Notes under the pieces: model-generated
Database searches by the model: none
The model's input: the letters and a program-made list of their open reading frames with translations, nothing else
Told to the model about the DNA's origin: nothing
Translations under genes and position numbers: made by a program
Source: Streptomyces spiramyceticus
Lineage (GTDB): Bacteria; Actinomycetota; Actinomycetes; Streptomycetales; Streptomycetaceae
Length of the DNA: 64,000 nucleotides
Assembly (NCBI RefSeq): GCF_028807635.1
Contig: NZ_JARBAX010000002.1
Location: forward strand, 1-64,000
Direction of reading: 5' to 3'
Shown here: one piece after another, positions 1 through 64,000 of the stretch
Layout of the letters: the number at the start of each line of letters is the position of its first letter
How positions within the stretch are numbered: position 1 is the first letter of the stretch

Positions 1-1
1 G

Positions 2-2374
2 ACCGAGTCCGTGAACGAGATGGCCGGGAACCTGACCCGGCAGGTGCGCGCGATCGCGGCCGTGGCGACCGCGGTCACCCGCGGCGACCTGAATCTCAAG
101 ATCGACGTCGATGCGGCGGGCGAGATCCAGGTCCTGCAGGACAACATCAACACGATGATCGCCAACCTGCGCGACACCACTCTCGCCAACAAGGAACAGG
201 ACTGGCTCAAGGGCAACCTGGCCCGTATCTCGGGTCTGATGCAGGGCCGCCGTGACCTCGACGACGTGGCCTCGCTGATCATGAGCGAGCTCACCCCGGT
301 CGTCTCGGCCCAGCACGGCGCGTTCTTCCTCGCACTGACGACGCGCGGCAACTCCGAGGTGGGGGCGGACGAGGACAGCCCGTACGAGCTGCGCATGCGC
401 GGCAGTTACGGCTACTCGGCGGGCTCGATGCCGACGTCCTTCAAGCCCGGTGAGACCCTCATCGGCACTGCCGCCGAGGAGAAGCGCACGATCCTGGTGG
501 ACAACGTGCCGCCGGGCTACCTCAAGATCTCCTCCGGTCTCGGCGAGGCTCCGCCGGCGCATGTGATCGTGCTGCCGGTGCTCTTCGAGGGGAAGGTCCT
601 CGGTGTGATCGAGCTGGCGTCGTTCCAGCCTTTCACCCAGATCCAGAAGGACTTCCTGAACCAGATCGCCGAGATGATCGCGACGAGCGTCAACACCATC
701 AGTGTCAACACGAAGACCGAGGTGCTGCTGGAGCAGTCGCAGGAACTGACCGAGCAACTGCGCGAGCGGTCGGAGGAGTTGGAGAACCGGCAGAAGGCCC
801 TCCAGGCGTCCAATGCCGAACTGGAGGAGAAGGCCGAGCTGCTGGCCCAGCAGAACCGCGACATCGAAGTGAAGAACACCGAGATCGAAGAGGCCAGGCA
901 GGTCCTGGAGGAGCGTGCCGAGCAGCTCGCGGTCTCGATGCGCTACAAGTCCGAGTTCCTGGCGAACATGTCGCACGAGCTGCGCACACCGCTCAACTCG
1001 CTGCTCATCCTGGCCAAGCTGCTCGCCGACAACGCGGAGGGCAATCTCTCCCCGAAGCAGGTGGAGTTCGCCGAGACGATCCACGGAGCGGGCTCCGACC
1101 TGCTCCAGCTGATCAACGACATCCTCGACCTGTCAAAGGTCGAGGCGGGCAAGATGGACGTCAGCCCGACCCGGATCGCGCTGGTCCAGCTCGTCGACTA
1201 CGTCGAGGCGACCTTCCGGCCGCTCACCGCGGAGAAGGGGCTCGACTTCTCCGTACGAGTGTCTCCGGAACTGCCCGCGACGCTTCACACGGACGAGCAG
1301 CGGCTGTTGCAGGTGCTGCGCAATCTCCTGTCCAACGCGGTGAAGTTCACCGACACGGGGGCCGTCGAGCTCGTCATCCGGCCGGCCAGCGCCGACGTAC
1401 CGAACGCGATCCGCGAGCAGCTTCTGGAGGCCGGTTCGCTGCGCGACCCGGACGGTGATCTCATCGCCTTCTCGGTGACCGACACCGGTATCGGGATCGC
1501 GGCGAGCAAGATGCGGGTGATCTTCGAGGCGTTCAAGCAGGCCGACGGGACGACCAGCAGGAAGTACGGCGGCACGGGCCTCGGCCTGTCCATCAGCCGG
1601 GAGATCGCCCGTCTCCTCGGCGGCGAGATCCACGCGGCGAGCGAGCCGGGCCGCGGATCGACCTTCACGCTCTATCTGCCGCTGAACCCGAGCGAACTGC
1701 CGCCCCAGGGTTACCCGCAGATCTCCCCCGGCGGTATGGAGCCGCTGCGCGGCAGCAGCTCCGACGACGCTGCGGCGCAGGGCGCGGTCCAGCAGACCGG
1801 CCCGGCCCCGCTGGCCTCCGACCCGCAGACCGGGCCCGCAGGGCTGTTCCGGCGGCGCCGCAAGGCGGTGGGCGGTACGGATCACCGGGCCGCGCTGCCG
1901 GGCCAGACGTCGGGGACGCCGTCGGCACAGGGCGGTCAGGAGTCCTGGACGCCGAACGGGCAGGAGACGGCGCCGGAGCCGCGTCGCGGCATCATGTTCA
2001 ACAGTGAGAAGGTGCTGATCGTCGACGACGACATCCGCAATGTCTTCGCGCTCACCAGCGTGCTGGAGCAGCACGGGCTGTCCGTGCTGTACGCGGAGAA
2101 CGGTCGGGAGGGCATCGAAGTCCTGGAGCAGCACGACGATGTGACGGTCGTACTGATGGACATCATGATGCCGGAAATGGACGGCTATGCGACGACCACG
2201 GCGATCCGCAGGATGCCGCAGTTCGCCGGGCTGCCGATCATCGCGCTGACGGCGAAGGCGATGAAGGGCGACCGGGAGAAGGCCATCGAGTCCGGCGCTT
2301 CCGACTACGTTACGAAGCCGGTCGATCCTGACCATCTGCTGACGGTGATGGATCAATGGATGCGTGGGGAGTGA
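2..2374 (+). CDS. osaA: Hybrid sensor histidine kinase OsaA (3' part)
   Basis: Open at the left window edge, so the N-terminus is missing. The visible part (about 790 residues) has the end of a HAMP region, a GAF domain (about residues 80-225 counted from the Met at nt 11), a Gln/Glu-rich coiled coil, a HisKA domain with phospho-acceptor His322 in 'MSHELRTPLN', an HATPase with N box 'NLLSNAVKF', 'DTGIGI' and 'GGTGLGL', a Pro/Gly-rich linker, and a C-terminal receiver with Asp717 in 'LMDIMMPEMDG'. The hybrid layout and the downstream receiver gene and ftsK match the osmoadaptation pair osaAB of Streptomyces. Role by family: a multi-HAMP sensor of osmotic stress needed for growth and development at high osmolarity. 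Many HAMP repeats would be expected upstream of the window; they cannot be seen here. Confidence 0.85.
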   Translation, partial: TESVNEMAGNLTRQVRAIAAVATAVTRGDLNLKIDVDAAGEIQVLQDNINTMIANLRDTTLANKEQDWLKGNLARISGLMQGRRDLDDVASLIMSELTPVVSAQHGAFFLALTTRGNSEVGADEDSPYELRMRGSYGYSAGSMPTSFKPGETLIGTAAEEKRTILVDNVPPGYLKISSGLGEAPPAHVIVLPVLFEGKVLGVIELASFQPFTQIQKDFLNQIAEMIATSVNTISVNTKTEVLLEQSQELTEQLRERSEELENRQKALQASNAELEEKAELLAQQNRDIEVKNTEIEEARQVLEERAEQLAVSMRYKSEFLANMSHELRTPLNSLLILAKLLADNAEGNLSPKQVEFAETIHGAGSDLLQLINDILDLSKVEAGKMDVSPTRIALVQLVDYVEATFRPLTAEKGLDFSVRVSPELPATLHTDEQRLLQVLRNLLSNAVKFTDTGAVELVIRPASADVPNAIREQLLEAGSLRDPDGDLIAFSVTDTGIGIAASKMRVIFEAFKQADGTTSRKYGGTGLGLSISREIARLLGGEIHAASEPGRGSTFTLYLPLNPSELPPQGYPQISPGGMEPLRGSSSDDAAAQGAVQQTGPAPLASDPQTGPAGLFRRRRKAVGGTDHRAALPGQTSGTPSAQGGQESWTPNGQETAPEPRRGIMFNSEKVLIVDDDIRNVFALTSVLEQHGLSVLYAENGREGIEVLEQHDDVTVVLMDIMMPEMDGYATTTAIRRMPQFAGLPIIALTAKAMKGDREKAIESGASDYVTKPVDPDHLLTVMDQWMRGE

Positions 2375-2618
2375 TCGTTGGCTGTACGTGTACCGGCGGG
2401 TTGCTGACTGACTGTGGCCGAAGGCGTGTGAGGCGGCGGGATACGGGGAACCTTCTGGTCTCCCACTGCGTTTCTGCTACGTGCACAGTGACATCGCGGT
2501 GACAGGGTGTGGCGACAGGCAGGGTGCGGCTACCATGACCGGCACAAGGACGGGCGACGCAAGAGAGTCGTCCCCTGGGGCGGCGCCCGGTGCACTTCCG
2601 GGGCGAGGAGGACGGGCC

Positions 2619-3305
2619 ATGGTTCAGAAGGCCAAGATCCTCCTGGTCGATGACCGGCCGGAGAATCTGTTGGCGCTGGAGGCCATCCTCTCTGCGCTCG
2701 ATCAGACACTGGTACGGGCATCGTCAGGGGAGGAAGCGCTCAAAGCGCTGCTGACGGACGACTTTGCGGTCATTCTGCTGGACGTCCAGATGCCGGGCAT
2801 GGACGGTTTCGAGACCGCCGCGCACATCAAGCGGCGAGAACGGACCCGGGACATCCCGATCATCTTTCTCACCGCGATCAACCACGGTCCGCACCACACC
2901 TTCCGGGGTTATGCGGCCGGCGCCGTGGACTACATCTCGAAGCCCTTCGACCCGTGGGTGCTGCGCGCCAAGGTCTCGGTCTTCGTCGAGCTGTACATGA
3001 AGAACTGTCAGCTGCGTGAGCAGGCCGCGCTGCTGCGTCTCCAGCTGGAGGGCGGCGGCCAGGCGGGCGGCATGGGCGACGCGAAGGAGCCCGCGGGGCT
3101 CCTCGCCGAACTCTCCGCACGGCTCGCGGCGGTTGAGGAGCAGGCGGAGGCGCTCTCCAAGCAGCTCGACGACGACTCGGCCGATGCGGCGGCCGTCGCC
3201 ACCGCGGCCCACCTGGAGCGGAAGCTGACCGGCCTGCGCCGGGCGCTGGATGCACTCGAACCGGGCACAAGCGGCAGCGCACCGCCTTTTCCGTCGCAGA
3301 ACTGA
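2619..3305 (+). CDS. osaB: Response regulator OsaB
   Basis: 228 residues from the ATG preceded by a GGAGGA-type Shine-Dalgarno; the frame is open upstream but that part is low-complexity and lacks a ribosome site. It has an N-terminal receiver domain (residues 1-125) with acidic pair 'VDD' and phospho-acceptor Asp55 in 'LLDVQMPGMDG', then a Leu/Glu/Ala-rich coiled coil (about 140-210). No DNA-binding domain is visible, so output is probably by protein-protein contact. It lies 245 bases after osaA in the same direction and is the predicted partner of that kinase in osmoadaptation. Seven tandem 13-base units begin at its last codons. Confidence 0.85.
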   Translation: MVQKAKILLVDDRPENLLALEAILSALDQTLVRASSGEEALKALLTDDFAVILLDVQMPGMDGFETAAHIKRRERTRDIPIIFLTAINHGPHHTFRGYAAGAVDYISKPFDPWVLRAKVSVFVELYMKNCQLREQAALLRLQLEGGGQAGGMGDAKEPAGLLAELSARLAAVEEQAEALSKQLDDDSADAAAVATAAHLERKLTGLRRALDALEPGTSGSAPPFPSQN

Positions 3306-3385
3306 GTTGCTGCGCCGAGTCGCAGGACTGAGGCGTAGAACCGAGCCGTAGAACTGAGCTATGGGACTGGGCCGTAGGACTGGGC
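3295..3385 (+). repeat. Seven tandem 13-base units across the osaB stop
   Basis: Read in 13-base steps from 3295, the sequence gives seven similar units, for example CGTAGAACCGAGC and CGTAGAACTGAGC next to each other, then TATGGGACTGGGC and CGTAGGACTGGGC. The first unit supplies the final codons and stop of osaB; the rest lie in the osaB-ftsK gap. The array is imperfect, as expected for an old slippage expansion. Confidence 0.75.
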
Positions 3386-3499
3386 GGGGCGTATGAGTCG
3401 CTGAGGGTGTGTCAGCTTGCGGCCCATGGTGCACGACACGAACGGGTGAAGCGGTGGGCACACGTGTCCACCCGGCCCCACACCGGTAACCTCACCACC

Positions 3500-6262
3500 A
3501 TGGCCTCACGTACGTCCGGCAAGGGTTCCCAGGGCACGGCGGGCACCGCGAAGCCGCGCGCCGGCCGTACCACCGGCGCCGCGAAGAAAGCGGCGCCTGC
3601 CAAGAAGAGCACCGCGAAGAAGACCGCGCCCGCGAAAAAGGCGCCTGCGAAGAAGGCCGCCGCCAAGAAGGCGGCGGCCAGTTCCGCACCCAAGGCGGCG
3701 CCGTCCCCCACCGGGGGCGTGTACCGGCTTGTACGCGCCCTCTGGCTCGGCCTCGCGCACGGCGTGGGCGCGATGTTCCGGGGCATAGGCCGCGGCGCGA
3801 AGGGACTCGACCCCGCGCACCGCAAGGACGGCCTCGCACTGCTCCTGCTCGGTCTCGCACTGATCGTCGCGGCCGGCACCTGGGCCCAACTGCGCGGTCC
3901 CGTCGGCGACCTCGTCGAGATGCTCGTGACGGGTGCCTTCGGGCGGCTCGACCTGCTCGTGCCGATACTGCTCGGCGCCATCGCCGTACGGCTGATCCTG
4001 CATCCGGAGAAGCCCGAGGCCAACGGCCGGATCGTCATCGGGCTCTCCGCCCTCGTGATCGGCGTACTCGGCCAGGTGCACGTCGCCTGCGGGGCGCCCG
4101 GGCGCGGTGACGGCACCGAGGCGATGCAGGACGCCGGCGGGCTGATCGGCTGGGCCGCCTCCATGCCGCTGATCTTCACCATGGGCGACGTACTCGCCGT
4201 ACCGCTTCTGCTGCTGCTCACGGTCTTCGGGCTGCTGGTGGTCACCGCGACGCCGGTCAATGCCATCCCGCAGCGGCTGCGGCAGCTCGGCGTCAAGCTG
4301 GGGATCGTGGCGCCGCCGCCCGGGGCGCAGGAGAGCGACGACGACCGGTACGACGAACAGTGGCGCGAAGCGCTGCCCGCGGGCGCGCGCCGTTCAACCG
4401 CGCGCCGCAGCCACGCGCCGGCGGACTATGACCCCGGTCAGGCCGAGGAGGAGGCGCTCGTCCAGCGCCGTCGGCCGCGCAGGCCCTCCGTGCAGCCCGC
4501 GCCCGCGCGCGCCATGGACGCCGTGGACGTGGCCGCGGCCGCAGCCGCCGCGCTGGACGGCGCGGTACTGAACGGGCTGCCGCCCTCGCCGCTCGTGGCG
4601 GACCTGACGCAGGGGGTCTCCGGGGAGCGGACGGCCGCCGTGCCCGGGGCACGGGAGGCGGACGGGGCGACGCCGACACCGGCCTCCGTGTCCGGGGCCC
4701 GGCTGCCCGTGGCGGATCTGACGAAGGCGCCCCCCGAGGAATCCCAGCCGCTGCCGCCCCGCGCCGAGCAGCTCCAGCTCGCCGGGGACATCACGTACGC
4801 CCTGCCCTCGCTGGACCTGCTGGAGCGGGGAGGCCCCGGCAAGACGCGCAGCGCCGCCAACGACATCGTCGTCGCCTCGCTGACGAACGTCTTCACCGAG
4901 TTCAAGGTCGACGCGGCCGTCACCGGCTTCACCCGTGGTCCGACGGTCACGCGCTACGAGGTGGAACTCGGCCCCGCCGTCAAGGTCGAGCGGATCACGG
5001 CACTGACCAAGAACATCGCGTACGCCGTCGCCAGTCCGGACGTACGCATCATCAGTCCCATCCCCGGCAAGTCCGCCGTCGGCATCGAGATCCCCAACAC
5101 CGACCGCGAAATGGTCAACCTCGGCGACGTGCTGCGCCTCGCCGACGCGGCGGAGGACGACCATCCGATGCTCGTCGCGCTCGGCAAGGACGTCGAGGGC
5201 GGCTATGTGATGGCCAACCTCGCGAAGATGCCGCACGTCCTGGTCGCGGGCGCCACCGGCTCCGGAAAGTCGTCCTGCATCAACTGCCTGATCACCTCGG
5301 TGATGGTGCGGGCGACCCCCGACGACGTACGCATGGTGCTCGTCGACCCCAAGCGGGTCGAGCTCACCGCGTACGAGGGCATTCCGCACCTGATCACGCC
5401 GATCATCACCAACCCCAAGCGGGCCGCCGAGGCGCTCCAGTGGGTCGTACGGGAAATGGACCTGCGGTACGACGACCTGGCGGCGTACGGGTTCCGGCAC
5501 ATCGACGACTTCAACCAGGCGGTGAGGAACGGCAAGGTCAGCGCGCCCGCCGGCAGTGAGCGGGAGCTGTCGCCGTACCCGTATCTGCTGGTGATCGTCG
5601 ACGAGCTGGCAGACCTGATGATGGTCGCGCCGCGCGACGTCGAGGACTCGATCGTGCGCATCACCCAATTGGCCCGCGCCGCCGGAATTCATCTGGTGCT
5701 CGCGACCCAGCGGCCGTCCGTGGACGTCGTCACGGGTCTCATCAAGGCGAATGTGCCCTCACGGCTGGCCTTCGCGACCTCGTCGCTCGCGGACAGCCGG
5801 GTCATTCTCGACCAGCCCGGCGCCGAAAAGCTGATCGGCAAGGGCGACGGTCTCTTCCTCCCGATGGGTGCGAACAAGCCGACTCGTATGCAGGGCGCGT
5901 TCGTGACGGAGGACGAGGTTTCGGCCATCGTCAGGCACTGCAAGGAGCAGATGGCGCCGGTCTTCAGGGAGGACGTCGTCGTAGGGACGGCGAAGAAGAA
6001 GGAAATCGACGAGGACATCGGCGACGACCTGGACCTTCTGTGCCAGGCGGCCGAGCTGGTGGTGTCCACTCAGTTCGGCTCGACCTCGATGCTTCAGCGG
6101 AAATTGCGTGTCGGTTTCGCAAAGGCGGGCAGGCTCATGGATCTGATGGAATCTCGGGGCATCGTCGGGCCGAGCGAGGGCTCCAAGGCGCGTGATGTCC
6201 TGGTGAAACCGGATGAACTGGATGGAATGCTCGCAGTGATCCGGGGGGAGTCTCACCCGTAA
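3500..6262 (+). CDS. ftsK: DNA translocase FtsK/SpoIIIE
   Basis: 920 residues from the ATG at 3500; an in-frame extension upstream looks non-coding. Order: a short Ser/Gly tail, a Lys/Ala/Pro-rich stretch (about residues 25-75, 'AKK' repeats resembling a histone H1 tail), four or five membrane helices (about 100-270), a long acidic/Pro-rich linker, then the motor with Walker A 'GATGSGKSS' (residues 584-592), Walker B 'LLVIVDELADLMM' and 'LATQRPSVDVVTG', and a C-terminal winged-helix gamma domain ('STSMLQRKLRVGFAKAGRLMDLME') that reads chromosome polarity sequences. It pumps chromosomes across septa, in Streptomyces mainly during sporulation. The length fits the family. The basic tail is the unusual part. 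Confidence 0.96.
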   Translation: MASRTSGKGSQGTAGTAKPRAGRTTGAAKKAAPAKKSTAKKTAPAKKAPAKKAAAKKAAASSAPKAAPSPTGGVYRLVRALWLGLAHGVGAMFRGIGRGAKGLDPAHRKDGLALLLLGLALIVAAGTWAQLRGPVGDLVEMLVTGAFGRLDLLVPILLGAIAVRLILHPEKPEANGRIVIGLSALVIGVLGQVHVACGAPGRGDGTEAMQDAGGLIGWAASMPLIFTMGDVLAVPLLLLLTVFGLLVVTATPVNAIPQRLRQLGVKLGIVAPPPGAQESDDDRYDEQWREALPAGARRSTARRSHAPADYDPGQAEEEALVQRRRPRRPSVQPAPARAMDAVDVAAAAAAALDGAVLNGLPPSPLVADLTQGVSGERTAAVPGAREADGATPTPASVSGARLPVADLTKAPPEESQPLPPRAEQLQLAGDITYALPSLDLLERGGPGKTRSAANDIVVASLTNVFTEFKVDAAVTGFTRGPTVTRYEVELGPAVKVERITALTKNIAYAVASPDVRIISPIPGKSAVGIEIPNTDREMVNLGDVLRLADAAEDDHPMLVALGKDVEGGYVMANLAKMPHVLVAGATGSGKSSCINCLITSVMVRATPDDVRMVLVDPKRVELTAYEGIPHLITPIITNPKRAAEALQWVVREMDLRYDDLAAYGFRHIDDFNQAVRNGKVSAPAGSERELSPYPYLLVIVDELADLMMVAPRDVEDSIVRITQLARAAGIHLVLATQRPSVDVVTGLIKANVPSRLAFATSSLADSRVILDQPGAEKLIGKGDGLFLPMGANKPTRMQGAFVTEDEVSAIVRHCKEQMAPVFREDVVVGTAKKKEIDEDIGDDLDLLCQAAELVVSTQFGSTSMLQRKLRVGFAKAGRLMDLMESRGIVGPSEGSKARDVLVKPDELDGMLAVIRGESHP

Positions 6263-6452
6263 GAGAACGGCGAGCAACCGTTTCCCTTGTTCGTACGTCC
6301 AGTTGAGGGAAGGGAAGGACGCGATGGGCCCCACCATTGGGCCGTGTGGCGTTCTGATGGCGTACAAAGTCCGCCCTCCCGGTTGCCCCACCCTTTCGTA
6401 CCCCCCCTAGACTGAACACCCAGCAGGTGGCTCACGCTCGAAAGGCGCCCCC

Positions 6453-7283
6453 GTGTCCATCGGCAACTCCCCAGAAGACGACCGGCCTTCGATTGAAATT
6501 GAAGACGACCGGCCTTCGATCGGTCGTGTCCTCCAGCAGGCTCGTATCGACGCAGGTCTGACGGTCGACGAGGTCAGCGCCTCGACCCGGGTGCGCATTC
6601 CCATCGTGCACGCGATCGAGGAGGACGACTTCAGTCGCTGCGGCGGCGACGTATACGCGCGTGGCCACATTCGTACGCTCGCGCGCGCCGTCGGAATCGA
6701 ACCCGACGGACTGGTCGCTCAGTACGACGCGGCGCACGGCGGACGTCCTTCGCCGACGCCCGCGGCGCCTCTCTTCGAGGCGGAACGGATCCGTCCCGAG
6801 CGGCGTCGGCCGAACTGGACCGCGGCCATGGTCGCCGCGATCGTCGCCGTGGTCGGCTTCGTCGGCTTCACGCTCTTCAACGGCGGGGACGCCGGCACCG
6901 GCTCCAGTGTCGCGGAAGGGTCCACGCCCGCCGCCACCAAGCCGTCGACCAAGCCCTCGGCATCCAAGCCCGCCGACCCCAAGCCGGACCCGTCGGACAG
7001 CGCCATCGCGGCCGCCCCGCGGGACAAAGTGACCGTCGCGCTCACCGCGAAGGACGACAAGAGCTGGATCTCGGCGAAGGACCACAACGGGCGGCTGCTT
7101 TTCGACGGGCTCCTCCTCCAGGGCGAGTCCAAGACCTTCACGGACAAGGAGCAGATCGACCTCGTGCTCGGAAACGCCGGGGCGATGCAGCTCTTCGTGA
7201 ACGGCAAGGAGGTCGCCGACGAGTTCCAGCCGGGACAGGTCGAGCGGCTTACGTACACGAAGGGTGACCCGGAGGTCGGCTGA
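6453..7283 (+). CDS. RodZ-like helix-turn-helix membrane protein
   Basis: 276 residues from a GTG. An N-terminal HTH of the RodZ/Xre type lies at about residues 23-90 ('[26 protein letters not shown]'), followed by a basic linker, one membrane helix (about 127-146, '[19 protein letters not shown]'), a Thr/Lys/Pro spacer and a C-terminal beta-rich DUF4115-like domain outside the membrane. By family it is a cytoskeleton-linked membrane protein; in actinomycetes the function is not settled. The N-terminus carries a 9-residue duplication ('EDDRPSI' twice) encoded by a 21-base direct repeat. It lies between ftsK and rimO as in other Streptomyces. Confidence 0.8.
6474..6521 (+). repeat. 21-base direct repeat, period 27, inside the RodZ-like gene
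   Basis: GAAGACGACCGGCCTTCGAT occurs at 6474 and again at 6501. The 27-base period keeps frame and duplicates nine residues at the N-terminus just before the HTH domain. Confidence 0.85.
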
Positions 7284-7318
7284 CCTCCGGGGCCCCGGAC
7301 AAGGCTCTTTCTCAGGGA

Positions 7319-7343
7319 GCCCGCCCGAATTTTCCGGGCGGGC
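7319..7343 (+). terminator. Hairpin after the RodZ-like gene
   Basis: GCCCGCCCG and CGGGCGGGC form a 9-bp GC stem around an AATTTTC loop, 36 bases after the stop. There is no U tract, which is usual for Streptomyces terminators. Confidence 0.6.
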
Positions 7344-7459
7344 GCCCGCTGGGCGGTCGCTGGGGTCGCCCGCTGTCGGCAGGGCTCCGGGGCGAGGCGC
7401 CGGGCCGGGGCCAACCCTGGCGGCCGGGGTGCGCGCCGGGACAAAGTAGTCTTGAGCTC

Positions 7460-8926
7460 ATGCCCGAACGCCGCACCGTCGCCCTTGTCACTCTTGGCTG
7501 CGCCCGTAACGAGGTGGACTCGGAGGAGCTGGCAGGCCGCTTGGCAGCGGACGGCTGGAAGCTCGTCGAGGACGCATCGGACGCGGACGTCGCCGTCGTC
7601 AACACCTGCGGATTCGTCGAAGCCGCCAAGAAGGACTCCGTCGACGCCCTGCTGGAAGCCAATGATCTGAAAGATCATGGCAGGACCCAGGCCGTCGTCG
7701 CCGTCGGCTGCATGGCCGAGCGGTACGGCAAGGAGCTCGCGGAAGCACTGCCCGAGGCCGACGGTGTGCTCGGATTCGACGACTACGCCGACATCTCCGA
7801 CCGCCTTCAGACGATCCTGAACGGCGGCATCCACGCCTCCCACACCCCGCGCGACCGGCGCAAGCTGCTGCCCATCAGCCCCGCCGAGCGGCAGGACGCC
7901 TCGGACGTGGCGCTGCCCGGGCACGCGCAGGACACGCCTCCCGAGGACCTTCCCGACGGTGTCGCGCCCGCCTCGGGCCCGCGTGCGCCGCTGCGCCAGC
8001 GGCTCGGTAACAGCCCCGTCGCCTCCGTGAAGCTCGCGTCCGGGTGCGACCGGCGGTGCTCCTTCTGCGCCATCCCCTCGTTCCGCGGCTCGTTCATTTC
8101 GCGGCGCCCCTCGGACGTACTGGGAGAGACGCGCTGGCTGGCCGAGCAGGGCGTGAAGGAGGTCATGCTGGTCTCCGAGAACAACACGTCGTACGGCAAG
8201 GACCTCGGCGACATCCGGCTGCTGGAGACGCTGCTGCCCGAGCTGGCCGAGGTCGACGGCATCGAGCGGGTGCGGGTCAGCTACCTGCAGCCCGCCGAGA
8301 TGCGGCCCGGACTCATCGACGTACTGACGTCCACGCCGAAGATCGCGCCGTACTTCGACCTGTCCTTCCAGCACTCGGCGGCCGGTGTGCTGCGCTCGAT
8401 GCGGCGCTTCGGTGACACCGACCGCTTCCTGGAGCTGCTGGAGACCATTCGCAACAAGGCGCCGCAGGCCGGTGTGCGCTCCAACTTCATCGTGGGCTTC
8501 CCCGGCGAGAGCGAGGCCGACCTGGGCGAGCTGGAGCGCTTCCTGACGGGCGCCAGGCTCGACGCCATCGGCGTCTTCGGGTACTCCGACGAGGAGGGCA
8601 CCGAGGCTGTCACGTACGACCACAAGCTCGACTCCGAGGTCATCGCGGAGCGGCTGGAGCACATCTCGCGGCTCTCCGACGAGCTCACCTCGCAGAGGGC
8701 CGAGGAGCGGCTCGGCGAGACGGTCGAGGTGCTGGTCGAGTCGGTCGACGGCGAGGACGGCGCGGTGGGCCGGGCGGCGCACCAGGCGCCCGAGACGGAT
8801 GGCCAGGTGGTCTTCACCACGGGCCAGGGCCTGGCTGTCGGTCGTATGGTCGTGGCAAAGGTCGTCGGGACCGAGGGTGTGGACCTGGTGGCCGAACCGC
8901 TCGGTGCTGAGGAGGCGGCCAGATGA
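7460..8926 (+). CDS. rimO: Ribosomal protein S12 methylthiotransferase RimO
   Basis: 488 residues. The N-terminal UPF0004 domain carries the auxiliary cluster cysteines Cys14, Cys50 and Cys84 ('[12 protein letters not shown]', 'NTCGF', 'VGCMAERYG'). The radical-SAM domain has Cys196, Cys200 and Cys203 ('[11 protein letters not shown]'), and a C-terminal TRAM domain follows. It adds a methylthio group to an aspartate of ribosomal protein S12 using SAM and iron-sulfur clusters. The '[11 protein letters not shown]' signature separates RimO from MiaB, which is also in this window. A Pro/Asp-rich insert of about 45 residues sits between the first two domains. It overlaps pgsA by four bases, indicating translational coupling. 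Confidence 0.95.
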
Positions 8927-9675
8927 CCGGAGTGCCGGCATCCGCGGCGGGCGGCTCCGGTAGGCCGGCGCCCGGCGGCAAGCTGGGCGCTGCGGCCGTC
9001 AATCAGGCCAGCCTGTGGAACATCGCGAACATACTGACCATGGTGCGGCTGGTGCTCGTGCCCGGCTTCGTCATGCTGATGCTGCAGGACGGCGGCTACG
9101 ACCCGGCCTGGCGGGCCTGGGCATGGGCGGCGTTCGCCGTCGCCATGATCACCGACATCTTCGACGGCCATCTGGCGCGTACGTACAACCTGGTCACCGA
9201 CTTCGGCAAGATCGCCGACCCGATCGCCGACAAGGCGATCATGGGTGCGGCGCTGCTCTGTCTGTCGGCGCTCGGGGATCTGCCGTGGTGGGTGACGGGC
9301 GTCATTCTCTTCCGGGAGCTCGGCATCACGGTGCTGCGCTTCTGGGTGATCAGGCACGGTGTGATTCCGGCCAGCCGCGGCGGCAAGATGAAGACGTTGC
9401 TGCAGGGCGTGGCGGTCGGGATGTACGTACTGGCGCTGACCGGGCCGCTTGCCACGGCGCGGTTCTGGGTCATGGCGGTGGCTGTGGCGCTGACTGTGCT
9501 GACCGGGCTCGACTATGTGCGGCAGGCAGTCGTGCTGCGGCGGGCAGGGCTCGCGGCGGAGCGGGCTGAGCAGGCGGAGCGCGCCGAGCAGGTCGAGCCG
9601 GCAGAGCGGGTTGCCGAGCGGACGGGCCAGGCTGAGCGGGCTGGGCAGGACTCTGCGGAGGAGTCGTCGCGGTGA
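8923..9675 (+). CDS. pgsA: CDP-diacylglycerol-glycerol-3-phosphate 3-phosphatidyltransferase
   Basis: 250 residues, ATG overlapping the rimO stop (ATGA). The CDP-alcohol phosphotransferase signature is '[24 protein letters not shown]' in pattern (D-G-x2-A-R-x8-G-x3-D-x3-D, given here only to name key residues). Several membrane helices span about residues 35-205. It makes phosphatidylglycerol phosphate, the precursor of phosphatidylglycerol and cardiolipin. The last 40 residues are a low-complexity Glu/Arg/Ala/Gln tail ('[18 protein letters not shown]') that the family does not need and that looks like repeat expansion. It overlaps cinA by four bases (GTGA). Confidence 0.93.
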
Positions 9676-10220
9676 CTGCTGTTCCCGAGGTGGGGCCCGG
9701 GGCCGGGATCCGGGCCGTCGCGGCTGAGGTGCTTGAGCTGATGGCGGGGCGGGGCGAGACGCTCGCCGTCGCCGAATCGCTGACCGGTGGCCTGGTGGCC
9801 GCCGAGCTGACTTCCGTGCCCGGTGCCTCGCGGGTCTTCCGCGGATCGGTCACGGCGTACACGACCGAGCTGAAACGGGACGTACTCGGGGTCGACGGGG
9901 CACTTCTGGAGCAGCACGGCGCCGTGGACCCGGAGGTCGCGCGGCAGATGGCGGCCGGTGTACGGCGCGTGCTCGGGGCCGGCTGGGGTATCGCAACGAC
10001 GGGCGTCGCCGGGCCGGACGGGCAGGACGGAAAGCCCGTCGGGACGGTGTTTGTGGCGGTTGCGGGGCCGGGCGGTACAGGGAATGTGGCCCCTTTGAGG
10101 TTGAACGGGGACCGGGCGGTAATCCGTATGGAGAGTGTACGAAGAGTGCTGACCCTGCTCTTCGGCGAACTGATCGAGAATGCGCGGGCACAGGATACGG
10201 AACAGAACGGGGGGAATTGA
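9672..10220 (+). CDS. cinA: CinA C-terminal domain protein (nicotinamide-nucleotide amidase)
   Basis: 182 residues from a GTG overlapping the pgsA stop. It consists only of the CinA C-terminal (PncC-type) domain: 'VAESLTGGLVAAELTSVPGASRVFRGSVTAY', 'GVAGPDG' and 'KPVGTVFVAVAG' are the conserved segments (named by their key residues). By family it deamidates nicotinamide mononucleotide to nicotinate mononucleotide in pyridine nucleotide salvage. The N-terminal molybdopterin-binding-like half of full-length CinA is absent, as is common in actinomycetes. Last gene of the rimO-pgsA-cinA coupled set, upstream of clgR. Confidence 0.9.
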   Translation: MTAVPEVGPGAGIRAVAAEVLELMAGRGETLAVAESLTGGLVAAELTSVPGASRVFRGSVTAYTTELKRDVLGVDGALLEQHGAVDPEVARQMAAGVRRVLGAGWGIATTGVAGPDGQDGKPVGTVFVAVAGPGGTGNVAPLRLNGDRAVIRMESVRRVLTLLFGELIENARAQDTEQNGGN

Positions 10221-10329
10221 TGTTTGCAGCCCTGAGTGAACACGACATCGCTCCCCGCACGGCCGCTGCGCAAGGCGGTACGGTGGGGCGTGAAGGATGC
10301 GGCTACGCGGTCCGAGGAGGGAGCCACCG

Positions 10330-10710
10330 ATGATTCTGCTCCGTCGCCTGCTTGGTGACGTGCTGCGTCGGCAGCGCCAGCGCCAGGGCCGTACTCTGCG
10401 CGAAGTCTCCTCGTCCGCCCGAGTCTCACTCGGCTATCTATCCGAGGTGGAGCGGGGGCAGAAGGAGGCTTCCTCCGAGCTGCTCTCCGCTATCTGCGAC
10501 GCGCTTGACGTACGGATGTCCGAGCTCATGCGCGAAGTGAGTGATGAGTTGTCGCTGGCTGAGCTGGCGGAGTCGGCGGCGAGCGAGCCGGTGCGTCCAC
10601 CGGTACGCCCGATGCTCAATTCCGTGTCGGTGACGTCGGTGGCAGGAGTGCCACCGGAGCGGGTGACGATCAAGGCGCCCGCGGAAGCGGTGGACGTCGT
10701 CGCTGCGTGA
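10330..10710 (+). CDS. clgR: ClgR-type regulator of clp/lon protease genes
   Basis: 126 residues from the ATG with a good GAGGAGGGAG ribosome site; an upstream in-frame Met has none. A Cro/C1-type HTH occupies residues 1-75 ('[20 protein letters not shown]', '[15 protein letters not shown]'). The place downstream of pgsA-cinA near ftsK and recA is the actinobacterial clgR position. ClgR activates clpP1P2, clpC and lon. The protein ends in 'VDVVAA'; in Streptomyces a C-terminal Ala-Ala makes ClgR a ClpP substrate, giving feedback control of its own stability. The alternative is another XRE regulator, but context and C-terminus favour ClgR. Confidence 0.88.
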
Positions 10711-10724
10711 TCCGGCTTGAGAAT

Positions 10725-10764
10725 TCTGAAGCTCTGAGGCTCTGAACTTTTGAGGTTCTGAGTT
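10725..10764 (+). repeat. Five tandem 8-base units after clgR
   Basis: TCTGAAGC, TCTGAGGC, TCTGAACT, TTTGAGGT and TCTGAGTT follow one another directly, between the clgR stop and its terminator. Confidence 0.65.
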
Positions 10765-10768
10765 TAGG

Positions 10769-10811
10769 AAAGAGCCCCGATGGGTCCTCGTTAGGACTGT
10801 CGGGGCTCTTT
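10769..10811 (+). terminator. clgR terminator
   Basis: AAAGAGCCCCGA and TCGGGGCTCTTT form a perfect 12-bp stem ending in a T run. The loop holds a nested GTCCT/AGGAC stem. It separates clgR from the Dps-like gene. Confidence 0.85.
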
Positions 10812-10890
10812 CATGCCCTGGCATGACCGTTTTGCGTCATTTATGCCAAGGTGGTGGGAGCCGTGAAGCCGGACCCTGAGGAGGAAACGG

Positions 10891-11361
10891 ATGTCTGTCG
10901 TGAAGAGCACCCTGCCCGAGGCGGATCTCAAGGTGGTGGGTGAGGCTCTGCAGGGGTCGCTCGTCGACCTCGTGGATCTCGCCCTTGTGGCCAAACAGGT
11001 CCACTGGAACGTGGTGGGCCCGCGCTTCCGGTCCGTACATCTGCAGCTGGACGAGGTGGTCGCCTCGGCGCGGCTGCACTCCGACACGGTGGCCGAGCGG
11101 GCCTCGGCGATCGGCGTAAACCCGGACGGGCGGTCCGCGAGTGTGGCGAGGTCGACCGCGATCCAGGAGGTGCCGCAGGGGTGGATCAAGGATGTCGATG
11201 CCGTACGGATCCTCGTGGACGCGCTCGGTGTTGTCGTCGGCCGCATGCGTGAGCGGATCGAGGCCACGGCCGACCCGGATCCGGTGACCCAGGACATCAT
11301 CATCGGGCTGACCGCGGACCTTGAGAAGCACGCATGGATGTTCCAGGCCGAGAGCGTGTAG
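10891..11361 (+). CDS. Dps family ferritin-like protein
   Basis: 156 residues, ATG preceded by GAGGAA. It has the four-helix ferritin-like fold with the Dps ferroxidase signature 'KQVHWNVVGPRFRSVHLQLDE' (named by its key residues His, Trp, Asp and Glu) and 'HSDTVAERASAIG'. It probably stores iron as a 12-mer and protects DNA from oxidative damage. The N-terminus is short and lacks a long Lys-rich DNA-binding tail. Single gene, after the clgR terminator. Confidence 0.9.
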   Translation: MSVVKSTLPEADLKVVGEALQGSLVDLVDLALVAKQVHWNVVGPRFRSVHLQLDEVVASARLHSDTVAERASAIGVNPDGRSASVARSTAIQEVPQGWIKDVDAVRILVDALGVVVGRMRERIEATADPDPVTQDIIIGLTADLEKHAWMFQAESV

Positions 11362-11454
11362 GGCGCGTGATGCGGCGGGACGCGCCGGTTGTGCTTCCGG
11401 CGCCCCTCCCGTCGGGTGATCGGGCCCGTCTAGCGTCGGCCGGAGGAGGCTGCC

Positions 11455-11895
11455 ATGGCTTGGCGTGACTTCCGGGGACGTGGGGTGGTGCGGCGGGTGC
11501 GTCTGATGGGGTTTGTGTGGGTGCCTGCAAGGGAGCCTGTGCGAGTGCCTGTACGGGCGTCTCTACGGGTGCTTTTGCGGGTGCCTGTGCTTGTGGTGCT
11601 GCTTGTGGTGGGCGCGGTGTGGTGGTGGGCCGTGCTGCGGCTGGTGCTGGTGCCGGAGCGGGCGGGTGTCGTCGAGGGGGCGGTGGCGGCGGGGGGCTGG
11701 GGGCTGAGCCTGCTGCCGGTTCATGTGGTTTCGGCGGCTGGTGGTGGTGCTGGCGCTCCCGGTGCCTCCGGCGCTCTCGGTACCTCCGGTGCTTCTGGTG
11801 CGTCGGGTGCTTGCGGTGCCTCGGGTGCTCGCGGTGTTGGTGTTACCAGGGCATCGCGACGCCGCCGTTGGGGCGGAGGATCTGGCCCGTCGTGA
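11455..11895 (+). CDS. Small putative membrane protein with a Gly-Ala-Ser repeat tail
   Basis: 146 residues. The start is well supported by GGAGGAGG seven bases before the ATG. An Arg-rich N-terminus is followed by one strong membrane segment (about residues 39-60, 'LLRVPVLVVLLVVGAVWWWAV'), a hydrophobic middle, and a C-terminal run of 'GASGA/GTSGA' repeats ending in a basic stretch. No family is recognised. The last 53 bases overlap the 3' end of the opposite SDR gene, so the tail may have grown by repeat expansion into its convergent neighbour. Codon bias is weak, so it could be a spurious frame; the ribosome site is the main support. Confidence 0.5.
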   Translation: MAWRDFRGRGVVRRVRLMGFVWVPAREPVRVPVRASLRVLLRVPVLVVLLVVGAVWWWAVLRLVLVPERAGVVEGAVAAGGWGLSLLPVHVVSAAGGGAGAPGASGALGTSGASGASGACGASGARGVGVTRASRRRRWGGGSGPS

Positions 11896-12607
11896 AGAGG
11901 GATGCGTCCGAGGCCAGGTGGAGGACCGCGTGCGCGATGTCCTCGGGCTCTCCGACACGGCCGAGCGGGGACATGCGGACCATGGCGGCCTCGGCCTGGT
12001 GCTGGAGTGCCGCATCGTGGCGGTCGGTCATGGGGGTGCGGATCCAGCCGGGGGCTACGGCATTGACGCGGATGGAGTGCCGGCCGAGTTCGGTGGCGAG
12101 CGTCCTGGTGAGCTGGACGACGGCAGCCTTGGCCGCGCTGTAGCAGAGCAGGCCGGGGCTCGCGGCGTCGACGGCGCCCGATGCCATGGTGATGATGCTG
12201 CCGGGGGTTTTGGCGGCGATCATGGCGCGGGCCGCCTCCTGGCATGCGTACAGCACACCCTTGAAATTGACCGCCAGGACGCGGTCGAGGTCCTCGTCGC
12301 GGGTCTCCAGGACCGGGCTGGAGTGCATGATTCCGGCGATGGCCGCGAGGATGTCGAGCCGCCCTGCTGCGGCGACCGCCTCGGCGAGCCGGGCGCGGTC
12401 GGTGACGTCGAGGGGGTGGGGATGTGCGGTGCCGCCTGCCTTGGTGATCAGGGCGGTGGTCTCGTGGAGGCCGTTCTCGTCGCGGTCCGCGCAGTGGACG
12501 CTCGCACCGGCCTCCGCCAGGAGCAGCGCGCTCGCCCTGCCTATGCCGCTCGCGGCGCCGGTTACCAGTGCGGTGCGGCCGGTGAGGTCGTACGCCTTGA
12601 GGGGCAT
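11843..12607 (-). CDS. Short-chain dehydrogenase/reductase
   Basis: 254 residues. Rossmann motif 'TGAASGIG' (residues 12-19), the 'AAIAG' segment in place of NNAG, and the catalytic 'CYSAAKAAV' with Tyr and Lys; the C-terminus 'ILRPNGGVAMPW' is typical of classical SDRs of the FabG-like group. Substrate unknown. I chose the ATG at 12607; a TTG directly after the glycosylase stop would add 12 residues, and neither has a clear Shine-Dalgarno. It is probably co-transcribed with the upstream DNA glycosylase gene, with no obvious functional link. Confidence 0.88.
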   Translation of the reverse strand: MPLKAYDLTGRTALVTGAASGIGRASALLLAEAGASVHCADRDENGLHETTALITKAGGTAHPHPLDVTDRARLAEAVAAAGRLDILAAIAGIMHSSPVLETRDEDLDRVLAVNFKGVLYACQEAARAMIAAKTPGSIITMASGAVDAASPGLLCYSAAKAAVVQLTRTLATELGRHSIRVNAVAPGWIRTPMTDRHDAALQHQAEAAMVRMSPLGRVGEPEDIAHAVLHLASDASLFTTGQILRPNGGVAMPW

Positions 12608-12643
12608 GGGGGGACGGTACGGCTGGACCTGACGGGGCGTCAA

Positions 12644-13435
12644 CTATGGGGTAGGGCCCAACTGGCAGCGCGGGCACCAGTACGTGGGGCGGGCGCGGGT
12701 GCCGTCGCCCTGGTCGGCGACGCGGATCGGGGCGCCGCAGCGCAGGCAGGGGCGGCCTTCGCGGCCGTACACGTACAGGGGTGGGGTGAGGGCGCGGAGG
12801 GTGGTGCGGCGGCGGGGGCTGTCGCGGTTTGCCTCCAGGAGGCGCTTGGCGGCGGCGACGAGGCGGTCGGGGGCGGGGAGTTCGCCGATGGGGAGCCATG
12901 GGGTGGCGCGGGCGAAGAAGCAGAGCTCCGACTTATACACGTTGCCGATGCCGGCGAGGTTGCGCTGGTCGAGGAGGGCTTCGCCGAGGGGGCGGGCGGG
13001 GTCTTCCAGGAGGCGCCGGAGGGCTTCGTCGGCGTTCCAGTCGGGGCCGAGGAGGTCGGGGCCGAGGTGGCCGACGGCCTCTGCTTCGTCCTGGGTGCGG
13101 ATGAGTTCCAGTACGGGGAGGCGGTAGCCGACGGCGGTGTGGTGGGCGGTGCCGAGGATGGCGCGGATCTGGTGGGCGGGGCCGCCGCGCCAGGGCTCTC
13201 CGGCGGCGTAGACCTTCCAGGCGCCGTCCATGCGGAGGTGGCTGTGGAGGGTGAGGCCGCCTTCGATACGGGCGAGGAGGTGCTTGCCGCGCGGGGTGAC
13301 GTCCAGGACGGTGCGGCCGGTCAGGTCGGCGGTGGCGAATCGGGGGACGCGCAGGTCGAAGCGGGTGAGGGGGCGACCGGCCAGGGCGGTGTGCAGGCGA
13401 TGGGCGGCCTGCCAGACGGAGTCTCCTTCGGGCAT
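12644..13435 (-). CDS. Fpg/Nei family DNA glycosylase
   Basis: 263 residues. It begins 'MPEGDSV', giving the catalytic Pro2 and Glu3 of the family (Pro2 is the nucleophile). An H2TH segment contains 'LDQRNLAGIGNVYKSELCF', and a C-terminal zinc finger is built from 'CLRCGAPI' and 'CPRCQ'. The 'PEGDS' start (not PELPE) points to the Nei/endonuclease VIII branch, acting on oxidised pyrimidines in base-excision repair. First gene of the minus-strand pair with the SDR. The next gene upstream on this strand is the helicase lhr, 550 bases away. Confidence 0.92.
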   Translation of the reverse strand: MPEGDSVWQAAHRLHTALAGRPLTRFDLRVPRFATADLTGRTVLDVTPRGKHLLARIEGGLTLHSHLRMDGAWKVYAAGEPWRGGPAHQIRAILGTAHHTAVGYRLPVLELIRTQDEAEAVGHLGPDLLGPDWNADEALRRLLEDPARPLGEALLDQRNLAGIGNVYKSELCFFARATPWLPIGELPAPDRLVAAAKRLLEANRDSPRRRTTLRALTPPLYVYGREGRPCLRCGAPIRVADQGDGTRARPTYWCPRCQLGPTP

Positions 13436-13987
13436 GGGTCCATGATGACCCCCTGGGATGCCAGACCCTGGGGCGCGGGCTTCCAGGTGCCTTGGGGAGG
13501 GCTCGGCGGGACTCCCTCGGGGTCTCCAGAGGCGCTCTTTGGGGCCGTTCTGGGGCGCCGGGAGACGCTCTGTGGTGGTGGGTGGGCTCGCGGGGTGGGG
13601 TGGCGGGCCCAGGGGCCCCAGGGAGGGCCCCGATGAGCGTTTGCGGGCGCCGCGGGAGTGCGCCGGGGCCTGGGTGGGCCCTGGCCGGCCCTGGAAACTC
13701 TCACCAGGCGGGCGGAGGCCTGGGAGGTCTCGGGTGGCCCGGGTGGCGAGCAGGGGCTAGAGCTGGCTACGGACTCGGGGCGGGCGCTGCACGGGTTCCG
13801 GCCGGGCGGGCACTCTTCCGGCTCTGGCCGGAGGCAGCTTTGGCTCCCGGCCACGGTCAGCGAGTGCCTGGGCTTTCGCCCCCGGTCAGGGCGGGCATTT
13901 GGTTCCAAGGCGAGTGCAGGGTGAGGCGCCGGATCCGGGCTCCTGGTAGTGGCGGTCGCTGGCTGGGCGTGTGTGGCGGGCGGGACG
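13436..13987 (+). other. Gene-free stretch between the Nei-type gene and lhr
   Basis: 552 bases with a strong excess of G over C on the plus strand and many GGGG runs. Frames are open on both strands, but their translations are Pro/Arg- or Gly/Arg/Trp-rich, lack any family motif and have no convincing ribosome sites. I see no tRNA, clear hairpin terminator or promoter. Confidence 0.6.
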
Positions 13988-16900
13988 TTACGGGCGGAGG
14001 CGGAGGCCTCGGGGGGTGGCGTGGAAGCCGGCTGATTCCAGGGTTTGGCCCAGGGGGGACGTCAGGGCCGGGGTGCCGTTGGTGCGTTCTACCGTGATGG
14101 TGCCCAGGGCGCCTTCGCGGGCCGCCGTGGCCAGCGCTTCGGCCGCCGCGGTCATGCGGGGGTCCGGTGACGACGCGTCGTTCCGGTCGGTGGGCCAGGC
14201 CAGCAGCGTTTTGCCGCCGCGCTCCATGTACATGGTCAGTTCGCCGTCCACCAGGACAACCAGGGCTCCCGCCTTGCGGCCGGGCTTGTGGCCCGCTTCG
14301 GCGGGGGGATCGGGCCAGGGCAGGGCAGCGCCGTACGCATTGGCCGGGTCCGCCGCAGCGAGGACCACCGCGCGGTTCGGGGACTCCGCGTCTGCGCGCT
14401 CACGTGCGGTGGCGGCCGCGCGGAGGCGGTCGACCGCGCCGTCCATGGCGAACTGGGCGGCGCCGAGGCCCTCCACGACGTAACCGCGCCGAGCCTGCCC
14501 GCTGTCCTCGAAGGCCGCCAGGATGCGGTACGTCGCCGAGAAGCCACCCTCGACACCTTCGGCGGCGACCGCGCCTCGCGTGACCACGCCGTGCCGGTCC
14601 AGCAGCGTGCGGGCGAGGGCGTGGGCGCGGTGCGTCGGGTCCGGTTCGTGGGCGGGGAGCAGCGACCAGCGGCCGGAGACGGTGGGCGGGCCGGTGCGGG
14701 AGGCTGGGCGGGCGGCTGCGGTGAGCGTGCCGTAACGCCCGCGTGGCACCGCGCGCTTCGCCCGGTGGGCGGTGGAGCCCGCGGTACGACCGGAACCGAG
14801 GAGGGAGCGCAGTGGCGCGAGCGTGTCGTTGGTGAGCCGCCCCGACCACCCCAGGTCCCATATGACGTCGGCCAGTTGGGCGTCTGTGCAGTCGGGGTGA
14901 GTGGTGGCGCGGACCGTGTCGCCGATCTGGCGGAAGAAGAGTCCGTATCCCCCGGAGAGGGTGGTGAGAACCGATTCGTGGAGGGCGGTCAGTTCAAGAG
15001 GGTGCGGCTGGGACAGAAGCAGGGGCGCCGCGTCGGCGAGATAGAGGGAGATCCAGCCGTCCTTGCCGGGGAGAGCGCCCGATCCCGCCCACAGGACCTC
15101 GCCCGTGGTGGTGAGCTCGTCGAGCATGGAGGGCGTGTAGCCGACGACGCGGGACGGCAGAATCAGCTTTTCGAGCGCGGAAGCGGGAACGGAAGCTCCC
15201 TGCAGCTGCTCGATGACGCGCGCCAGCCCGTCGATGCCGCGCAGTCGATTGCTGCTGAAGTGCTGCCACTGGGGGAGGAACGTGGCGAGCGCTGCGGGCG
15301 GCACCGGCTCCAGCTCGTGGCGCAGGGCGGCGAGGGAGCGGCGCCGGAGGCGGCGCAGCACCGTCGCGTCGCACCACTCCTGGCCGATCCCGGCGGGGTG
15401 GAACTCGCCCTGAACGACACGGCTGTTCGCGGCAAGACGGTGCAGCGCACCGTCGGTGACCGCCGCGCCGAGGCCGAAGCGGGCGGCGGCGGTGGCTGTC
15501 GTGAAGGGGCCGTGGGTCCGGGCGAAACGGGCCAGGAGATCGCCGAGCGGGTCCTTGACCGGCTCGGTGAACGCTTCCGGTACGCCGACGGGCAGTGCGG
15601 TGCCCAGTGCGTCGCGCAGGCGGCCCGCGTCCTCGATGGCCGCCCAGTGGTCCGCCCCCGCGATACGGACACGGATCGCCCGGCGCGCGGAGGCCAGGGA
15701 CTGCGCCCACTCGGGTTCGCCGCCGCGGGCCGTCAACTCGGCGTCTGTGAGCGGGCCCAGGACGCGCAGGGCGTCGGCCATGCCCTCAATATCCTTGATA
15801 CGGCGGTCTTCGGTGAGCCACTGGAGTTCCTGCTCCAGCTCGGTCAGGACATCGGCGTCGAGCAGCTCGCGCAGCTCGGCCTGGCCGAGCAGCTCGGCGA
15901 GGAGCCGGGAGTCCAGCGACAGCGCGGCGGCTCGCCGCTCTGCGAGGGGCGAGTCACCCTCGTACAGGAACTGGGCGACGTAACCGAAGAGAAGGGACCG
16001 GGCGAAGGGCGACGGTTCGGTGGTGGTGACCTCGACGAGGCGGACGCGGCGGGATTCGATGTCGCCCATGAGCTCGGTCAGGCCCGGCACGTCGAAGACG
16101 TCCTGCAGGCATTCCCGTACGGCTTCAAGGACGATCGGGAACGAGCCGAACTCGGACGCCACCTGGAGCAGCTGCGAGGCACGCTGGCGCTGCTGCCACA
16201 GGGGCGTTCGCTTGCCCGGGCTGCGGCGGGGCAGCAGCAGGGCCCGGGCGGCGCACTCACGGAAGCGGGCGGCGAAGAGGGCGGAACCGCCTACCTGGTC
16301 AGTGACGATCTGGCTGATCTCGCCTTTGTCGAAAGCGACGTCCGCAGCGCCGAGCGGAGCCTGCTCACTGTCGAATTCCGTGCCCTGCCTGGACGGTTCT
16401 TCGTCGAGCAGGTCGAAGCCCATGAGGTCCGCATCGGGCAGGCGCAGCACGATGCCGTCGTCGGCGTGCATGACCTGGGCGTCCATGCCGTACCGCTCTC
16501 CCAGGCGGGTCCCGAGGGCCAGCGCCCAAGGGGCATGCACCTGGGCGCCGAAGGGGGAGTGGATGACGACGCGCCAGTCACCGAGCTCGTCGCGGAAACG
16601 CTCGACGACGATGGTGCGGTCGTCCGGGATGTGACCGGCGGCCCGGCGCTGCTCGTCGAGGTAGGCGAGGACATTGTCGGCGGCCCAGGCGTCGAGCCCG
16701 GCGGCGAACAGGCGCAGCCGCGCGTCGTCGGCGGTGAGCGAGCCGACCTCGCGGAGGAACGCGCCGAGCGCGCGGCCCAGTTCGAGGGGACGGCCCAGCT
16801 GGTCGCCCTTCCAGAACGGCAGCCGCCCCGGCACGCCAGGTGCGGGGGAGACCAGCACGCGGTCGCGGGTGATGTCCTCGATGCGCCACGAGGTGGTGCC

Positions 16901-18622
16901 GAGGGTGAAGACGTCGCCGACCCGCGACTCGTAGACCATCTCCTCGTCGAGCTCCCCGACGCGGCCGCCGCCCTTCTTCGGGTCGGCCCCTGCCAGGAAG
17001 ACGCCGAAGAGCCCGCGATCGGGAATGGTGCCCCCGGAAGTCACGGCGAGGCGCTGTGCGCCCGGGCGGCCCGTGACCGTACCGGCGATACGGTCCCACA
17101 CCACACGCGGGCGGAGCTCGGCGAAGGCGTCGGACGGGTAGCGGCCGGCGAGCATGTCGAGGACTGCCGTGAAGGCGGACTCGGGGAGCGAGGCGAAGGG
17201 GGCCGCTCGACGGACGACCGTAAGGAGGTCGTCCATCTGCCAGGTGTCCATGGCGACCATGGCGACGAGCTGCTGCGCCAGTACGTCGAGAGGGTTGGCG
17301 GGGACGCGCAGGGCCTCGATGGAGCCGCTGCGCATGCGCTCCGTGACGACCGCCGACTGCACCAGGTCGCCCCGGTACTTGGGGAACACCACGCCCGTGG
17401 AGACCGCGCCGACCTGGTGCCCGGCGCGGCCGACGCGCTGGAGGCCGGATGCGACGGAGGGCGGCGACTCGACCTGGACGACGAGGTCCACCGCGCCCAT
17501 GTCGATGCCCAGTTCAAGGCTGGAAGTGGCGACGACGGCCGGCAGTCGGCCCGCCTTGAGGTCCTCCTCGACGAGGGCCCGCTGTTCCTTGGAGACCGAA
17601 CCGTGGTGGGCACGGGCCAGCAGTGGTGGCGCACCCTTGGCGGCGCCCGACTCGGCCATGATCGAGGCAGGGGAGTGCGCTTCGGGCAGTGGCTCACCGG
17701 TGGCACGCTCGTACGCGATCTCATTGAGCCGGTTGCACAGGCGCTCCGCGAGGCGGCGGGAGTTGGCGAAGACGATCGTCGAGCGGTGGGCCTGGACGAG
17801 GTCGGCGATGCGCTCCTCGACATGAGGCCAGATCGACGGCGTGTCGCCCGCGTCGTCCCCCTTGGCGGGGGCGCCGCCCAGCTCGCTCAGGTCCTGCACG
17901 GGGACGACCACCGACAGGTCGAATTCCTTGCTCGACGGTGGCTGGACGATCGACACCTTGCGCTTCGGGGAGAGGAAGCGGGCCACCTCGTCCACCGGCC
18001 GGACCGTCGCCGACAGGCCGATCCGGCGGGCGGGCCGTGGCAGCAGCTCGTCCAGCCGCTCCAGGGACACGGCGAGATGCGCCCCTCGCTTGGTCCCCGC
18101 GACGGCGTGCACCTCGTCGAGGATGACCGTCTCGATGCCGGCGAGGGCGTCGCGCGCCGCGGATGTGAGCATCAGGAACAGCGACTCGGGCGTGGTGATG
18201 AGAATGTCCGGCGGCTTGGTCGCCATGGACCGCCGCTCGGCGGCCGGGGTGTCGCCCGAGCGGATGCCGACCCGCACCTCGGGCTCCGGCATCCCGAGCC
18301 GTACGGCCTCTTGGCGGATGCCGGTGAGCGGGCTGCGGAGGTTGCGCTCGACGTCGACCGCGAGGGCCTTGAGCGGTGATACGTACAGCACGCGGCAGCG
18401 CCGCCTGGCGTCGGCGGGCGGGGGCGTGGACGCCAGATCGTCGAGGGCGGCGAGGAAGGCGGCCAGCGTCTTGCCGGAACCCGTCGGGGCCACGACCAGG
18501 ACGTCGGAGCCCTCGGAAATCGCCTGCCACGCGCCTTCCTGCGCCGCGGTGGGCGCGCTGAAGGCCCCCGTGAACCAGCTGCGGGTCGCGGGGGAGAAGG
18601 AGTCGAGCGCTGTCCTGGCCAT
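13988..18622 (-). CDS. lhr: Large ATP-dependent helicase Lhr
   Basis: 1544 residues from the ATG at 18622, preceded by GGGGGG; two further in-frame starts lie just upstream. Superfamily 2 helicase: Walker A 'APTGSGKT' (Lys51), DEVH box in 'VILDEVHAVAG', motif III 'LSATVRP', motif V/VI 'SSLELGIDMGAVDLVVQVESP' and 'QRVGRAGH'. It then has the Lhr-core winged-helix and beta-barrel region and the large C-terminal Lhr-CTD, which gives the full length. Lhr translocates 3'-5' and unwinds RNA-DNA hybrids; in mycobacteria it belongs to a DNA damage operon. Transcribed towards the Nei-type gene. The reverse frame is open for over 1300 codons but has no homology. Confidence 0.95.
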   Translation of the reverse strand: MARTALDSFSPATRSWFTGAFSAPTAAQEGAWQAISEGSDVLVVAPTGSGKTLAAFLAALDDLASTPPPADARRRCRVLYVSPLKALAVDVERNLRSPLTGIRQEAVRLGMPEPEVRVGIRSGDTPAAERRSMATKPPDILITTPESLFLMLTSAARDALAGIETVILDEVHAVAGTKRGAHLAVSLERLDELLPRPARRIGLSATVRPVDEVARFLSPKRKVSIVQPPSSKEFDLSVVVPVQDLSELGGAPAKGDDAGDTPSIWPHVEERIADLVQAHRSTIVFANSRRLAERLCNRLNEIAYERATGEPLPEAHSPASIMAESGAAKGAPPLLARAHHGSVSKEQRALVEEDLKAGRLPAVVATSSLELGIDMGAVDLVVQVESPPSVASGLQRVGRAGHQVGAVSTGVVFPKYRGDLVQSAVVTERMRSGSIEALRVPANPLDVLAQQLVAMVAMDTWQMDDLLTVVRRAAPFASLPESAFTAVLDMLAGRYPSDAFAELRPRVVWDRIAGTVTGRPGAQRLAVTSGGTIPDRGLFGVFLAGADPKKGGGRVGELDEEMVYESRVGDVFTLGTTSWRIEDITRDRVLVSPAPGVPGRLPFWKGDQLGRPLELGRALGAFLREVGSLTADDARLRLFAAGLDAWAADNVLAYLDEQRRAAGHIPDDRTIVVERFRDELGDWRVVIHSPFGAQVHAPWALALGTRLGERYGMDAQVMHADDGIVLRLPDADLMGFDLLDEEPSRQGTEFDSEQAPLGAADVAFDKGEISQIVTDQVGGSALFAARFRECAARALLLPRRSPGKRTPLWQQRQRASQLLQVASEFGSFPIVLEAVRECLQDVFDVPGLTELMGDIESRRVRLVEVTTTEPSPFARSLLFGYVAQFLYEGDSPLAERRAAALSLDSRLLAELLGQAELRELLDADVLTELEQELQWLTEDRRIKDIEGMADALRVLGPLTDAELTARGGEPEWAQSLASARRAIRVRIAGADHWAAIEDAGRLRDALGTALPVGVPEAFTEPVKDPLGDLLARFARTHGPFTTATAAARFGLGAAVTDGALHRLAANSRVVQGEFHPAGIGQEWCDATVLRRLRRRSLAALRHELEPVPPAALATFLPQWQHFSSNRLRGIDGLARVIEQLQGASVPASALEKLILPSRVVGYTPSMLDELTTTGEVLWAGSGALPGKDGWISLYLADAAPLLLSQPHPLELTALHESVLTTLSGGYGLFFRQIGDTVRATTHPDCTDAQLADVIWDLGWSGRLTNDTLAPLRSLLGSGRTAGSTAHRAKRAVPRGRYGTLTAAARPASRTGPPTVSGRWSLLPAHEPDPTHRAHALARTLLDRHGVVTRGAVAAEGVEGGFSATYRILAAFEDSGQARRGYVVEGLGAAQFAMDGAVDRLRAAATARERADAESPNRAVVLAAADPANAYGAALPWPDPPAEAGHKPGRKAGALVVLVDGELTMYMERGGKTLLAWPTDRNDASSPDPRMTAAAEALATAAREGALGTITVERTNGTPALTSPLGQTLESAGFHATPRGLRLRP

Positions 18623-18712
18623 GCCCCCCATCGTGCACCCGACCACTGACAACGGGTGTCCAGGACATGGACGCGCAGGTCAGCGGTGCTTGGGCGGGAG
18701 CAGAATGGCTCC

Positions 18713-19585
18713 ATGGCTGACTCGGCGGCGGCAGACGGGAAGGACGAGTGGGCGCGGCACTGGCAGTACCCGGGCGTGCCCGGCCTCGACCTGCTGCGGG
18801 CCCGCTACGTGAGCCATTTTTTCTCGCGCCACAGTCATGAGGGATTCGTCCTGGGCGCGGTCTTCCGGGGAATCGAGGACGTGATCATGCCGCAGGGCAC
18901 GATCCAGGCCCGTCCCGGCACCGTAGTCATGATCAACCCGGAGGTGCCGCACTCCGCCCGCGCCGGGGTTCCCGAAGGCTGGTCGTACGCCACGCTGTAC
19001 CCGTCGGCGCACGTCATCGCAGGCATCGCCGAGGAGATGACCACGCTTCGCGGTACGGCAGGTTTCGCCGAGACCATCGTCGAGGACCCGGACACCGCGC
19101 AGCTCATCCGCGCGGTGCACCAGGCGGCCGAGGAAGGCAACGCCCTCGCCGCCGACAGCCTGCTGCGTATCGCAGTGGCCCGGCTCCTGCGCCGGCACGG
19201 CCAGTCGCTGCCCGCCCGTACGCCGGTCGCCACCGGAGCGCGCACAGCGTCCCTGGCCAAGAGCCTCCTCCAGGAGCGCATGGCCGAGCCGCCGTCCCTG
19301 GAGCAGCTGGCCCGGGAGCTCGGCACGGGCCCCTTCTCGCTGCTGCGCGCCTTCAAGGCGGCGTACGGCATGCCGCCGCACACCTGGCTCACCAATGCGC
19401 GCGTGCGCACCGCCCGCCGGCTCCTGGAGGCCGGGATCGCGCCCGCCCAGGCCGCGGCCGCAGTCGGATTCACCGACCAGCCGCACCTGAACCGGCACTT
19501 CACCCGCATCGTCGGGGTGCCTCCGGGCGCCTACCAGCGGGAGCGTGCAAGAACGTACAAGACCGGCGACGACGGTCGGCCGTAG
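18713..19585 (+). CDS. AraC family transcriptional regulator
   Basis: 290 residues from the ATG at 18713. The N-terminal cupin sensor domain (about residues 15-170) contains 'HSHEGFVLGAVFRG' and 'NPEVPHSARAG'. The C-terminal double HTH (about 180-285) has 'PSLEQLARELGTGPFSLLRAF' and 'VGFTDQPHLNRHFTRIVGVPP' as key segments. It lies 10 bases before azlC in the same direction, so it is probably co-transcribed with, and the regulator of, the azlCD exporter. Ligand unknown; an amino acid is a reasonable guess. Confidence 0.9.
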   Translation: MADSAAADGKDEWARHWQYPGVPGLDLLRARYVSHFFSRHSHEGFVLGAVFRGIEDVIMPQGTIQARPGTVVMINPEVPHSARAGVPEGWSYATLYPSAHVIAGIAEEMTTLRGTAGFAETIVEDPDTAQLIRAVHQAAEEGNALAADSLLRIAVARLLRRHGQSLPARTPVATGARTASLAKSLLQERMAEPPSLEQLARELGTGPFSLLRAFKAAYGMPPHTWLTNARVRTARRLLEAGIAPAQAAAAVGFTDQPHLNRHFTRIVGVPPGAYQRERARTYKTGDDGRP

Positions 19586-19595
19586 TGTCCGGGCC

Positions 19596-20351
19596 GTGCC
19601 AGAAAAGACAGCATCCGCATCCACATCCGCAGGGATACGTGCAGAACCCGAACCCGAACCCAAGCCGGACAGTGCCGTCGTACGCGACGCACTGGGCGTG
19701 GGCGTCGCCGTCGGACTCTCCGGCTTCGCCTTCGGCGTGACCTCCGCGGGCGCGGGCCTCACTGTCCTCCAGACGTGTGCGCTCAGCCTCCTCGTCTTCA
19801 CCGGCGCCTCGCAGTTCGCCCTGGTCGGCGCCCTCGCTGCGGGCGGCAATCCCCTCACCGCGGCAGCCGGCGCCTTCTTCCTGGGCGTACGCAATGCCTT
19901 CTACGGCCTGCGCCTGTCCCAGCTGCTTGCCCTCCCGCGCTTTGTACGCCCCTTCGCCGCGCACTGGGTGATCGACGAGACCACTGCCGTAACCCTCGCG
20001 CAGCCCACCCGCCGTAGCGCCCGGCTCGGCTTCACCGTCACCGGACTGTCCCTGTACGTGCTGTGGAACCTCACCACGTTGCTCGGGGGCCTGGGTGCGG
20101 AGGCGATCGGTGACACCGACGTGTGGGGGCTGGACGCCGCCAGTCCCGCCGTCTTCCTCGCCCTCCTCGCGCCCATGCTCCGTACCACCATGGAGCGGGC
20201 TGTCGGGGGCCTCGCAGTCGTCCTGGCCCTCGGGCTGCTGCCGGTCCTCCCTGCCGGAGTGCCGGTGCTGGTCGCTGCACTCGCCGCTCCGGCCGTCCTG
20301 TACGTCCAGGGCCGCAGGACACGCAACACCGTCACGGAGGAGGCACGATGA
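19596..20351 (+). CDS. azlC: AzlC family branched-chain amino acid exporter subunit
   Basis: 251 residues from a GTG 10 bases after the AraC gene. A polar, Pro/Glu-rich start is followed by about seven membrane helices; 'FTGASQFALVGALAAGG' and 'LGVRNAFYGLRLS' are the AzlC signatures. Together with AzlD it forms a two-subunit exporter of branched-chain amino acids or analogues in the cytoplasmic membrane. Its stop overlaps the azlD start (ATGA), so the subunits are translationally coupled. Confidence 0.9.
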   Translation: MPEKTASASTSAGIRAEPEPEPKPDSAVVRDALGVGVAVGLSGFAFGVTSAGAGLTVLQTCALSLLVFTGASQFALVGALAAGGNPLTAAAGAFFLGVRNAFYGLRLSQLLALPRFVRPFAAHWVIDETTAVTLAQPTRRSARLGFTVTGLSLYVLWNLTTLLGGLGAEAIGDTDVWGLDAASPAVFLALLAPMLRTTMERAVGGLAVVLALGLLPVLPAGVPVLVAALAAPAVLYVQGRRTRNTVTEEAR

Positions 20352-20656
20352 GCGTCTGGATCGCGATCGGCGCGACCGCCGTCGGGTGTTACCTCGTCAA
20401 GCTGCTCGGTCTGCTGGTACCCGCCGGGGCACTGGAGCGACCGCTCGTGAAGCGGCTCGCCGCGCTCCTGCCCGTCGCCCTGCTGGCGGCGCTCACCGCC
20501 CAGCAGACCTTCAGCACCGGCCAGGAGCTGATGCTGGACGCCAGGGGCGCAGGGCTCGCGGCCGCCGCCCTCGCTCTTGTCCTGCGCGCCCCTTTCCTCG
20601 TCGTCGTAGGGGCGGCCGTGATCGTCACTGCGGGGGTACGGGCGATCGGCGGCTGA
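20348..20656 (+). CDS. azlD: AzlD domain exporter subunit
   Basis: 102 residues with GGAGGAG before the ATG. Four membrane helices; 'CYLVKLLGLLVPAGALERPLVKRL' in outline and 'LLPVALLAALTAQQTF' are typical of AzlD. It is the small partner of AzlC. Last gene of the araC-type regulator, azlC, azlD unit; it converges with the minus-strand gene ending at 20685. Confidence 0.9.
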   Translation: MSVWIAIGATAVGCYLVKLLGLLVPAGALERPLVKRLAALLPVALLAALTAQQTFSTGQELMLDARGAGLAAAALALVLRAPFLVVVGAAVIVTAGVRAIGG

Positions 20657-20684
20657 AGCTCGGCAGCCGAAGGGGGCCGATGGA

Positions 20685-21641
20685 TCAGCCGATAGGGCGC
20701 CCGTGAGCCCGCAGCGTCAGCAGCGCGTCGAGCGTCGCGATGGGCCGCGACTCCAGCGCGGTTCCCGGCGCCCACTCCCGCTGGGGGTGCCTCCCCTGCC
20801 GGGCTCCATGGGGGACGATCGGCCAGCCTCCGTCCTCCTGCTGCTCGGCCGCGAGGAAGTCGAGCGAGCGGTCCATCTCCTCGTCCGTGAACCAGCGGCG
20901 GGCCAGCGAGTGGGGCGTACGGACGTAGTCGTGCGGGAAGTCGTGCCTGCCCGGCGCGCACCCCGGCTCGTACCCTGGCGCGACCCGCCGGTCCCCGTCC
21001 CGCGCCGGATCCAGCACGGCGAGGCGCTGCTGCCGCACCAGCCGCCCCAGCCGGTCCGCCGCGGCCTCCGCCCGCGCCCGGTCGGGCACTCCGTCGAGGA
21101 AGGCGACCGCGGCCTGGACTTCGTACGGATGAGACTTCTCCAGGGCGTCGACTGCGGCCCAGCAGAAGTCCGTGGCCCTGAAGAGCCAGGCATGCCACAC
21201 CTCGCTGCGGTGCAGCAGCCCCACCACGGGTCCCGTTGCCAGAAGTTCGCTGGGAGGGTCGTCGACGACCGGGAGGAAGGGCGCCGTCGGCCGGCCGCGC
21301 TGGGAGGGGTGCACGATGGGCAGCGCCCCGTCCTTCGTCGAGACGTCCGAAAGGTAGCGGCACATCCGCTCCACCCGCAGGCCCTCGCAGCGGCCGATGG
21401 AGTCGAGGACGCGCATCGCATGCACAGTGTGCAGCGGCTGGCTGACCGGTCCGCGCAGATCGGGTTCGAGCGCGTGACCGTAGCCGCCGTCCGCGCCCTG
21501 ATAGGCAGCGAGCGCCGCTTCCACCGCGTCGGCGTCGCCGTCCAGGAAGTGGAACGCGAACCGCCGCTGTTCCAGCACGCGGGCCGTCAGCCAGATGAAC
21601 TGCTCGGCGCGGGCGAGAGGGGATGCTCCAGATCCAGCCAT
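20685..21641 (-). CDS. Alpha/alpha-toroid hypothetical protein (prenyltransferase-like repeats)
   Basis: 318 residues. Repeated 'DGGYGHALEPDLRG', 'DGALPIV' and 'DGGWPIV' segments resemble the QW-type repeats of the terpene cyclase/prenyltransferase toroid fold. No catalytic DxDD or zinc site is seen, so an enzyme function is not claimed. The family is widespread in Streptomyces as a conserved hypothetical protein. Between 'DGGWPI' and 'WAPGTALESRPIATL' lie 14 residues (V-P-H-G-A-R-Q-G-R-H-P-Q-R-E) encoded by DNA resembling an intergenic Streptomyces palindromic repeat; see findings. Confidence 0.75.
   Translation of the reverse strand: MAGSGASPLARAEQFIWLTARVLEQRRFAFHFLDGDADAVEAALAAYQGADGGYGHALEPDLRGPVSQPLHTVHAMRVLDSIGRCEGLRVERMCRYLSDVSTKDGALPIVHPSQRGRPTAPFLPVVDDPPSELLATGPVVGLLHRSEVWHAWLFRATDFCWAAVDALEKSHPYEVQAAVAFLDGVPDRARAEAAADRLGRLVRQQRLAVLDPARDGDRRVAPGYEPGCAPGRHDFPHDYVRTPHSLARRWFTDEEMDRSLDFLAAEQQEDGGWPIVPHGARQGRHPQREWAPGTALESRPIATLDALLTLRAHGRPIG
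20775..20816 (-). repeat. REP-like palindromic element inside a coding sequence
   Basis: 42 bases containing GCTGGGGGTGCCTCCCC and, 14 bases on, GGGGGAC (plus strand). The pattern CTGGGGG-n2-CCTCCC...GGGGGA is shared with the intergenic element at 57836-57880. The length is a multiple of three and the reading frame passes through it. Confidence 0.55.
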
Positions 21642-21720
21642 GGGACGACCGTAGGGCGGAAAGCGCTGTCGGCAAGGTCTACGGACAGGGCTGCACTCTC
21701 AGGGGCGCGATACTGGAGTC

Positions 21721-21915
21721 ATGCGGTTGACGATTTTCTGGGAGCGGATGGCGGACCACTTCGGTGCGGCGTACGCCGATTCCTTCGCCCGTGACCATGT
21801 GATGGCCGAACTCGGCGGCCGCACCGTGCACCAGGCCCTGGCGGCGGGATGGGAAGCCAGGGACGTGTGGCGCGGGGTCTGTTCCGCGATGAACATCCCC
21901 GCCGACAAGCGCTGA
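21721..21915 (+). CDS. DUF3046 family protein
   Basis: 64 residues, starting MRLTIFWERMADHFG. The short actinobacterial DUF3046 family has this 'FW..M...FG..YA.S.A.DHV...LGGRT...AL..G...R.VWRA.C' pattern across its whole length. Function unknown. It sits in front of the AI-2E permease gene and upstream of recA, as in other Streptomyces. Confidence 0.88.
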   Translation: MRLTIFWERMADHFGAAYADSFARDHVMAELGGRTVHQALAAGWEARDVWRGVCSAMNIPADKR

Positions 21916-21946
21916 CGCACAGGGCGCCCGGTCCGATGACACAGGC

Positions 21947-23161
21947 ATGGGCCAGACTTACCCCGTGGCACCCACCGACGAGTCCGCCAAGGACGCAGCT
22001 TCCCTGACCGCGCCCCCGCCCTCGGCCCCCACGGCGGGCGCCGGCCCGGCTCGTATGCCCCGGTGGCTGCCGCGGGCCATGGTGATCGCCCTCGCCCTCT
22101 ACGCCTGCTTCCAGCTCGGCAGCTGGGCCTTCCACCAGCTCGTCGGTCTGCTGATCAACATTCTGATCTCCTTCTTCCTGGCGCTCGCGATCGAGCCGGC
22201 CGTCGGCCGCATGGCAGCCCGCGGCATGCGCCGCGGGCTGGCCACCTTCCTGGTTTTCATGGGGGTGCTGGTCGCGGGGGCCGGCTTTGTCGTGCTGCTC
22301 GGCTCGATGCTGGCCGGCCAGATCATCGAGATGGTCGAGGACTTCCCCAAGTACCTCGACTCGGTGATCAGATGGATCAACGAGACCTTCCAGACGGAGC
22401 TTTCCCGGGTCGAGGTCCAGGACAGCCTGCTGAACTCCGACTGGCTGCGGAAGTACGTACAGAACAGCGCGACCGGTGTCCTGGACGTATCGGCGACCGT
22501 CCTCGGTGGGCTGTTCAAGCTGCTGACTATCTTCCTGTTCTCGTTCTACTTCGCCGCCGACGGGCCGCGACTGCGCCGCGCCCTGTGCTCCGTACTGCCG
22601 CCGTCCCGCCAGACCGAGGTGCTGCGCGCCTGGGAGATCGCGGTCGACAAGACGGGCGGCTACATCTACTCGCGCGGTCTGATGGCGCTCATCTCCGGAG
22701 TCGCGCACTACGTCCTGCTGGAAGCCCTCGACGTGCCGTACGCGCCCGCGCTCGCGGTGTGGGTGGGCCTGGTCTCGCAGTTCATCCCGACCATCGGTAC
22801 GTATCTGGCCGGCGCCCTGCCGATGCTGATCGCCTTCACGGTCAACCCCTGGTACGCGCTGTGGGTACTCGGATTCGTCGTGGTCTACCAGCAGTTCGAG
22901 AACTACGTGCTGCAGCCGAAGCTGACCGCCAAGACCGTCGACATCCACCCGGCGGTGGCCTTCGGCTCGGTCGTCGCCGGAACCGCGCTGATGGGCGCTG
23001 TCGGCGCGCTGATCGCGATTCCGGCGATCGCGACGCTGCAGGCATTTCTGGGCGCGTATGTGAAGCGGTACGACGTGACGGACGACCCGCGGGTGCACGG
23101 CAGGCGCACGCCACGACGCGGCGCCTCTCTCCTCACACGTCTGCGGCGCCGTGAGCCGTAG
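21947..23161 (+). CDS. AI-2E family transporter / PerM-like permease
   Basis: 404 residues. An N-terminal Pro/Ala-rich cytoplasmic segment is followed by paired helices at about residues 45-110, a cytoplasmic amphipathic domain with 'FPKYLDSVIRWINETF', and a block of helices from 185 to 365 with 'FIPTIGTYLAGALPMLIAF' and 'QQFENYVLQPKLTAKTVDIHP', the family signature. Members have been linked to AI-2 export or ion antiport; the substrate here is unknown. A GTG six codons downstream of the chosen ATG is an alternative start. The gene is followed directly by a histidine-kinase remnant on the other strand. Confidence 0.88.
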   Translation: MGQTYPVAPTDESAKDAASLTAPPPSAPTAGAGPARMPRWLPRAMVIALALYACFQLGSWAFHQLVGLLINILISFFLALAIEPAVGRMAARGMRRGLATFLVFMGVLVAGAGFVVLLGSMLAGQIIEMVEDFPKYLDSVIRWINETFQTELSRVEVQDSLLNSDWLRKYVQNSATGVLDVSATVLGGLFKLLTIFLFSFYFAADGPRLRRALCSVLPPSRQTEVLRAWEIAVDKTGGYIYSRGLMALISGVAHYVLLEALDVPYAPALAVWVGLVSQFIPTIGTYLAGALPMLIAFTVNPWYALWVLGFVVVYQQFENYVLQPKLTAKTVDIHPAVAFGSVVAGTALMGAVGALIAIPAIATLQAFLGAYVKRYDVTDDPRVHGRRTPRRGASLLTRLRRREP

Positions 23162-23420
23162 GCCAGGAGCAGCACCGGCAGGTCGACGCTGCTGACCGGG
23201 AAGTACGCCGCGCAGCACAGCAGGGTGACAACCGCGACGGGGACCGGCCACCGACGCCGCCACAGGAGGGCGGAGCATCCGACGGCGATGGGTCCCAGCC
23301 GCGCAGGAGCTGGCCGGGTGACTCGTACGCGTCCCGGTCGCGTACCAGGGTTCCGACGACCGTGACCAGGGCGACACCGGCCCCGACGGCGAGGGTCACG
23401 GTGCGCTGGGGGAGGGCCAT
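23162..23420 (-). pseudogene. Remnant of a sensor histidine kinase N-terminal membrane domain
   Basis: From an ATG at 23420 the minus strand reads 'MALPQRTVTLAVGAGVALVTVVGTLVRDRDAYE', then near 23290 the sense continues only in another frame as 'LGPIAVGCSALLWRRRWP' followed by 'VPVAVVTLLCCAAYFPV' and 'DLPVLLLAYGS'. The 'ALLWRRRWPVPV' helix pair is characteristic of the N-terminal membrane domain of actinobacterial NarL-type sensor kinases. The dimerisation and ATPase domains are absent: the sequence runs into the 3' end of the permease gene. One frameshift plus truncation indicates a decaying gene. Confidence 0.65.
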
Positions 23421-23471
23421 GACCCGAAGGATAGGTGGGAGCGAAGGCCTGGGCCGGTGGGCGTGGTGCGC

Positions 23472-23500
23472 TTGACACCGAAATCGAACATCCATTCTCA
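23472..23500 (+). promoter_or_regulatory. recA promoter with LexA-type operator
   Basis: TTGACA (23472-23477) is a good -35 element, with a possible -10 about 17 bases on. Between them lies TCGAACATCCATTCTC (23484-23499), which keeps the GAAC half of the actinobacterial SOS box TCGAAC-n4-GTTCGA and a degenerate second half; this motif is the one reported for Streptomyces recA. LexA bound here would block RNA polymerase. Confidence 0.75.
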
Positions 23501-23625
23501 TGGGTTCCGGCCCTGAAACCCCAAGGGTTTTCCACAGGCCAGACGGCCGCCGGGACGCATTGTCAGTGGCAGGGGTTAGCGTCATTGACGTGAAGCGATC
23601 GACTCAAGCAAATCGGGTGGAACCC

Positions 23626-24756
<1,131 letters not shown>

Positions 24757-24759
24757 ATC

Positions 24760-25356
24760 GTGACCCGGAGAACGGACTGGCCGGGAAGCGAAAGCGCGGA
24801 CGCAGAGGACAGCGGCAGCCCCGCCCCGTCGAGGGCCGGGAAGGGGTTGCCGCCTCAGGATCCGGCTGAGCAGGCGCGGGCGATCTGTCTGCGCCTGCTC
24901 ACCGGGACCGCGCGCACCCGCAAACAGCTCGCGGACGCCCTCCAGAAGCGGGGCATCCCCGAAGACGTGTCGGACGAGGTGCTGTCCCGCTTCGAAGAGG
25001 TCGGGCTCATCAACGACGCGGCTTTCGCGGATGCCTGGGTGGAGTCCCGCCACCACGGCCGCGGTCTGGCCCGACGGGCGCTCGCGCGGGAATTGCGAAC
25101 CAAGGGCGTGGACTCGGCCCTGATCGACGATGCGGTCGGGCAGCTCGACTCCGACCAGGAGGAAGAGAGAGCCCGGGAGCTCGTGGCCCGCAAACTGCGC
25201 TCCACCCGCGGCCTGGAGCGCGACCGCCGACTGCGCCGCCTGGCCGGCATGCTGGCCCGCAAGGGCTATCCCGAGGGCCTGGCCCTGCGGGTGGTCAGAC
25301 GAGCCCTGGAGGAAGAGGGCGAGGAAACGGACGACTTGGGCTACGACCCGCTCTAG
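24760..25356 (+). CDS. recX: RecA regulator RecX
   Basis: 198 residues from a GTG three bases after the recA stop. RecX triple-helix repeats are seen at 'ICLRLLTGTARTRKQLADAL', 'FADAWVESRHHGRGLARRAL' and 'LRVVRRALEEEGEE' (key segments). The first 40 residues are polar and poorly conserved. It binds RecA filaments and limits RecA activity; placement directly behind recA is the normal actinobacterial arrangement. Confidence 0.95.
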   Translation: MTRRTDWPGSESADAEDSGSPAPSRAGKGLPPQDPAEQARAICLRLLTGTARTRKQLADALQKRGIPEDVSDEVLSRFEEVGLINDAAFADAWVESRHHGRGLARRALARELRTKGVDSALIDDAVGQLDSDQEEERARELVARKLRSTRGLERDRRLRRLAGMLARKGYPEGLALRVVRRALEEEGEETDDLGYDPL

Positions 25357-25434
25357 CGCGTGCGGCGGACCTCTTCTGCTTTTCAATCTTCCCCGAACTT
25401 CGTCCAGGGAAGCCCCAGGGGGCTGGAGGTGTCC

Positions 25435-25510
25435 AGTCTCTCCGGCGTTTGAGAACCCACCTGTAGGGCGTCCGGGGGCCGGTCCTGGGTGGGGCTAACC
25501 CCCGGTCGAA
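25435..25510 (+). repeat. Dispersed Streptomyces intergenic element
   Basis: The stretch around TCCGGCGTTTGAGAAC and GCGTCCGGGGGCCGG resembles a sequence repeated in intergenic regions of many Streptomyces chromosomes (core recalled as CCGGCG-TTTGAGGAC...GTCCGGGGGC). Here it lies between recX and the convergent rhodanese gene. Recognition is from memory; only one copy is evident in this window. Confidence 0.4.
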
Positions 25511-25595
25511 GACGCAGGTCCGCTCCAGTGCACAGCACCTTGTGCACAGGAGATTGCGTGCGCATGGCACAGGAACCCGGCAGTGACCACGCACG

Positions 25596-25636
25596 GCGGT
25601 AAGGGGTGTCCTTCCAGGGAGGGCACCCCTTACCGC
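25596..25636 (-). terminator. Bidirectional hairpin at the rhodanese stop
   Basis: GCGGTAAGGGGTG and CACCCCTTACCGC form a perfect 13-bp stem. The TAA stop of the rhodanese gene is inside the right arm. It can serve both recX (plus) and the cysteine dioxygenase-rhodanese operon (minus). Confidence 0.8.
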
Positions 25637-26031
25637 ATCTCCCATGGAGCCACCGGCAGCCCCGCCGCACGCCAGGCCTGGAAACCGCCGTCGAGGTCCG
25701 TCGCCCGGCGCAGGCCCAACTGCCGCAGTGACGCGGCCGCGAGGCTCGATGCGTAGCCCTCGTTGCAGATCACCACGACCCGCAAATCATGGCTGGTTGC
25801 CTCCGGGGCCCGGTGGCTGCCTCGCGGATCGAGGCGCCACTCCAGCTCATTGCGCTCGACGACCAGCGCGCCCGGAATCAGCCCGTCCCGCTCGCGCAGG
25901 GCGGCGTACCGGATGTCCACCAGCAGGGCACCGGCCTCGGCCGCGTCGTGGGCCTCCTGCGGCCCGATGCGGTCGAGGCCCTCGCGGACCCGCTCCAGGA
26001 GTTCGTCAATGCCTACAGGTTCGCCGCTCAC
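25630..26031 (-). CDS. Rhodanese-like domain protein
   Basis: 133 residues from the GTG that overlaps the upstream gene's stop (GTGA), with GGAG five bases before; a second GTG two codons earlier is possible. Single rhodanese domain with active-site loop 'VVICNEGYASSLAA' containing the catalytic Cys. By family it carries sulfane sulfur as a persulfide. Coupling to a cysteine dioxygenase suggests handling of sulfur released in cysteine breakdown; the exact substrate is not evident. Confidence 0.88.
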   Translation of the reverse strand: MSGEPVGIDELLERVREGLDRIGPQEAHDAAEAGALLVDIRYAALRERDGLIPGALVVERNELEWRLDPRGSHRAPEATSHDLRVVVICNEGYASSLAAASLRQLGLRRATDLDGGFQAWRAAGLPVAPWEMR

Positions 26032-26585
26032 TGCCACTCCTCCGGATGCTCGACGTGCTCCAGGCGGAGTACGGCGCCCGTACGGCTGTAGCGCCGCATC
26101 ATCGGCAGCGGCGGGTAGTACGCGTGCACCGAGACGGCGTGCTCGTCCGTCGACTCGTTCAGTACCTGGTGCACGTGGTGGGCGCCGAAAGCCCGGCCCC
26201 GGCCGGCGGTCAAGTGGCGTTCCCGGTCCACCCCGTCGGCCAGTTCGAGCGTTTTCCAGCCCTCCGTCGGGATGCGCGCCGCGAGGGACTCCTCGCGCAG
26301 TGAGCCCGCCGCAGTGGCGAACGCACCCTGCGAGCCGCCGTGGTCGTGCCAGCCGGTGCCCGTGCCGGGCGGCCAGCCGATCAGCCAGGCCTCGCTCCCA
26401 CCCGGGCCTTCCAGACGCGACCATGTGCGCCCCTGGGGATCGAGCGGAAGGGAGGCCACGAGCGCGGCGTCCGCTGCGGTACGGCGCACGAATTCGAGCA
26501 GTTCAGCGGCAGAGGGTGGCGCACTTCGGGCCGCACTTCGGGCCGCGGTTCGGGGCACGGCAGATGTACGTACGGGAGAAGACAC
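26028..26585 (-). CDS. Cysteine dioxygenase family protein
   Basis: 185 residues from the GTG at 26585, preceded at six bases by AGGACGG; an upstream in-frame GTG has no ribosome site. Cupin fold with metal ligands in 'GTGWHDHGGSQGAF' and 'GAHHVHQVLNES'. The family oxidises cysteine to cysteine sulfinate with O2. The N-terminus is an Ala/Ser/Arg-rich stretch of about 30 residues. It is the first gene of a pair with the rhodanese gene and follows a Cys-rich leader peptide whose 3' codons are complementary to this gene's Shine-Dalgarno, so control by cysteine supply is likely. Confidence 0.82.
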   Translation of the reverse strand: MSSPVRTSAVPRTAARSAARSAPPSAAELLEFVRRTAADAALVASLPLDPQGRTWSRLEGPGGSEAWLIGWPPGTGTGWHDHGGSQGAFATAAGSLREESLAARIPTEGWKTLELADGVDRERHLTAGRGRAFGAHHVHQVLNESTDEHAVSVHAYYPPLPMMRRYSRTGAVLRLEHVEHPEEWQ

Positions 26586-26591
26586 AGGGGA

Positions 26592-26675
26592 CCGTCCTGA
26601 GGCAGTTCGCAGGAACGCGCGGCCGGAAAACGGCACGGCACAGCGCGGGGAGAAAAGGGCGAATCAGCAGGACGG
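26592..26675 (-). promoter_or_regulatory. Putative anti-SD/SD pairing between leader peptide and dioxygenase
   Basis: On the minus strand the last codons of the leader contain CCGTCCTG (26675-26668), the exact complement of CAGGACGG (26599-26592), which is the dioxygenase ribosome site. The two are 68 bases apart. Ribosomes on the leader would decide whether this GC-rich 8-bp pairing can form. Inferred from sequence only. Confidence 0.55.
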
Positions 26676-26711
26676 ACGACACACGCAGCCCGCATAGCGG
26701 ACGAGGTCCAT
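26664..26711 (-). CDS. 15-residue Cys-rich leader peptide (candidate cysteine attenuator)
   Basis: ATG-TGA frame encoding MDLVRYAGCVCRPSC, with an ideal GGAGGG ribosome site five bases upstream. Three of the last seven codons are Cys (TGC, TGT, TGC). It lies 78 bases before the cysteine dioxygenase start on the same strand. Cys-rich uORFs ahead of sulfur genes act as translational attenuators in actinobacteria. It is too short for standard gene callers. Confidence 0.7.
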   Translation of the reverse strand: MDLVRYAGCVCRPSC

Positions 26712-26782
26712 ATGGACCCTCCGCCACAGGCGCACATTGGTGTCGGTCACGCTCCGGAGTACACCATGCACGCCCGTGACGG

Positions 26783-28456
26783 TCAATTGATGTCCGCAGT
26801 CCGGTCGGTCCGGTCGGTCTGGTCCATTCGGTCCATTTGGTCGGAGGGCGTCGACTGCTCGGGCAGCCCCGTGCGCGGCGGAGCCTGTGCCGACGGCGCC
26901 GGTGAGCCCCCGCGCGCCGCGTCCGCCGCCGCGTACAGCTCGGCGGGCCGCACCCCGTGGAACGCCGCGACCAGATGCCCGTCGGGCCGTACGAGCAGCA
27001 CCGTGTGCGCCGACGCCCCCGGGTAGCTCTCGGTCACCAGAAGCTCCGCCCGCACGGGCAGCGCCGTCACCGCCGCGGCCAGCCGGGGCATGACCCCCGC
27101 CGTCATCCAGTGCCGCCGGTCCCATACGCCCGTGCCCGGCGCGACCAGCGTCACCAGCAGTCGCCCGCGCCCCAGCCGGTCCCGCAGCCGCACCGTAGTG
27201 CCGTCGGGAGCCGTCGCCCGTACATCCGCTACGGGAGCCCCCAGGGGCGTGCCGACCAGCGTCTGCGCTTCGGCGTGCGGGGGTGCCAGAGGGGAGCGTG
27301 TGTACTCGGGGGGCGCACCCAGAGCGCCGCGCCCCAGGTGTCCGTCCGTCAGCAGGGAGTCGTGCCCCCGCGCCGTACCCGGTAGGTACGTTCGCAGGCC
27401 TCCGCTCCGTCGCAGGATCGGCAGCGCCTGGTCGGCGGCGCGCAGGCGTGAGGCGACCGATGTGCGCCGCTCCGCCTGGTAACTGTCGAGCAGCGTTTCC
27501 GACGCGCCCAGGTGCCAGGCCTGCGCCAGCTTCCAGGCCAGGTTGTCGATGTCCCGCAGCCCCTCGTCGAGCCCCTGCGTACCGAGCGCGCCGAGCAGAT
27601 GGGCGGCGTCCCCGGCGAGGAACGCCCGGCCCACGCGCCAGCGGCGGGCCAGCCGGTGGTGGAGCGTGTACACGCCGGTGTCGATCAAGTCGTACGGAGG
27701 TGTCTCGCCGCACCAGCCGCCCAGCGTGTCCCGCACCCGCGTCACCAGGGCTTCGGGCGTGACGAGTTCGCCACGGGCGGGCAGCAGCCAGTCCAGCCGC
27801 CACACACCGTCCGGCAGGGGACGGGCACTGATTTCCTGGCCGCCCGTGCGCCACGGCGGCAGCCGGTGCAGCAACGCTTCGTCGGGCCAGGGCAGTTCCG
27901 TACGCAGTGCGGCTACGGCATGCCGTTCCACCGCCGTACGCCCGGGGAAACGGATGTCGAGGAGCTTGCGCACCGTCGACCTCGCCCCGTCGCACCCGAC
28001 CAGGAAGCTGCCGCGCCACCAGGTCGCCCCGGGCTCGCGGGTGTGCGCGGTGACGCCGCTGCCGTCCTGCTCGATGGTGTCGAGGCGGCCCTGCGGCACG
28101 ATCTGCACGAGCTCCTGCACCGCGGCAGCGGCGCGCAGCCCGCGCGTCAGGTCGTGCTGTGGCAGATGCAGGGGTGAGGGCTCGCCGCCCTCGCCAAATT
28201 CCACCTGTCTGACGTCCTGATTGCGCCGCATGGACCGCCATCCGGCCCAGCGCGCCCCGCCGTCACGGACAGTGGTGCAGCCGAGCCGCTCGACGAGGTC
28301 CGCCGTATCCGGCCGCAGGACGGCCGTACGGGCGGTACGCGGCTCCTCCTTGCCGGGCCCCTCGTCGAGGACCACAGAGGGCACACCCTGGGCGGCGAGG
28401 GCCAGGGACAGTGCCAGTCCGACGGGACCGGCACCAACGACGATCACCGGGTCCAC
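26783..28456 (-). CDS. FAD-dependent aromatic-ring monooxygenase (PHBH/UbiH type)
   Basis: 557 residues from the GTG with AGGAGGGG before it. N-terminal FAD Rossmann motif 'VVGAGPVGLALSLALAAQG', the 'GCDGARSTVRKLL' DG motif at mid-protein, and 'FLAGDAAHLLGALGTQGLDEGL' (GD motif) define FAD_binding_3 hydroxylases. A C-terminal thioredoxin-fold domain (about residues 385-530) is typical of the larger members. The substrate is probably a phenolic or polyketide aromatic but not evident. The last 20 residues are a Asp-Arg-Thr/Asp-Gln-Met triplet repeat encoded by a 9-base tandem array. It stands alone, between the cysteine leader and the glutamate operon. Confidence 0.87.
   Translation of the reverse strand: MDPVIVVGAGPVGLALSLALAAQGVPSVVLDEGPGKEEPRTARTAVLRPDTADLVERLGCTTVRDGGARWAGWRSMRRNQDVRQVEFGEGGEPSPLHLPQHDLTRGLRAAAAVQELVQIVPQGRLDTIEQDGSGVTAHTREPGATWWRGSFLVGCDGARSTVRKLLDIRFPGRTAVERHAVAALRTELPWPDEALLHRLPPWRTGGQEISARPLPDGVWRLDWLLPARGELVTPEALVTRVRDTLGGWCGETPPYDLIDTGVYTLHHRLARRWRVGRAFLAGDAAHLLGALGTQGLDEGLRDIDNLAWKLAQAWHLGASETLLDSYQAERRTSVASRLRAADQALPILRRSGGLRTYLPGTARGHDSLLTDGHLGRGALGAPPEYTRSPLAPPHAEAQTLVGTPLGAPVADVRATAPDGTTVRLRDRLGRGRLLVTLVAPGTGVWDRRHWMTAGVMPRLAAAVTALPVRAELLVTESYPGASAHTVLLVRPDGHLVAAFHGVRPAELYAAADAARGGSPAPSAQAPPRTGLPEQSTPSDQMDRMDQTDRTDRTADIN
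26800..26844 (-). repeat. Five tandem 9-base units at the 3' end of the monooxygenase gene
   Basis: Plus-strand units TCCGGTCGG, TCCGGTCGG, TCTGGTCCA, TTCGGTCCA and TTTGGTCGG. They encode a repeated three-residue pattern (Asp-Arg/Gln-Thr/Met) just before the stop. Confidence 0.75.
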
Positions 28457-28563
28457 GGCGCGTCCCCTCCTGTCCGTACGGACATCTGGGAAGTGGCAGG
28501 TGGAACCCGGTGCACGATCACAGAACGTATGCAACCCACTGCGGGTGCGTGCGTCAAGTGACA

Positions 28564-28591
28564 GAGGCAGCGGCGCGGTGGCCGCTGCCTC
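28564..28591 (-). terminator. Terminator of the glu operon
   Basis: GAGGCAGCGGC and GCCGCTGCCTC form a perfect 11-bp stem with a 6-base loop, nine bases after the gluD stop on the minus strand. Confidence 0.85.
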
Positions 28592-28599
28592 ACATTTCG

Positions 28600-29565
28600 T
28601 CAGTTCTTCTTGCCGACAGGCCCGTCGGTCCCTTCGGGCCCGCCCTCGACGCGCGGTCCGAGCGGACCACCGCCGGCGTCGAGCACTCCAGGAGCCTCCA
28701 GCGGTTCGGCGGCCGCGGCCGGCGTGATGCCGGTCTTGGCACGGCGGCCGCGCTTCTCGATCCAGGTGGCGAGCGAGGACAGCGCCATGCACATCGCGAC
28801 GTAGATGATGCCGACCACGATGACCACGGGCACGTACGGGTTTTCGTCGTTGACGATGGTGTTGTTGGCCAGCATCCGGGCCGCGAACAGCAGCTCCGCG
28901 TACGTGATGATGTAGCCCAGCGAGGTGTCCTTGAGGGTCACCACGAGCTGGCTGATGATCGTCGGCAGCATCGAGCGGACGGCCTGCGGGATGAGCAGCA
29001 TCGTCATGACCTGCGACTTGCGCAGACCCAGCGCGTACGCCGCCTCGACCTGCCCCTTGGGCACGGCGTTGACACCGGCCCTGAGCACCTCGGCCTGGAC
29101 GCACGCGTTGTAGACCGTCAGACCGATGACCAGCGCCCAGTACGCCGAACTCTCACCGATGAAACCGAGATCGTCCTTGTACGTGAGGAACAGGACCCAC
29201 AGCGCGTAAATCGTGATCAGCAGCGGGATGGCCCGGAACAGTTCGATGAATCCGGTGGCCACCGCCTTCACCGGGCGGTGGTCGGAGAGCCGCGCCACAG
29301 CCAGCAGCGCGCCCAGGATCAGCGACAGCACCGCCGCCACCGCGAAGACCAGAAGGGTGGAGAGGATGCCGTCGCGGATCTTCGTCCGGACGCCGGCGTA
29401 GTTGAAGATGTCCCACATCTCGGGTGCGAAGTAACCCCGGTCCGCGAGCCGGAAGACCGCGAACCCGATCAGCCCCAGAACCAGCAGGGAGCCGACCACG
29501 GTGTAGATGCGGTTGCGTACCCGGGCGTTGGGACCCGGGGCGTCGTACAGGACGCTCGAACTCAT
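28600..29565 (-). CDS. gluD: Glutamate ABC transporter permease GluD
   Basis: 321 residues from the ATG that overlaps the gluC stop (ATGA), with GGAGGT upstream. One N-terminal helix, a periplasmic-side segment, then five helices of the BPD_transp_1 domain; the EAA loop is around 'EAAYALGLRKSQVMTMLLIPQAVR' in outline. A Pro/Gly-rich tail of about 50 residues follows the last helix. It pairs with GluC to form the membrane channel of the GluABCD glutamate importer. Last gene of the operon before a strong hairpin. Confidence 0.93.
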   Translation of the reverse strand: MSSSVLYDAPGPNARVRNRIYTVVGSLLVLGLIGFAVFRLADRGYFAPEMWDIFNYAGVRTKIRDGILSTLLVFAVAAVLSLILGALLAVARLSDHRPVKAVATGFIELFRAIPLLITIYALWVLFLTYKDDLGFIGESSAYWALVIGLTVYNACVQAEVLRAGVNAVPKGQVEAAYALGLRKSQVMTMLLIPQAVRSMLPTIISQLVVTLKDTSLGYIITYAELLFAARMLANNTIVNDENPYVPVVIVVGIIYVAMCMALSSLATWIEKRGRRAKTGITPAAAAEPLEAPGVLDAGGGPLGPRVEGGPEGTDGPVGKKN

Positions 29566-30209
29566 CGTGCGACCTCCAGGCGCCGCTCGAGCAGCCGGAA
29601 GAGACCGCTGATGGTGAAGGTGACGACCAGGTAGCCGAGGGCTACCCAGAGGAAGATGGGGGCGATGGCGAAGCCCTTGTCGCTCAGCAGCTTCTGGACA
29701 CCGAAGAGCTCGGTGACGCTGAAGGCGCCCGCGATGGCCGAGTTCTTGGTCAGGGCGATGAAGATGCTGCTCAGCGGCGGGATCACGGTGCGGGTTGCCT
29801 GCGGCAGGACGATCATGCGCAGCGTCTGGAAGAAGGTCATGCCCAGCGAGCGGGCGGCCTCGGCCTGGCCGAGCGGCACCGTACTGACACCGGACCTGAC
29901 GGCCTCGCAGACGAACGCGGAGGTGTAGAAGCCGAGCGCCAGCAGAGCCTTGGTCCACGGGTTCATGCCGGAGCCGAAGACGGCGGGCACCACGAACCAG
30001 GCGACGAGGAACAGCAGCGTCAGCGGGGTGTTGCGGAAGAGCGTGACCCAGGCGGCGCCGAAGAACCGCAGAGGCGGTACGGGAGAGACGCGGAAGCCGG
30101 CCATCACGATGCCGAGCACCATCGCGAGCAGCGCACTGGCGGCGGTCAGCAGCACGGTTCCTATGAAACCGTCACGGAACTCCGGCAAGTGGTCGAGCAA
30201 TACATTCAC
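29562..30209 (-). CDS. gluC: Glutamate ABC transporter permease GluC
   Basis: 215 residues. HisM-like permease with five helices; 'GTVLLTAASALLAMVLGIVMAG' at the N-terminus and the EAA loop 'EAARSLGMTFFQTLRMIVLPQA' (key segments). Partner of GluD, to which it is coupled by a 4-base overlap. A hairpin separates it from gluB upstream, so permease expression may be lower than that of the binding protein. Confidence 0.93.
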   Translation of the reverse strand: MNVLLDHLPEFRDGFIGTVLLTAASALLAMVLGIVMAGFRVSPVPPLRFFGAAWVTLFRNTPLTLLFLVAWFVVPAVFGSGMNPWTKALLALGFYTSAFVCEAVRSGVSTVPLGQAEAARSLGMTFFQTLRMIVLPQATRTVIPPLSSIFIALTKNSAIAGAFSVTELFGVQKLLSDKGFAIAPIFLWVALGYLVVTFTISGLFRLLERRLEVAR

Positions 30210-30253
30210 GGGGAAGTCCTCGTGGGCGGCAGCGGACGGGCAGGGGACACCGC

Positions 30254-30286
30254 GCCCCGTACGCTCCCCTCAAGCGCGTACGGGGC
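30254..30286 (-). terminator. Intra-operon hairpin between gluB and gluC
   Basis: GCCCCGTACGC and GCGTACGGGGC form a perfect 11-bp stem with an 11-base loop, 30 bases after the gluB stop and 44 bases before gluC. It probably gives partial termination or protects the 3' end of gluAB mRNA. Confidence 0.75.
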
Positions 30287-30315
30287 CCGGTAGGTCACCA
30301 CCGAAGTCGGCGGTA

Positions 30316-31230
30316 TCAGTAGCGCTCGAGCGCCGGCGGCTCGGTGAACGCGGAGCCGGACAGGCCGAGCGTCGCGTCGTACGCCTTCTTGTAGTCGCCG
30401 TTCTTGATGTGCGCCTCGAGGGCCTTGACGACCGCCTCGCGCAGCACCTTGTCGTCCTTGCTCATGCCGATGCCGTACGGCTCCTTGGTGAACGGCTTGC
30501 CGACCACCTTGAGCTTCGTCGGACGCTGGGCGGCGTAGCCCTTGAGGATCGCGTCGTCGGTCGTGACGGCGTCGACCTCGTTGTTGATGAGCTGCTGCAC
30601 GCACTCGGAGTACTTCGACAGCTCGGTGGTCTTCGCGCCGTACTTCGGCTTCTTGATCTCCTGGAGCGGAGTGGAGCCGACGATCGAGCAGACCTTCTTG
30701 CCCTTGAGGGAATCGGGTCCGGTGATCGTCTTCTCGTCCTTGCGGACCAGGAGGTCGGCGCCCGCCATGAAGTACGGACCGGCGAAGCCGACCTGCTTCT
30801 TGCGCTCGTCGTTGATCGTGTACGTACCGACGTACAGGTCGACGTCACCCTTCGAGATGGTCGTCTCACGGACACCGGAGTCGACCGTCTTGAAGCTGAT
30901 CTGGTCGGCCGAGAAGCCGAGGTCGGCGGCGACCATCTTGGCGATCTCGATGTCGAAGCCGGAGCGCTTGCCGTCGGTGTCCTCGAAGCCGAGGTACGGC
31001 TGGTCGTTCTTCGCGCCGAAGGTGATCTTGCCGGCCTTCTGGGCCTTCTTGAGGGTCGGCGAGTCGAGCTTGACGTCCTTGGCGACCGTGTAAGTCGGCA
31101 GCTTGGGGGCGTCCTTGCCGCCGGTCGGGTCCTTCGGCTTGTCACCGGCCGTACCGGACTCGCCGCCACAGGCGGTCGCGGTCAGCGCGAGCACAGCAAT
31201 GGCAACAGCGGCGGTCTTGCGGAGCTTCAT
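30316..31230 (-). CDS. gluB: Glutamate-binding lipoprotein GluB
   Basis: 304 residues from the ATG at 31230 with GGGA upstream; an in-frame ATG three codons earlier is less well placed. Lipoprotein signal 'MKLRKTAAVAIAVLALTATAC' with the lipobox Cys at the end of 'LTATAC', then an SBP_bac_3 domain ('ITFGAKNDQPYLGFEDTDGKRSGFDIEIAKMV' region, 'GDVDLYVGTYTINDERKKQVGFAGPY'). It captures glutamate outside the membrane for GluCD and GluA. Confidence 0.94.
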   Translation of the reverse strand: MKLRKTAAVAIAVLALTATACGGESGTAGDKPKDPTGGKDAPKLPTYTVAKDVKLDSPTLKKAQKAGKITFGAKNDQPYLGFEDTDGKRSGFDIEIAKMVAADLGFSADQISFKTVDSGVRETTISKGDVDLYVGTYTINDERKKQVGFAGPYFMAGADLLVRKDEKTITGPDSLKGKKVCSIVGSTPLQEIKKPKYGAKTTELSKYSECVQQLINNEVDAVTTDDAILKGYAAQRPTKLKVVGKPFTKEPYGIGMSKDDKVLREAVVKALEAHIKNGDYKKAYDATLGLSGSAFTEPPALERY

Positions 31231-31264
31231 CGTGAACATCCCTTTTGTCGTAGGTCGTTGGTCG

Positions 31265-32050
31265 TCAGTGGTGAAGGATCTTCGACAGGAAGTCCTTGGC
31301 CCGGTCGCTGCGCGGGTTGCTGAAGAACTGGTCCGGCGTGGCTTCTTCGACGATCTTGCCGTCCGCCATGAAGACGACACGGTTGGCGGCCGAGCGTGCG
31401 AAGCCCATCTCGTGGGTGACGACCACCATCGTCATTCCGTCGCGCGCCAGCTGCTGCATGGCTTCCAGCACCTCGTTGATCATCTCCGGGTCGAGCGCCG
31501 AAGTGGGCTCGTCGAAGAGCATGACCTTGGGGTCCATGGCCAACGCCCGTGCGATCGCCACACGTTGCTGCTGGCCGCCCGAGAGCTGTGCCGGGTACTT
31601 GTCCGCCTGTGAGCCGACACCCACCCGGTCGAGCAGGGCGCGTGCCTTCTCCTCGGCCGCCTTCTTGTCCGTCTTGCGGACCTTTATCTGGCCCAGCGTG
31701 ACGTTCTCCAGCACCGTCTTGTGTGCGAAGAGGTTGAACGACTGGAAGACCATGCCGACGTCGGCACGCAGCCGGGCGAGCTCCTTGCCCTCCTGGGGCA
31801 GCGGCTTCCCGTCGATCGATATCGCGCCCGAGTCGATCGTCTCCAGGCGGTTGATGGTGCGGCACAGCGTGGACTTTCCGGACCCGGAGGGTCCGATGAC
31901 GACCACGACCTCGCCACTGGCGATGGTCAGATCGATGTCCTGGAGCACATGCAGCGCGCCGAAGTGCTTGTTGACGTTGCTCAGCACGACCAGGTCGTCG
32001 GCTGCGGGGGCAGCGTCCTCGGCGGCCTTGGTCACTGAAACTCCGCTCAT
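31265..32050 (-). CDS. gluA: Glutamate ABC transporter ATPase GluA
   Basis: 261 residues. Walker A 'GPSGSGKST', Q loop, signature '[15 protein letters not shown]', Walker B '[12 protein letters not shown]' and switch His in '[11 protein letters not shown]'. A polar N-terminal extension of about 20 residues precedes the domain. Energises glutamate uptake. First gene of gluABCD and divergent from gluR; the 260-base spacer between them should hold both promoters and any GluR site. Confidence 0.95.
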
Positions 32051-32310
32051 CGGCTTCTTGCTCCGTCCTCCTCGGTTGGGGAGGACCCTAGTCAGCCGTT
32101 ACGACCAGCGTCATTACATCTGAGCGGAAATTGAGCATAACGATCCGGCTGCAACCGGACACTCCGCGTGAACAGGACTCCCGCCGGGGATACGGCTCCA
32201 TAACGGAACATGCCCGTAACGGGAAGGGCCTTGACTGGGCCGTGATGGATCGGCGTGGATGCCTTGAGAGCATTCACGAACAGTTCATCAACTTCACCGA
32301 AGGGGGGCTC

Positions 32311-33015
32311 TTGAGACTGCTGCTCGTCGAGGACGACAACCACGTCGCCGCGGCCCTCTCTGCCATCCTCGCCAGACACGGCTTCCAGGTCGTCCACGCC
32401 CGCAGCGGCGAGGAGGCCCTCCAGGCGCTGCTGCCTGCCGAGAAGGAACCGTTCGGCGTCGTACTGCTCGATCTCGGGCTGCCCGACCAGGACGGCTACG
32501 AGGTGTGCGGCAAGATCCGTAAGCGCACCGACACCCCCGTGATCATGGTGACCGCGCGGGCGGACGTACGCTCCCGCATCCACGGCCTCAACCTCGGCGC
32601 CGACGACTACGTCGTCAAGCCGTACGACACCGGTGAGCTGCTCGCCCGGATCCACGCTGTCAGCCGCCGCAAGACGACGGGCGACGTACCCGCGCCCGCC
32701 GCCGACCCTGCCGTGCGGCTCGGGTCCGTACACATCGAACTGCCCACGCGCCGCGTCAGCGTCGGAGGCAGCGAGGTCCAGCTGACCCGCAAGGAATTCG
32801 ACCTGCTCGCCCTCCTCGCCCAGCGACCCGGCGTCGTTTTCCGCCGGGAACAGATCATCAGCGAGGTGTGGCGCACGAGTTGGGAAGGCACGGGACGCAC
32901 GCTGGAGGTGCATGTGGCCTCCTTGCGGTCCAAGCTGCGGATGCCCGCGCTCATAGAGACGGTGCGCGGCGTCGGCTACCGGCTCGTCGCCCCGGCCGCG
33001 GTACAAGGCCCGTAA
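32311..33015 (+). CDS. gluR: Response regulator GluR
   Basis: 234 residues from a TTG preceded by GGGGGG; the frame stays open for 60 codons upstream but the receiver domain starts exactly here ('LRLLLVEDDNHV'). Receiver Asp54 in 'LLDLGLPDQDGYE', then an OmpR-type winged helix with 'LTRKEFDLLALLAQRPGVVFRREQI' and 'LEVHVASLRSKL' as key segments. It is divergent from gluABCD and followed directly by its kinase gene; in S. coelicolor this pair controls glutamate uptake. Confidence 0.9.
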   Translation: MRLLLVEDDNHVAAALSAILARHGFQVVHARSGEEALQALLPAEKEPFGVVLLDLGLPDQDGYEVCGKIRKRTDTPVIMVTARADVRSRIHGLNLGADDYVVKPYDTGELLARIHAVSRRKTTGDVPAPAADPAVRLGSVHIELPTRRVSVGGSEVQLTRKEFDLLALLAQRPGVVFRREQIISEVWRTSWEGTGRTLEVHVASLRSKLRMPALIETVRGVGYRLVAPAAVQGP

Positions 33016-33021
33016 CGGCAC

Positions 33022-34419
33022 GTGCGCACCCGCCTTCTCCCCCTGCTCATCGTCCTCCTCGCGGGGATGCTCCTTGCTCTGGGCTTCCCGCTCGCGGTGA
33101 GCGTGGCCGCGGCCCAGCAGCAGCGGGTGGTCGTCGACCGGATCGACGACACCGCGCGCTTCGCGGCGCTCGCCCAGTTCGTCACCGAACGCAAGAAGAG
33201 CAGCCAGGACGAGCGTCGCAGGACGCTGGAGACCGAACTCGCCAGCTACAGCGAGGTGTACGGGATCAATGCGGGAGTCTTCTACCGCGACCGTCATGCC
33301 ATGGCCAGCGCCCCCGTGAGCTGGACCGTCCCCAAGACCGGCGAGGGGGGCGACGCCTTCCAGGAGGCTCTCTACAAGCGCCGCAGCCACGATCCCGCAC
33401 AGGTCTGGCCCTGGCAGGACGGACGCCTGATCGTTGCCTCACCGGTCGTACGGGACGGCGATGTGGTCGCGGTCGTGGTCACCGATTCGCCGACCGGGCA
33501 GATGCGCGAGCGGATCCTGCGTGGCTGGCTGGTGATCGCCGCGGGCGAGTTCGCGGCGATGCTGGTCGCGGTCGGCGCCGCGTTCCGGCTGACCGGCTGG
33601 GTGCTCAGGCCCGTACGCGTCCTGGACGCGGCCACCCACGACATCGCGACCGGACTGATGAACTCACGGGTGGCAGCCGGGAGCGGTCCACCGGAACTCC
33701 GACGCCTGGCCCGGTCGTTCAACGAGATGGCGGACAACGTCGAGGACGTGCTGGAGCAGCAGCGCGCCTTCGTCGCCGACGCCTCCCACCAGCTGCGCAA
33801 TCCACTGGCCGCCCTGCTCCTGCGTATCGAGCTCCTCTCCCTCGAACTCCCCGAGGGGAACGAGGAGATCGCCTCCGTCCGTACGGAGGGCATGCGCCTC
33901 GCCCAGGTTCTCGACAGCCTCCTGGACCTGGCGCTGGCCGAGCACGCCCCCGCCCACCTCCAGCTCATCGACATCGGCGAGCTGGCCTGTGAACGGGTCG
34001 CCGCCTGGCGCCCTCTCGCGGACGACAAGGGCGTACGCCTCACACGCGAGGGCCCGGCGGCCGTCACCGCCTGGGGCGACCTCGTCGCGCTCTCCAGCGC
34101 CCTGGACGCGGTGATCGACAACGCTCTGAAGTTCACGCCGCAGGGCGAGGAGGTCACGGTCGCAGTCGCGTCGAACGGCGAGACCTGCACCATCACCGTC
34201 GCCGACGGCGGCCCCGGCCTGACCGAGGACGAACTGGAGCGCGTCGGAGACCGCTTCTGGCGCAGTACCCGTCACCAGAACGTCAAGGGATCGGGCCTCG
34301 GCCTCTCCATCTCGCGGGCCCTGCTCCTCGCGGTCGGCGGCACCATGTCGTACGCCCCGAACGAGCCCCACGGCCTGCGCGTCACTGTGACGGTCCCGCG
34401 CACGTCCCCTACGGCCTGA
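33022..34419 (+). CDS. gluK: Sensor histidine kinase GluK
   Basis: 465 residues from a GTG six bases after gluR. Membrane helix 1 (about residues 5-27), an extracytoplasmic sensor of about 145 residues, helix 2 (about 172-195), HAMP, HisKA with His256 in 'DASHQLRNPLAALL', and HATPase with 'DNALKFTPQG', 'DGGPGLTEDE' and 'GSGLGLSIS'. By family and location it senses extracellular glutamate and phosphorylates GluR. No strong ribosome site; translation is probably coupled to gluR. Confidence 0.9.
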   Translation: MRTRLLPLLIVLLAGMLLALGFPLAVSVAAAQQQRVVVDRIDDTARFAALAQFVTERKKSSQDERRRTLETELASYSEVYGINAGVFYRDRHAMASAPVSWTVPKTGEGGDAFQEALYKRRSHDPAQVWPWQDGRLIVASPVVRDGDVVAVVVTDSPTGQMRERILRGWLVIAAGEFAAMLVAVGAAFRLTGWVLRPVRVLDAATHDIATGLMNSRVAAGSGPPELRRLARSFNEMADNVEDVLEQQRAFVADASHQLRNPLAALLLRIELLSLELPEGNEEIASVRTEGMRLAQVLDSLLDLALAEHAPAHLQLIDIGELACERVAAWRPLADDKGVRLTREGPAAVTAWGDLVALSSALDAVIDNALKFTPQGEEVTVAVASNGETCTITVADGGPGLTEDELERVGDRFWRSTRHQNVKGSGLGLSISRALLLAVGGTMSYAPNEPHGLRVTVTVPRTSPTA

Positions 34420-34429
34420 CCGACTGCCC

Positions 34430-35425
34430 CTACGGCTTGACCGACTGGTAGTAGCGCTGAGCCCCTTCGTGCAGCGACAAGGGGTCCGTATAGATGGCGG
34501 TCCGCAGGTCCACCAGCTGCGCCGCGTGTACCTCATTGCCGATGCGGTCCCGGTTCTTTATGACGGTACGGGTGAGCTCCTCGGTGAGCTCCTCGTCCGT
34601 ACGGTCCGTGGTCACCAGCAGATTGGCGACCGCCACCGTCGGCACAGCCTCCTTGTCCTGCGCCTTGTCATAGGCGTCGGCGGGCATCATGGCCGACCGG
34701 TAGTGGCGTGCCGTACCGCCCGCCGCATGCAGCTCGTCTATCAGGCCGCCCAGCGGTACGAGCCGGATCGCGAAGCGCTCGGACAGCTCCCTGACGGCGG
34801 TGGTGGGCAGGCCACCCGACCAGAAGAAGGCGTCGATCTCCTTCCTCTCCAGCAGCCCCGGCATGGTGTCGATGCCGACCGACACGGGGGTGATGTCCTT
34901 CCCGGGATCCAGGCCGGCAGCCGTGAGCAGCCGGTTCGACACCAGTCGTACGCCGGAACCGGCCTGGCCCACGGCCACCCGCTTGCCGCGCAGACCGGCG
35001 GCGGACCGCACCTTGGAGCTCTTGGGCACGACGAGCTGCACGTAGTCGTCGTACAGCCGCGCACAGCCGCGCAACCGGTCCGCGCTTTCCATGCCGTCCT
35101 GCTTGTACTGCGCGACGGCGTCCGTAGTGGCGATGGTGAAATCGGCCTCACCGTTCGCCACGCGAGCGAGGTTCTCCCGCGAGCCCTGGCTGGAGCGCAG
35201 CCGCATGCTCACGCCGGGCAGATCGACTGCCACCGCCTCGTCGAGCAGCTCGCCGTAGCGCTGGTAGACCCCGGTCGTCACGCCCGTACTGAAGGTGATC
35301 TTTCCGCGCGGCGATGACTCCCCCATCGGCACGAGCCACCACATCAGCAGCCCGGACAGCACAAGTGCCGCGACCGAGCCCTTGAGGGCGCGTCGGCGGC
35401 TGATACGGGGGAGGGCTTGGGGCAT
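34430..35425 (-). CDS. TAXI family TRAP-type solute-binding protein (orphan)
   Basis: 331 residues. An N-terminal basic stretch and single membrane helix (about residues 10-32, '[22 protein letters not shown]') with no lipobox Cys, so it is probably a membrane anchor or uncleaved signal. Then the TAXI domain: '[19 protein letters not shown]', '[13 protein letters not shown]' and '[20 protein letters not shown]' (key segments). TAXI proteins bind organic acids such as glutamate or 2-oxoglutarate for TRAP transporters, but no TRAP permease is nearby. It converges with gluK, 10 bases apart, so a sensing role with GluRK is possible. Confidence 0.85.
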
Positions 35426-35495
35426 GCGCGCGATCCTGCCAGTTCACTCCCCTCGGAGACCAGGGGGTGCCGGGCCCCGTACCCTGGTGAGCGAG

Positions 35496-36983
35496 ATGAG
35501 CGAGAAGACATACGAGGTGCGCACTTACGGGTGCCAGATGAACGTCCACGACTCCGAGCGGCTGTCGGGCCTCCTGGAGGGCGCGGGATATGTACGGGCG
35601 CCCGAGGGCGCCGACGGTGACGCCGATGTCGTCGTCTTCAACACCTGCGCGGTGCGGGAGAACGCCGACAACAAGCTGTACGGCAACCTCGGCCGGCTCG
35701 CCCCGATGAAGACGAAGCGGCCCGGCATGCAGATCGCCGTCGGCGGCTGCCTCGCCCAGAAGGACCGCGACACCATCGTCAAGAAGGCCCCCTGGGTCGA
35801 CGTGGTCTTCGGTACGCACAACATCGGCAAGCTGCCGGTGCTGCTGGAGCGCGCCCGCATCCAGGAAGAGGCGCAGGTCGAGATCGCCGAGTCGCTGGAG
35901 GCCTTCCCCTCCACGCTGCCGACGCGGCGCGAGAGCGCGTACGCCGCCTGGGTGTCCATCTCCGTCGGCTGCAACAACACCTGCACCTTCTGCATCGTCC
36001 CCGCCCTGCGCGGCAAGGAGAAGGACCGCAGGACCGGCGACATCCTCGCCGAGATCGAGGCACTGGTCGCCGAGGGCGTCTCCGAGATCACCCTGCTCGG
36101 CCAGAACGTCAACGCGTACGGGTCCGACATCGGCGACCGCGAGGCCTTCAGCAAGCTGCTGCGCGCCTGCGGGAAGATCGAAGGCCTGGAGCGCGTCCGC
36201 TTCACCTCGCCGCACCCCCGCGACTTCACGGACGACGTGATCGCGGCGATGGCCGAGACGCCGAATGTCATGCCGCAGCTGCACATGCCGCTCCAGTCCG
36301 GCTCGGACACGGTGCTCAAGGCGATGCGCCGCTCGTACCGGCAGGACCGCTTCCTCGGCATCATCGACAAGGTGCGTGCCGCGATGCCGCACGCCGCCAT
36401 CTCCACCGACATCATCGTGGGCTTCCCCGGCGAGACCGAGGAGGACTTCGAGCAGACGATGCACGTGGTCCGCGAGGCGCGTTTCGCGCAGGCCTTCACC
36501 TTCCAGTACTCCAAGCGCCCCGGGACCCCGGCGGCCACCATGGAGGACCAGATCCCCAAGGAAGTCGTCCAGGAGCGCTACATGCGCCTGGTCGCCCTCC
36601 AGGAGGAGATCTCCTGGGAGGAGAACAAGAAGCAGATCGGCCGGACCCTGGACGTCATGGTCGCCGAGGGCGAGGGCCGCAAGGACGGCGCCACGCACCG
36701 CCTCTCGGGCCGCGCCCGCGACAACCGACTCGTTCACTTCACGAAGCCGGACGAGGACGTGCGCCCCGGCGATGTGGTGACGGTCGAGATCACCTACGCC
36801 GCGCCGCACCACCTGCTGGCCGAAGGCCCGTCGAAGGCCGTACGTCGCACCCGCGCCGGCGACGCCTGGGAGAAGCGCAACACGGCCGCCGCCGCCAAGC
36901 CGGCCGGCGTCATGCTGGGCCTGCCGTCGATCGGCGCACCGGCGCCGCAGCCCGCGGCCACGGGTGGCTGCGGCTGCGACTGA
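35496..36983 (+). CDS. miaB: tRNA-2-methylthio-N6-dimethylallyladenosine synthase MiaB
   Basis: 495 residues from the ATG at 35496; a GTG three codons earlier is an alternative. The UPF0004 domain has Cys13, Cys51 and Cys85 ('[15 protein letters not shown]' in outline, 'NTCAVRE', 'GGCLAQKD'). The radical-SAM domain has Cys159, Cys163 and Cys166 ('[11 protein letters not shown]'), followed by TRAM. It adds a methylthio group to i6A37 of tRNAs reading UNN codons, after MiaA, whose gene is 1.9 kb downstream. The C-terminus is extended and ends in 'GGCGCD', a possible extra metal site. Confidence 0.95.
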
Positions 36984-37017
36984 CCGTCGCGACAACCACA
37001 CCACGGGGGGACTGGGC

Positions 37018-37242
37018 GTGGCCCGATGGGGACTGCTGCTGGACAAGCCGGCGCGGCACGGCGAGTACATACCGCTGGAGCTGCTGGCCACGGTTGACGG
37101 CACTCGGGAGGATGCCGAGGCGCACCTGCGTGAGCTGGTGCGCCTCTACCGGCCCAAGCATCCGATGCAGCCGAAGCGGACCCGGATATACCGCACGGTG
37201 GACGGCTGGGTGCTGATCGGCGACGGGGCCTCGGGCCAGTAG
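37018..37242 (+). CDS. Small conserved hypothetical protein
   Basis: 74 residues from a GTG preceded by GGGGGG. Sequence 'VARWGLLLDKPARHGEYI', then a helical segment with 'DAEAHLRELVRLYRPKHP' and 'RIYRTVDGWVLIGDG'. Coding is supported by the ribosome site and by codon bias. No family is recognised; the short alpha-beta pattern could be a small nucleic-acid- or protein-binding domain, but I assign no function. It lies between miaB and the dioxygenase-like gene. Confidence 0.65.
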   Translation: MARWGLLLDKPARHGEYIPLELLATVDGTREDAEAHLRELVRLYRPKHPMQPKRTRIYRTVDGWVLIGDGASGQ

Positions 37243-37335
37243 TTCCCGTACCGCTTCATGGCCTGTGAGCTGGAGTGGGACTCCGGCGCCACGGACTGAC
37301 GGGCGTACGGACCGACGGGCGTTAGGCTGCCGGGC

Positions 37336-38088
37336 ATGCTTGTCGCCGCCGCCGTATGCCCCTGTCCGCCGCTCCTCGTTCCCGAGGTGGCCGCCGGCGC
37401 CGCACCGGAACTCGACGCCGCACGGACCGCATGCGCCGACGCCCTGGGGGTGCTGGCAGCGTCCCGTCCGGACCTGCTCGTCGTGGTAGGGCCCGCTGGA
37501 CAGGACGGCAGGGGGATCTACCCGCAGGGCGCTGCAGGCAGCTTCAAGGGCCTCGGTGTGGACCTCGCTGTGCGCCTCGGTACGGCGGCTCCGGAGCGCA
37601 CGCGGCAGAGCGCCGGGGAGGGTGCCCCGGGGAGTGCCACGGAGCGCGAGCTTCCGCAGTCGCTGGCAGTGGGCTCCTGGCTGCTCGCCCGTACGGAACG
37701 GTTCGACGTCCCCGTCGAGGGGCTGGGCGTCGGAGAGCCCCTGGCGGGCGACCGGCGTGCGGAGACCGGGCGGGAGCTTGCCGGTCGCGCCGACCGGGTC
37801 GCCCTCCTTGTGATGGGCGACGGCACCGCCTGCCGGACGGTCAAGGCGCCCGGTTATCTGGACGAGAGGGCCGCCGGCTTCGACGCAGAGGTGGCCCGCG
37901 CGCTGGGCGCTGCCGACACGGCTGCCCTGATGGCGCTGGACGAGCAGCTGGCGTACGAGCTCAAGGTCGCAGGTCTTGGACCCTGGCAGGTCCTGGCGGG
38001 CGCCGCGGAGGGCGCGGGGCTGGCCGGACAGCTGCTGTACGAGGACGCCCCGTACGGGGTCGGGTATTTCGTGGCCGTCTGGTCGTAA
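37336..38088 (+). CDS. Class III extradiol dioxygenase-like protein
   Basis: 250 residues. 'MLVAAAVCPCPPLLVPEVAAG' begins the LigB/class III extradiol fold, with 'RPDLLVVVGPAGQD' and 'VALLVMGDGTACRTVKAPGYLDERAAGFD' as the usual later segments. In true extradiol enzymes two His and a Glu bind iron; the expected His residues are not apparent (the first loop has Pro-Pro-Leu-Leu), so catalysis is doubtful. It is conserved next to miaA/miaB in Streptomyces. It ends before a 24-bp hairpin. Confidence 0.7.
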   Translation: MLVAAAVCPCPPLLVPEVAAGAAPELDAARTACADALGVLAASRPDLLVVVGPAGQDGRGIYPQGAAGSFKGLGVDLAVRLGTAAPERTRQSAGEGAPGSATERELPQSLAVGSWLLARTERFDVPVEGLGVGEPLAGDRRAETGRELAGRADRVALLVMGDGTACRTVKAPGYLDERAAGFDAEVARALGAADTAALMALDEQLAYELKVAGLGPWQVLAGAAEGAGLAGQLLYEDAPYGVGYFVAVWS

Positions 38089-38127
38089 GGACCGGCGTCT
38101 GGCCATAAGGCAGCAGCCCGGCACACG

Positions 38128-38181
38128 AGCAACGGCGGACGGCTGTGGAGCGACGTTGCTCCACAGCCGTCCGCCGTTGCT
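38128..38181 (+). terminator. Strong bidirectional terminator, 24-bp perfect stem
   Basis: Arms 38128-38151 and 38158-38181 are perfect reverse complements (24 bp; the left arm starts AGCAACGGCGGACGG), with the 6-base loop GACGTT. It lies exactly between the convergent dioxygenase-like and antitoxin-like genes. Confidence 0.9.
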
Positions 38182-38185
38182 GCAC

Positions 38186-38440
38186 TTACGGGGCAGGAGG
38201 AGGCGGCGGCGGTGGGGTGCCGCTGCCGTCGCCCTTGTGCGCGATGCGGTCCAGGGCGTGCTTGGCCTTGTCCGTACCGGACTCGATCCGACTGCTGTAC
38301 TTGCCCTTGGTCCTGCTGTCGACCGCCTTGGCGGCCTTGTCCAGGCCGTGTTCAATCTTGCCCTCGTGTTGCTGGGCGAGGTTCGAGACCTTGTCCGTAG
38401 CAGGGGCAAGCTTGGCCTTCAACGAATCCAGGAAGCCCAT
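38186..38440 (-). CDS. MT0933-family antitoxin-like small protein
   Basis: 84 residues with GAAGG-type ribosome site before the ATG. 'MGFLDSLKAKLAPATDKVSNLAQQHEGKIEHGLDKAAKAVD' (outline) and 'KIEHGLDKAAKAVDSRTKGK' match the short actinobacterial family annotated as MT0933-like antitoxin. It is helical and charged and ends in a Pro run. No toxin gene is adjacent: the next gene encodes an acidic hypothetical protein. An antitoxin function is therefore only a family label here. Confidence 0.75.
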   Translation of the reverse strand: MGFLDSLKAKLAPATDKVSNLAQQHEGKIEHGLDKAAKAVDSRTKGKYSSRIESGTDKAKHALDRIAHKGDGSGTPPPPPPPAP

Positions 38441-38464
38441 GGAACACCTTCGCTCTTCGGAGGA

Positions 38465-38725
38465 CTACTTACGGGCGCTCTCTCCGGCCTCACTGTCCGC
38501 CACTTCCTCCGCAGACTGCTGCTTCGGAATCTCCACACCCTCGGCGGCAGCGGAAGCGTCATCGGAGTCCTCGGCGGCGGCCTTTTCGGCTGCTTCTGCG
38601 GCTTCCGGTCCTTCCACTTCCGCTTCCTCGGCGGACTCGGCCGTCAGCGTGGCGGCCTGTGCCTCCTCGGTTGACGCCTCAGCGGCGTCCTTGGACTTGC
38701 GGCGAAACCTTGAAAAAACGCCCAT
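38465..38725 (-). CDS. Small acidic Ala/Glu-rich hypothetical protein
   Basis: 86 residues, ATG preceded by GGAG. It starts with a basic patch 'MGVFSRFRRKSKDAAE' and continues as a low-complexity acidic Ala/Glu/Ser stretch with no hydrophobic core, so it is probably disordered. It lies 24 bases upstream of the antitoxin-like gene and is probably co-transcribed with it. Not recognised; a membrane- or RNA-binding basic head with an acidic tail is all that can be said. Confidence 0.6.
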   Translation of the reverse strand: MGVFSRFRRKSKDAAEASTEEAQAATLTAESAEEAEVEGPEAAEAAEKAAAEDSDDASAAAEGVEIPKQQSAEEVADSEAGESARK

Positions 38726-38908
38726 ATCTACTCCATTACCTTACTCGTGTGGGCGAAGTCCGCGCCTGTCCGGAGCGGCTCATTGCGTCGCCCGGGGGCA
38801 CCGGTCCGTAAACCGGCGGTCGGAACCTCGCAACAGGCAACGAACCCGGACGCGTGCCGTCACGTCGCTCGTTCGGGGAGGGGCCCCGGGGTTTGCGAGA
38901 CTGGGGCA

Positions 38909-39847
38909 GTGAGAACTGCAGCTCCCGCACCGCGGGTCATCGCCGTTGTCGGCCCCACGGCAGCCGGAAAGTCCGATCTGGGCGTCGCCCTTGCCCAGCA
39001 TTTCGGCGGCGAAGTCGTCAACGCCGATTCCATGCAGCTCTACCGGGGGATGGATATTGGCACCGCCAAGCTGACGCCCGAAGAGCGCGGCGGCATCCCG
39101 CACCACCTCCTCGACATCTGGGACGTCACCGAGGCGGCGAGCGTCGCGGAGTACCAGAGGCTCGCCCGCGCGGAGATCGACCGGCTGCTCGCCGAAGGCC
39201 GTACGCCTGTCCTTGTCGGCGGCTCGGGGCTGTACGTACGAGGGGCCATCGACGCTCTCGAATTCCCCGGCACCGACCCCGCCGTACGGGCCCGCCTGGA
39301 GGACGAGCTGACGCTGCGCGGCCCCGGCGTGCTGCACGCCCGGCTCGCCGTCGCCGACCCCGACGCCGGCCGCGCCATCCTGCCGAGCAACGGCCGCCGT
39401 ATCGTCCGCGCACTCGAAGTGATTGAAATCACCGGTAAGCCATTTACGGCCAATCTTCCCGGCCCCGACCCGGTGTACGACACCGTCCAGATCGGCGTCG
39501 ACGTGGCCCGCCCCGAGCTCGACGAGCGCATCACCGTGCGCGTCGACCGCATGTGGGAGGCGGGGCTCGTGGACGAGGTGCGGACGCTGGAGGCACAGGG
39601 GCTGCGGGACGGGCGTACAGCGGCGCGCGCACTCGGGTATCAGCAGGTGCTGGCCGCTCTGGCGGGCGAGTGCACCGAGGAGGAGGCGCGCGCCGAGACC
39701 GTACGCGCCACCAAGCGATTCGCACGCCGTCAGGATTCCTGGTTCCGCCGGGACCCCCGTGTGCACTGGCTGAGCGGCGCGGCCGAGGACCGCGCGGAAC
39801 TCCCGCATCGGGCGCTGGCGTTGGTCGAACGAGCGGTTACAGCCTGA
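38909..39847 (+). CDS. miaA: tRNA dimethylallyltransferase MiaA
   Basis: 312 residues from a GTG; the longer open frame upstream is Arg/Pro-rich and lacks homology. P-loop 'GPTAAGKSDLG' (residues 15-25), 'VNADSMQLYRGMDIGTAK', 'GGSGLYVRGAIDAL', and 'LGYQQVLAAL' later are the MiaA signatures. It transfers a dimethylallyl group to N6 of A37 in tRNAs reading U-starting codons; MiaB then methylthiolates it. In Streptomyces miaA loss delays development and antibiotic production. Precedes a small membrane protein gene and dapF. Confidence 0.95.
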   Translation: MRTAAPAPRVIAVVGPTAAGKSDLGVALAQHFGGEVVNADSMQLYRGMDIGTAKLTPEERGGIPHHLLDIWDVTEAASVAEYQRLARAEIDRLLAEGRTPVLVGGSGLYVRGAIDALEFPGTDPAVRARLEDELTLRGPGVLHARLAVADPDAGRAILPSNGRRIVRALEVIEITGKPFTANLPGPDPVYDTVQIGVDVARPELDERITVRVDRMWEAGLVDEVRTLEAQGLRDGRTAARALGYQQVLAALAGECTEEEARAETVRATKRFARRQDSWFRRDPRVHWLSGAAEDRAELPHRALALVERAVTA

Positions 39848-39954
39848 TCACGTGATGGCATCGGGACGCTCCGCCCGTCATCAGGGTGCCTGGGCCCGTG
39901 CCATCATCAAGCTTCGATCGACCAGTGGAGTCCAAGTTGGGAGGGCGCGTGGCG

Positions 39955-40392
39955 ATGGAAGCCGGCCCTCGTGACAGAGCACAGGAAGATCCGGACCGGT
40001 TGAGCCCCGACGGGCCGGACGAGCAGGAAGTGGCGGCCGGGACCGATCCGGGTGCCGAGGTCGAGGTCGAACTGCGACCGCAGCGACGCCTGCGGATCTG
40101 GCAGCTCGCGCCGATCGTGGGGCTCGCCGCGATGGGCTCCCTGATGTTCGCCTTCCCGCTCGCCTTCGAATTCGGCGACGGCGGAGCGGTCGTCGCCATG
40201 CTGGGACTGCTGATCAGTTGCTGTGCCGCCGGCTGGGGCATGATGGCCGCCCGCCGCGTCGGACACACCTGGCCGGGCCTGCCGTCCAAGGACTCGGGCA
40301 AGCGCTCCGACTGGCGGATGATCGCGCTGTACGTCGCCGTGGGCGCGGGGCTTGTCGCGCTGGCCGTCTGGCGCGTGGCGCGGCTCCGCTGA
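39955..40392 (+). CDS. Small membrane protein of unknown function
   Basis: 145 residues from the ATG with GGGAGGG nine bases upstream; GTG starts at 39949 and 39886 are possible. An acidic, polar N-terminal 55 residues is followed by three membrane helices ('IVGLAAMGSLMFAFPLAF', 'AVVAMLGLLISCCAAGWG', 'MIALYVAVGAGLVALAVW'). It is conserved between miaA and dapF in Streptomyces. No function is evident. Confidence 0.75.
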   Translation: MEAGPRDRAQEDPDRLSPDGPDEQEVAAGTDPGAEVEVELRPQRRLRIWQLAPIVGLAAMGSLMFAFPLAFEFGDGGAVVAMLGLLISCCAAGWGMMAARRVGHTWPGLPSKDSGKRSDWRMIALYVAVGAGLVALAVWRVARLR

Positions 40393-40474
40393 CCGGCTGC
40401 CCCGCGCACCGGCTGCCCCCCTGACGGCCTCACCGGCCGTCCGGCTGTCGTACCCGCCCCGTACGATTGACGCC

Positions 40475-41353
40475 GTGAGCACCTCGCCGATCGCCTTCCT
40501 CAAGGGCCACGGGACCGAGAACGACTTCGTGATCGTCCCGGACCCGGACAACACCGTCGACCTGCCCGCGTCTCTCGTCGCGAGACTCTGCGACCGCAGG
40601 GCCGGCATCGGCGGCGACGGTCTGCTGCATGTCGTACGGTCCGCCGCGCACCCCGAGGCGCGGTCGATGGCCGACGCGGCCGAGTGGTTCATGGACTACC
40701 GCAACGCCGACGGCTCGATCGCCGAGATGTGCGGCAACGGCGTCCGCGTCTTCGCCCACTACCTGCAGCGCGCAGGTCTCGTCGGTGAGGGCGACCTGGC
40801 GGTCGCGACCAGAGGCGGCGTCAAGCGGGTCCACATCGCCAAGCCGGACGCGGGCGGCGAGATCACCGTTTCCATGGGCCGGGCCGTGCTCCCGGAAGGC
40901 GACGTCACGGTCTCTGTCGGAGCCCGCGAGTGGCCCGCCCTCAACGTGAACATGGGCAATCCGCACGCTGTTGCCTTCGTCGACGACCTGGAGCACGCGG
41001 GCGACCTGCTCACCGCACCGCCCTTCACCCCCGCCTCGGCCTACCCGGAGGGTGTCAACGTCGAGTTCGTCGTCGACCGTGGCCCCCGCCACGTCGCGAT
41101 GCGCGTGCACGAGCGCGGCTCCGGCGAAACTCGCTCCTGCGGTACGGGCGCCTGCGCCGTCGCCGTCGCGGCCGCCCGCAGGGACGGCGCCGACCCCTCC
41201 GCCACCGGTGCCCCCGTGGCGTACACCGTGGACCTCCCCGGAGGGCGCCTGGTGATCACCGAGCACCCCGACGGAGCGATCGAGATGACCGGCCCGGCCG
41301 TGATCGTGGCCGAGGGCACGATCGACCCCGACTGGCTCGCCCCCGCCCGGTAG
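40475..41353 (+). CDS. dapF: Diaminopimelate epimerase DapF
   Basis: 292 residues from a GTG at 40475; the upstream open frame is low-complexity. Two pseudo-symmetric halves with the catalytic pair Cys86 in 'AEMCGNGVR' and Cys222 in 'RSCGTGACA'; 'FLKGHGTENDFVIVPD' starts the fold and 'NMGNPHAVAFV' is also conserved. It converts LL- to meso-diaminopimelate for lysine and peptidoglycan; Streptomyces peptidoglycan uses the LL form, so its main role here is lysine synthesis. Confidence 0.95.
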   Translation: MSTSPIAFLKGHGTENDFVIVPDPDNTVDLPASLVARLCDRRAGIGGDGLLHVVRSAAHPEARSMADAAEWFMDYRNADGSIAEMCGNGVRVFAHYLQRAGLVGEGDLAVATRGGVKRVHIAKPDAGGEITVSMGRAVLPEGDVTVSVGAREWPALNVNMGNPHAVAFVDDLEHAGDLLTAPPFTPASAYPEGVNVEFVVDRGPRHVAMRVHERGSGETRSCGTGACAVAVAAARRDGADPSATGAPVAYTVDLPGGRLVITEHPDGAIEMTGPAVIVAEGTIDPDWLAPAR

Positions 41354-41523
41354 GAAACACCTCAGGAAACGGGTGTCGCATAGAGCTTCGCTCGAATGGG
41401 TGATCCGGTTCACGCTGAGCAAGAGCGGGACTGCAGCGCGTGGTGGGCTCGGTAGCATCAAGCACCGGCTGGGGACGCGGGTCCACCCGTCCGCCACCGG
41501 TCGACGCCGCCCGGAGGTGCCCC

Positions 41524-43635
41524 ATGAGTGCAGAGGCCACCAATCCTGGTGCCCCCAGCCGCATGCGCGCTCGCGCCAGGATCGACATCCGCAGACTCGG
41601 CCGTGTCGCCCTCGGCCCCACATCGCGGGACCGGCTGCCCGACGCCATCGGCCATGTCGCGGAGGCCCACCGCGCCCACCACCCCGACGCCGATCTCACC
41701 ATCCTGCGCAGGGCGTACGTACTGGCGGAGTCCTCGCACCGGGGACAGATGCGCAAGAGCGGCGAGCCGTACATCACGCACCCGCTTGCCGTGACGCTGA
41801 TCCTCGCCGAACTCGGCGCCGAGACCACGACGCTGACCGCGGCGCTCCTCCACGACACCGTCGAAGACACCGATGTGACGCTCGATCAAGTGCGGACGCA
41901 GTTCGGCGAAGAGGTCTGCTTCCTCGTCGACGGCGTGACGAAACTCGAAAAGGTCGACTACGGTGCCGCCGCCGAGCCCGAGACCTTCCGCAAGATGCTC
42001 GTGGCGACCGGCAACGACGTCCGGGTCATGTCCATCAAACTCGCCGACCGCCTGCACAACATGCGCACCCTCGGCGTCATGCGCCCCGAGAAGCAGGCCC
42101 GCATCGCCAAGGTCACCCGCGACGTCCTGATCCCCCTCGCCGAGCGCCTCGGAGTACAGGCCCTCAAGACCGAGCTGGAAGATTTGGTCTTCGCGATCCT
42201 CCACCCCGAGGAGTACGAGAACACCCGCGCCCTCATCGCCGCCGACGCCACCGCGGGGGACCCCCTGGGCGTCATCGCGGAGGAGGTCAGAGAGGTACTG
42301 CGGGATGCGGACCTGGCGGCCGAAGTGCTCGTCAGGCCACGGCACTTCGTCTCCGTGCACCGCGTCAGGCTCAAACGCGGTGAACTGCGCGGCACGGACT
42401 TCGGCCGCCTGCTGGTCCTCGTCGGAGAGGACGCCGACTGCTACGGCGTGCTCGGCGAACTGCACACCTGCTTCACACCGGTGATCTCCGAATTCAAGGA
42501 CTTCATCGCGACGCCCAAATTCAACCTCTACCAGTCGCTGCACACAGCGGTCGCGAGCCCGGACGGCCAGGTCGCCGAAATCCTCATCCGTACGCACCAG
42601 ATGCACAAGGTGGCGGAGGCGGGCGTCGTAGCCCTCGGCAATCCGTACGCGCCGACCGAGGGCCCCGAGCCCACTGTCGAAGGTGAGCGCGCCGACCCCA
42701 CCCGTCCCGGCTGGCTCTCCCGGCTGCTGGAGTGGCAGGAGTCCACACCCGACCCGGACACCTTCTGGACATCGCTGCGGGCGGACCTGGCGCAGGACGG
42801 GGAGATCACCGTGTTCCGCTCGGACGGCGGCACGCTGGGGCTGCCGGCCGGCGCCAGCTGTGTGGACGCTGCGTACGCGCAGTACGGCGAGGCGGCGCAC
42901 GGCTGCATCGGCGCGCGCGTCAACGGCCGCCTGGCGACGCTCAGCACCGTCCTCGGCGACGGTGACACGGTGCAACTGCTGCTCGCCCACGACAGCGGCT
43001 CAGGGCCCTCGCCCGACTGGCTCGACCACGCCCGTACGCCCGCCGCGCGAATCCCCATCACCGGCTGGCTCGCCGCCCACCCGGAGAGCGAATTCCGCAC
43101 CTCTGGCGGGCAGCCGACGGCGCCCCGGACCGCGGGAGAGGCCGCTGCGACTGCGCCCCCCGTCGCCCATTCGGGGCGCCCGGCCGTCGAGAACGCCGTC
43201 GTGGACCTGCCGGACGCGACCGTACGGCTCGCGGGCTGCTGTACGCCCGTACCGCCCGACGCCGTCACCGGCTTCGCCGTGCGCGGCGGCGTCGTCACCG
43301 TGCACCGCGAGGAGTGCCCGGCGGTGGGCCGGATGGAGGCCCGGGGGCGGGAGCGTGTCGGGGTGCGCTGGCTGGCCACGGGCGACTGCCGCGTCACCCT
43401 GGTCGCCGAGTCGTTCGGGAGGCCCCGGCTCCTCGCCGATCTGACCGAGGCCATCGCCACGGCCGGCGCGGCCGTTGTCTCGGCCACCGTCGAGCCGCCG
43501 AGCGAGCAGCGCGTCAGGCACACCTACACCCTTCAACTCCCGGACGCGGGAGGCCTCCCGGGGCTTATGCGCGCGATGCGAGAGGTGCCCGGCGTGTACG
43601 ACGTGAGCCGCGCTCAGCATCCCGCGACGGCTTGA
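41524..43635 (+). CDS. rshA: RelA/SpoT homologue RshA
   Basis: 703 residues from the ATG with GGAGG upstream. HD hydrolase domain with 'GEPYITHPLAV', 'LLHDTVEDT' (His110-Asp111) and 'KLADRLHNMRTL'; a synthetase-like domain with 'EFKDFIATPKFNLYQSLHTAV' but diverged at the usual YDLIA motif ('TDFGRLLVLV'); TGS (around residues 425-480) and a C-terminal ACT. The divergence from canonical Rel and its place next to dapF identify it as RshA, the second long RSH protein of Streptomyces. It should hydrolyse, and may make, (p)ppGpp. Confidence 0.88.
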   Translation: MSAEATNPGAPSRMRARARIDIRRLGRVALGPTSRDRLPDAIGHVAEAHRAHHPDADLTILRRAYVLAESSHRGQMRKSGEPYITHPLAVTLILAELGAETTTLTAALLHDTVEDTDVTLDQVRTQFGEEVCFLVDGVTKLEKVDYGAAAEPETFRKMLVATGNDVRVMSIKLADRLHNMRTLGVMRPEKQARIAKVTRDVLIPLAERLGVQALKTELEDLVFAILHPEEYENTRALIAADATAGDPLGVIAEEVREVLRDADLAAEVLVRPRHFVSVHRVRLKRGELRGTDFGRLLVLVGEDADCYGVLGELHTCFTPVISEFKDFIATPKFNLYQSLHTAVASPDGQVAEILIRTHQMHKVAEAGVVALGNPYAPTEGPEPTVEGERADPTRPGWLSRLLEWQESTPDPDTFWTSLRADLAQDGEITVFRSDGGTLGLPAGASCVDAAYAQYGEAAHGCIGARVNGRLATLSTVLGDGDTVQLLLAHDSGSGPSPDWLDHARTPAARIPITGWLAAHPESEFRTSGGQPTAPRTAGEAAATAPPVAHSGRPAVENAVVDLPDATVRLAGCCTPVPPDAVTGFAVRGGVVTVHREECPAVGRMEARGRERVGVRWLATGDCRVTLVAESFGRPRLLADLTEAIATAGAAVVSATVEPPSEQRVRHTYTLQLPDAGGLPGLMRAMREVPGVYDVSRAQHPATA

Positions 43636-43711
43636 TCGAACGCGCCGCTCTTTCGGGTGGGTGCGATGAACGCCTCGCGTTCTGTGCGGCGCAAGTTGGT
43701 AGCGGTAATTC

Positions 43712-45172
43712 ATGCTACTTACATCCCGGCGCCTGCGCGCCGCCCTGCTGACCGGCGCATCGGCCACCCTCATCGCCGCGACCCTGCCCCCGCCTGTGCC
43801 GCTCGGCATCGGCGATCCGCTCTTCCCTCACCTGGGAAACCCCGGCTATGACGTCCTCTCGTACGACATTGCCTTCACGTACGGCGGCAGCAACAGCAAG
43901 CCGCTGGACGCCGTCACGAAAATCGACGCCCTTGCCAAGGAACGCCTCGACCGGTTCAACCTCGACTTCGCGCGCGGCACAGTCACGTCGGTCGAGGTGA
44001 ACGGAGACCGCGCAGACTTCAGCTCCACGGGCGAGGACCTGGTCGTCACACCCGCCGAGCCGGTGCGGCGGTCCGGGCCCCTGTCGATCACCGTGAAGCA
44101 CACCAGTGACCCGGCAGCCAAGGCGGGCGGGGACAGCGGCTGGGTGCGCACCCGCGACGGTCTGGCCATGGCCAACCAGGCCGACGCCGCCCACCGCGTC
44201 TTTCCGTGCAATGACCACCCGGCCGACAAGGCGTACTTCACCTTCCGTGTCACCGCCCCCGAGGGCATGACGGCAGTGGCCAACGGCCTGCCGGCAGGGG
44301 AGCCCGTAAGCGCGTCCGGCCATACCACCTGGGCGTACCGGACAGGCCACCCCATGGCCACCGAACTCGCCCAGGTCTCTCTCGGCCGCTCGACCGTGGT
44401 GCACAGGAAGGGGCCGCACGGGCTGCCCGTACGGGATGTGGTGCCAACGGCGGACCGCGAGCTGCTCGAACCGTGGCTGAAGAAGACGCCGGGACAGGTG
44501 GAGTGGATGGAGCGGCAGGTCGGCCGCTACCCGTTCGAGACGTACGGCCTGCTCGTGGCCGACGCGGAGACCGGGTTCGAGCTGGAGACACAGACGCTGT
44601 CGCTGTTCGAACGGTCACTGTTCACGCGGCGCAGGTTCCCTGCCTGGTACGTCGACTCGATCATGGTGCACGAGCTGGCGCACCAGTGGTTCGGCAACAG
44701 TGTCACGCCGCGCACCTGGTCCGACCTGTGGCTCAACGAAGGACACGCCTCCTGGTACGAGGCCCTGTACTCCCAGGAGCATGCGGGGCGGTCACTGGAG
44801 GCGAGGATGCGCAGCGCGTACATGCAGTCGGACGGGTGGCGGGCGGACGCCGGCCCGCCCGCCGCGCCCAAGCCCCCCGCCCCCGGCCAGAAGATCAGCC
44901 TCTTCCGGCCGATCGTCTACGACGGCAGCGCCTTGGTGCTCTACGCACTGCGCCAGGAGATCGGGGAGGACGCCTTCGGGAAGCTGGAGCGGCAGTGGGT
45001 CCGTGACCATCGTGACGCCACCGCGACAACGCGCGACTTCACGGGGCTGGCCTCCCGGCTCGCGGGACGGGACCTGTCCGGGTTCTTCCAGAAGTGGCTG
45101 TACGGAGAGAAGACGCCGCCGATGCCGGGGCACCCGGAATGGCGGAGCGGGCAGGCGCCCGCGAAGGGCTGA
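43712..45172 (+). CDS. Secreted M1 family zinc metallopeptidase
   Basis: 486 residues. Signal peptide 'MLLTSRRLRAALLTGASATLIAA' with Arg-Arg near the start, so the Tat route is possible. M1 N-terminal beta domain, then zinc site His320-Glu-Leu-Ala-His324 in 'MVHELAHQWFGN' and third ligand Glu343 in 'WLNEGHASW'. The exopeptidase G-x-M-E-N motif is replaced by 'AETGFELETQT', as in the bacterial secreted subgroup. Probably an extracellular aminopeptidase. A 181-base gap separates it from hflX. Confidence 0.9.
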   Translation: MLLTSRRLRAALLTGASATLIAATLPPPVPLGIGDPLFPHLGNPGYDVLSYDIAFTYGGSNSKPLDAVTKIDALAKERLDRFNLDFARGTVTSVEVNGDRADFSSTGEDLVVTPAEPVRRSGPLSITVKHTSDPAAKAGGDSGWVRTRDGLAMANQADAAHRVFPCNDHPADKAYFTFRVTAPEGMTAVANGLPAGEPVSASGHTTWAYRTGHPMATELAQVSLGRSTVVHRKGPHGLPVRDVVPTADRELLEPWLKKTPGQVEWMERQVGRYPFETYGLLVADAETGFELETQTLSLFERSLFTRRRFPAWYVDSIMVHELAHQWFGNSVTPRTWSDLWLNEGHASWYEALYSQEHAGRSLEARMRSAYMQSDGWRADAGPPAAPKPPAPGQKISLFRPIVYDGSALVLYALRQEIGEDAFGKLERQWVRDHRDATATTRDFTGLASRLAGRDLSGFFQKWLYGEKTPPMPGHPEWRSGQAPAKG

Positions 45173-45353
45173 TGCCGCAGGGGAAAACCGGAGTGACGGC
45201 CCGGGGCGCACCGTGCCACTATCAACGGGTCGGCAGCGCGGCCGGGACGGTGGTGCGGGAGACCTCGGAGATCTTCGGGAATCTTCCGGGACCGTCACGC
45301 GTTGTGACTGCTGTAACGGACTTTTCTATTGACCCTATCGACGTAAGGATCCA

Positions 45354-46853
45354 ATGACCTCCTCTTCTTCCCCTTCCAAGGACGCGCAGAGCTTCACGGA
45401 GAACCTGACCGAGAGCCTTCGGGCCGATGCCCTGATGGAAGAGGACGTCGCCTGGAGCCACGAGATCGACGGGGAGCGGGACGGCGAGCAGTACGAGCGC
45501 TCGGAGCGCGCCGCGCTGCGACGTGTGGCCGGCCTCTCCACCGAGCTCGAGGACGTCACAGAGGTCGAGTACCGGCAGCTGCGCCTGGAGCGTGTGGTGC
45601 TGGTCGGCGTCTGGACCTCGGGGACCGTGCAGGACGCGGACAACTCCCTCGCGGAGCTGGCCGCGCTCGCCGAGACGGCGGGTGCCCTGGTGCTCGACGG
45701 TGTGATCCAGCGCCGTGACAAGCCGGACCCGGCCACGTACATCGGCTCGGGCAAGGCACAGGAGCTGCGCGACATCGTCCTCGAAACCGGGGCCGACACC
45801 GTCGTCTGCGACGGTGAGCTCAGCCCCGGCCAGCTCATTCACCTCGAAGACGTCGTCAAGGTCAAGGTGGTCGACCGCACCGCCCTGATCCTGGACATCT
45901 TTGCCCAGCACGCCAAGTCCCGAGAGGGCAAGGCGCAGGTCGCGCTCGCGCAGATGCAGTACATGCTGCCGCGGCTGCGCGGCTGGGGTCAGTCGCTGTC
46001 CCGTCAGATGGGTGGCGCCGGCTCCGGCGGCGGTGGCGGCATGGCGACCCGTGGTCCCGGTGAGACCAAGATCGAGACGGACCGTCGGCGTATCCGCGAG
46101 AAGATGGCGAAGATGCGCCGGGAGATCGCGGAGATGAAGACCGGCCGCGACATCAAGCGGCAGGAGCGCAAGCGCAACAAGGTGCCCTCGGTCGCGATCG
46201 CCGGATACACGAACGCGGGCAAGTCCTCGCTGCTCAACCGGCTTACGGGCGCGGGTGTACTGGTGGAGAACGCGCTGTTCGCCACCCTCGACCCGACCGT
46301 GCGCCGCGCGGAGACGCCGAGCGGGCGGATCTACACGCTCGCGGACACCGTCGGGTTCGTACGGCACCTGCCGCACCATCTCGTCGAGGCGTTCCGCTCC
46401 ACGATGGAGGAGGTCGGCGACTCCGACCTCATCCTGCACGTGGTGGACGGTTCGCACCCGGCGCCGGACGAGCAGCTGGCGGCCGTACGGGAAGTGATCC
46501 GTGATGTCGGTGCGACGGACGTGCCCGAGATCGTCGTGATCAACAAGGCGGACGCGGCGGATCCGCTCGTACTGCAGCGACTGCTGCGCATCGAGCGGCA
46601 CGCGATCGCGGTATCGGCCCGTACGGGCGCGGGCATGGCGGAGCTGCTGGCTCTCATCGACTCCGAACTGCCCAGGCCCGAGGTCGAGATCGAGGCACTC
46701 GTGCCGTACACGCGCGGCGGTCTTGTCTCGCGGGCGCACGCCGAAGGCGAGATGATCTCCGAGGAGCACACCCCGGAGGGCACGCTGGTCAAGGTGCGCG
46801 TGCATGAGGAGCTGGCGGCAGAGCTGGCGCCGTATGTGCCAGTGGCCGGCTGA
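45354..46853 (+). CDS. hflX: Ribosome-associated GTPase HflX
   Basis: 499 residues with AAGGA before the ATG. The N-terminal HflX domain has 'IGSGKAQELRDIV' and the glycine-rich 'GGAGSGGGGGMATRGPGETKIE' region (outline), then the G domain: G1 'GYTNAGKSS' (residues 284-292), G3 'DTVGFVRHLPH', G4 'NKAD', G5 'SARTG'. By family it splits stalled or hibernating ribosomes under heat or antibiotic stress. An acidic N-terminal extension of about 65 residues is typical for Streptomyces. Followed by a strong hairpin. Confidence 0.94.
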   Translation: MTSSSSPSKDAQSFTENLTESLRADALMEEDVAWSHEIDGERDGEQYERSERAALRRVAGLSTELEDVTEVEYRQLRLERVVLVGVWTSGTVQDADNSLAELAALAETAGALVLDGVIQRRDKPDPATYIGSGKAQELRDIVLETGADTVVCDGELSPGQLIHLEDVVKVKVVDRTALILDIFAQHAKSREGKAQVALAQMQYMLPRLRGWGQSLSRQMGGAGSGGGGGMATRGPGETKIETDRRRIREKMAKMRREIAEMKTGRDIKRQERKRNKVPSVAIAGYTNAGKSSLLNRLTGAGVLVENALFATLDPTVRRAETPSGRIYTLADTVGFVRHLPHHLVEAFRSTMEEVGDSDLILHVVDGSHPAPDEQLAAVREVIRDVGATDVPEIVVINKADAADPLVLQRLLRIERHAIAVSARTGAGMAELLALIDSELPRPEVEIEALVPYTRGGLVSRAHAEGEMISEEHTPEGTLVKVRVHEELAAELAPYVPVAG

Positions 46854-46865
46854 GAACTGAGCAAG

Positions 46866-46909
46866 GCCGAAGGCCCGCCCCCTCGTTGTGAGGGGGGCGG
46901 GCCTTCGGG
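46866..46909 (+). terminator. Bidirectional terminator after hflX
   Basis: CCGAAGGCCCGCCCCCTC and GAGGGGGGCGGGCCTTCGG form a stem of about 18 bp around GTTGT, with one bulge. It serves hflX and the convergent protease gene. Confidence 0.85.
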
Positions 46910-46937
46910 CTGTGCGGCGCGCGATGCGTTGCGGCGG

Positions 46938-48116
46938 CTACTTGCTGCCGTACTTCTCGCTCATCGCGGTGAAGATCTGCTCGGCGCCCTTGCCCAGGCG
47001 CGGGCCTGCGAGCCAGCCCGAAGTGACCGGGCCGATCGAGGTGTTGGAGACCAGTGCCAGCTTGCCGTCCGGCTGAGTGGCGAACCAGCCGCCGCCCGAG
47101 GAGCCACCGGTCATGCTGCAGCCGATGCGGTGCATCGTGGGCGTGGCAGGACTGATCGACAGGCGGGTCGGACGGTCCACGCACTTGTGCATGATCAGGC
47201 CGTCGTACGGGGGCGCGGCCGGGTAGCCCCAGGCGCCCATCGCGCTGATCCGCTTGGTGTCGGGAGCGGCGAAGTTGACCGGCAGGGCGTTGCCGACGGT
47301 CTCCTCGAGGGACTTGCCGCCCTTCTCCGGCTTCACGTGCATCACGGCGTAGTCGTACGGAGCGCCCTCGCCGCCCGTCGGACCGCCGTCGTTGATCCAC
47401 TCACCGGAGGTGGAGACCCAGTCGGCCCAGTAGATGCCGTACGGGGAGATCTCGTGCTGCTGGGCATTTTTCAGCGCGGCAGGTGACTTGCCCAGGTCGT
47501 TGTACGACGGGACGAAGGCGATGTTGCGGTACCAGCCGCCGCCCTGGCCTGCGTGGACGCAGTGACCGGCGGTCCACACGAGGTTGGACTTGCCCGGGTT
47601 CTTCGGGTCCTTGATGACGGTCGCGGAGCAGACCATCGAGCCCTTGGGGGAGTCGAAGAAGACCTTGCCGACCGGGGCCGCATGGTCGTGGTACGGGGTC
47701 TTCTCCCGCTCGGCCTTCACAGGGCGGGGCTCCGGGTCGGAGACGCCCTGACCGCCGGAGGCGTCACCGGCGGCCATCGTCTTGGCAGGGTCCTTCGCCG
47801 TCTTCATCCGCTCGGGCTTCCAGAGGCCCTCGATGACCGGATTGACGAAGTCCTTGGCCTCGCGCAGCCACTCCTTCTTGTCCCAGTTCTTCCAGCCGCC
47901 GTCCTTCCACTTGTCGATGTCGACGCCCTGTTCCTTGAGCCTGTCGGCCAGGTCCGCGGGAATGGCACCGTCGTTGTCCCCGGCGGGCGTTGAGGCGGCG
48001 GGCTTGTCGGCGGCGGCGCCCGCCGCCTTGTCCTCGCCGGGACCGCAGGCAGTGGCCGTCAGCGCGAGGGCCGCGGCGATGCCGGTTGCGGCCAGCAGCG
48101 GACGTATCGATCGCAT
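46938..48116 (-). CDS. Trypsin-like serine protease lipoprotein, copy 1
   Basis: 392 residues from the ATG with AAGGAGA upstream. Lipoprotein signal with lipobox Cys24 ('LTATAC'). A charged region with 'DKWKDGGWKNWDKKEWL' (about residues 60-130) precedes the protease domain. Triad: His in 'WTAGHCVHAG', Asp in 'YDYAVMHV', Ser in 'TGGSSGGGW'. Probably anchored to the outer face of the membrane. It is a close paralogue of the gene directly upstream, so it arose by tandem duplication. Confidence 0.9.
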   Translation of the reverse strand: MRSIRPLLAATGIAAALALTATACGPGEDKAAGAAADKPAASTPAGDNDGAIPADLADRLKEQGVDIDKWKDGGWKNWDKKEWLREAKDFVNPVIEGLWKPERMKTAKDPAKTMAAGDASGGQGVSDPEPRPVKAEREKTPYHDHAAPVGKVFFDSPKGSMVCSATVIKDPKNPGKSNLVWTAGHCVHAGQGGGWYRNIAFVPSYNDLGKSPAALKNAQQHEISPYGIYWADWVSTSGEWINDGGPTGGEGAPYDYAVMHVKPEKGGKSLEETVGNALPVNFAAPDTKRISAMGAWGYPAAPPYDGLIMHKCVDRPTRLSISPATPTMHRIGCSMTGGSSGGGWFATQPDGKLALVSNTSIGPVTSGWLAGPRLGKGAEQIFTAMSEKYGSK

Positions 48117-48238
48117 GGAAATTGTCTCCTTGTAGTGCACAAATGATGTCTTGAACATGCCATGTTGACCGCCAAGGTGAGGGCCTCCGGCGCGTATGCC
48201 GAAGGCCCCTGACCCAGGGTCACTCTCCAGGCGATTTC

Positions 48239-49456
48239 CTAGCGGTTGGCGAACTTGTCGCTGACCGAGTCGTAGATCCCCTTGGCTTCTTTGCCCAGTC
48301 GCGGACCGGCCAGCCAGCCGGCCTCCACGGGGCCGATCGAGGTGTTGGACACCAGGGCAGGCTTGCCGTCCTGGCCCAGAGCCGTCCAGCCGCCGCCGGA
48401 AGAACCGCCGGTCATGGTGCAGCCGATGCGGTGCATCGTCGGGTCTCCGGCCTTGATGGACAGGCGGCCCGGCTTGTCGGCGCACTGGAACTTCTTCTGC
48501 CCGTCGAAGGGCGGGGCGGCCGGGTAGCCGGTCGCCGTCATGCCGTCGATCTCCGTGGCGGCCGGGGCGTTGAATTCCACCGGAAGCGCCGAACCGACCG
48601 TCTCCTCAAGAGACTTGCCATTGCCCTTCTCCGGGGTGACGTGCAGCACCGCGAAGTCGTACGGCGCACCCTCGCCGCCTGTCGGGCCGCCCTGGGCGAT
48701 CCACTGATCGGACGTCTGCGCCCAGTCGCCCCACCACACGCCGTGCGGAGTGATCTCGTTCTTGGGTGCGCCCTCGATCTCCGCGGCCGCCTTCCCGTTG
48801 TCGTTGTACGACGGGACGAAGGCGATGTTGCGGTACCAGCCGCCCTTCTTGCCGGCGTGCACACAATGCCCGGCGGTCCACACCATGTTGGACTTGCCAG
48901 GATGCGCCGGGTCCTTGATGACGGTCGCCGAGCAGACCATCGAGCCCTCGGGGCCGTCGAAGAAGACCTTCCCGGACTCGGGAGCGTTCTCGCGGTACGG
49001 GGTCTTCACAGGCTGCGCCCGGACGGGAGCCGGTGTCGGGTCGGTGACGCCCTCGTCACCGGAAATGTCGTTGTCCACCGGCTTGTCCGGCTGCTCCGCG
49101 TCCCGCATCCGGTCCTTGTCCCACAGGTCCTCGATGATCGGGTTGATGTAGTCCTCGGCCTCGCGGAGCCAGTCGTCCTTGCTCCAGTCCTTCCAGGCGC
49201 CGTTCTTCCACTTGTCCAGGTCGACGCCGTGCTCCTTGAGCCGGTCCTTCAGATCGTCCGGGATGGTGATCTTGTTGTCGGCGGACTGGCTCGCGGAGGC
49301 GGTCGGCTCGCCGCCCGCGTTGTCCTCGCTCGGACCGCACGCGGTGGCGGTCAGCGCAAGGGCGGCGGTGAGGCCGACAGCAGCCAGCACAGGAGAGGTT
49401 CGGCGACGCGCACTCCTCCCACCACGTGCTGCGAAGGTCGGGCGAATGGGTCGCAT
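48239..49456 (-). CDS. Trypsin-like serine protease lipoprotein, copy 2
   Basis: 405 residues with AGGGGG before the ATG. A longer basic N-region leads to lipobox Cys40 ('LTATAC'). The rest aligns by eye with copy 1: 'DKWKNGAWKDWSKDDWL', His in 'WTAGHCVHAG', Asp in 'YDFAVLHV', Ser in 'TGGSSGGGW', and the C-terminal 'SNTSIGPVEAGWLAGPRLGK' in outline. The copies are separated by 122 bases with their own start signals. Substrates unknown. A 294-base gap upstream divides it from the siderophore operon. Confidence 0.9.
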   Translation of the reverse strand: MRPIRPTFAARGGRSARRRTSPVLAAVGLTAALALTATACGPSEDNAGGEPTASASQSADNKITIPDDLKDRLKEHGVDLDKWKNGAWKDWSKDDWLREAEDYINPIIEDLWDKDRMRDAEQPDKPVDNDISGDEGVTDPTPAPVRAQPVKTPYRENAPESGKVFFDGPEGSMVCSATVIKDPAHPGKSNMVWTAGHCVHAGKKGGWYRNIAFVPSYNDNGKAAAEIEGAPKNEITPHGVWWGDWAQTSDQWIAQGGPTGGEGAPYDFAVLHVTPEKGNGKSLEETVGSALPVEFNAPAATEIDGMTATGYPAAPPFDGQKKFQCADKPGRLSIKAGDPTMHRIGCTMTGGSSGGGWTALGQDGKPALVSNTSIGPVEAGWLAGPRLGKEAKGIYDSVSDKFANR

Positions 49457-49750
49457 GTCGTGATCCCCCTGGGACTTCGAAAACTTTTTCAGCGAACTCT
49501 TTGAACACGGCTTTGCGGCCCGGCGGCAGAGCTCCGGGCCGAAGGCCGGACCCCACTATGCCGGTGCCGATGGGGACGGCATGCGGCAGGGCCGTGGTTC
49601 CCCCGACGTAAGGATCTTCTGATTGCCCGTGATCCTCCGCCGTCGGCGTCGTTGGTACGTACGGGGGGCACAGGCTCAGTGTTCGCCCGGCAGGGCAACG
49701 GACTTACAACGAACTGCAACGGAACCGTCACCGCGGGAGGACCAGAAGAC

Positions 49751-51163
49751 GTGGCCGTGACCGAACCTGGCGCTGCGGTGCTGCCCGCTGCTCACGAGGG
49801 CATCCTGCGGCGCCAGTCGCTGCGCGAATCCGCGGCCCGTACGTACGCACGCTCGCTGCCCATCGTGCCCGTGCGCGCGCGGGGCCTGACGATCGAGGGA
49901 GCAGACGGGCGGCGCTACCTCGACTGCCTCTCGGGGGCGGGCACTCTGGCCCTCGGGCACAACCATCCGGTGGTCCTGGAGGCGATCAAGAAGGTCATCG
50001 ATTCCGGGGCGCCACTGCATGTGCTTGACCTCGCCACACCGGTCAAGGACGCCTTCACCACCGAGCTCTTCGCGACACTTCCCCGCCAACTCGCGGACAA
50101 CGCAAGGGTGCAGTTCTGCGGCCCCGCCGGAACGGACGCGGTGGAGGCGGCGCTCAAGCTCGTGCGCACCGCGACCGGGCGCAGCGGACTGCTGTCCTTC
50201 ACCGGGGCGTACCACGGCATGACGGCAGGCGCGCTCGACGCCTCGGGCGGTGCGCAGGACGTACGGGTGACGCGCCTGCCCTATCCGTACGACTACCGGT
50301 GCCCCTATGGGGTGGGCGGCGAACGCGGCGCCGAACTGTCCGCCCGCTGGACCGAGAATCTCCTCGACGATCCGAAGGGCGGGGTGCCCTCCCCGGCCGG
50401 GATGATCCTCGAACCGGTACAGGGAGAGGGCGGCGTGATCCCCGCACCGGACGCCTGGATGCGGAGGATGCGCGAGATCACGGCTCAACGCTCCATCCCG
50501 CTGATCGCCGACGAGGTACAGACCGGGGTCGGCAGGACCGGCGCCTTCTGGGCGGTGGAGCACAGCGGCGTCGTGCCCGACGTGATGGTCCTGTCCAAGG
50601 CCATCGGCGGGAGCCTCCCGCTGGCGGTGGTGGTCTACCGCTCCGACCTCGACGCTTGGAAACCGGGCGCCCACGCCGGTACGTTCCGCGGCAACCAGCT
50701 CGCCATGGCGGCCGGCGCCGCCACCCTGGCGTACGTACGCGAGAACCGGCTCGCGGAGCGCGCCGCCCTCCTCGGCGCGCGCATGCTGGGCCAGCTGCAG
50801 GGCCTGGCCGCCGACCATCCCTCCATCGGAAACGTACGCGGCCGGGGACTGATGATCGGTATCGAACTCGTCGACCCCGATGCGCAGGAGCCCTCGTGCA
50901 CGGGCGTACCGCCGGCCGCACCCGCACTCGCCGCCGCCGTCCAGCAGGAGTGTCTGGACCGCGGACTCATCGTCGAACTCGGCGGGCGCCACGCCGCCGT
51001 TGTACGTCTGCTGCCTCCCCTCACCCTCACCGATGAACAGGCCACGGCGGTCATCGACCGCCTGGCCGACGCCCTGTCGGCCGCCGAGCGCTCCCTGCGC
51101 CACCGGCCGGCGGACCGGACTGCCGCACTGACCCCGGACACCATCACAAGGAAGACCCCGTGA
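49751..51163 (+). CDS. Diaminobutyrate-2-oxoglutarate aminotransferase family protein
   Basis: 470 residues from a GTG with GGGAGG ten bases before; a second GTG lies two codons in. Class III PLP-dependent fold: 'YLDCLSGAGTLALGHNHP', 'FCGPAGTDAVEAALKL', 'ADEVQTGVGRTG', and the PLP lysine Lys283 in 'MVLSKAIGGS'. It should make 2,4-diaminobutyrate from aspartate semialdehyde. First gene of the four-gene siderophore-type operon; overlaps the next gene by four bases. No iron-box palindrome (TTAGGTTAGGCTAACCTAA type) is seen upstream. Confidence 0.88.
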   Translation: MAVTEPGAAVLPAAHEGILRRQSLRESAARTYARSLPIVPVRARGLTIEGADGRRYLDCLSGAGTLALGHNHPVVLEAIKKVIDSGAPLHVLDLATPVKDAFTTELFATLPRQLADNARVQFCGPAGTDAVEAALKLVRTATGRSGLLSFTGAYHGMTAGALDASGGAQDVRVTRLPYPYDYRCPYGVGGERGAELSARWTENLLDDPKGGVPSPAGMILEPVQGEGGVIPAPDAWMRRMREITAQRSIPLIADEVQTGVGRTGAFWAVEHSGVVPDVMVLSKAIGGSLPLAVVVYRSDLDAWKPGAHAGTFRGNQLAMAAGAATLAYVRENRLAERAALLGARMLGQLQGLAADHPSIGNVRGRGLMIGIELVDPDAQEPSCTGVPPAAPALAAAVQQECLDRGLIVELGGRHAAVVRLLPPLTLTDEQATAVIDRLADALSAAERSLRHRPADRTAALTPDTITRKTP

Positions 51164-53061
51164 ACCCCACTCCCGCATCCGATGCGTCCGAGGCCGACGA
51201 CCGTCTCACCGCCCACGACCTGGAGCCGGGCGGTACGCACGGCTGCCTCGCCGTCGAGCAGGTCACCGTCCCCCGCCAGGGCGGGGCAGGCCACGCGGAG
51301 CGTGCCCCGGGTCCCGGCACACGACCCTCGGCCACCACAGCGGACCTCCTCGGGCACCCCGACCCGCACACCGCGGCGGACGCGGCAGCCGTCGAAAATC
51401 TGCTGCGCTGCTGGGTCCGGGAGAACGACCTCGCCAAACCCGAAGGCACGACCCTGCGCATCCCGCTCGACGCCAGCGGCACCGCACTGCTCGTACCCGT
51501 CACCTACTGGTCGGCCACCGGATGGCATCGCTTGGGCATGCCGGCTCTCGAAGGCGGGCCGCACGGCGCACCCCCCGCCGACGCCGTCACGGTCGCAGCC
51601 CTCCTCGGCCGTGAAGGAGGGACGCGGGAAGGAGCGGACCTGGTCGGCCGGGTAGCCGACTCGGTGCGACGCACCGCCGAATTCATCGCCGACCGCCGCC
51701 GCCGCCGACCCGGCCCCGCCGAAAAGGCAGACCTCTTCCTCAGCGCGGAGCAGTCCCTCGTCCTCGGACACCCGCTGCATCCCACGCCCAAGAGCCGTGA
51801 AGGACTCTCGGAGTCCGAAGCGCGTCTCTACTCACCCGAGTTGTACGGCTCCTTCCCGCTGCACTGGATGGCTGTCGACCGGTCCGTACTCGCCAAGGAC
51901 TCGGCCTGGACCGAGCGCGGCCGCACCATCCCGGTCGAGCAGCTCACGGTCCGCCTGGCCGAGGGGCTCCAACTGCCCGACGACACCGTGCCTCTGCCCC
52001 TCCACCCCTGGCAGGCCCGCGAACTCACCCACCGTCCGGCAGTCGCTGCGCTCCTGGAGGAAGGCCTCCTCCACGACCTCGGCCCTCACGGTGCCCCCTG
52101 GCACCCCACCTCCTCCGTCCGAACCGTGCACCGCCCCGGCTCGCCCGCCATGCTCAAGCTCTCGCTCGGCGTACGCATCACCAACTCCCGTCGTGAAAAC
52201 CTCCGCAAGGAACTCCACCGCGGCGTCGAGGTCCACCGGCTGCTGCGCGGCGGACTCGCCGAGCAGTGGCAGGCCGCCCACCCCGGCTTCGACATCGTCC
52301 GCGACCCTGCCTGGCTCGCCGTCGACACGGCGGACGGCGAACCGGTACCCGGCCTCGATGCCCTGCTGCGCCACAACCCGTTCGGTCCCGGCGACGACGC
52401 CGTCTGCATCGCCGCCCTCACCGCCCCGAGGCCCTGGCCGGGTCGCACCGGCATGCACTCCCGCCTCGCCGATCTGGTCGCCAGACTCGCGGCCCGCACC
52501 GGCCGACCCACCGGAGCCGTCGCCGCCGAGTGGTTCCTGCGCTACCTCGACCACGTCGTACGTCCCGTGCTCTGGCTGGACGGCACGGCCGGGATCGCGC
52601 TGGAGGCCCATCAGCAGAACACCCTGGTCCTCCTCGACACGGACGGCTGGCCCATGGGCGGCCGCTACCGCGACAACCAGGGCTACTACTTCCGCGAGTC
52701 CCACCGCGCCGATCTCGAACGCCGCCTTCCCGGCCTCGGCGCCACCAGCGACACCTTCGTCACCGACGCCGTCACCGACGAACGCTTCGCCTACTACCTC
52801 GGCATCAACAACATTCTCGGCCTGATCGGAGCGTTCGGCGCCCAGCGCCTGGCCGACGAACGCGTCCTGATCGCCGCACTCCGCCAGTTCCTCGGGAAGA
52901 ACACCGGCCTCGGATCCTCACTGCCCGCACAACTCCTGGAGACCCCCACCCTTCGCTGCAAGGCCAACCTGCTGACCCGGCTGCACGGCCTCGACGAGCT
53001 GGTCGGCCCGGTCGACACCCAGTCCGTCTACGTCACCATCGCCAACCCCCTTCGTAACTGA
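51160..53061 (+). CDS. IucA/IucC-type siderophore synthetase 1
   Basis: 633 residues, GTG overlapping the aminotransferase stop. NIS synthetase motifs: 'GHPLHPTPKSREG', 'LPLHPWQ', 'TSSVRTVH', 'KLSLGVRITNSRREN', 'EAHQQN' and 'RDNQGYYF'; the C-terminal FhuF-like region follows. NIS synthetases adenylate a carboxylate such as citrate or a half ester and condense it with an amine or alcohol. The N-terminal 80 residues are variable and Pro/Asp-rich. Its place next to the aminotransferase suggests that a diamine-type nucleophile is used. Confidence 0.9.
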   Translation: MNPTPASDASEADDRLTAHDLEPGGTHGCLAVEQVTVPRQGGAGHAERAPGPGTRPSATTADLLGHPDPHTAADAAAVENLLRCWVRENDLAKPEGTTLRIPLDASGTALLVPVTYWSATGWHRLGMPALEGGPHGAPPADAVTVAALLGREGGTREGADLVGRVADSVRRTAEFIADRRRRRPGPAEKADLFLSAEQSLVLGHPLHPTPKSREGLSESEARLYSPELYGSFPLHWMAVDRSVLAKDSAWTERGRTIPVEQLTVRLAEGLQLPDDTVPLPLHPWQARELTHRPAVAALLEEGLLHDLGPHGAPWHPTSSVRTVHRPGSPAMLKLSLGVRITNSRRENLRKELHRGVEVHRLLRGGLAEQWQAAHPGFDIVRDPAWLAVDTADGEPVPGLDALLRHNPFGPGDDAVCIAALTAPRPWPGRTGMHSRLADLVARLAARTGRPTGAVAAEWFLRYLDHVVRPVLWLDGTAGIALEAHQQNTLVLLDTDGWPMGGRYRDNQGYYFRESHRADLERRLPGLGATSDTFVTDAVTDERFAYYLGINNILGLIGAFGAQRLADERVLIAALRQFLGKNTGLGSSLPAQLLETPTLRCKANLLTRLHGLDELVGPVDTQSVYVTIANPLRN

Positions 53062-53101
53062 AGGAACATGACCCGCCCGAACTGCTGAGAGGAGCGTCGC
53101 C

Positions 53102-53827
53102 GTGCCTCCCACCGATGCGAGCACCGACGCCGGAACGAACTCCGCTCCTGGCGCCGGATCAGGCGCCGAGGACACCCTGGACCTGCGGCTGCCCGACGAG
53201 CTCGTCGCGCTGCTCGGCGACGACGGCCCGGAGACCGGTCCCGGGCCCGACTGCGACGACCTCCTCGACGCCCCCGCCGACTGGGGCCCCGTCACGACCC
53301 CGGTCGGCGTCTTCCAGCTGGTGCCTGTACGCATCGGGCGGGACCTGCCGCTCATCACCCGGTGGATGAACGACCCGGCAGTCGCGGCGTTCTGGGAGCT
53401 TGAAGGCCCCGAGGACGTCACCGCCGCCCATCTGCGCCTCCAGCTCGACGGCGACGGGCGCAGCGCACCCTGCCTGGGGGTGCTGGGCGGCGTACCCATG
53501 AGCTATTGGGAGATCTACCGGGCCGACCTCGACCCGCTGGCCCGCCACTATCCGGCCCGCCCCCACGACACCGGTATCCACCTGCTCCTCGGCGGCGTCC
53601 TGGACCGCGGCCGCGGTGTCGGCACCACCCTCCTCAGAGCCGTCGCCGACCTTGTACTCGACAGTCGTCCCACCTGCGCACGCGTCGTCGCGGAGCCCGA
53701 CATCCGCAACACCCCCTCCGTATCCGCCTTCCTCAGGGCCGGCTTCCGCTTCTCCGCAGAACTCGACCTCCCCGACAAGCGAGCCGCGCTCATGGTCCGC
53801 GACCGAGCCCTCCGTAATCTGCTGTGA
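53102..53827 (+). CDS. GNAT acyltransferase of the siderophore AlcB/IucB type
   Basis: 241 residues from a GTG with GAGAGGAG upstream. The acyl-CoA acyltransferase domain starts near residue 75 ('FQLVPVRIGRDLPLITRWMNDP'); 'VPMSYWEIYRADLDPLARHY' and 'HLLLGGVLDRGRGVGTTLL' are typical of the siderophore-acyltransferase branch (key segments). By family it acylates an amine or N-hydroxyamine of the siderophore unit. An acidic N-terminal region of 70 residues precedes it. Third gene of the operon. Confidence 0.88.
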   Translation: MPPTDASTDAGTNSAPGAGSGAEDTLDLRLPDELVALLGDDGPETGPGPDCDDLLDAPADWGPVTTPVGVFQLVPVRIGRDLPLITRWMNDPAVAAFWELEGPEDVTAAHLRLQLDGDGRSAPCLGVLGGVPMSYWEIYRADLDPLARHYPARPHDTGIHLLLGGVLDRGRGVGTTLLRAVADLVLDSRPTCARVVAEPDIRNTPSVSAFLRAGFRFSAELDLPDKRAALMVRDRALRNLL

Positions 53828-53887
53828 ACGACCCGCTACTTCTCATACACCGTTCGCCCCGAACGGGTTCCACCCCAAGGAGTCCCC

Positions 53888-55747
53888 GTGCAGAAGCCCG
53901 CCGCCAATGACTTCGAGGATTCGCTGCCCCTGCTCGACCCGCCCGAGCTGAACCAGGGCACCTGGGACCTGGCCGCACGCCGCCTCCTCGCCAAGATGCT
54001 CGGCGAGTTCGCGTACGAGGAGATCATCGATCCGGTCGCACAACCCGCTGAGCCGGACGCGCCCGCATCGGAAGACGCCGCTGCGGAGCACTACACCCTC
54101 CCGCTCGACGACGACAGCACCCTCTCCTTCCGCGCCAGGCGCACCGCCTACGGCAGCTGGCACGTAGCCCCCGACACGATCGAGCTCCGCGACAACTCCG
54201 CCGACGGCACCGCCCACCCCTTCGGCGACCCGCTCGGCTTCCTCGTCCGCGCCCGCCGCCTCCTCGGCCTCGACGGCGCAACCCTCGGGCACCTCATCCG
54301 CGAGCTGACCGCCACCCTGGCCGCCGACGCGCGCCTCGACCACACCGCCCTCTCGTCAGCGCGCCTCGCCGACCTGGGCTACGCGGAACTCGAAGGCCAC
54401 CAGACCGGCCACCCCTGGCTCGTCCTCAGTAAGGGCCGCCAGGGCTTCTCCGCCACCGACACCGCCCGCTGGGCCCCCGAGGCCCGTACGCCCACCACGC
54501 TCCCGTGGATCGCGGTCAGCACCGACCTCGCCGCCTACCGTGGGGTTCCCTTACTTGCCAAGCCCGAGCGCCTCTACGCGCGCGAGCTCGACGCCCCTAC
54601 CCGCGAGTCGTTCGCCGCCGCCCTGCGTGCCCGCGGCCTGGCCCCCGAGCAGTATCTCTACCTCCCGGTGCACCCCTGGCAGTGGGACGAGGTGATCCTG
54701 CCGCTCTTCACGCCCGCTGTCGCACAGGGCGCGATCGTCCCGCTCCCCACCGACGGCGACGTGCGGCTGCCGCAACAGTCCATCCGCACGTTCCTCAACA
54801 CGAGCCGGCCCGACCGGCACACGGTCAAGCTGCCGCTCGCCATCCTCAACACGCTGGTCTGGCGCGGCCTGCCGACCGAGCGCACCCTGGCCGCGCCCGC
54901 CGTCACCGCGTGGGTGCACGCAGTGCGCGACGGTGACTCCTTCCTCCGTGACGAATGCAGAGTGATCCTCCTCGGCGAAGTCGCGTCCGTCACCGTCGAG
55001 CACCCCCTGTACGACGGCCTTCCCGAGGTTCCGTACCAGTACAAGGAACTACTGGGCGCGATCTGGCGCGAACCGCTCACGGGGCGCCTGGCCCCCGACG
55101 AGCGCGCCCGCACCCTGGCCTCCCTGCTTCACACGGACCCCGAAGGGCGTGCCTTCACCACGGAACTCGTCTCCCGCTCGGGCCTTCCGCCCGCCGTCTG
55201 GCTACGCCATCTCTTCGCCGCCCTGCTGCCCCCGCTGCTGCACTTCCTCTACCGCTACGGGACCGTCTTCTCGCCGCACGGCGAGAACGCCATCGTCGTC
55301 TTCGACGACAAAGACGTCCCCGTGCGCCTCGCCATCAAGGACTTCGTCGACGACGTCAACGTCAGCGCGCACAAGCTGCCCGAGCACGACTCCATGCCCG
55401 ACGACGTAAGGGAAATCCTGCTCACCGAGCCCCCCGCCTTCCTCACACAGTTCATCCATTCCGGTCTGTTCGTCGGCGTCTTCCGCTATCTCGCGCCCCT
55501 CTGCGACGAGCAAATCGGAGTACCGGAAAGCGAATTCTGGTCCCTGGTACGGGCCGAAATCCTGCGGCACCAGGCGCGCTTCCCGGAGCTCAAGGACCGT
55601 TACGAGATCTTCGACCTGCTCACCCCGCGGATCGAGCGCCTCTGCCTCAACCGCAACCGGCTGCACCTCGACGGCTACCGTGACCGCCCCAATCGCCCGC
55701 ACGCCGCGGTGCACGGCACGGTCGCCAACCCCCTCCACCTCTCCTGA
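53888..55747 (+). CDS. IucA/IucC-type siderophore synthetase 2
   Basis: 619 residues from a GTG with AAGGAG upstream. Motifs parallel to the first synthetase: 'LEGHQTGHPWLVLSKGRQGF', 'LPVHPWQWDE', 'SIRTFLNTSRPDRHTVKLPL', 'SPHGENAIVVFDD' and 'IKDFVDDVNVS' (key segments). It belongs to another NIS subtype, so the two enzymes probably add the two arms of a symmetric or mixed citrate-type product in sequence. Last gene of the operon; 56 bases to dinG. Confidence 0.9.
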   Translation: MQKPAANDFEDSLPLLDPPELNQGTWDLAARRLLAKMLGEFAYEEIIDPVAQPAEPDAPASEDAAAEHYTLPLDDDSTLSFRARRTAYGSWHVAPDTIELRDNSADGTAHPFGDPLGFLVRARRLLGLDGATLGHLIRELTATLAADARLDHTALSSARLADLGYAELEGHQTGHPWLVLSKGRQGFSATDTARWAPEARTPTTLPWIAVSTDLAAYRGVPLLAKPERLYARELDAPTRESFAAALRARGLAPEQYLYLPVHPWQWDEVILPLFTPAVAQGAIVPLPTDGDVRLPQQSIRTFLNTSRPDRHTVKLPLAILNTLVWRGLPTERTLAAPAVTAWVHAVRDGDSFLRDECRVILLGEVASVTVEHPLYDGLPEVPYQYKELLGAIWREPLTGRLAPDERARTLASLLHTDPEGRAFTTELVSRSGLPPAVWLRHLFAALLPPLLHFLYRYGTVFSPHGENAIVVFDDKDVPVRLAIKDFVDDVNVSAHKLPEHDSMPDDVREILLTEPPAFLTQFIHSGLFVGVFRYLAPLCDEQIGVPESEFWSLVRAEILRHQARFPELKDRYEIFDLLTPRIERLCLNRNRLHLDGYRDRPNRPHAAVHGTVANPLHLS

Positions 55748-55803
55748 TGCGCTCCCCGGTTGTGATCCGCGTTGTCAGTGGGGCCCCGTAGGCTGGTCGA
55801 GCT

Positions 55804-57774
55804 ATGACGAAGCCCTCTCTCCCCGAGCTCCTCCATGCCGCCGTCACCGCAGTCGGCGGCACGGAGCGGCCCGGCCAGGTCAGCATGACCGAGGCCGTGG
55901 CCGGAGCCATCGACGACAACGCCCACCTGCTCGTCCAGGCCGGCACGGGCACCGGAAAGTCTCTCGGCTATCTGGTGCCCGCCCTGGCGCACGGCGAGCG
56001 CGTCGTGGTGGCGACTGCGACCCTGGCCCTGCAGCGTCAGCTCGTGGAGCGTGATCTTCCGCGTACGGTCGACGCGCTGCATCCGCTGCTGCGTCGGCGC
56101 CCGCAGTTCGCCATGCTCAAGGGGCGTTCCAATTACCTCTGCCTGCACCGGCTCCACGAGGGCGTGCCGCAGGAAGAGGAGGACGGCCTGTTCGACCAGT
56201 TCGAAGCGGCGGCGCCGACGAGCAAGCTCGGCAAGGACCTGCTGCGCATGCGGGAGTGGGCGGACGAGACCGAGACGGGCGACCGCGACGACCTCACCCC
56301 CGGCGTCTCCGACCGGGCCTGGGGCCAGGTCTCCGTCTCCTCCCGCGAGTGCCTCGGCGCGACGAAATGTGCGTACGGGGCGGAGTGCTTCGCCGAGGCG
56401 GCCCGGGAGCGGGCCAAGCTCGCCGATGTCGTCGTCACCAACCACGCCCTCCTCGCGATCGACGCCATCGAGGGCGCTCCGGTGCTCCCGCAGCACGAGG
56501 TACTGATCGTCGACGAGGCGCACGAACTGGTCTCCAGGGTCACCGGCGTCGCGACCGGCGAGCTCACCCCCGGCCAGGTCAACCGTGCCGTCCGCCGGGC
56601 GGCCAAGCTCGTCAACGAAAAAGCCGCCGACGCCCTGCAGACAGCCGCGGAGTCCTTCGAGCGGCTGATGGAGCTCGCCCTCCCCGGCCGCCTCGAGGAG
56701 ATCCCGGAGGACCTCGGGTACGCCCTTATGTCGCTCCGCGACGCGGCCCGCAACGTCATCTCGGCCCTCGGGTCGACCCGCGACAAGTCCGTCCAGGACG
56801 AGGACGCCGTGCGAAAGCAGGCCATCGCCGCCGTCGAGACCATTCACGGCGTCGCCGAGCGGATCTCCAACGGTTCCGAGTACGACGTCGTCTGGTACGA
56901 GCGTCACGACCGTTTCGGCGCTTCCCTGCGGGTCGCTCCGCTGTCCGTGTCGGGTCTGCTGCGCGAGAAGCTCTTCAGCGACCGTTCCGTCGTCCTCACC
57001 TCTGCGACGCTCAAGCTCGGCGGGGACTTCAACGGGGTGGGCGCCTCGCTCGGTCTCGCCCCGGAAGGCACCGAAGGGGAGGACATCCCGGTCTGGAAGG
57101 GCCTGGACGTCGGCTCCCCCTTCGACTACCCCAAGCAGGGAATCCTCTACGTCGCCCGGCAGCTGGCCACACCCGGCCGCGAGGGTTCACGAGGCGACAT
57201 GATGGACGAACTCGCCGAACTCGTCGAGGCCGCCGGAGGGCGCACGCTGGGCCTGTTCTCCTCCATGCGGGCCGCCCAGGCGGCGGCCGAGGAGCTGCGT
57301 GGCAGGCTCGACATGCCGATCCTGCTCCAGGGCGAGGAGACTCTCGGCGAGCTGATCAAGTCCTTCGCCGCCGACCCGAAGACCTGCCTGTTCGGCACGC
57401 TCTCCCTCTGGCAGGGCGTCGATGTTCCGGGGCCGAGCTGCCAGCTCGTCGTCATGGACCGGATCCCGTTCCCCCGGCCCGACGACCCGCTGATGAGCGC
57501 CCGCCAGAAGGCGGTCGAGGAGGCCGGTGGCAATGGCTTCATGGCTGTCGCCGCGACGCACGCGGCGCTGCTGATGGCCCAGGGTGCGGGTCGGCTCGTA
57601 CGGGCCACGGGCGACCGCGGCGTCGTCGCAGTGCTCGACCCGAGGCTGGCCAATGCCCGCTACGGCAGCTACCTGCGGGCTTCGCTGCCCGACTTCTGGT
57701 ACACCACGGACCGTAACCAGGTACGCCGCTCACTGGCCTCAATCGACGCTGCGGCCGACGCCGAGGGCCGTTGA
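55804..57774 (+). CDS. dinG: ATP-dependent helicase DinG family
   Basis: 656 residues. XPD/DinG-type superfamily 2: Walker A 'AGTGTGKSLGYL' (Lys52), an iron-sulfur-type cysteine set around 'SSRECLGATKCAYGAECF', DEAH box 'IVDEAHEL', motif III-like 'VVLTSATL', and 'LWQGVDVPGPSCQLVVMDRIPFP' with 'QGAGRLVRATGDRGVVAVLD' at the C-terminus (key segments). It unwinds DNA 5'-3' and helps resolve R-loops or replication forks. It converges with lexA. No SOS box was found before it, so the name reflects family rather than proven damage control. Confidence 0.92.
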   Translation: MTKPSLPELLHAAVTAVGGTERPGQVSMTEAVAGAIDDNAHLLVQAGTGTGKSLGYLVPALAHGERVVVATATLALQRQLVERDLPRTVDALHPLLRRRPQFAMLKGRSNYLCLHRLHEGVPQEEEDGLFDQFEAAAPTSKLGKDLLRMREWADETETGDRDDLTPGVSDRAWGQVSVSSRECLGATKCAYGAECFAEAARERAKLADVVVTNHALLAIDAIEGAPVLPQHEVLIVDEAHELVSRVTGVATGELTPGQVNRAVRRAAKLVNEKAADALQTAAESFERLMELALPGRLEEIPEDLGYALMSLRDAARNVISALGSTRDKSVQDEDAVRKQAIAAVETIHGVAERISNGSEYDVVWYERHDRFGASLRVAPLSVSGLLREKLFSDRSVVLTSATLKLGGDFNGVGASLGLAPEGTEGEDIPVWKGLDVGSPFDYPKQGILYVARQLATPGREGSRGDMMDELAELVEAAGGRTLGLFSSMRAAQAAAEELRGRLDMPILLQGEETLGELIKSFAADPKTCLFGTLSLWQGVDVPGPSCQLVVMDRIPFPRPDDPLMSARQKAVEEAGGNGFMAVAATHAALLMAQGAGRLVRATGDRGVVAVLDPRLANARYGSYLRASLPDFWYTTDRNQVRRSLASIDAAADAEGR

Positions 57775-57835
57775 GCCCCGGCCCTCTTGAACCCGAGCCA
57801 TCAATTGAGCAACCCCGACGGAGAGCGACCACCTC

Positions 57836-57880
57836 CGCGAGAGCGGCTGGGGGCACCTCCCAGCCCGCCAGGGGGAGGTT
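57836..57880 (+). repeat. Streptomyces REP-like palindromic element
   Basis: GGCTGGGGGCACCTCCCAGC followed by CCGCCAGGGGGAGGT: arms ACCTCCC and GGGAGGT. The CTGGGGGCACCTCCC core is recalled as a frequent intergenic repeat of Streptomyces. A related copy lies inside the coding sequence at 20775-20816. Confidence 0.6.
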
Positions 57881-57895
57881 TAGCCGCAAAAAGCA

Positions 57896-57929
57896 GAGCC
57901 CCGGGACCGGCGCAGAGGTCCCGGGGCTC
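57896..57929 (-). terminator. Bidirectional terminator between dinG and lexA
   Basis: GAGCCCCGGGACC and GGTCCCGGGGCTC form a perfect 13-bp stem around GGCGCAGA, between the convergent dinG and lexA stops. Confidence 0.85.
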
Positions 57930-57949
57930 GGTCCTTGACCGGCGGCACG

Positions 57950-58735
57950 TCACACCCGCCGCAGCACCGCCACCACCTTGCCGAGGATGGTTGCCTCGTC
58001 GCCGGGGATCGGCTGGTAGGCGGCGTTGTGCGGGAGCAGCCATACATGGCCGTCCTCGCGCTTGAACCGCTTCACCGTTGCCTCGCCGTCCAGCATCGCG
58101 GCCACGATGTCGCCGTTCTCCGCGACCGGCTGACGGCGTACCGTCACCCAGTCGCCGTCGCAGATCGCCGCCTCGATCATCGAGTCACCGACGACCTTGA
58201 GGACGAACAGTTCGCCGTCGCCCACGAGCTGCCGGGGGAGCGGAAAGACGTCCTCGACCGACTCCTCGGCGAGGATCGGACCGCCGGCCGCGATCCGGCC
58301 GACCAGCGGGACGTACGACGCCGCAGGCTTGCCCGCCGTGTCGGTGGGCTGTGCGCTCGGCTGGTCCGAGCCCCGCACCTCGTACGCCCGGGGGCGGTGC
58401 GGGTCACGGCGCAGGAAACCCTTGCGTTCGAGGGCCATCAGCTGATGGGCCACGGAAGAGGTGCTGGAGAGGCCCACCGCCTGACCGATCTCGCGCATGG
58501 ACGGCGGGTAACCCCGCCGTTGCACAGAGTCCCTGATGACCTCGATGACCCGGCGTTGCCGATCGGTGAGGCCGGAGCTGTCCGCCCGGATCCCTGGAGG
58601 CCGGCCGGGCAGCGAGCGTGAGGGCTTGGGGCCCTCCGGGCTTGTAGCTGCTTCATTCATTGCATGCACCGGCTCGAGTCGGCTCTGGGAGCGGTTCTGG
58701 GCAGCGATAGTTGCACTGTCAGCGGTGGTGGTCAC
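57950..58735 (-). CDS. lexA: SOS repressor LexA
   Basis: 261 residues from a GTG with GAGAGGGG upstream; a longer open frame has no ribosome site. The N-terminal 50 residues are variable. A winged HTH at about 54-120 has '[16 protein letters not shown]' and '[20 protein letters not shown]' (key segments). Cleavage site Ala150-Gly151 in 'GRIAAGGP', catalytic Ser185 in 'VVGDSMIEA' and Lys222 in 'GEATVKRF'. RecA filaments trigger its self-cleavage. An operator in its own upstream region implies autoregulation. Confidence 0.96.
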
Positions 58736-58799
58736 GTCGGCCCCTCTCGAGATGTTCTCTCCCTGGTTGGACAACGGTAGTTGCTTTCGAAAGGTTGCG

Positions 58800-58815
58800 C
58801 CAAACACACGTTCGA
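58800..58815 (-). promoter_or_regulatory. LexA operator upstream of lexA
   Basis: On the minus strand TCGAACGTGTGTTTGG: TCGAAC, four bases, then GTTTGG, close to the actinobacterial SOS box TCGAAC-n4-GTTCGA. It is 65 bases upstream of the lexA start, fitting autoregulation. Confidence 0.8.
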
Positions 58816-58999
58816 GTGAAAAAGCGCAGAATGCCTTTCCGGAACGCTGGGCGAGGTGTATGAGGGGCTGTTTTGGGCCAATGGCAATTCGGGCCATTAC
58901 GGTAACCTTCGCGGCCGGCCGAGGGTTGGCGGGGGTGTCGTCAGCGTGTCGCCCGCGCGGCGGGCGCCGCGACACGCGCGGAGAGTTAAAAGCACGCAA

Positions 59000-59015
59000 A
59001 CCCAAGATCTAGTGG
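59000..59015 (+). promoter_or_regulatory. NrdR box 1
   Basis: ACCCAAGATCTAGTGG matches the NrdR consensus acaCwAtATaTwGtgt at nearly all its core positions. It lies 142 bases before nrdR. Confidence 0.75.
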
Positions 59016-59030
59016 TCACATGGCCGCAGT

Positions 59031-59046
59031 CGCCTACATGTGGCCC
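59031..59046 (+). promoter_or_regulatory. NrdR box 2
   Basis: CGCCTACATGTGGCCC is a weaker match (C-T-A-n-A-T-n-T-n-G conserved). Its offset from box 1 is exactly 31 bases, three helical turns, the usual tandem spacing for cooperative NrdR binding. Confidence 0.65.
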
Positions 59047-59156
59047 CCAGCGGGATCGGGAGCCCCACGATCGCCTATGCTTGGGGCTGCTTCGGAGGGG
59101 CCCCTGATGGGGCTGCCGAGGCTATTCAGTCGTGCTGTGAAGGAGGGTTGGGATCC

Positions 59157-59675
59157 ATGCACTGCCTCTTCTGCAGGCACCCCGACAGTCGCGTCGTCGA
59201 CAGTCGCACCACCGACGACGGAACGTCGATCCGCAGGCGCCGTCAGTGCCCCGACTGCTCCCGCCGTTTCACCACGGTGGAAACCGCCTCACTGATGGTG
59301 ATCAAGCGCAGCGGAGTCACCGAGCCCTTCAGCCGTACCAAGGTCATCTCCGGCGTGCGCAAGGCATGCCAGGGGCGGCCGGTCACCGAGGACGCCCTCG
59401 CCAAGCTCGGCCAGCGGGTCGAGGAGGCGGTGCGCGCCACCGGCAGCGCCGAGCTGACCACCCACGACGTGGGACTGGCCATACTCGGCCCGCTGCAGGA
59501 ACTCGACCTTGTCGCGTACCTGCGCTTCGCATCCGTGTACCGGGCGTTCGATTCGCTCGAAGACTTTGAGGCCGCCATCGCGGAGCTCCGCGAAGAGCGG
59601 CCACCCGCAAGTGATTGTGGCTGCGGGCCCGGCGTGACCCCTGAGGTCCCCGTGCCCGCCGCTGCCGCCGACTGA
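59157..59675 (+). CDS. nrdR: Ribonucleotide reductase regulator NrdR
   Basis: 172 residues from the ATG with GGAGGG upstream. Zinc ribbon from '[17 protein letters not shown]' and '[12 protein letters not shown]' (outline) and an ATP-cone domain with '[16 protein letters not shown]' and '[16 protein letters not shown]'. The last 25 residues contain 'SDCGCG', an extension of the normal length of about 150. It represses ribonucleotide reductase genes in response to ATP/dATP; two NrdR boxes lie upstream. It forms the nrdRJ unit with the next gene. Confidence 0.96.
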
Positions 59676-59741
59676 CCGATCGGCGGAAACCAGGCCTGTT
59701 CCGGCCGCTGTTGTTCGGGCGTCCGGAACATCAGACACACA

Positions 59742-59769
59742 ACGTGCCCTTGGGAAGAACTGGGCACGT
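59742..59769 (+). other. Hairpin between nrdR and nrdJ
   Basis: ACGTGCCC and GGGCACGT pair perfectly (8 bp) around a 12-base loop, 32 bases before the nrdJ ATG. It could be a partial terminator or an mRNA 5' structure. I see no B12-riboswitch-like elements in this 126-base gap. Confidence 0.55.
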
Positions 59770-59801
59770 CAGAGCGTTTTTGTATGTATATGGGAGGCGG
59801 C

Positions 59802-62693
59802 ATGACAGAGACGGCGAGCGGCCCGGCTCGAGGTTCCCGTACCAAGGGGACCAAGGCGAGCAAGGGTCTGCGTATCGAGCGCATCCACACCACGCCCGGC
59901 GTGCATCCGTACGACGAGGTGGTCTGGGAGCGTCGTGACGTCGTCATGACCAATTGGCGCGACGGCTCGGTCAATTTCGAGCAGCGTGGCGTCGAGTTCC
60001 CCGACTTCTGGTCGGTGAACGCGGTCAACATCGTCACCAGCAAGTATTTCCGCGGGGCCGTCGGTACTCCCCAGCGCGAGACCGGTCTGCGGCAGCTGAT
60101 CGACCGGATCGTGAAGACGTACCGGAAGGCCGGTGAGGACTACAACTACTTCGCCTCTCCCGCGGACGCCGAGATCTTCGAGCACGAGCTGGCCTACGCC
60201 CTCCTGCACCAGATCTTCAGCTTCAACTCGCCGGTCTGGTTCAACGTCGGTACGCCCCAGCCGCAGCAGGTTTCGGCCTGCTTCATCCTGGCCGTCGACG
60301 ACTCCATGGAGTCGATCCTCGACTGGTACAAGGAAGAGGGCATGATCTTCAAGGGCGGCTCCGGCGCCGGCCTGAACCTCTCCCGTATCCGCTCCTCCAA
60401 GGAGCTCCTCTCCTCCGGCGGCAACGCCTCGGGCCCGGTCTCCTTCATGCGCGGCGCCGACGCCTCCGCAGGAACGATCAAGTCGGGTGGCGCCACCCGC
60501 CGCGCCGCCAAGATGGTCATCCTCGACGTCGACCACCCCGACATCGAGAACTTCATCGAGACCAAGGTGAAGGAAGAGGAGAAGATCCGCGCCCTGCGCG
60601 ACGCGGGCTTTGACATGGACCTGGGCGGCGACGACATCACGTCCGTCCAGTACCAGAACGCCAATAACTCGGTCCGCGTGAACGACGAGTTCATGAAGGC
60701 CGTGGAGTCCGGCGGCAAGTTCGGGCTGCGCGCCCGGATGACCGGCGAGGTCATCGAAGAGGTCGAGGCCAAGTCCCTCTTCCGCAAGATGGCCGAGGCC
60801 GCCTGGGCGTGCGCCGACCCGGGCATCCAGTACGACGACACGATCAACCACTGGCACACCTGCCCGGAGTCCGGCCGGATCAACGGCTCGAACCCGTGCA
60901 GTGAGTACATGCACCTGGACAACACCTCGTGCAACCTGGCCTCGCTGAACCTGATGAAGTTCCTCAAGGACGACGGCAAGGGCAACCAGTCCTTCGAGTC
61001 CGAGCGCTTCGCCAAGGTCGTCGAGCTGGTCATCACCGCGATGGACATCTCCATCTGCTTCGCGGACTTCCCGACCCAGAAGATCGGCGAGAACACCCGC
61101 GCCTACCGTCAGCTGGGCATCGGTTACGCCAACCTGGGCGCCCTGCTGATGGCGACCGGCCACGCGTACGACAGCGACGGGGGCCGCGCACTCGCCGGCG
61201 CCATCACCTCGCTGATGACGGCCACGTCGTACAAGCGCTCCGCCGAACTGGCCGCGGTCGTCGGCCCGTACGACGGCTACGCCCGCAATGCCGAGCCGCA
61301 CCAGCGCGTCATGAAGCAGCACGCCGACGCCAACGCCGTGGCCGTCCACATGGACGACCTGGACAACCCGGTCTGGGCGGCGGCCACGGAAGCCTGGCAG
61401 GACGTCATCCGCCTCGGTGCGAAGAACGGCTTCCGCAACTCGCAGGCGTCGGTCATCGCGCCCACCGGCACCATCGGTCTCGCGATGTCCTGCGACACCA
61501 CCGGTCTTGAGCCCGACCTCGCGCTGGTCAAGTTCAAGAAGCTCGTCGGCGGCGGCTCGATGCAGATCGTCAACGGCACCGTCCCGCAGGCCCTGCGCCG
61601 CCTGGGCTACCAGGAGGAGCAGATCGAGGCGATCGTCGCCCACATCGCCGATCACGGCAATGTGATTGACGCTCCCGGCCTGAAGACCGAGCACTACGAG
61701 GTCTTCGACTGCGCGATGGGAGAGCGTTCCATCTCCGCGATGGGTCACGTCCGCATGATGGCGGCCATCCAGCCGTGGATCTCCGGCGCGCTCTCCAAGA
61801 CGGTGAACCTGCCGGAGACGGCCACCGTCGAGGACGTCGAAGAGGTCTACTTCGAGGCGTGGAAGATGGGCGTCAAGGCGCTCGCGATCTACCGCGACAA
61901 CTGCAAGGTCGGCCAGCCCCTCTCCGCCAAGAAGAAGGACGTCAAGGCGGAGGTCACGGAGAAGGCCGAGGAGACGATCCGGGCCGCGGTCGAGAAGGTC
62001 GTCGAGTACCGCCCGGTCCGCAAGCGCCTTCCGAAGGGCCGTCCGGGGATCACCACCTCGTTCACGGTGGGTGGCGCCGAGGGCTACATGACCGCCAACT
62101 CCTACCCGGACGACGGTCTCGGCGAGGTCTTCCTGAAGATGTCCAAGCAGGGCTCGACCCTCGCGGGCATGATGGACGCCTTCTCGATCGCCGTCTCGGT
62201 CGGTCTGCAGTACGGCGTTCCGCTGGAGACGTACGTCTCGAAGTTCACCAACATGCGCTTCGAGCCGGCCGGCATGACGGACGACCCGGACGTGCGGATG
62301 GCGCAGTCGATCGTCGACTACATCTTCCGTCGCCTGGCGCTCGACTTCCTGCCGTTCGAGACGCGTTCGGCGCTCGGCATCCACTCGGCCGAGGAGCGTC
62401 AGCGTCACCTGGACACCGGCTCGTACGAGCCGTCCATGGATGACGACGACATGGACGTCGAGGGCCTGGCCCAGTCCGCCCCGCGCCAGACCGAGACGCC
62501 GAAGGCGGTCCCCGCTCCCAAGGTGGAGGCCGTCCCGGAGCTGAAGCAGGCGCACACCTCGGCGGAGCTCGTCGAGATGCAGCTCGGCATCAGCGCGGAC
62601 GCGCCGCTGTGCTTCTCGTGCGGCACGAAGATGCAGCGGGCCGGTAGCTGCTACATCTGTGAGGGCTGCGGCTCGACCAGCGGCTGCAGCTGA
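59802..62693 (+). CDS. nrdJ: Vitamin B12-dependent class II ribonucleotide reductase NrdJ
   Basis: 963 residues from the ATG with GGGAGG five bases before; an ATG six codons upstream lacks a ribosome site. Class II reductase: 'FNSPVWFNVGTPQPQQVSACFIL' (with a redox Cys), 'GGSGAGLNLSRIRS', 'NPCSEYMHLDNTSCNLASLNL' around the active-site Cys/Glu, and 'ASVIAPTGTIGLAMSCDTTG' (key segments). The C-terminus has a Cys-rich end, 'CFSCGTKMQRAGSCYICEGC', for thiol re-reduction or zinc. It makes deoxynucleotides using adenosylcobalamin, with or without oxygen. Confidence 0.97.
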   Translation: MTETASGPARGSRTKGTKASKGLRIERIHTTPGVHPYDEVVWERRDVVMTNWRDGSVNFEQRGVEFPDFWSVNAVNIVTSKYFRGAVGTPQRETGLRQLIDRIVKTYRKAGEDYNYFASPADAEIFEHELAYALLHQIFSFNSPVWFNVGTPQPQQVSACFILAVDDSMESILDWYKEEGMIFKGGSGAGLNLSRIRSSKELLSSGGNASGPVSFMRGADASAGTIKSGGATRRAAKMVILDVDHPDIENFIETKVKEEEKIRALRDAGFDMDLGGDDITSVQYQNANNSVRVNDEFMKAVESGGKFGLRARMTGEVIEEVEAKSLFRKMAEAAWACADPGIQYDDTINHWHTCPESGRINGSNPCSEYMHLDNTSCNLASLNLMKFLKDDGKGNQSFESERFAKVVELVITAMDISICFADFPTQKIGENTRAYRQLGIGYANLGALLMATGHAYDSDGGRALAGAITSLMTATSYKRSAELAAVVGPYDGYARNAEPHQRVMKQHADANAVAVHMDDLDNPVWAAATEAWQDVIRLGAKNGFRNSQASVIAPTGTIGLAMSCDTTGLEPDLALVKFKKLVGGGSMQIVNGTVPQALRRLGYQEEQIEAIVAHIADHGNVIDAPGLKTEHYEVFDCAMGERSISAMGHVRMMAAIQPWISGALSKTVNLPETATVEDVEEVYFEAWKMGVKALAIYRDNCKVGQPLSAKKKDVKAEVTEKAEETIRAAVEKVVEYRPVRKRLPKGRPGITTSFTVGGAEGYMTANSYPDDGLGEVFLKMSKQGSTLAGMMDAFSIAVSVGLQYGVPLETYVSKFTNMRFEPAGMTDDPDVRMAQSIVDYIFRRLALDFLPFETRSALGIHSAEERQRHLDTGSYEPSMDDDDMDVEGLAQSAPRQTETPKAVPAPKVEAVPELKQAHTSAELVEMQLGISADAPLCFSCGTKMQRAGSCYICEGCGSTSGCS

Positions 62694-62756
62694 TACCGGG
62701 CGGAATTGCGTCGGATGCAACATCCGACGTAGCTGAACCCGAAGCGGGATCTCTGT

Positions 62757-62797
62757 GAGGGAGGGGCGTCAGCCCTGGGCTGATGCCCCCTCCCTTT
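62757..62797 (+). terminator. nrdJ terminator
   Basis: GGGAGGGGCGTCAGCC and GGCTGATGCCCCCTCCC pair over about 16 bp with one wobble, then CTTT. A second 9-bp hairpin (CGTCGGATG/CATCCGACG) lies just before it at 62709-62729. Confidence 0.85.
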
Positions 62798-62896
62798 CTG
62801 CGGTTGGTACACCACGACTGCGTTCGGGGAGTGGGTGTCGCGCCCAAGGCGCGAGAAGAGATCGTTCCGGGGGCGCGAGCCCCTGGAATGACGAAC

Positions 62897-62922
62897 GCCC
62901 AGCCTTGTAGGAGGCCGGGCGG
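62897..62922 (+). other. Hairpin in the nrdJ-recombinase border region
   Basis: CGCCC-A-GCCT and AGGC-C-GGGCG pair over nine bases with one mismatch. It is the third of four dyad structures in the 324-base gap from 62694 to 63017; no gene is seen in this gap. Confidence 0.45.
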
Positions 62923-62932
62923 TCGTTGCAGT

Positions 62933-62984
62933 CAGGAACGTAATGTCCTGCGCGTGTAGGAACCTGCATGACATCACGTTCCTG
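62933..62984 (+). repeat. Imperfect 15-bp inverted repeat
   Basis: CAGGAACGTAATGTC (62933-62947) and GACATCACGTTCCTG (62970-62984) are reverse complements at 14 of 15 positions, with a 22-base spacer that holds another AGGAACCT. It could be an operator for a dimeric regulator or a recombinase site. Confidence 0.65.
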
Positions 62985-63017
62985 GGCTGCGATGCAAAAG
63001 CAACCAGGAAGGGAGTG

Positions 63018-63167
63018 ATGAATATGACTAACAAGCGTCAGACCAGCAAGAAGGTCGCCTCGAAGGCCAGCAAGCAGCTGAACAGCCCGAAGGCGACCCC
63101 GGCGCAGAAGTCTGTGGCGGCCAGCGCGTTGTCGCAGACGAAGTCCGGCAAGACCAAGAAGAAGTGA
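63018..63167 (+). CDS. Very small basic Lys/Ser/Ala-rich protein
   Basis: 49 residues from the ATG with AAGGGAG upstream; a second Met lies two residues in. Composition is about 27 percent Lys ('TSKKVASKASKQLNS', ending 'TKSGKTKKK') with 'AQKSVAASALSQTK' in the centre. Small proteins of this kind, with unassigned function, are common in actinomycete genomes and may bind nucleic acid by charge. It lies between the border hairpins and the recombinase gene. Confidence 0.75.
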   Translation: MNMTNKRQTSKKVASKASKQLNSPKATPAQKSVAASALSQTKSGKTKKK

Positions 63168-63240
63168 TACCTGGCCGCCCCGGGCCTACACCCGGGGCGG
63201 CCAGCCCCGTTTCTGCTGGCCAGGCGCGCGACCGTAACCG

Positions 63241-63262
63241 ATTCAACGATGTTGCGTTGAAT
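63241..63262 (+). promoter_or_regulatory. Perfect inverted repeat just before the recombinase start
   Basis: ATTCAAC and GTTGAAT, perfect reverse complements (7 bp) around GATGTTGC, ending six bases before the GTG start. Probably an operator or recombinase-related site overlapping the start region. Confidence 0.6.
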
Positions 63263-63267
63263 GCATC

Positions 63268-64000
63268 GTGAGTCGAGGGGTGGATCTGCCGGGTGCCGCG
63301 CACCTGGTGCTGGCCGACGGCGTCGTGCATCTGGAACCGGAGCCGGCGGTCTTCGGCGCGATGCTGGACGGCTGGGCCCGGCAACAGAGGACCCGTTTCC
63401 TGGACGAGGACGGGACGATCAAGCCGCGCTTGTCGGTGGTACGGCGGTTCGCGGAGTTCACCAACCAGTACCCGTGGCAGTGGGAGCCCGCCGAGGTCGA
63501 GGCGTTCATCAACCACCTGCGGTCGCGGCGGAAGAAGTTCGCCGTGTCCACCGGGCGGAACTACCAGAACGCACTCCGGATGTTCTGTGAGTACATCACC
63601 GACGCTCGCTACGGCTGGCCCGTGCGCTGCCTGGAACGCTTCGGCCAGGCGCCTGTGCAGATCCTGCACGAGTGGAACACGGTTACCCACAGCAGCGAAT
63701 ACGAGGGCGACCCCGGCCGGCGCCCTCTGACCTACGACGAGGTCCAAGCCCTCTTCGACGCGGCGGACGCACGAGTCGACGAAATCCGGGCCCGGCGCCG
63801 CAAGGGCTCGCTTGCCGCCCTTCGGGACGCGATCCTCCTCAAGACCGTCTACGCCTACGGGCTCCGCCGCCAGGAAGCCTGCGGACTGGACCTGGCGGAC
63901 CTGCGGCGGAACCCGAAGATGCCGCAGTACGGCCAGTTCGGCGGCTTGTTCGTACGCTATGGAAAATCCTCCAAGGGCGGCCCACCCAAGCGCCGTACCG
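63268..64000 (+). CDS. Tyrosine recombinase/integrase (5' part)
   Basis: Open from the GTG at 63268 to the window end (244 codons). No Shine-Dalgarno is seen, so the message may be leaderless or the start slightly different. N-terminal SAM-like/core-binding domain (about residues 30-115, with 'RNYQNALRMFCEYITDARYGWP' in outline), then the catalytic domain beginning at about 'RPLTYDEVQALFDAADAR' with the first catalytic Arg in 'YAYGLRRQEACGLDLADL' and the beta-hairpin Lys in 'VRYGKSSKGGPPKRRT'. The remaining catalytic residues (H-x-x-R, H/W, Tyr) lie outside the window. It marks an integrated or mobile element that enters after nrdJ. Confidence 0.88.
   Translation, partial: MSRGVDLPGAAHLVLADGVVHLEPEPAVFGAMLDGWARQQRTRFLDEDGTIKPRLSVVRRFAEFTNQYPWQWEPAEVEAFINHLRSRRKKFAVSTGRNYQNALRMFCEYITDARYGWPVRCLERFGQAPVQILHEWNTVTHSSEYEGDPGRRPLTYDEVQALFDAADARVDEIRARRRKGSLAALRDAILLKTVYAYGLRRQEACGLDLADLRRNPKMPQYGQFGGLFVRYGKSSKGGPPKRRT

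Follow-up and report, generated by a model that had tools for sequence, protein, structure and literature searches.

A ribosome-gated translation switch, with closed and open states predicted by folding, is considered the best and a likely explanation for the region upstream of the cysteine dioxygenase (CDO) gene in the window, the 64,000-nucleotide stretch of DNA analysed here; the progress of a ribosome past one conserved Cys codon of a short leader probably decides whether CDO is produced. Transcription would start with the GTG that opens a 28-codon leader belonging to the actinobacterial NF042934 family. When no ribosome is near the leader end (OFF), the last codons (CCGUCCUG) and the bases following the stop codon would pair with GCGAA...CAGGACGG and so hide the CDO ribosome site. 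With its A site at the first Cys codon (C9), a ribosome would still fall short of the 5' arm and the site would stay shut. At the second, UGU codon (C11) or beyond (ON), the arm would be covered, and the predicted opening cost falls by approximately 6 kcal/mol (median over loci); CDO and the overlapping rhodanese would then be translated from the opened site. Given this gate geometry, output should depend on how long ribosomes dwell between C11 and the stop codon versus their hold at C9 or their absence, and Cys-tRNA supply would presumably enter at this step.

The minus strand carries the leader, CDO and the rhodanese, and all features described below lie on it. CDO (26028..26585) begins with GTG and matched PF05995 at 1e-45 in a profile search; the closest solved chain, 8qfr (1.4e-11), is likewise named cysteine dioxygenase. 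The rhodanese (25630..26031; PF00581, 1e-13) also begins with GTG, which overlaps the CDO stop codon (GTGA), confirming the CDO-rhodanese pair named in the first-pass annotation. With 28 loci checked, a rhodanese signature was found 3' of CDO in 26. The genome encodes a second CDO-like protein (L002, G000:C1:2409301-2409693; 41% identical), upstream of which no comparable leader was seen by a pattern look.

The leader ORF (26664..26750; 28 codons plus TGA; VTDTNVRLWRRVHMDLVRYAGCVCRPSC) has a GTG start and its mRNA is probably leaderless. Its 28 residues matched NCBIfam NF042934 (cis_reg_atten, "putative leader peptide") with 37 bits against a cut-off of 27, positions 1-19 of the profile being fully matched, and with 35.5 bits in the genome search. 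CDO was found in 131 of 150 genomes of the same genus, and 130 of these 131 matches were examined, G130 being left out as its match lies 87 bases from the contig start. The leader, (V/M)TDTxVRLWRRVHMDLVRYAGCVCRPSC or a close variant, precedes CDO in 127 of the 130 loci, window included (126 identified by script and L028 by eye). The three exceptions are L003, at a contig end; L143, with other upstream sequence; and L144, whose CDO is 50% identical. Codon tables were compiled from the 94 distinct 27-codon sequences among the 127 loci.

The leader had initially been read as a 15-codon frame opening at the ATG of 26711. Both the frame and its ribosome site are present in the sequence, 26711..26664 translating as MDLVRYAGCVCRPSC to a stop codon and GGAGGG lying directly 5' of the ATG, but the ATG proved to be the wrong start. 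The 15 residues, when padded, scored 21.2 bits with NF042934. That the family motif begins upstream of this ATG counts against the shorter version. Among the 94 distinct leaders, the corresponding codon is ATG in 76, GTG in 5, and CTG or CTC in 13, of which 11 retain the GGAGGG, and a conserved GTG or ATG is located 13 codons farther upstream. Translation of 119 of the 127 leaders would start at this codon, equivalent to 26750 (GTG in 73, ATG in 46); in the remaining eight, a GTG lies one or two codons farther upstream. Given the CTG/CTC variants and the conserved upstream start, ATG 26711 and its GGAGGG were rejected as start and ribosome site of the leader itself. These two elements fall instead in a predicted hairpin within the open frame, P2 (26698..26723), which pairs the codons for RRV with those for DLVR in the minimum free energy structures of 10 loci (species permutation, 1/300 as low).

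Among 119 distinct upstream regions, a promoter-like -35 element, TTGACC (26781..26786), is conserved at positions -36 to -31 relative to the start of the leader. It is followed after 17 nt by TGTACT (26758..26763), conserved as TNTACT and taken to be a putative -10 element, 7 nt before the GTG. The Shine-Dalgarno complementarity preceding the conserved GTG/ATG is weak (median -2.8 kcal/mol; 0.8% of 119 below -5 kcal/mol), and this near absence, together with the conserved spacing of the two elements, fits a leaderless mRNA, with a transcript that probably starts at GTG 26750. A simple sigma-70 scan found no promoter upstream of the leader. An upstream FAD-monooxygenase-like frame ends at 26783, its stop codon overlapping the TTGACC (26783..26786). 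With Rfam 15 models, no match up to E=1 was obtained in 25600..27200.

The 5' arm of the proposed sequestor, CCGTCCTG (26668..26675), is formed by the P-S-C codons at the end of the leader. It is the exact 8-base complement of CAGGACGG (26592..26599), the CDO Shine-Dalgarno sequence and 3' arm, which lies 68 nt away and is separated by 6 nt from the GTG that starts CDO (26585). This complementarity had been pointed out previously for the window, where it is indeed exact, and the comparison with relatives then called for has upheld it: besides the leader itself (127/130) and an invariant Cys codon at C11 (94/94), CAGGACGG is present in 120 of 127 same-genus loci and the exact pair of arms in 91. 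The seven remaining CDO sites read CAGGAACGG (4), CCGGACGG (2) and CAGGGACGG (1), GGAGG occurs at none of the 127, and the sequence flanking CAGGACGG changes freely while CAGGACGG is held. In L132, L137 and L139, a tail of CCTTCCTG occurs together with CAGGAACGG; seven loci with the same tail retain CAGGACGG. An inner helix would be formed by TTCGC (26659..26663), directly 3' of the leader stop, and GCGAA (26606..26610); GCGA is found no more than 24 nt before the Shine-Dalgarno arm in 125 of the 127 loci.

Predicted folds contained at least five tail-Shine-Dalgarno pairs in 124 of 127 loci, at least four inner pairs in 120, and both in 117 (125, 123 and 121, respectively, by a looser count). 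When species were permuted, none of 300 permutations gave an inner helix as low in energy, the gain being small (-7.04 vs -6.81 kcal/mol). RNAalifold applied to 30 hand-chosen sequences (set A1) returned the 8-bp helix as its sole output, with no pair showing double changes. In a second hand-chosen set of 31 (A2), many of them picked for variation, one pair had double changes, in 3 sequences, a score reached by 57 of 500 shuffles; covariation of the outer helix was thus not significant in either set. Within the genus this helix cannot covary because its sequence hardly varies. Shuffled tails paired as strongly as the real tail in 18% of trials (mean over the 127 loci), and hence it is not the complementarity alone, which is not exceptional, but its conservation across species that constitutes the evidence. 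That the leader and both arms are kept across the genus is supported by this comparison.

Beyond the genus, an HxDLxR-type leader (PVDxRR in some loci of genus g5) was located within 600 bases of CDO in 37 of 42 loci from 12 other genera of the family, each of which has at least one such locus, and the tails of these leaders differ. Arms resembling those of the window occur in g13 (three loci; CCGTCCCG with TGGGACGG, U-A being replaced by C-G at pair 7; shuffles as strong in 3%), g16 (two loci; CCGTCCTG with CGGGACGG; 6%), g8 (one locus; a 10-bp version; 0%) and g6 (one locus; a mismatch at pair 7; 16%), while the single locus of g9 (L196) has a wholly different complementary pair, GTGTCACCGC and GCGGTGGTGACA, over the CDO start region (0%). 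The three loci of g11 and L195 of g14 share another peptide end and a bulged complement of CAGGACGG, and as a group their pairing did not beat shuffles (75% as strong). Neither was pairing clearly above shuffles (20-88% as strong) in g2, g3, g4, g5, g7, the remaining loci of g14 and three loci from outside the family. By this measure, several genera keep the CDO leader without the tail-Shine-Dalgarno pairing. In g7 (L150, L151, L154, L156, L157 and L160), the core HLD(L/Y)LRYAGCVC is kept and a GC-rich hairpin is predicted around the leader stop; in several g7 loci, a local hairpin at the CDO site takes the place of the tail-Shine-Dalgarno pairing, which amounts to another wiring for the same type of leader.

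Leaders of the same family are found elsewhere in the genome and across the class. Three further NF042934 matches of the genome were above the cut-off and one was below (22.5 bits), with eight weaker still (E 0.2 to 8). As judged by reading of the translations, L092 appears to precede a MoaD-like gene and a CysM-like synthase, L094 a nitrite/sulfite reductase, L095 a sulfurtransferase and a DUF1416-like gene, and L096, the match below the cut-off, a dicarboxylate-type symporter. Matches at 1e-4 or better were obtained in 99 of 148 genomes of the class, representing 54 of 81 genera. The CDO leader resembles NF042934 members in its full profile match (37 bits) and as a short ORF 5' of a cysteine/sulfur gene; the four next-best matches of its own genome precede sulfur-looking genes or a symporter. 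The family entry names neither target nor mechanism, whereas the CDO leader has a cysteine-degrading target and a tail that would sequester the ribosome site of that target. With the Ms5788A family (NF042933), the leader matched weakly over its C-terminal half, its 18.3 bits being below the cut-off of 45; L095/L212 from the same genome scored better (37.9 bits) and also fell below.

The effect of a ribosome on the sequestor was modelled by equilibrium folds with a masked ribosome footprint, kinetics being outside the model. Over the 127 loci, the median predicted cost of opening the site was 12.0 kcal/mol for the free RNA, 11.0 with a ribosome at C9, 6.2 at C11, 5.3 at the third Cys codon (C15) and 5.1 at the stop codon. 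The corresponding costs for the window were 11.4, 8.6, 8.5, 7.6 and 7.0 kcal/mol; C9 and C11 are alike here when the upstream leader is free because the site finds other partners, and masking of the upstream leader separated them (12.8 vs 5.2). With 30 loci and 3' ribosome edges of 10, 12, 13 and 15 nt, C9 stayed at 10.4-12.5 kcal/mol, C11 gave 10.6, 7.9, 6.0 and 5.8, respectively, and later codons gave 5.0-7.2; with the 10-nt edge, the C11 position is accordingly still mostly closed (10.6). The mean unpaired probability of the site rose from 0.05 to only 0.25-0.30, and hardly or not at all in the window. Across the set, the model predicts C9 to be a closed position, C11 the opening threshold, and later codons open. 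Unmasking at C11 as a feature general to the leaders of the same genome was tried and rejected: L092 and L096 were unchanged, L094 went from 2.8 to 2.3, and L095 fell from 6.6 to 2.3 but did so equally at C9.

The first-pass annotation had three Cys codons jointly gating the pairing; a Cys-bearing leader was borne out, but the codons are not equal. C9 (26685..26687; TGC), at which the site is predicted to remain closed, is Cys in 93 of the 94 distinct leaders (TGC 87, TGT 6). C15, which falls within the RNA arm, is lost in 13 of 94 (TGC 74, TGT 7 in the others). C11 (26679..26681), which is the predicted threshold and the point where the family profile ends, is TGT in all 94. The same codon is fixed in the CDO leaders from other genera (37/37) and in 74 of 74 distinct leaders of a class-wide set. 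This set, collected with a pattern that required Cys at this position but any codon for it, comprised the four leaders from the same genome, the loci with the best profile scores and a further 40 chosen by hand. Other Cys positions of this set are mostly TGC (C4, TGC 38 and TGT 2; C9, 24 and 5; C12, 8 and 3). When the C11 codon of 40 loci was located solely from where the profile match ends, it was TGT in 40 of 40, with the other Cys codons being TGC in 41 cases and TGT in 2. As background, TGT accounts for 14 of the 124 Cys codons in 29 ORFs of the window. Residues R(-2), D2, R5 and C11 are invariant in the 74 distinct leaders, and of the four only C11 has a fixed codon. The C11 TGT of the CDO leader also pairs in a predicted helix, P1, which was rejected as a selected structure given its lack of excess pairing (species permutation, 115/300 as low). 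In L215, L217 and L218, each of which has a run of 5-6 Cys codons, TGT occupies 5 of 6, 3 of 5 and 4 of 6 positions of the run, respectively.

Four other explanations were weighed against the ribosome-gated switch. In plain translational coupling, the leader would only bring in ribosomes to melt the sequestor and would sense no amino acid, and its Cys codons would serve RNA pairing. Ribosomes past C11, including those at the stop codon, do open the site about equally in the folds, C15 lies within the RNA arm, and the TGT pairs in P1; the invariance of the C11 UGU amid other genes, genera and RNA contexts (74/74 and 37/37), the lack of excess pairing in P1, and the retention of the HxDLxR motif where the tail differs all speak against this explanation, which is judged unlikely. 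Given a similarly low probability is a nascent-peptide arrest, by which HxDLxR...C, acting in the exit tunnel, would stall translation at C11 in the presence of plentiful cysteine or a cysteine product and so turn the catabolic gene on. The arrest peptide TnaC, which turns on tryptophanase, provides the analogy. The invariance of the four residues with variable codons would suit an arrest peptide, as would the fact that many leaders carry just one Cys codon behind the motif, fewer than expected of a classical run, and the sense of control would suit a catabolic enzyme. The motif is, however, also found 5' of seemingly biosynthetic genes in the same genome, for which induction by high cysteine makes little sense.

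Transcription attenuation in the leader, whether Rho-dependent or intrinsic and with the hairpin as a by-product, is considered improbable. Little or no change in site opening at C11 was seen with three of the four relatives in the same genome, and Rho has been proposed, in the part of the work available, for cys leaders devoid of terminators (Seliverstov 2005, PMC1262725). There is, however, no terminator-like site in 26500..26850, a range that covers the stretch between leader and CDO, and it is the ribosome site that serves as the 3' arm, with a conserved sequence. Least probable of all is the 15-codon leader from ATG 26711: in 96% of 119 leaders, the Shine-Dalgarno energy before the codon at this position is lower than -5, but the CTG or CTC variants with their retained GGAGGG, the more upstream beginning of the family motif, and the conserved GTG/ATG and promoter-like elements upstream are all against it. 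The ribosome-gated switch thus remains the preferred reading.

Two senses of control are conceivable for this switch. The chances are about even that the gate is opened by mild cysteine limitation at the UGU codon, by analogy with the mycobacterial relatives. In the mycobacterial logic, a ribosome stalled at a Cys codon for want of Cys-tRNA opens the gate. It would be odd, however, for a cysteine-destroying enzyme to be induced by a lack of cysteine. One way out is that, under deep starvation, C9 would hold ribosomes in the closed position; another is that the conserved peptide would arrest on plentiful cysteine. Expression with ample cysteine, through ribosomes held at C9 or a cysteine-sensing nascent peptide, is accordingly entertained as a tentative alternative. 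Bacterial tRNA-Cys has the anticodon GCA, and UGU is decoded by wobble. More speculatively, the fixed UGU may be a class-wide sensor set at a constant distance from HxDLxR and chosen for its sensitivity, which the CDO leader would place at the edge of the gate with C9, two codons earlier, keeping it shut; the sense would then be opposite or band-pass, off in deep starvation and on past C9.

Among known systems, the model for mycobacterial polycysteine leaders includes an RNA structure masking the ribosome site of the next gene; the CDO leader has such a structure by prediction and conservation only. In the accessible accounts, the mycobacterial leaderless short ORFs (Canestrari 2020) resemble the CDO leader in being short Cys ORFs at a probable 5' end, with translation of the next gene set by ribosome speed at Cys codons (as proposed for the CDO leader), but the latter has no contiguous Cys tract (C-V-C and a separate C15), a catabolic target, and its Cys codons at the edge of a gate. 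Canestrari 2020 is cited for a cysteine-dependent attenuation of translation in M. smegmatis (PMC13236596, PMC9031893, PMC9094748, as excerpted), and Cys uORFs before cysA2 and nirA had earlier been proposed, in the available text, as possible attenuators (Shell 2015). The leaders described in the excerpted Seliverstov 2005 (PMC1262725) are also actinobacterial peptides with Cys codons and without a terminator; they differ in preceding cys and cbs operons and having Cys runs near the stop codon, and ribosome-site sequestration is not among the features described in that excerpt. Of the eight leader peptides in the accessible part of the S. lividans reannotation (PMC8079986), none is Cys-dependent.

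Attenuation by Cys leaders is thus of a known kind; the catabolic target, the gate geometry and the fixed UGU were not found in print in the portions available, the novelty of the UGU being unproven. Mention of a fixed UGU was not found in the accessible portions of PMC1262725, PMC4633059, PMC9094748, PMC9031893, PMC8079986, PMC13236596 and PMC4833913, Canestrari 2020 being outside this comparison, and no paper linking a bacterial CDO to a leader peptide was found, as judged by titles and the beginnings of abstracts. If the proposed switch is true, cysteine breakdown would be controlled by a ribosome-read leader of the kind that also governs cysteine synthesis, and the CDO leader would provide a clean test of how a single sensor, depending on where its codons stand relative to an RNA hairpin, can act on genes with opposing roles. 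The invariant UGU offers an exact and inexpensive target, a single silent base change, for asking why the common Cys codon is avoided there. In the available Table 4 of the S. lividans reannotation (PMC8079986), the leader metL, listed as Met-dependent and located before metNIQ, ends in CMCRRMCAF and might sense cysteine.
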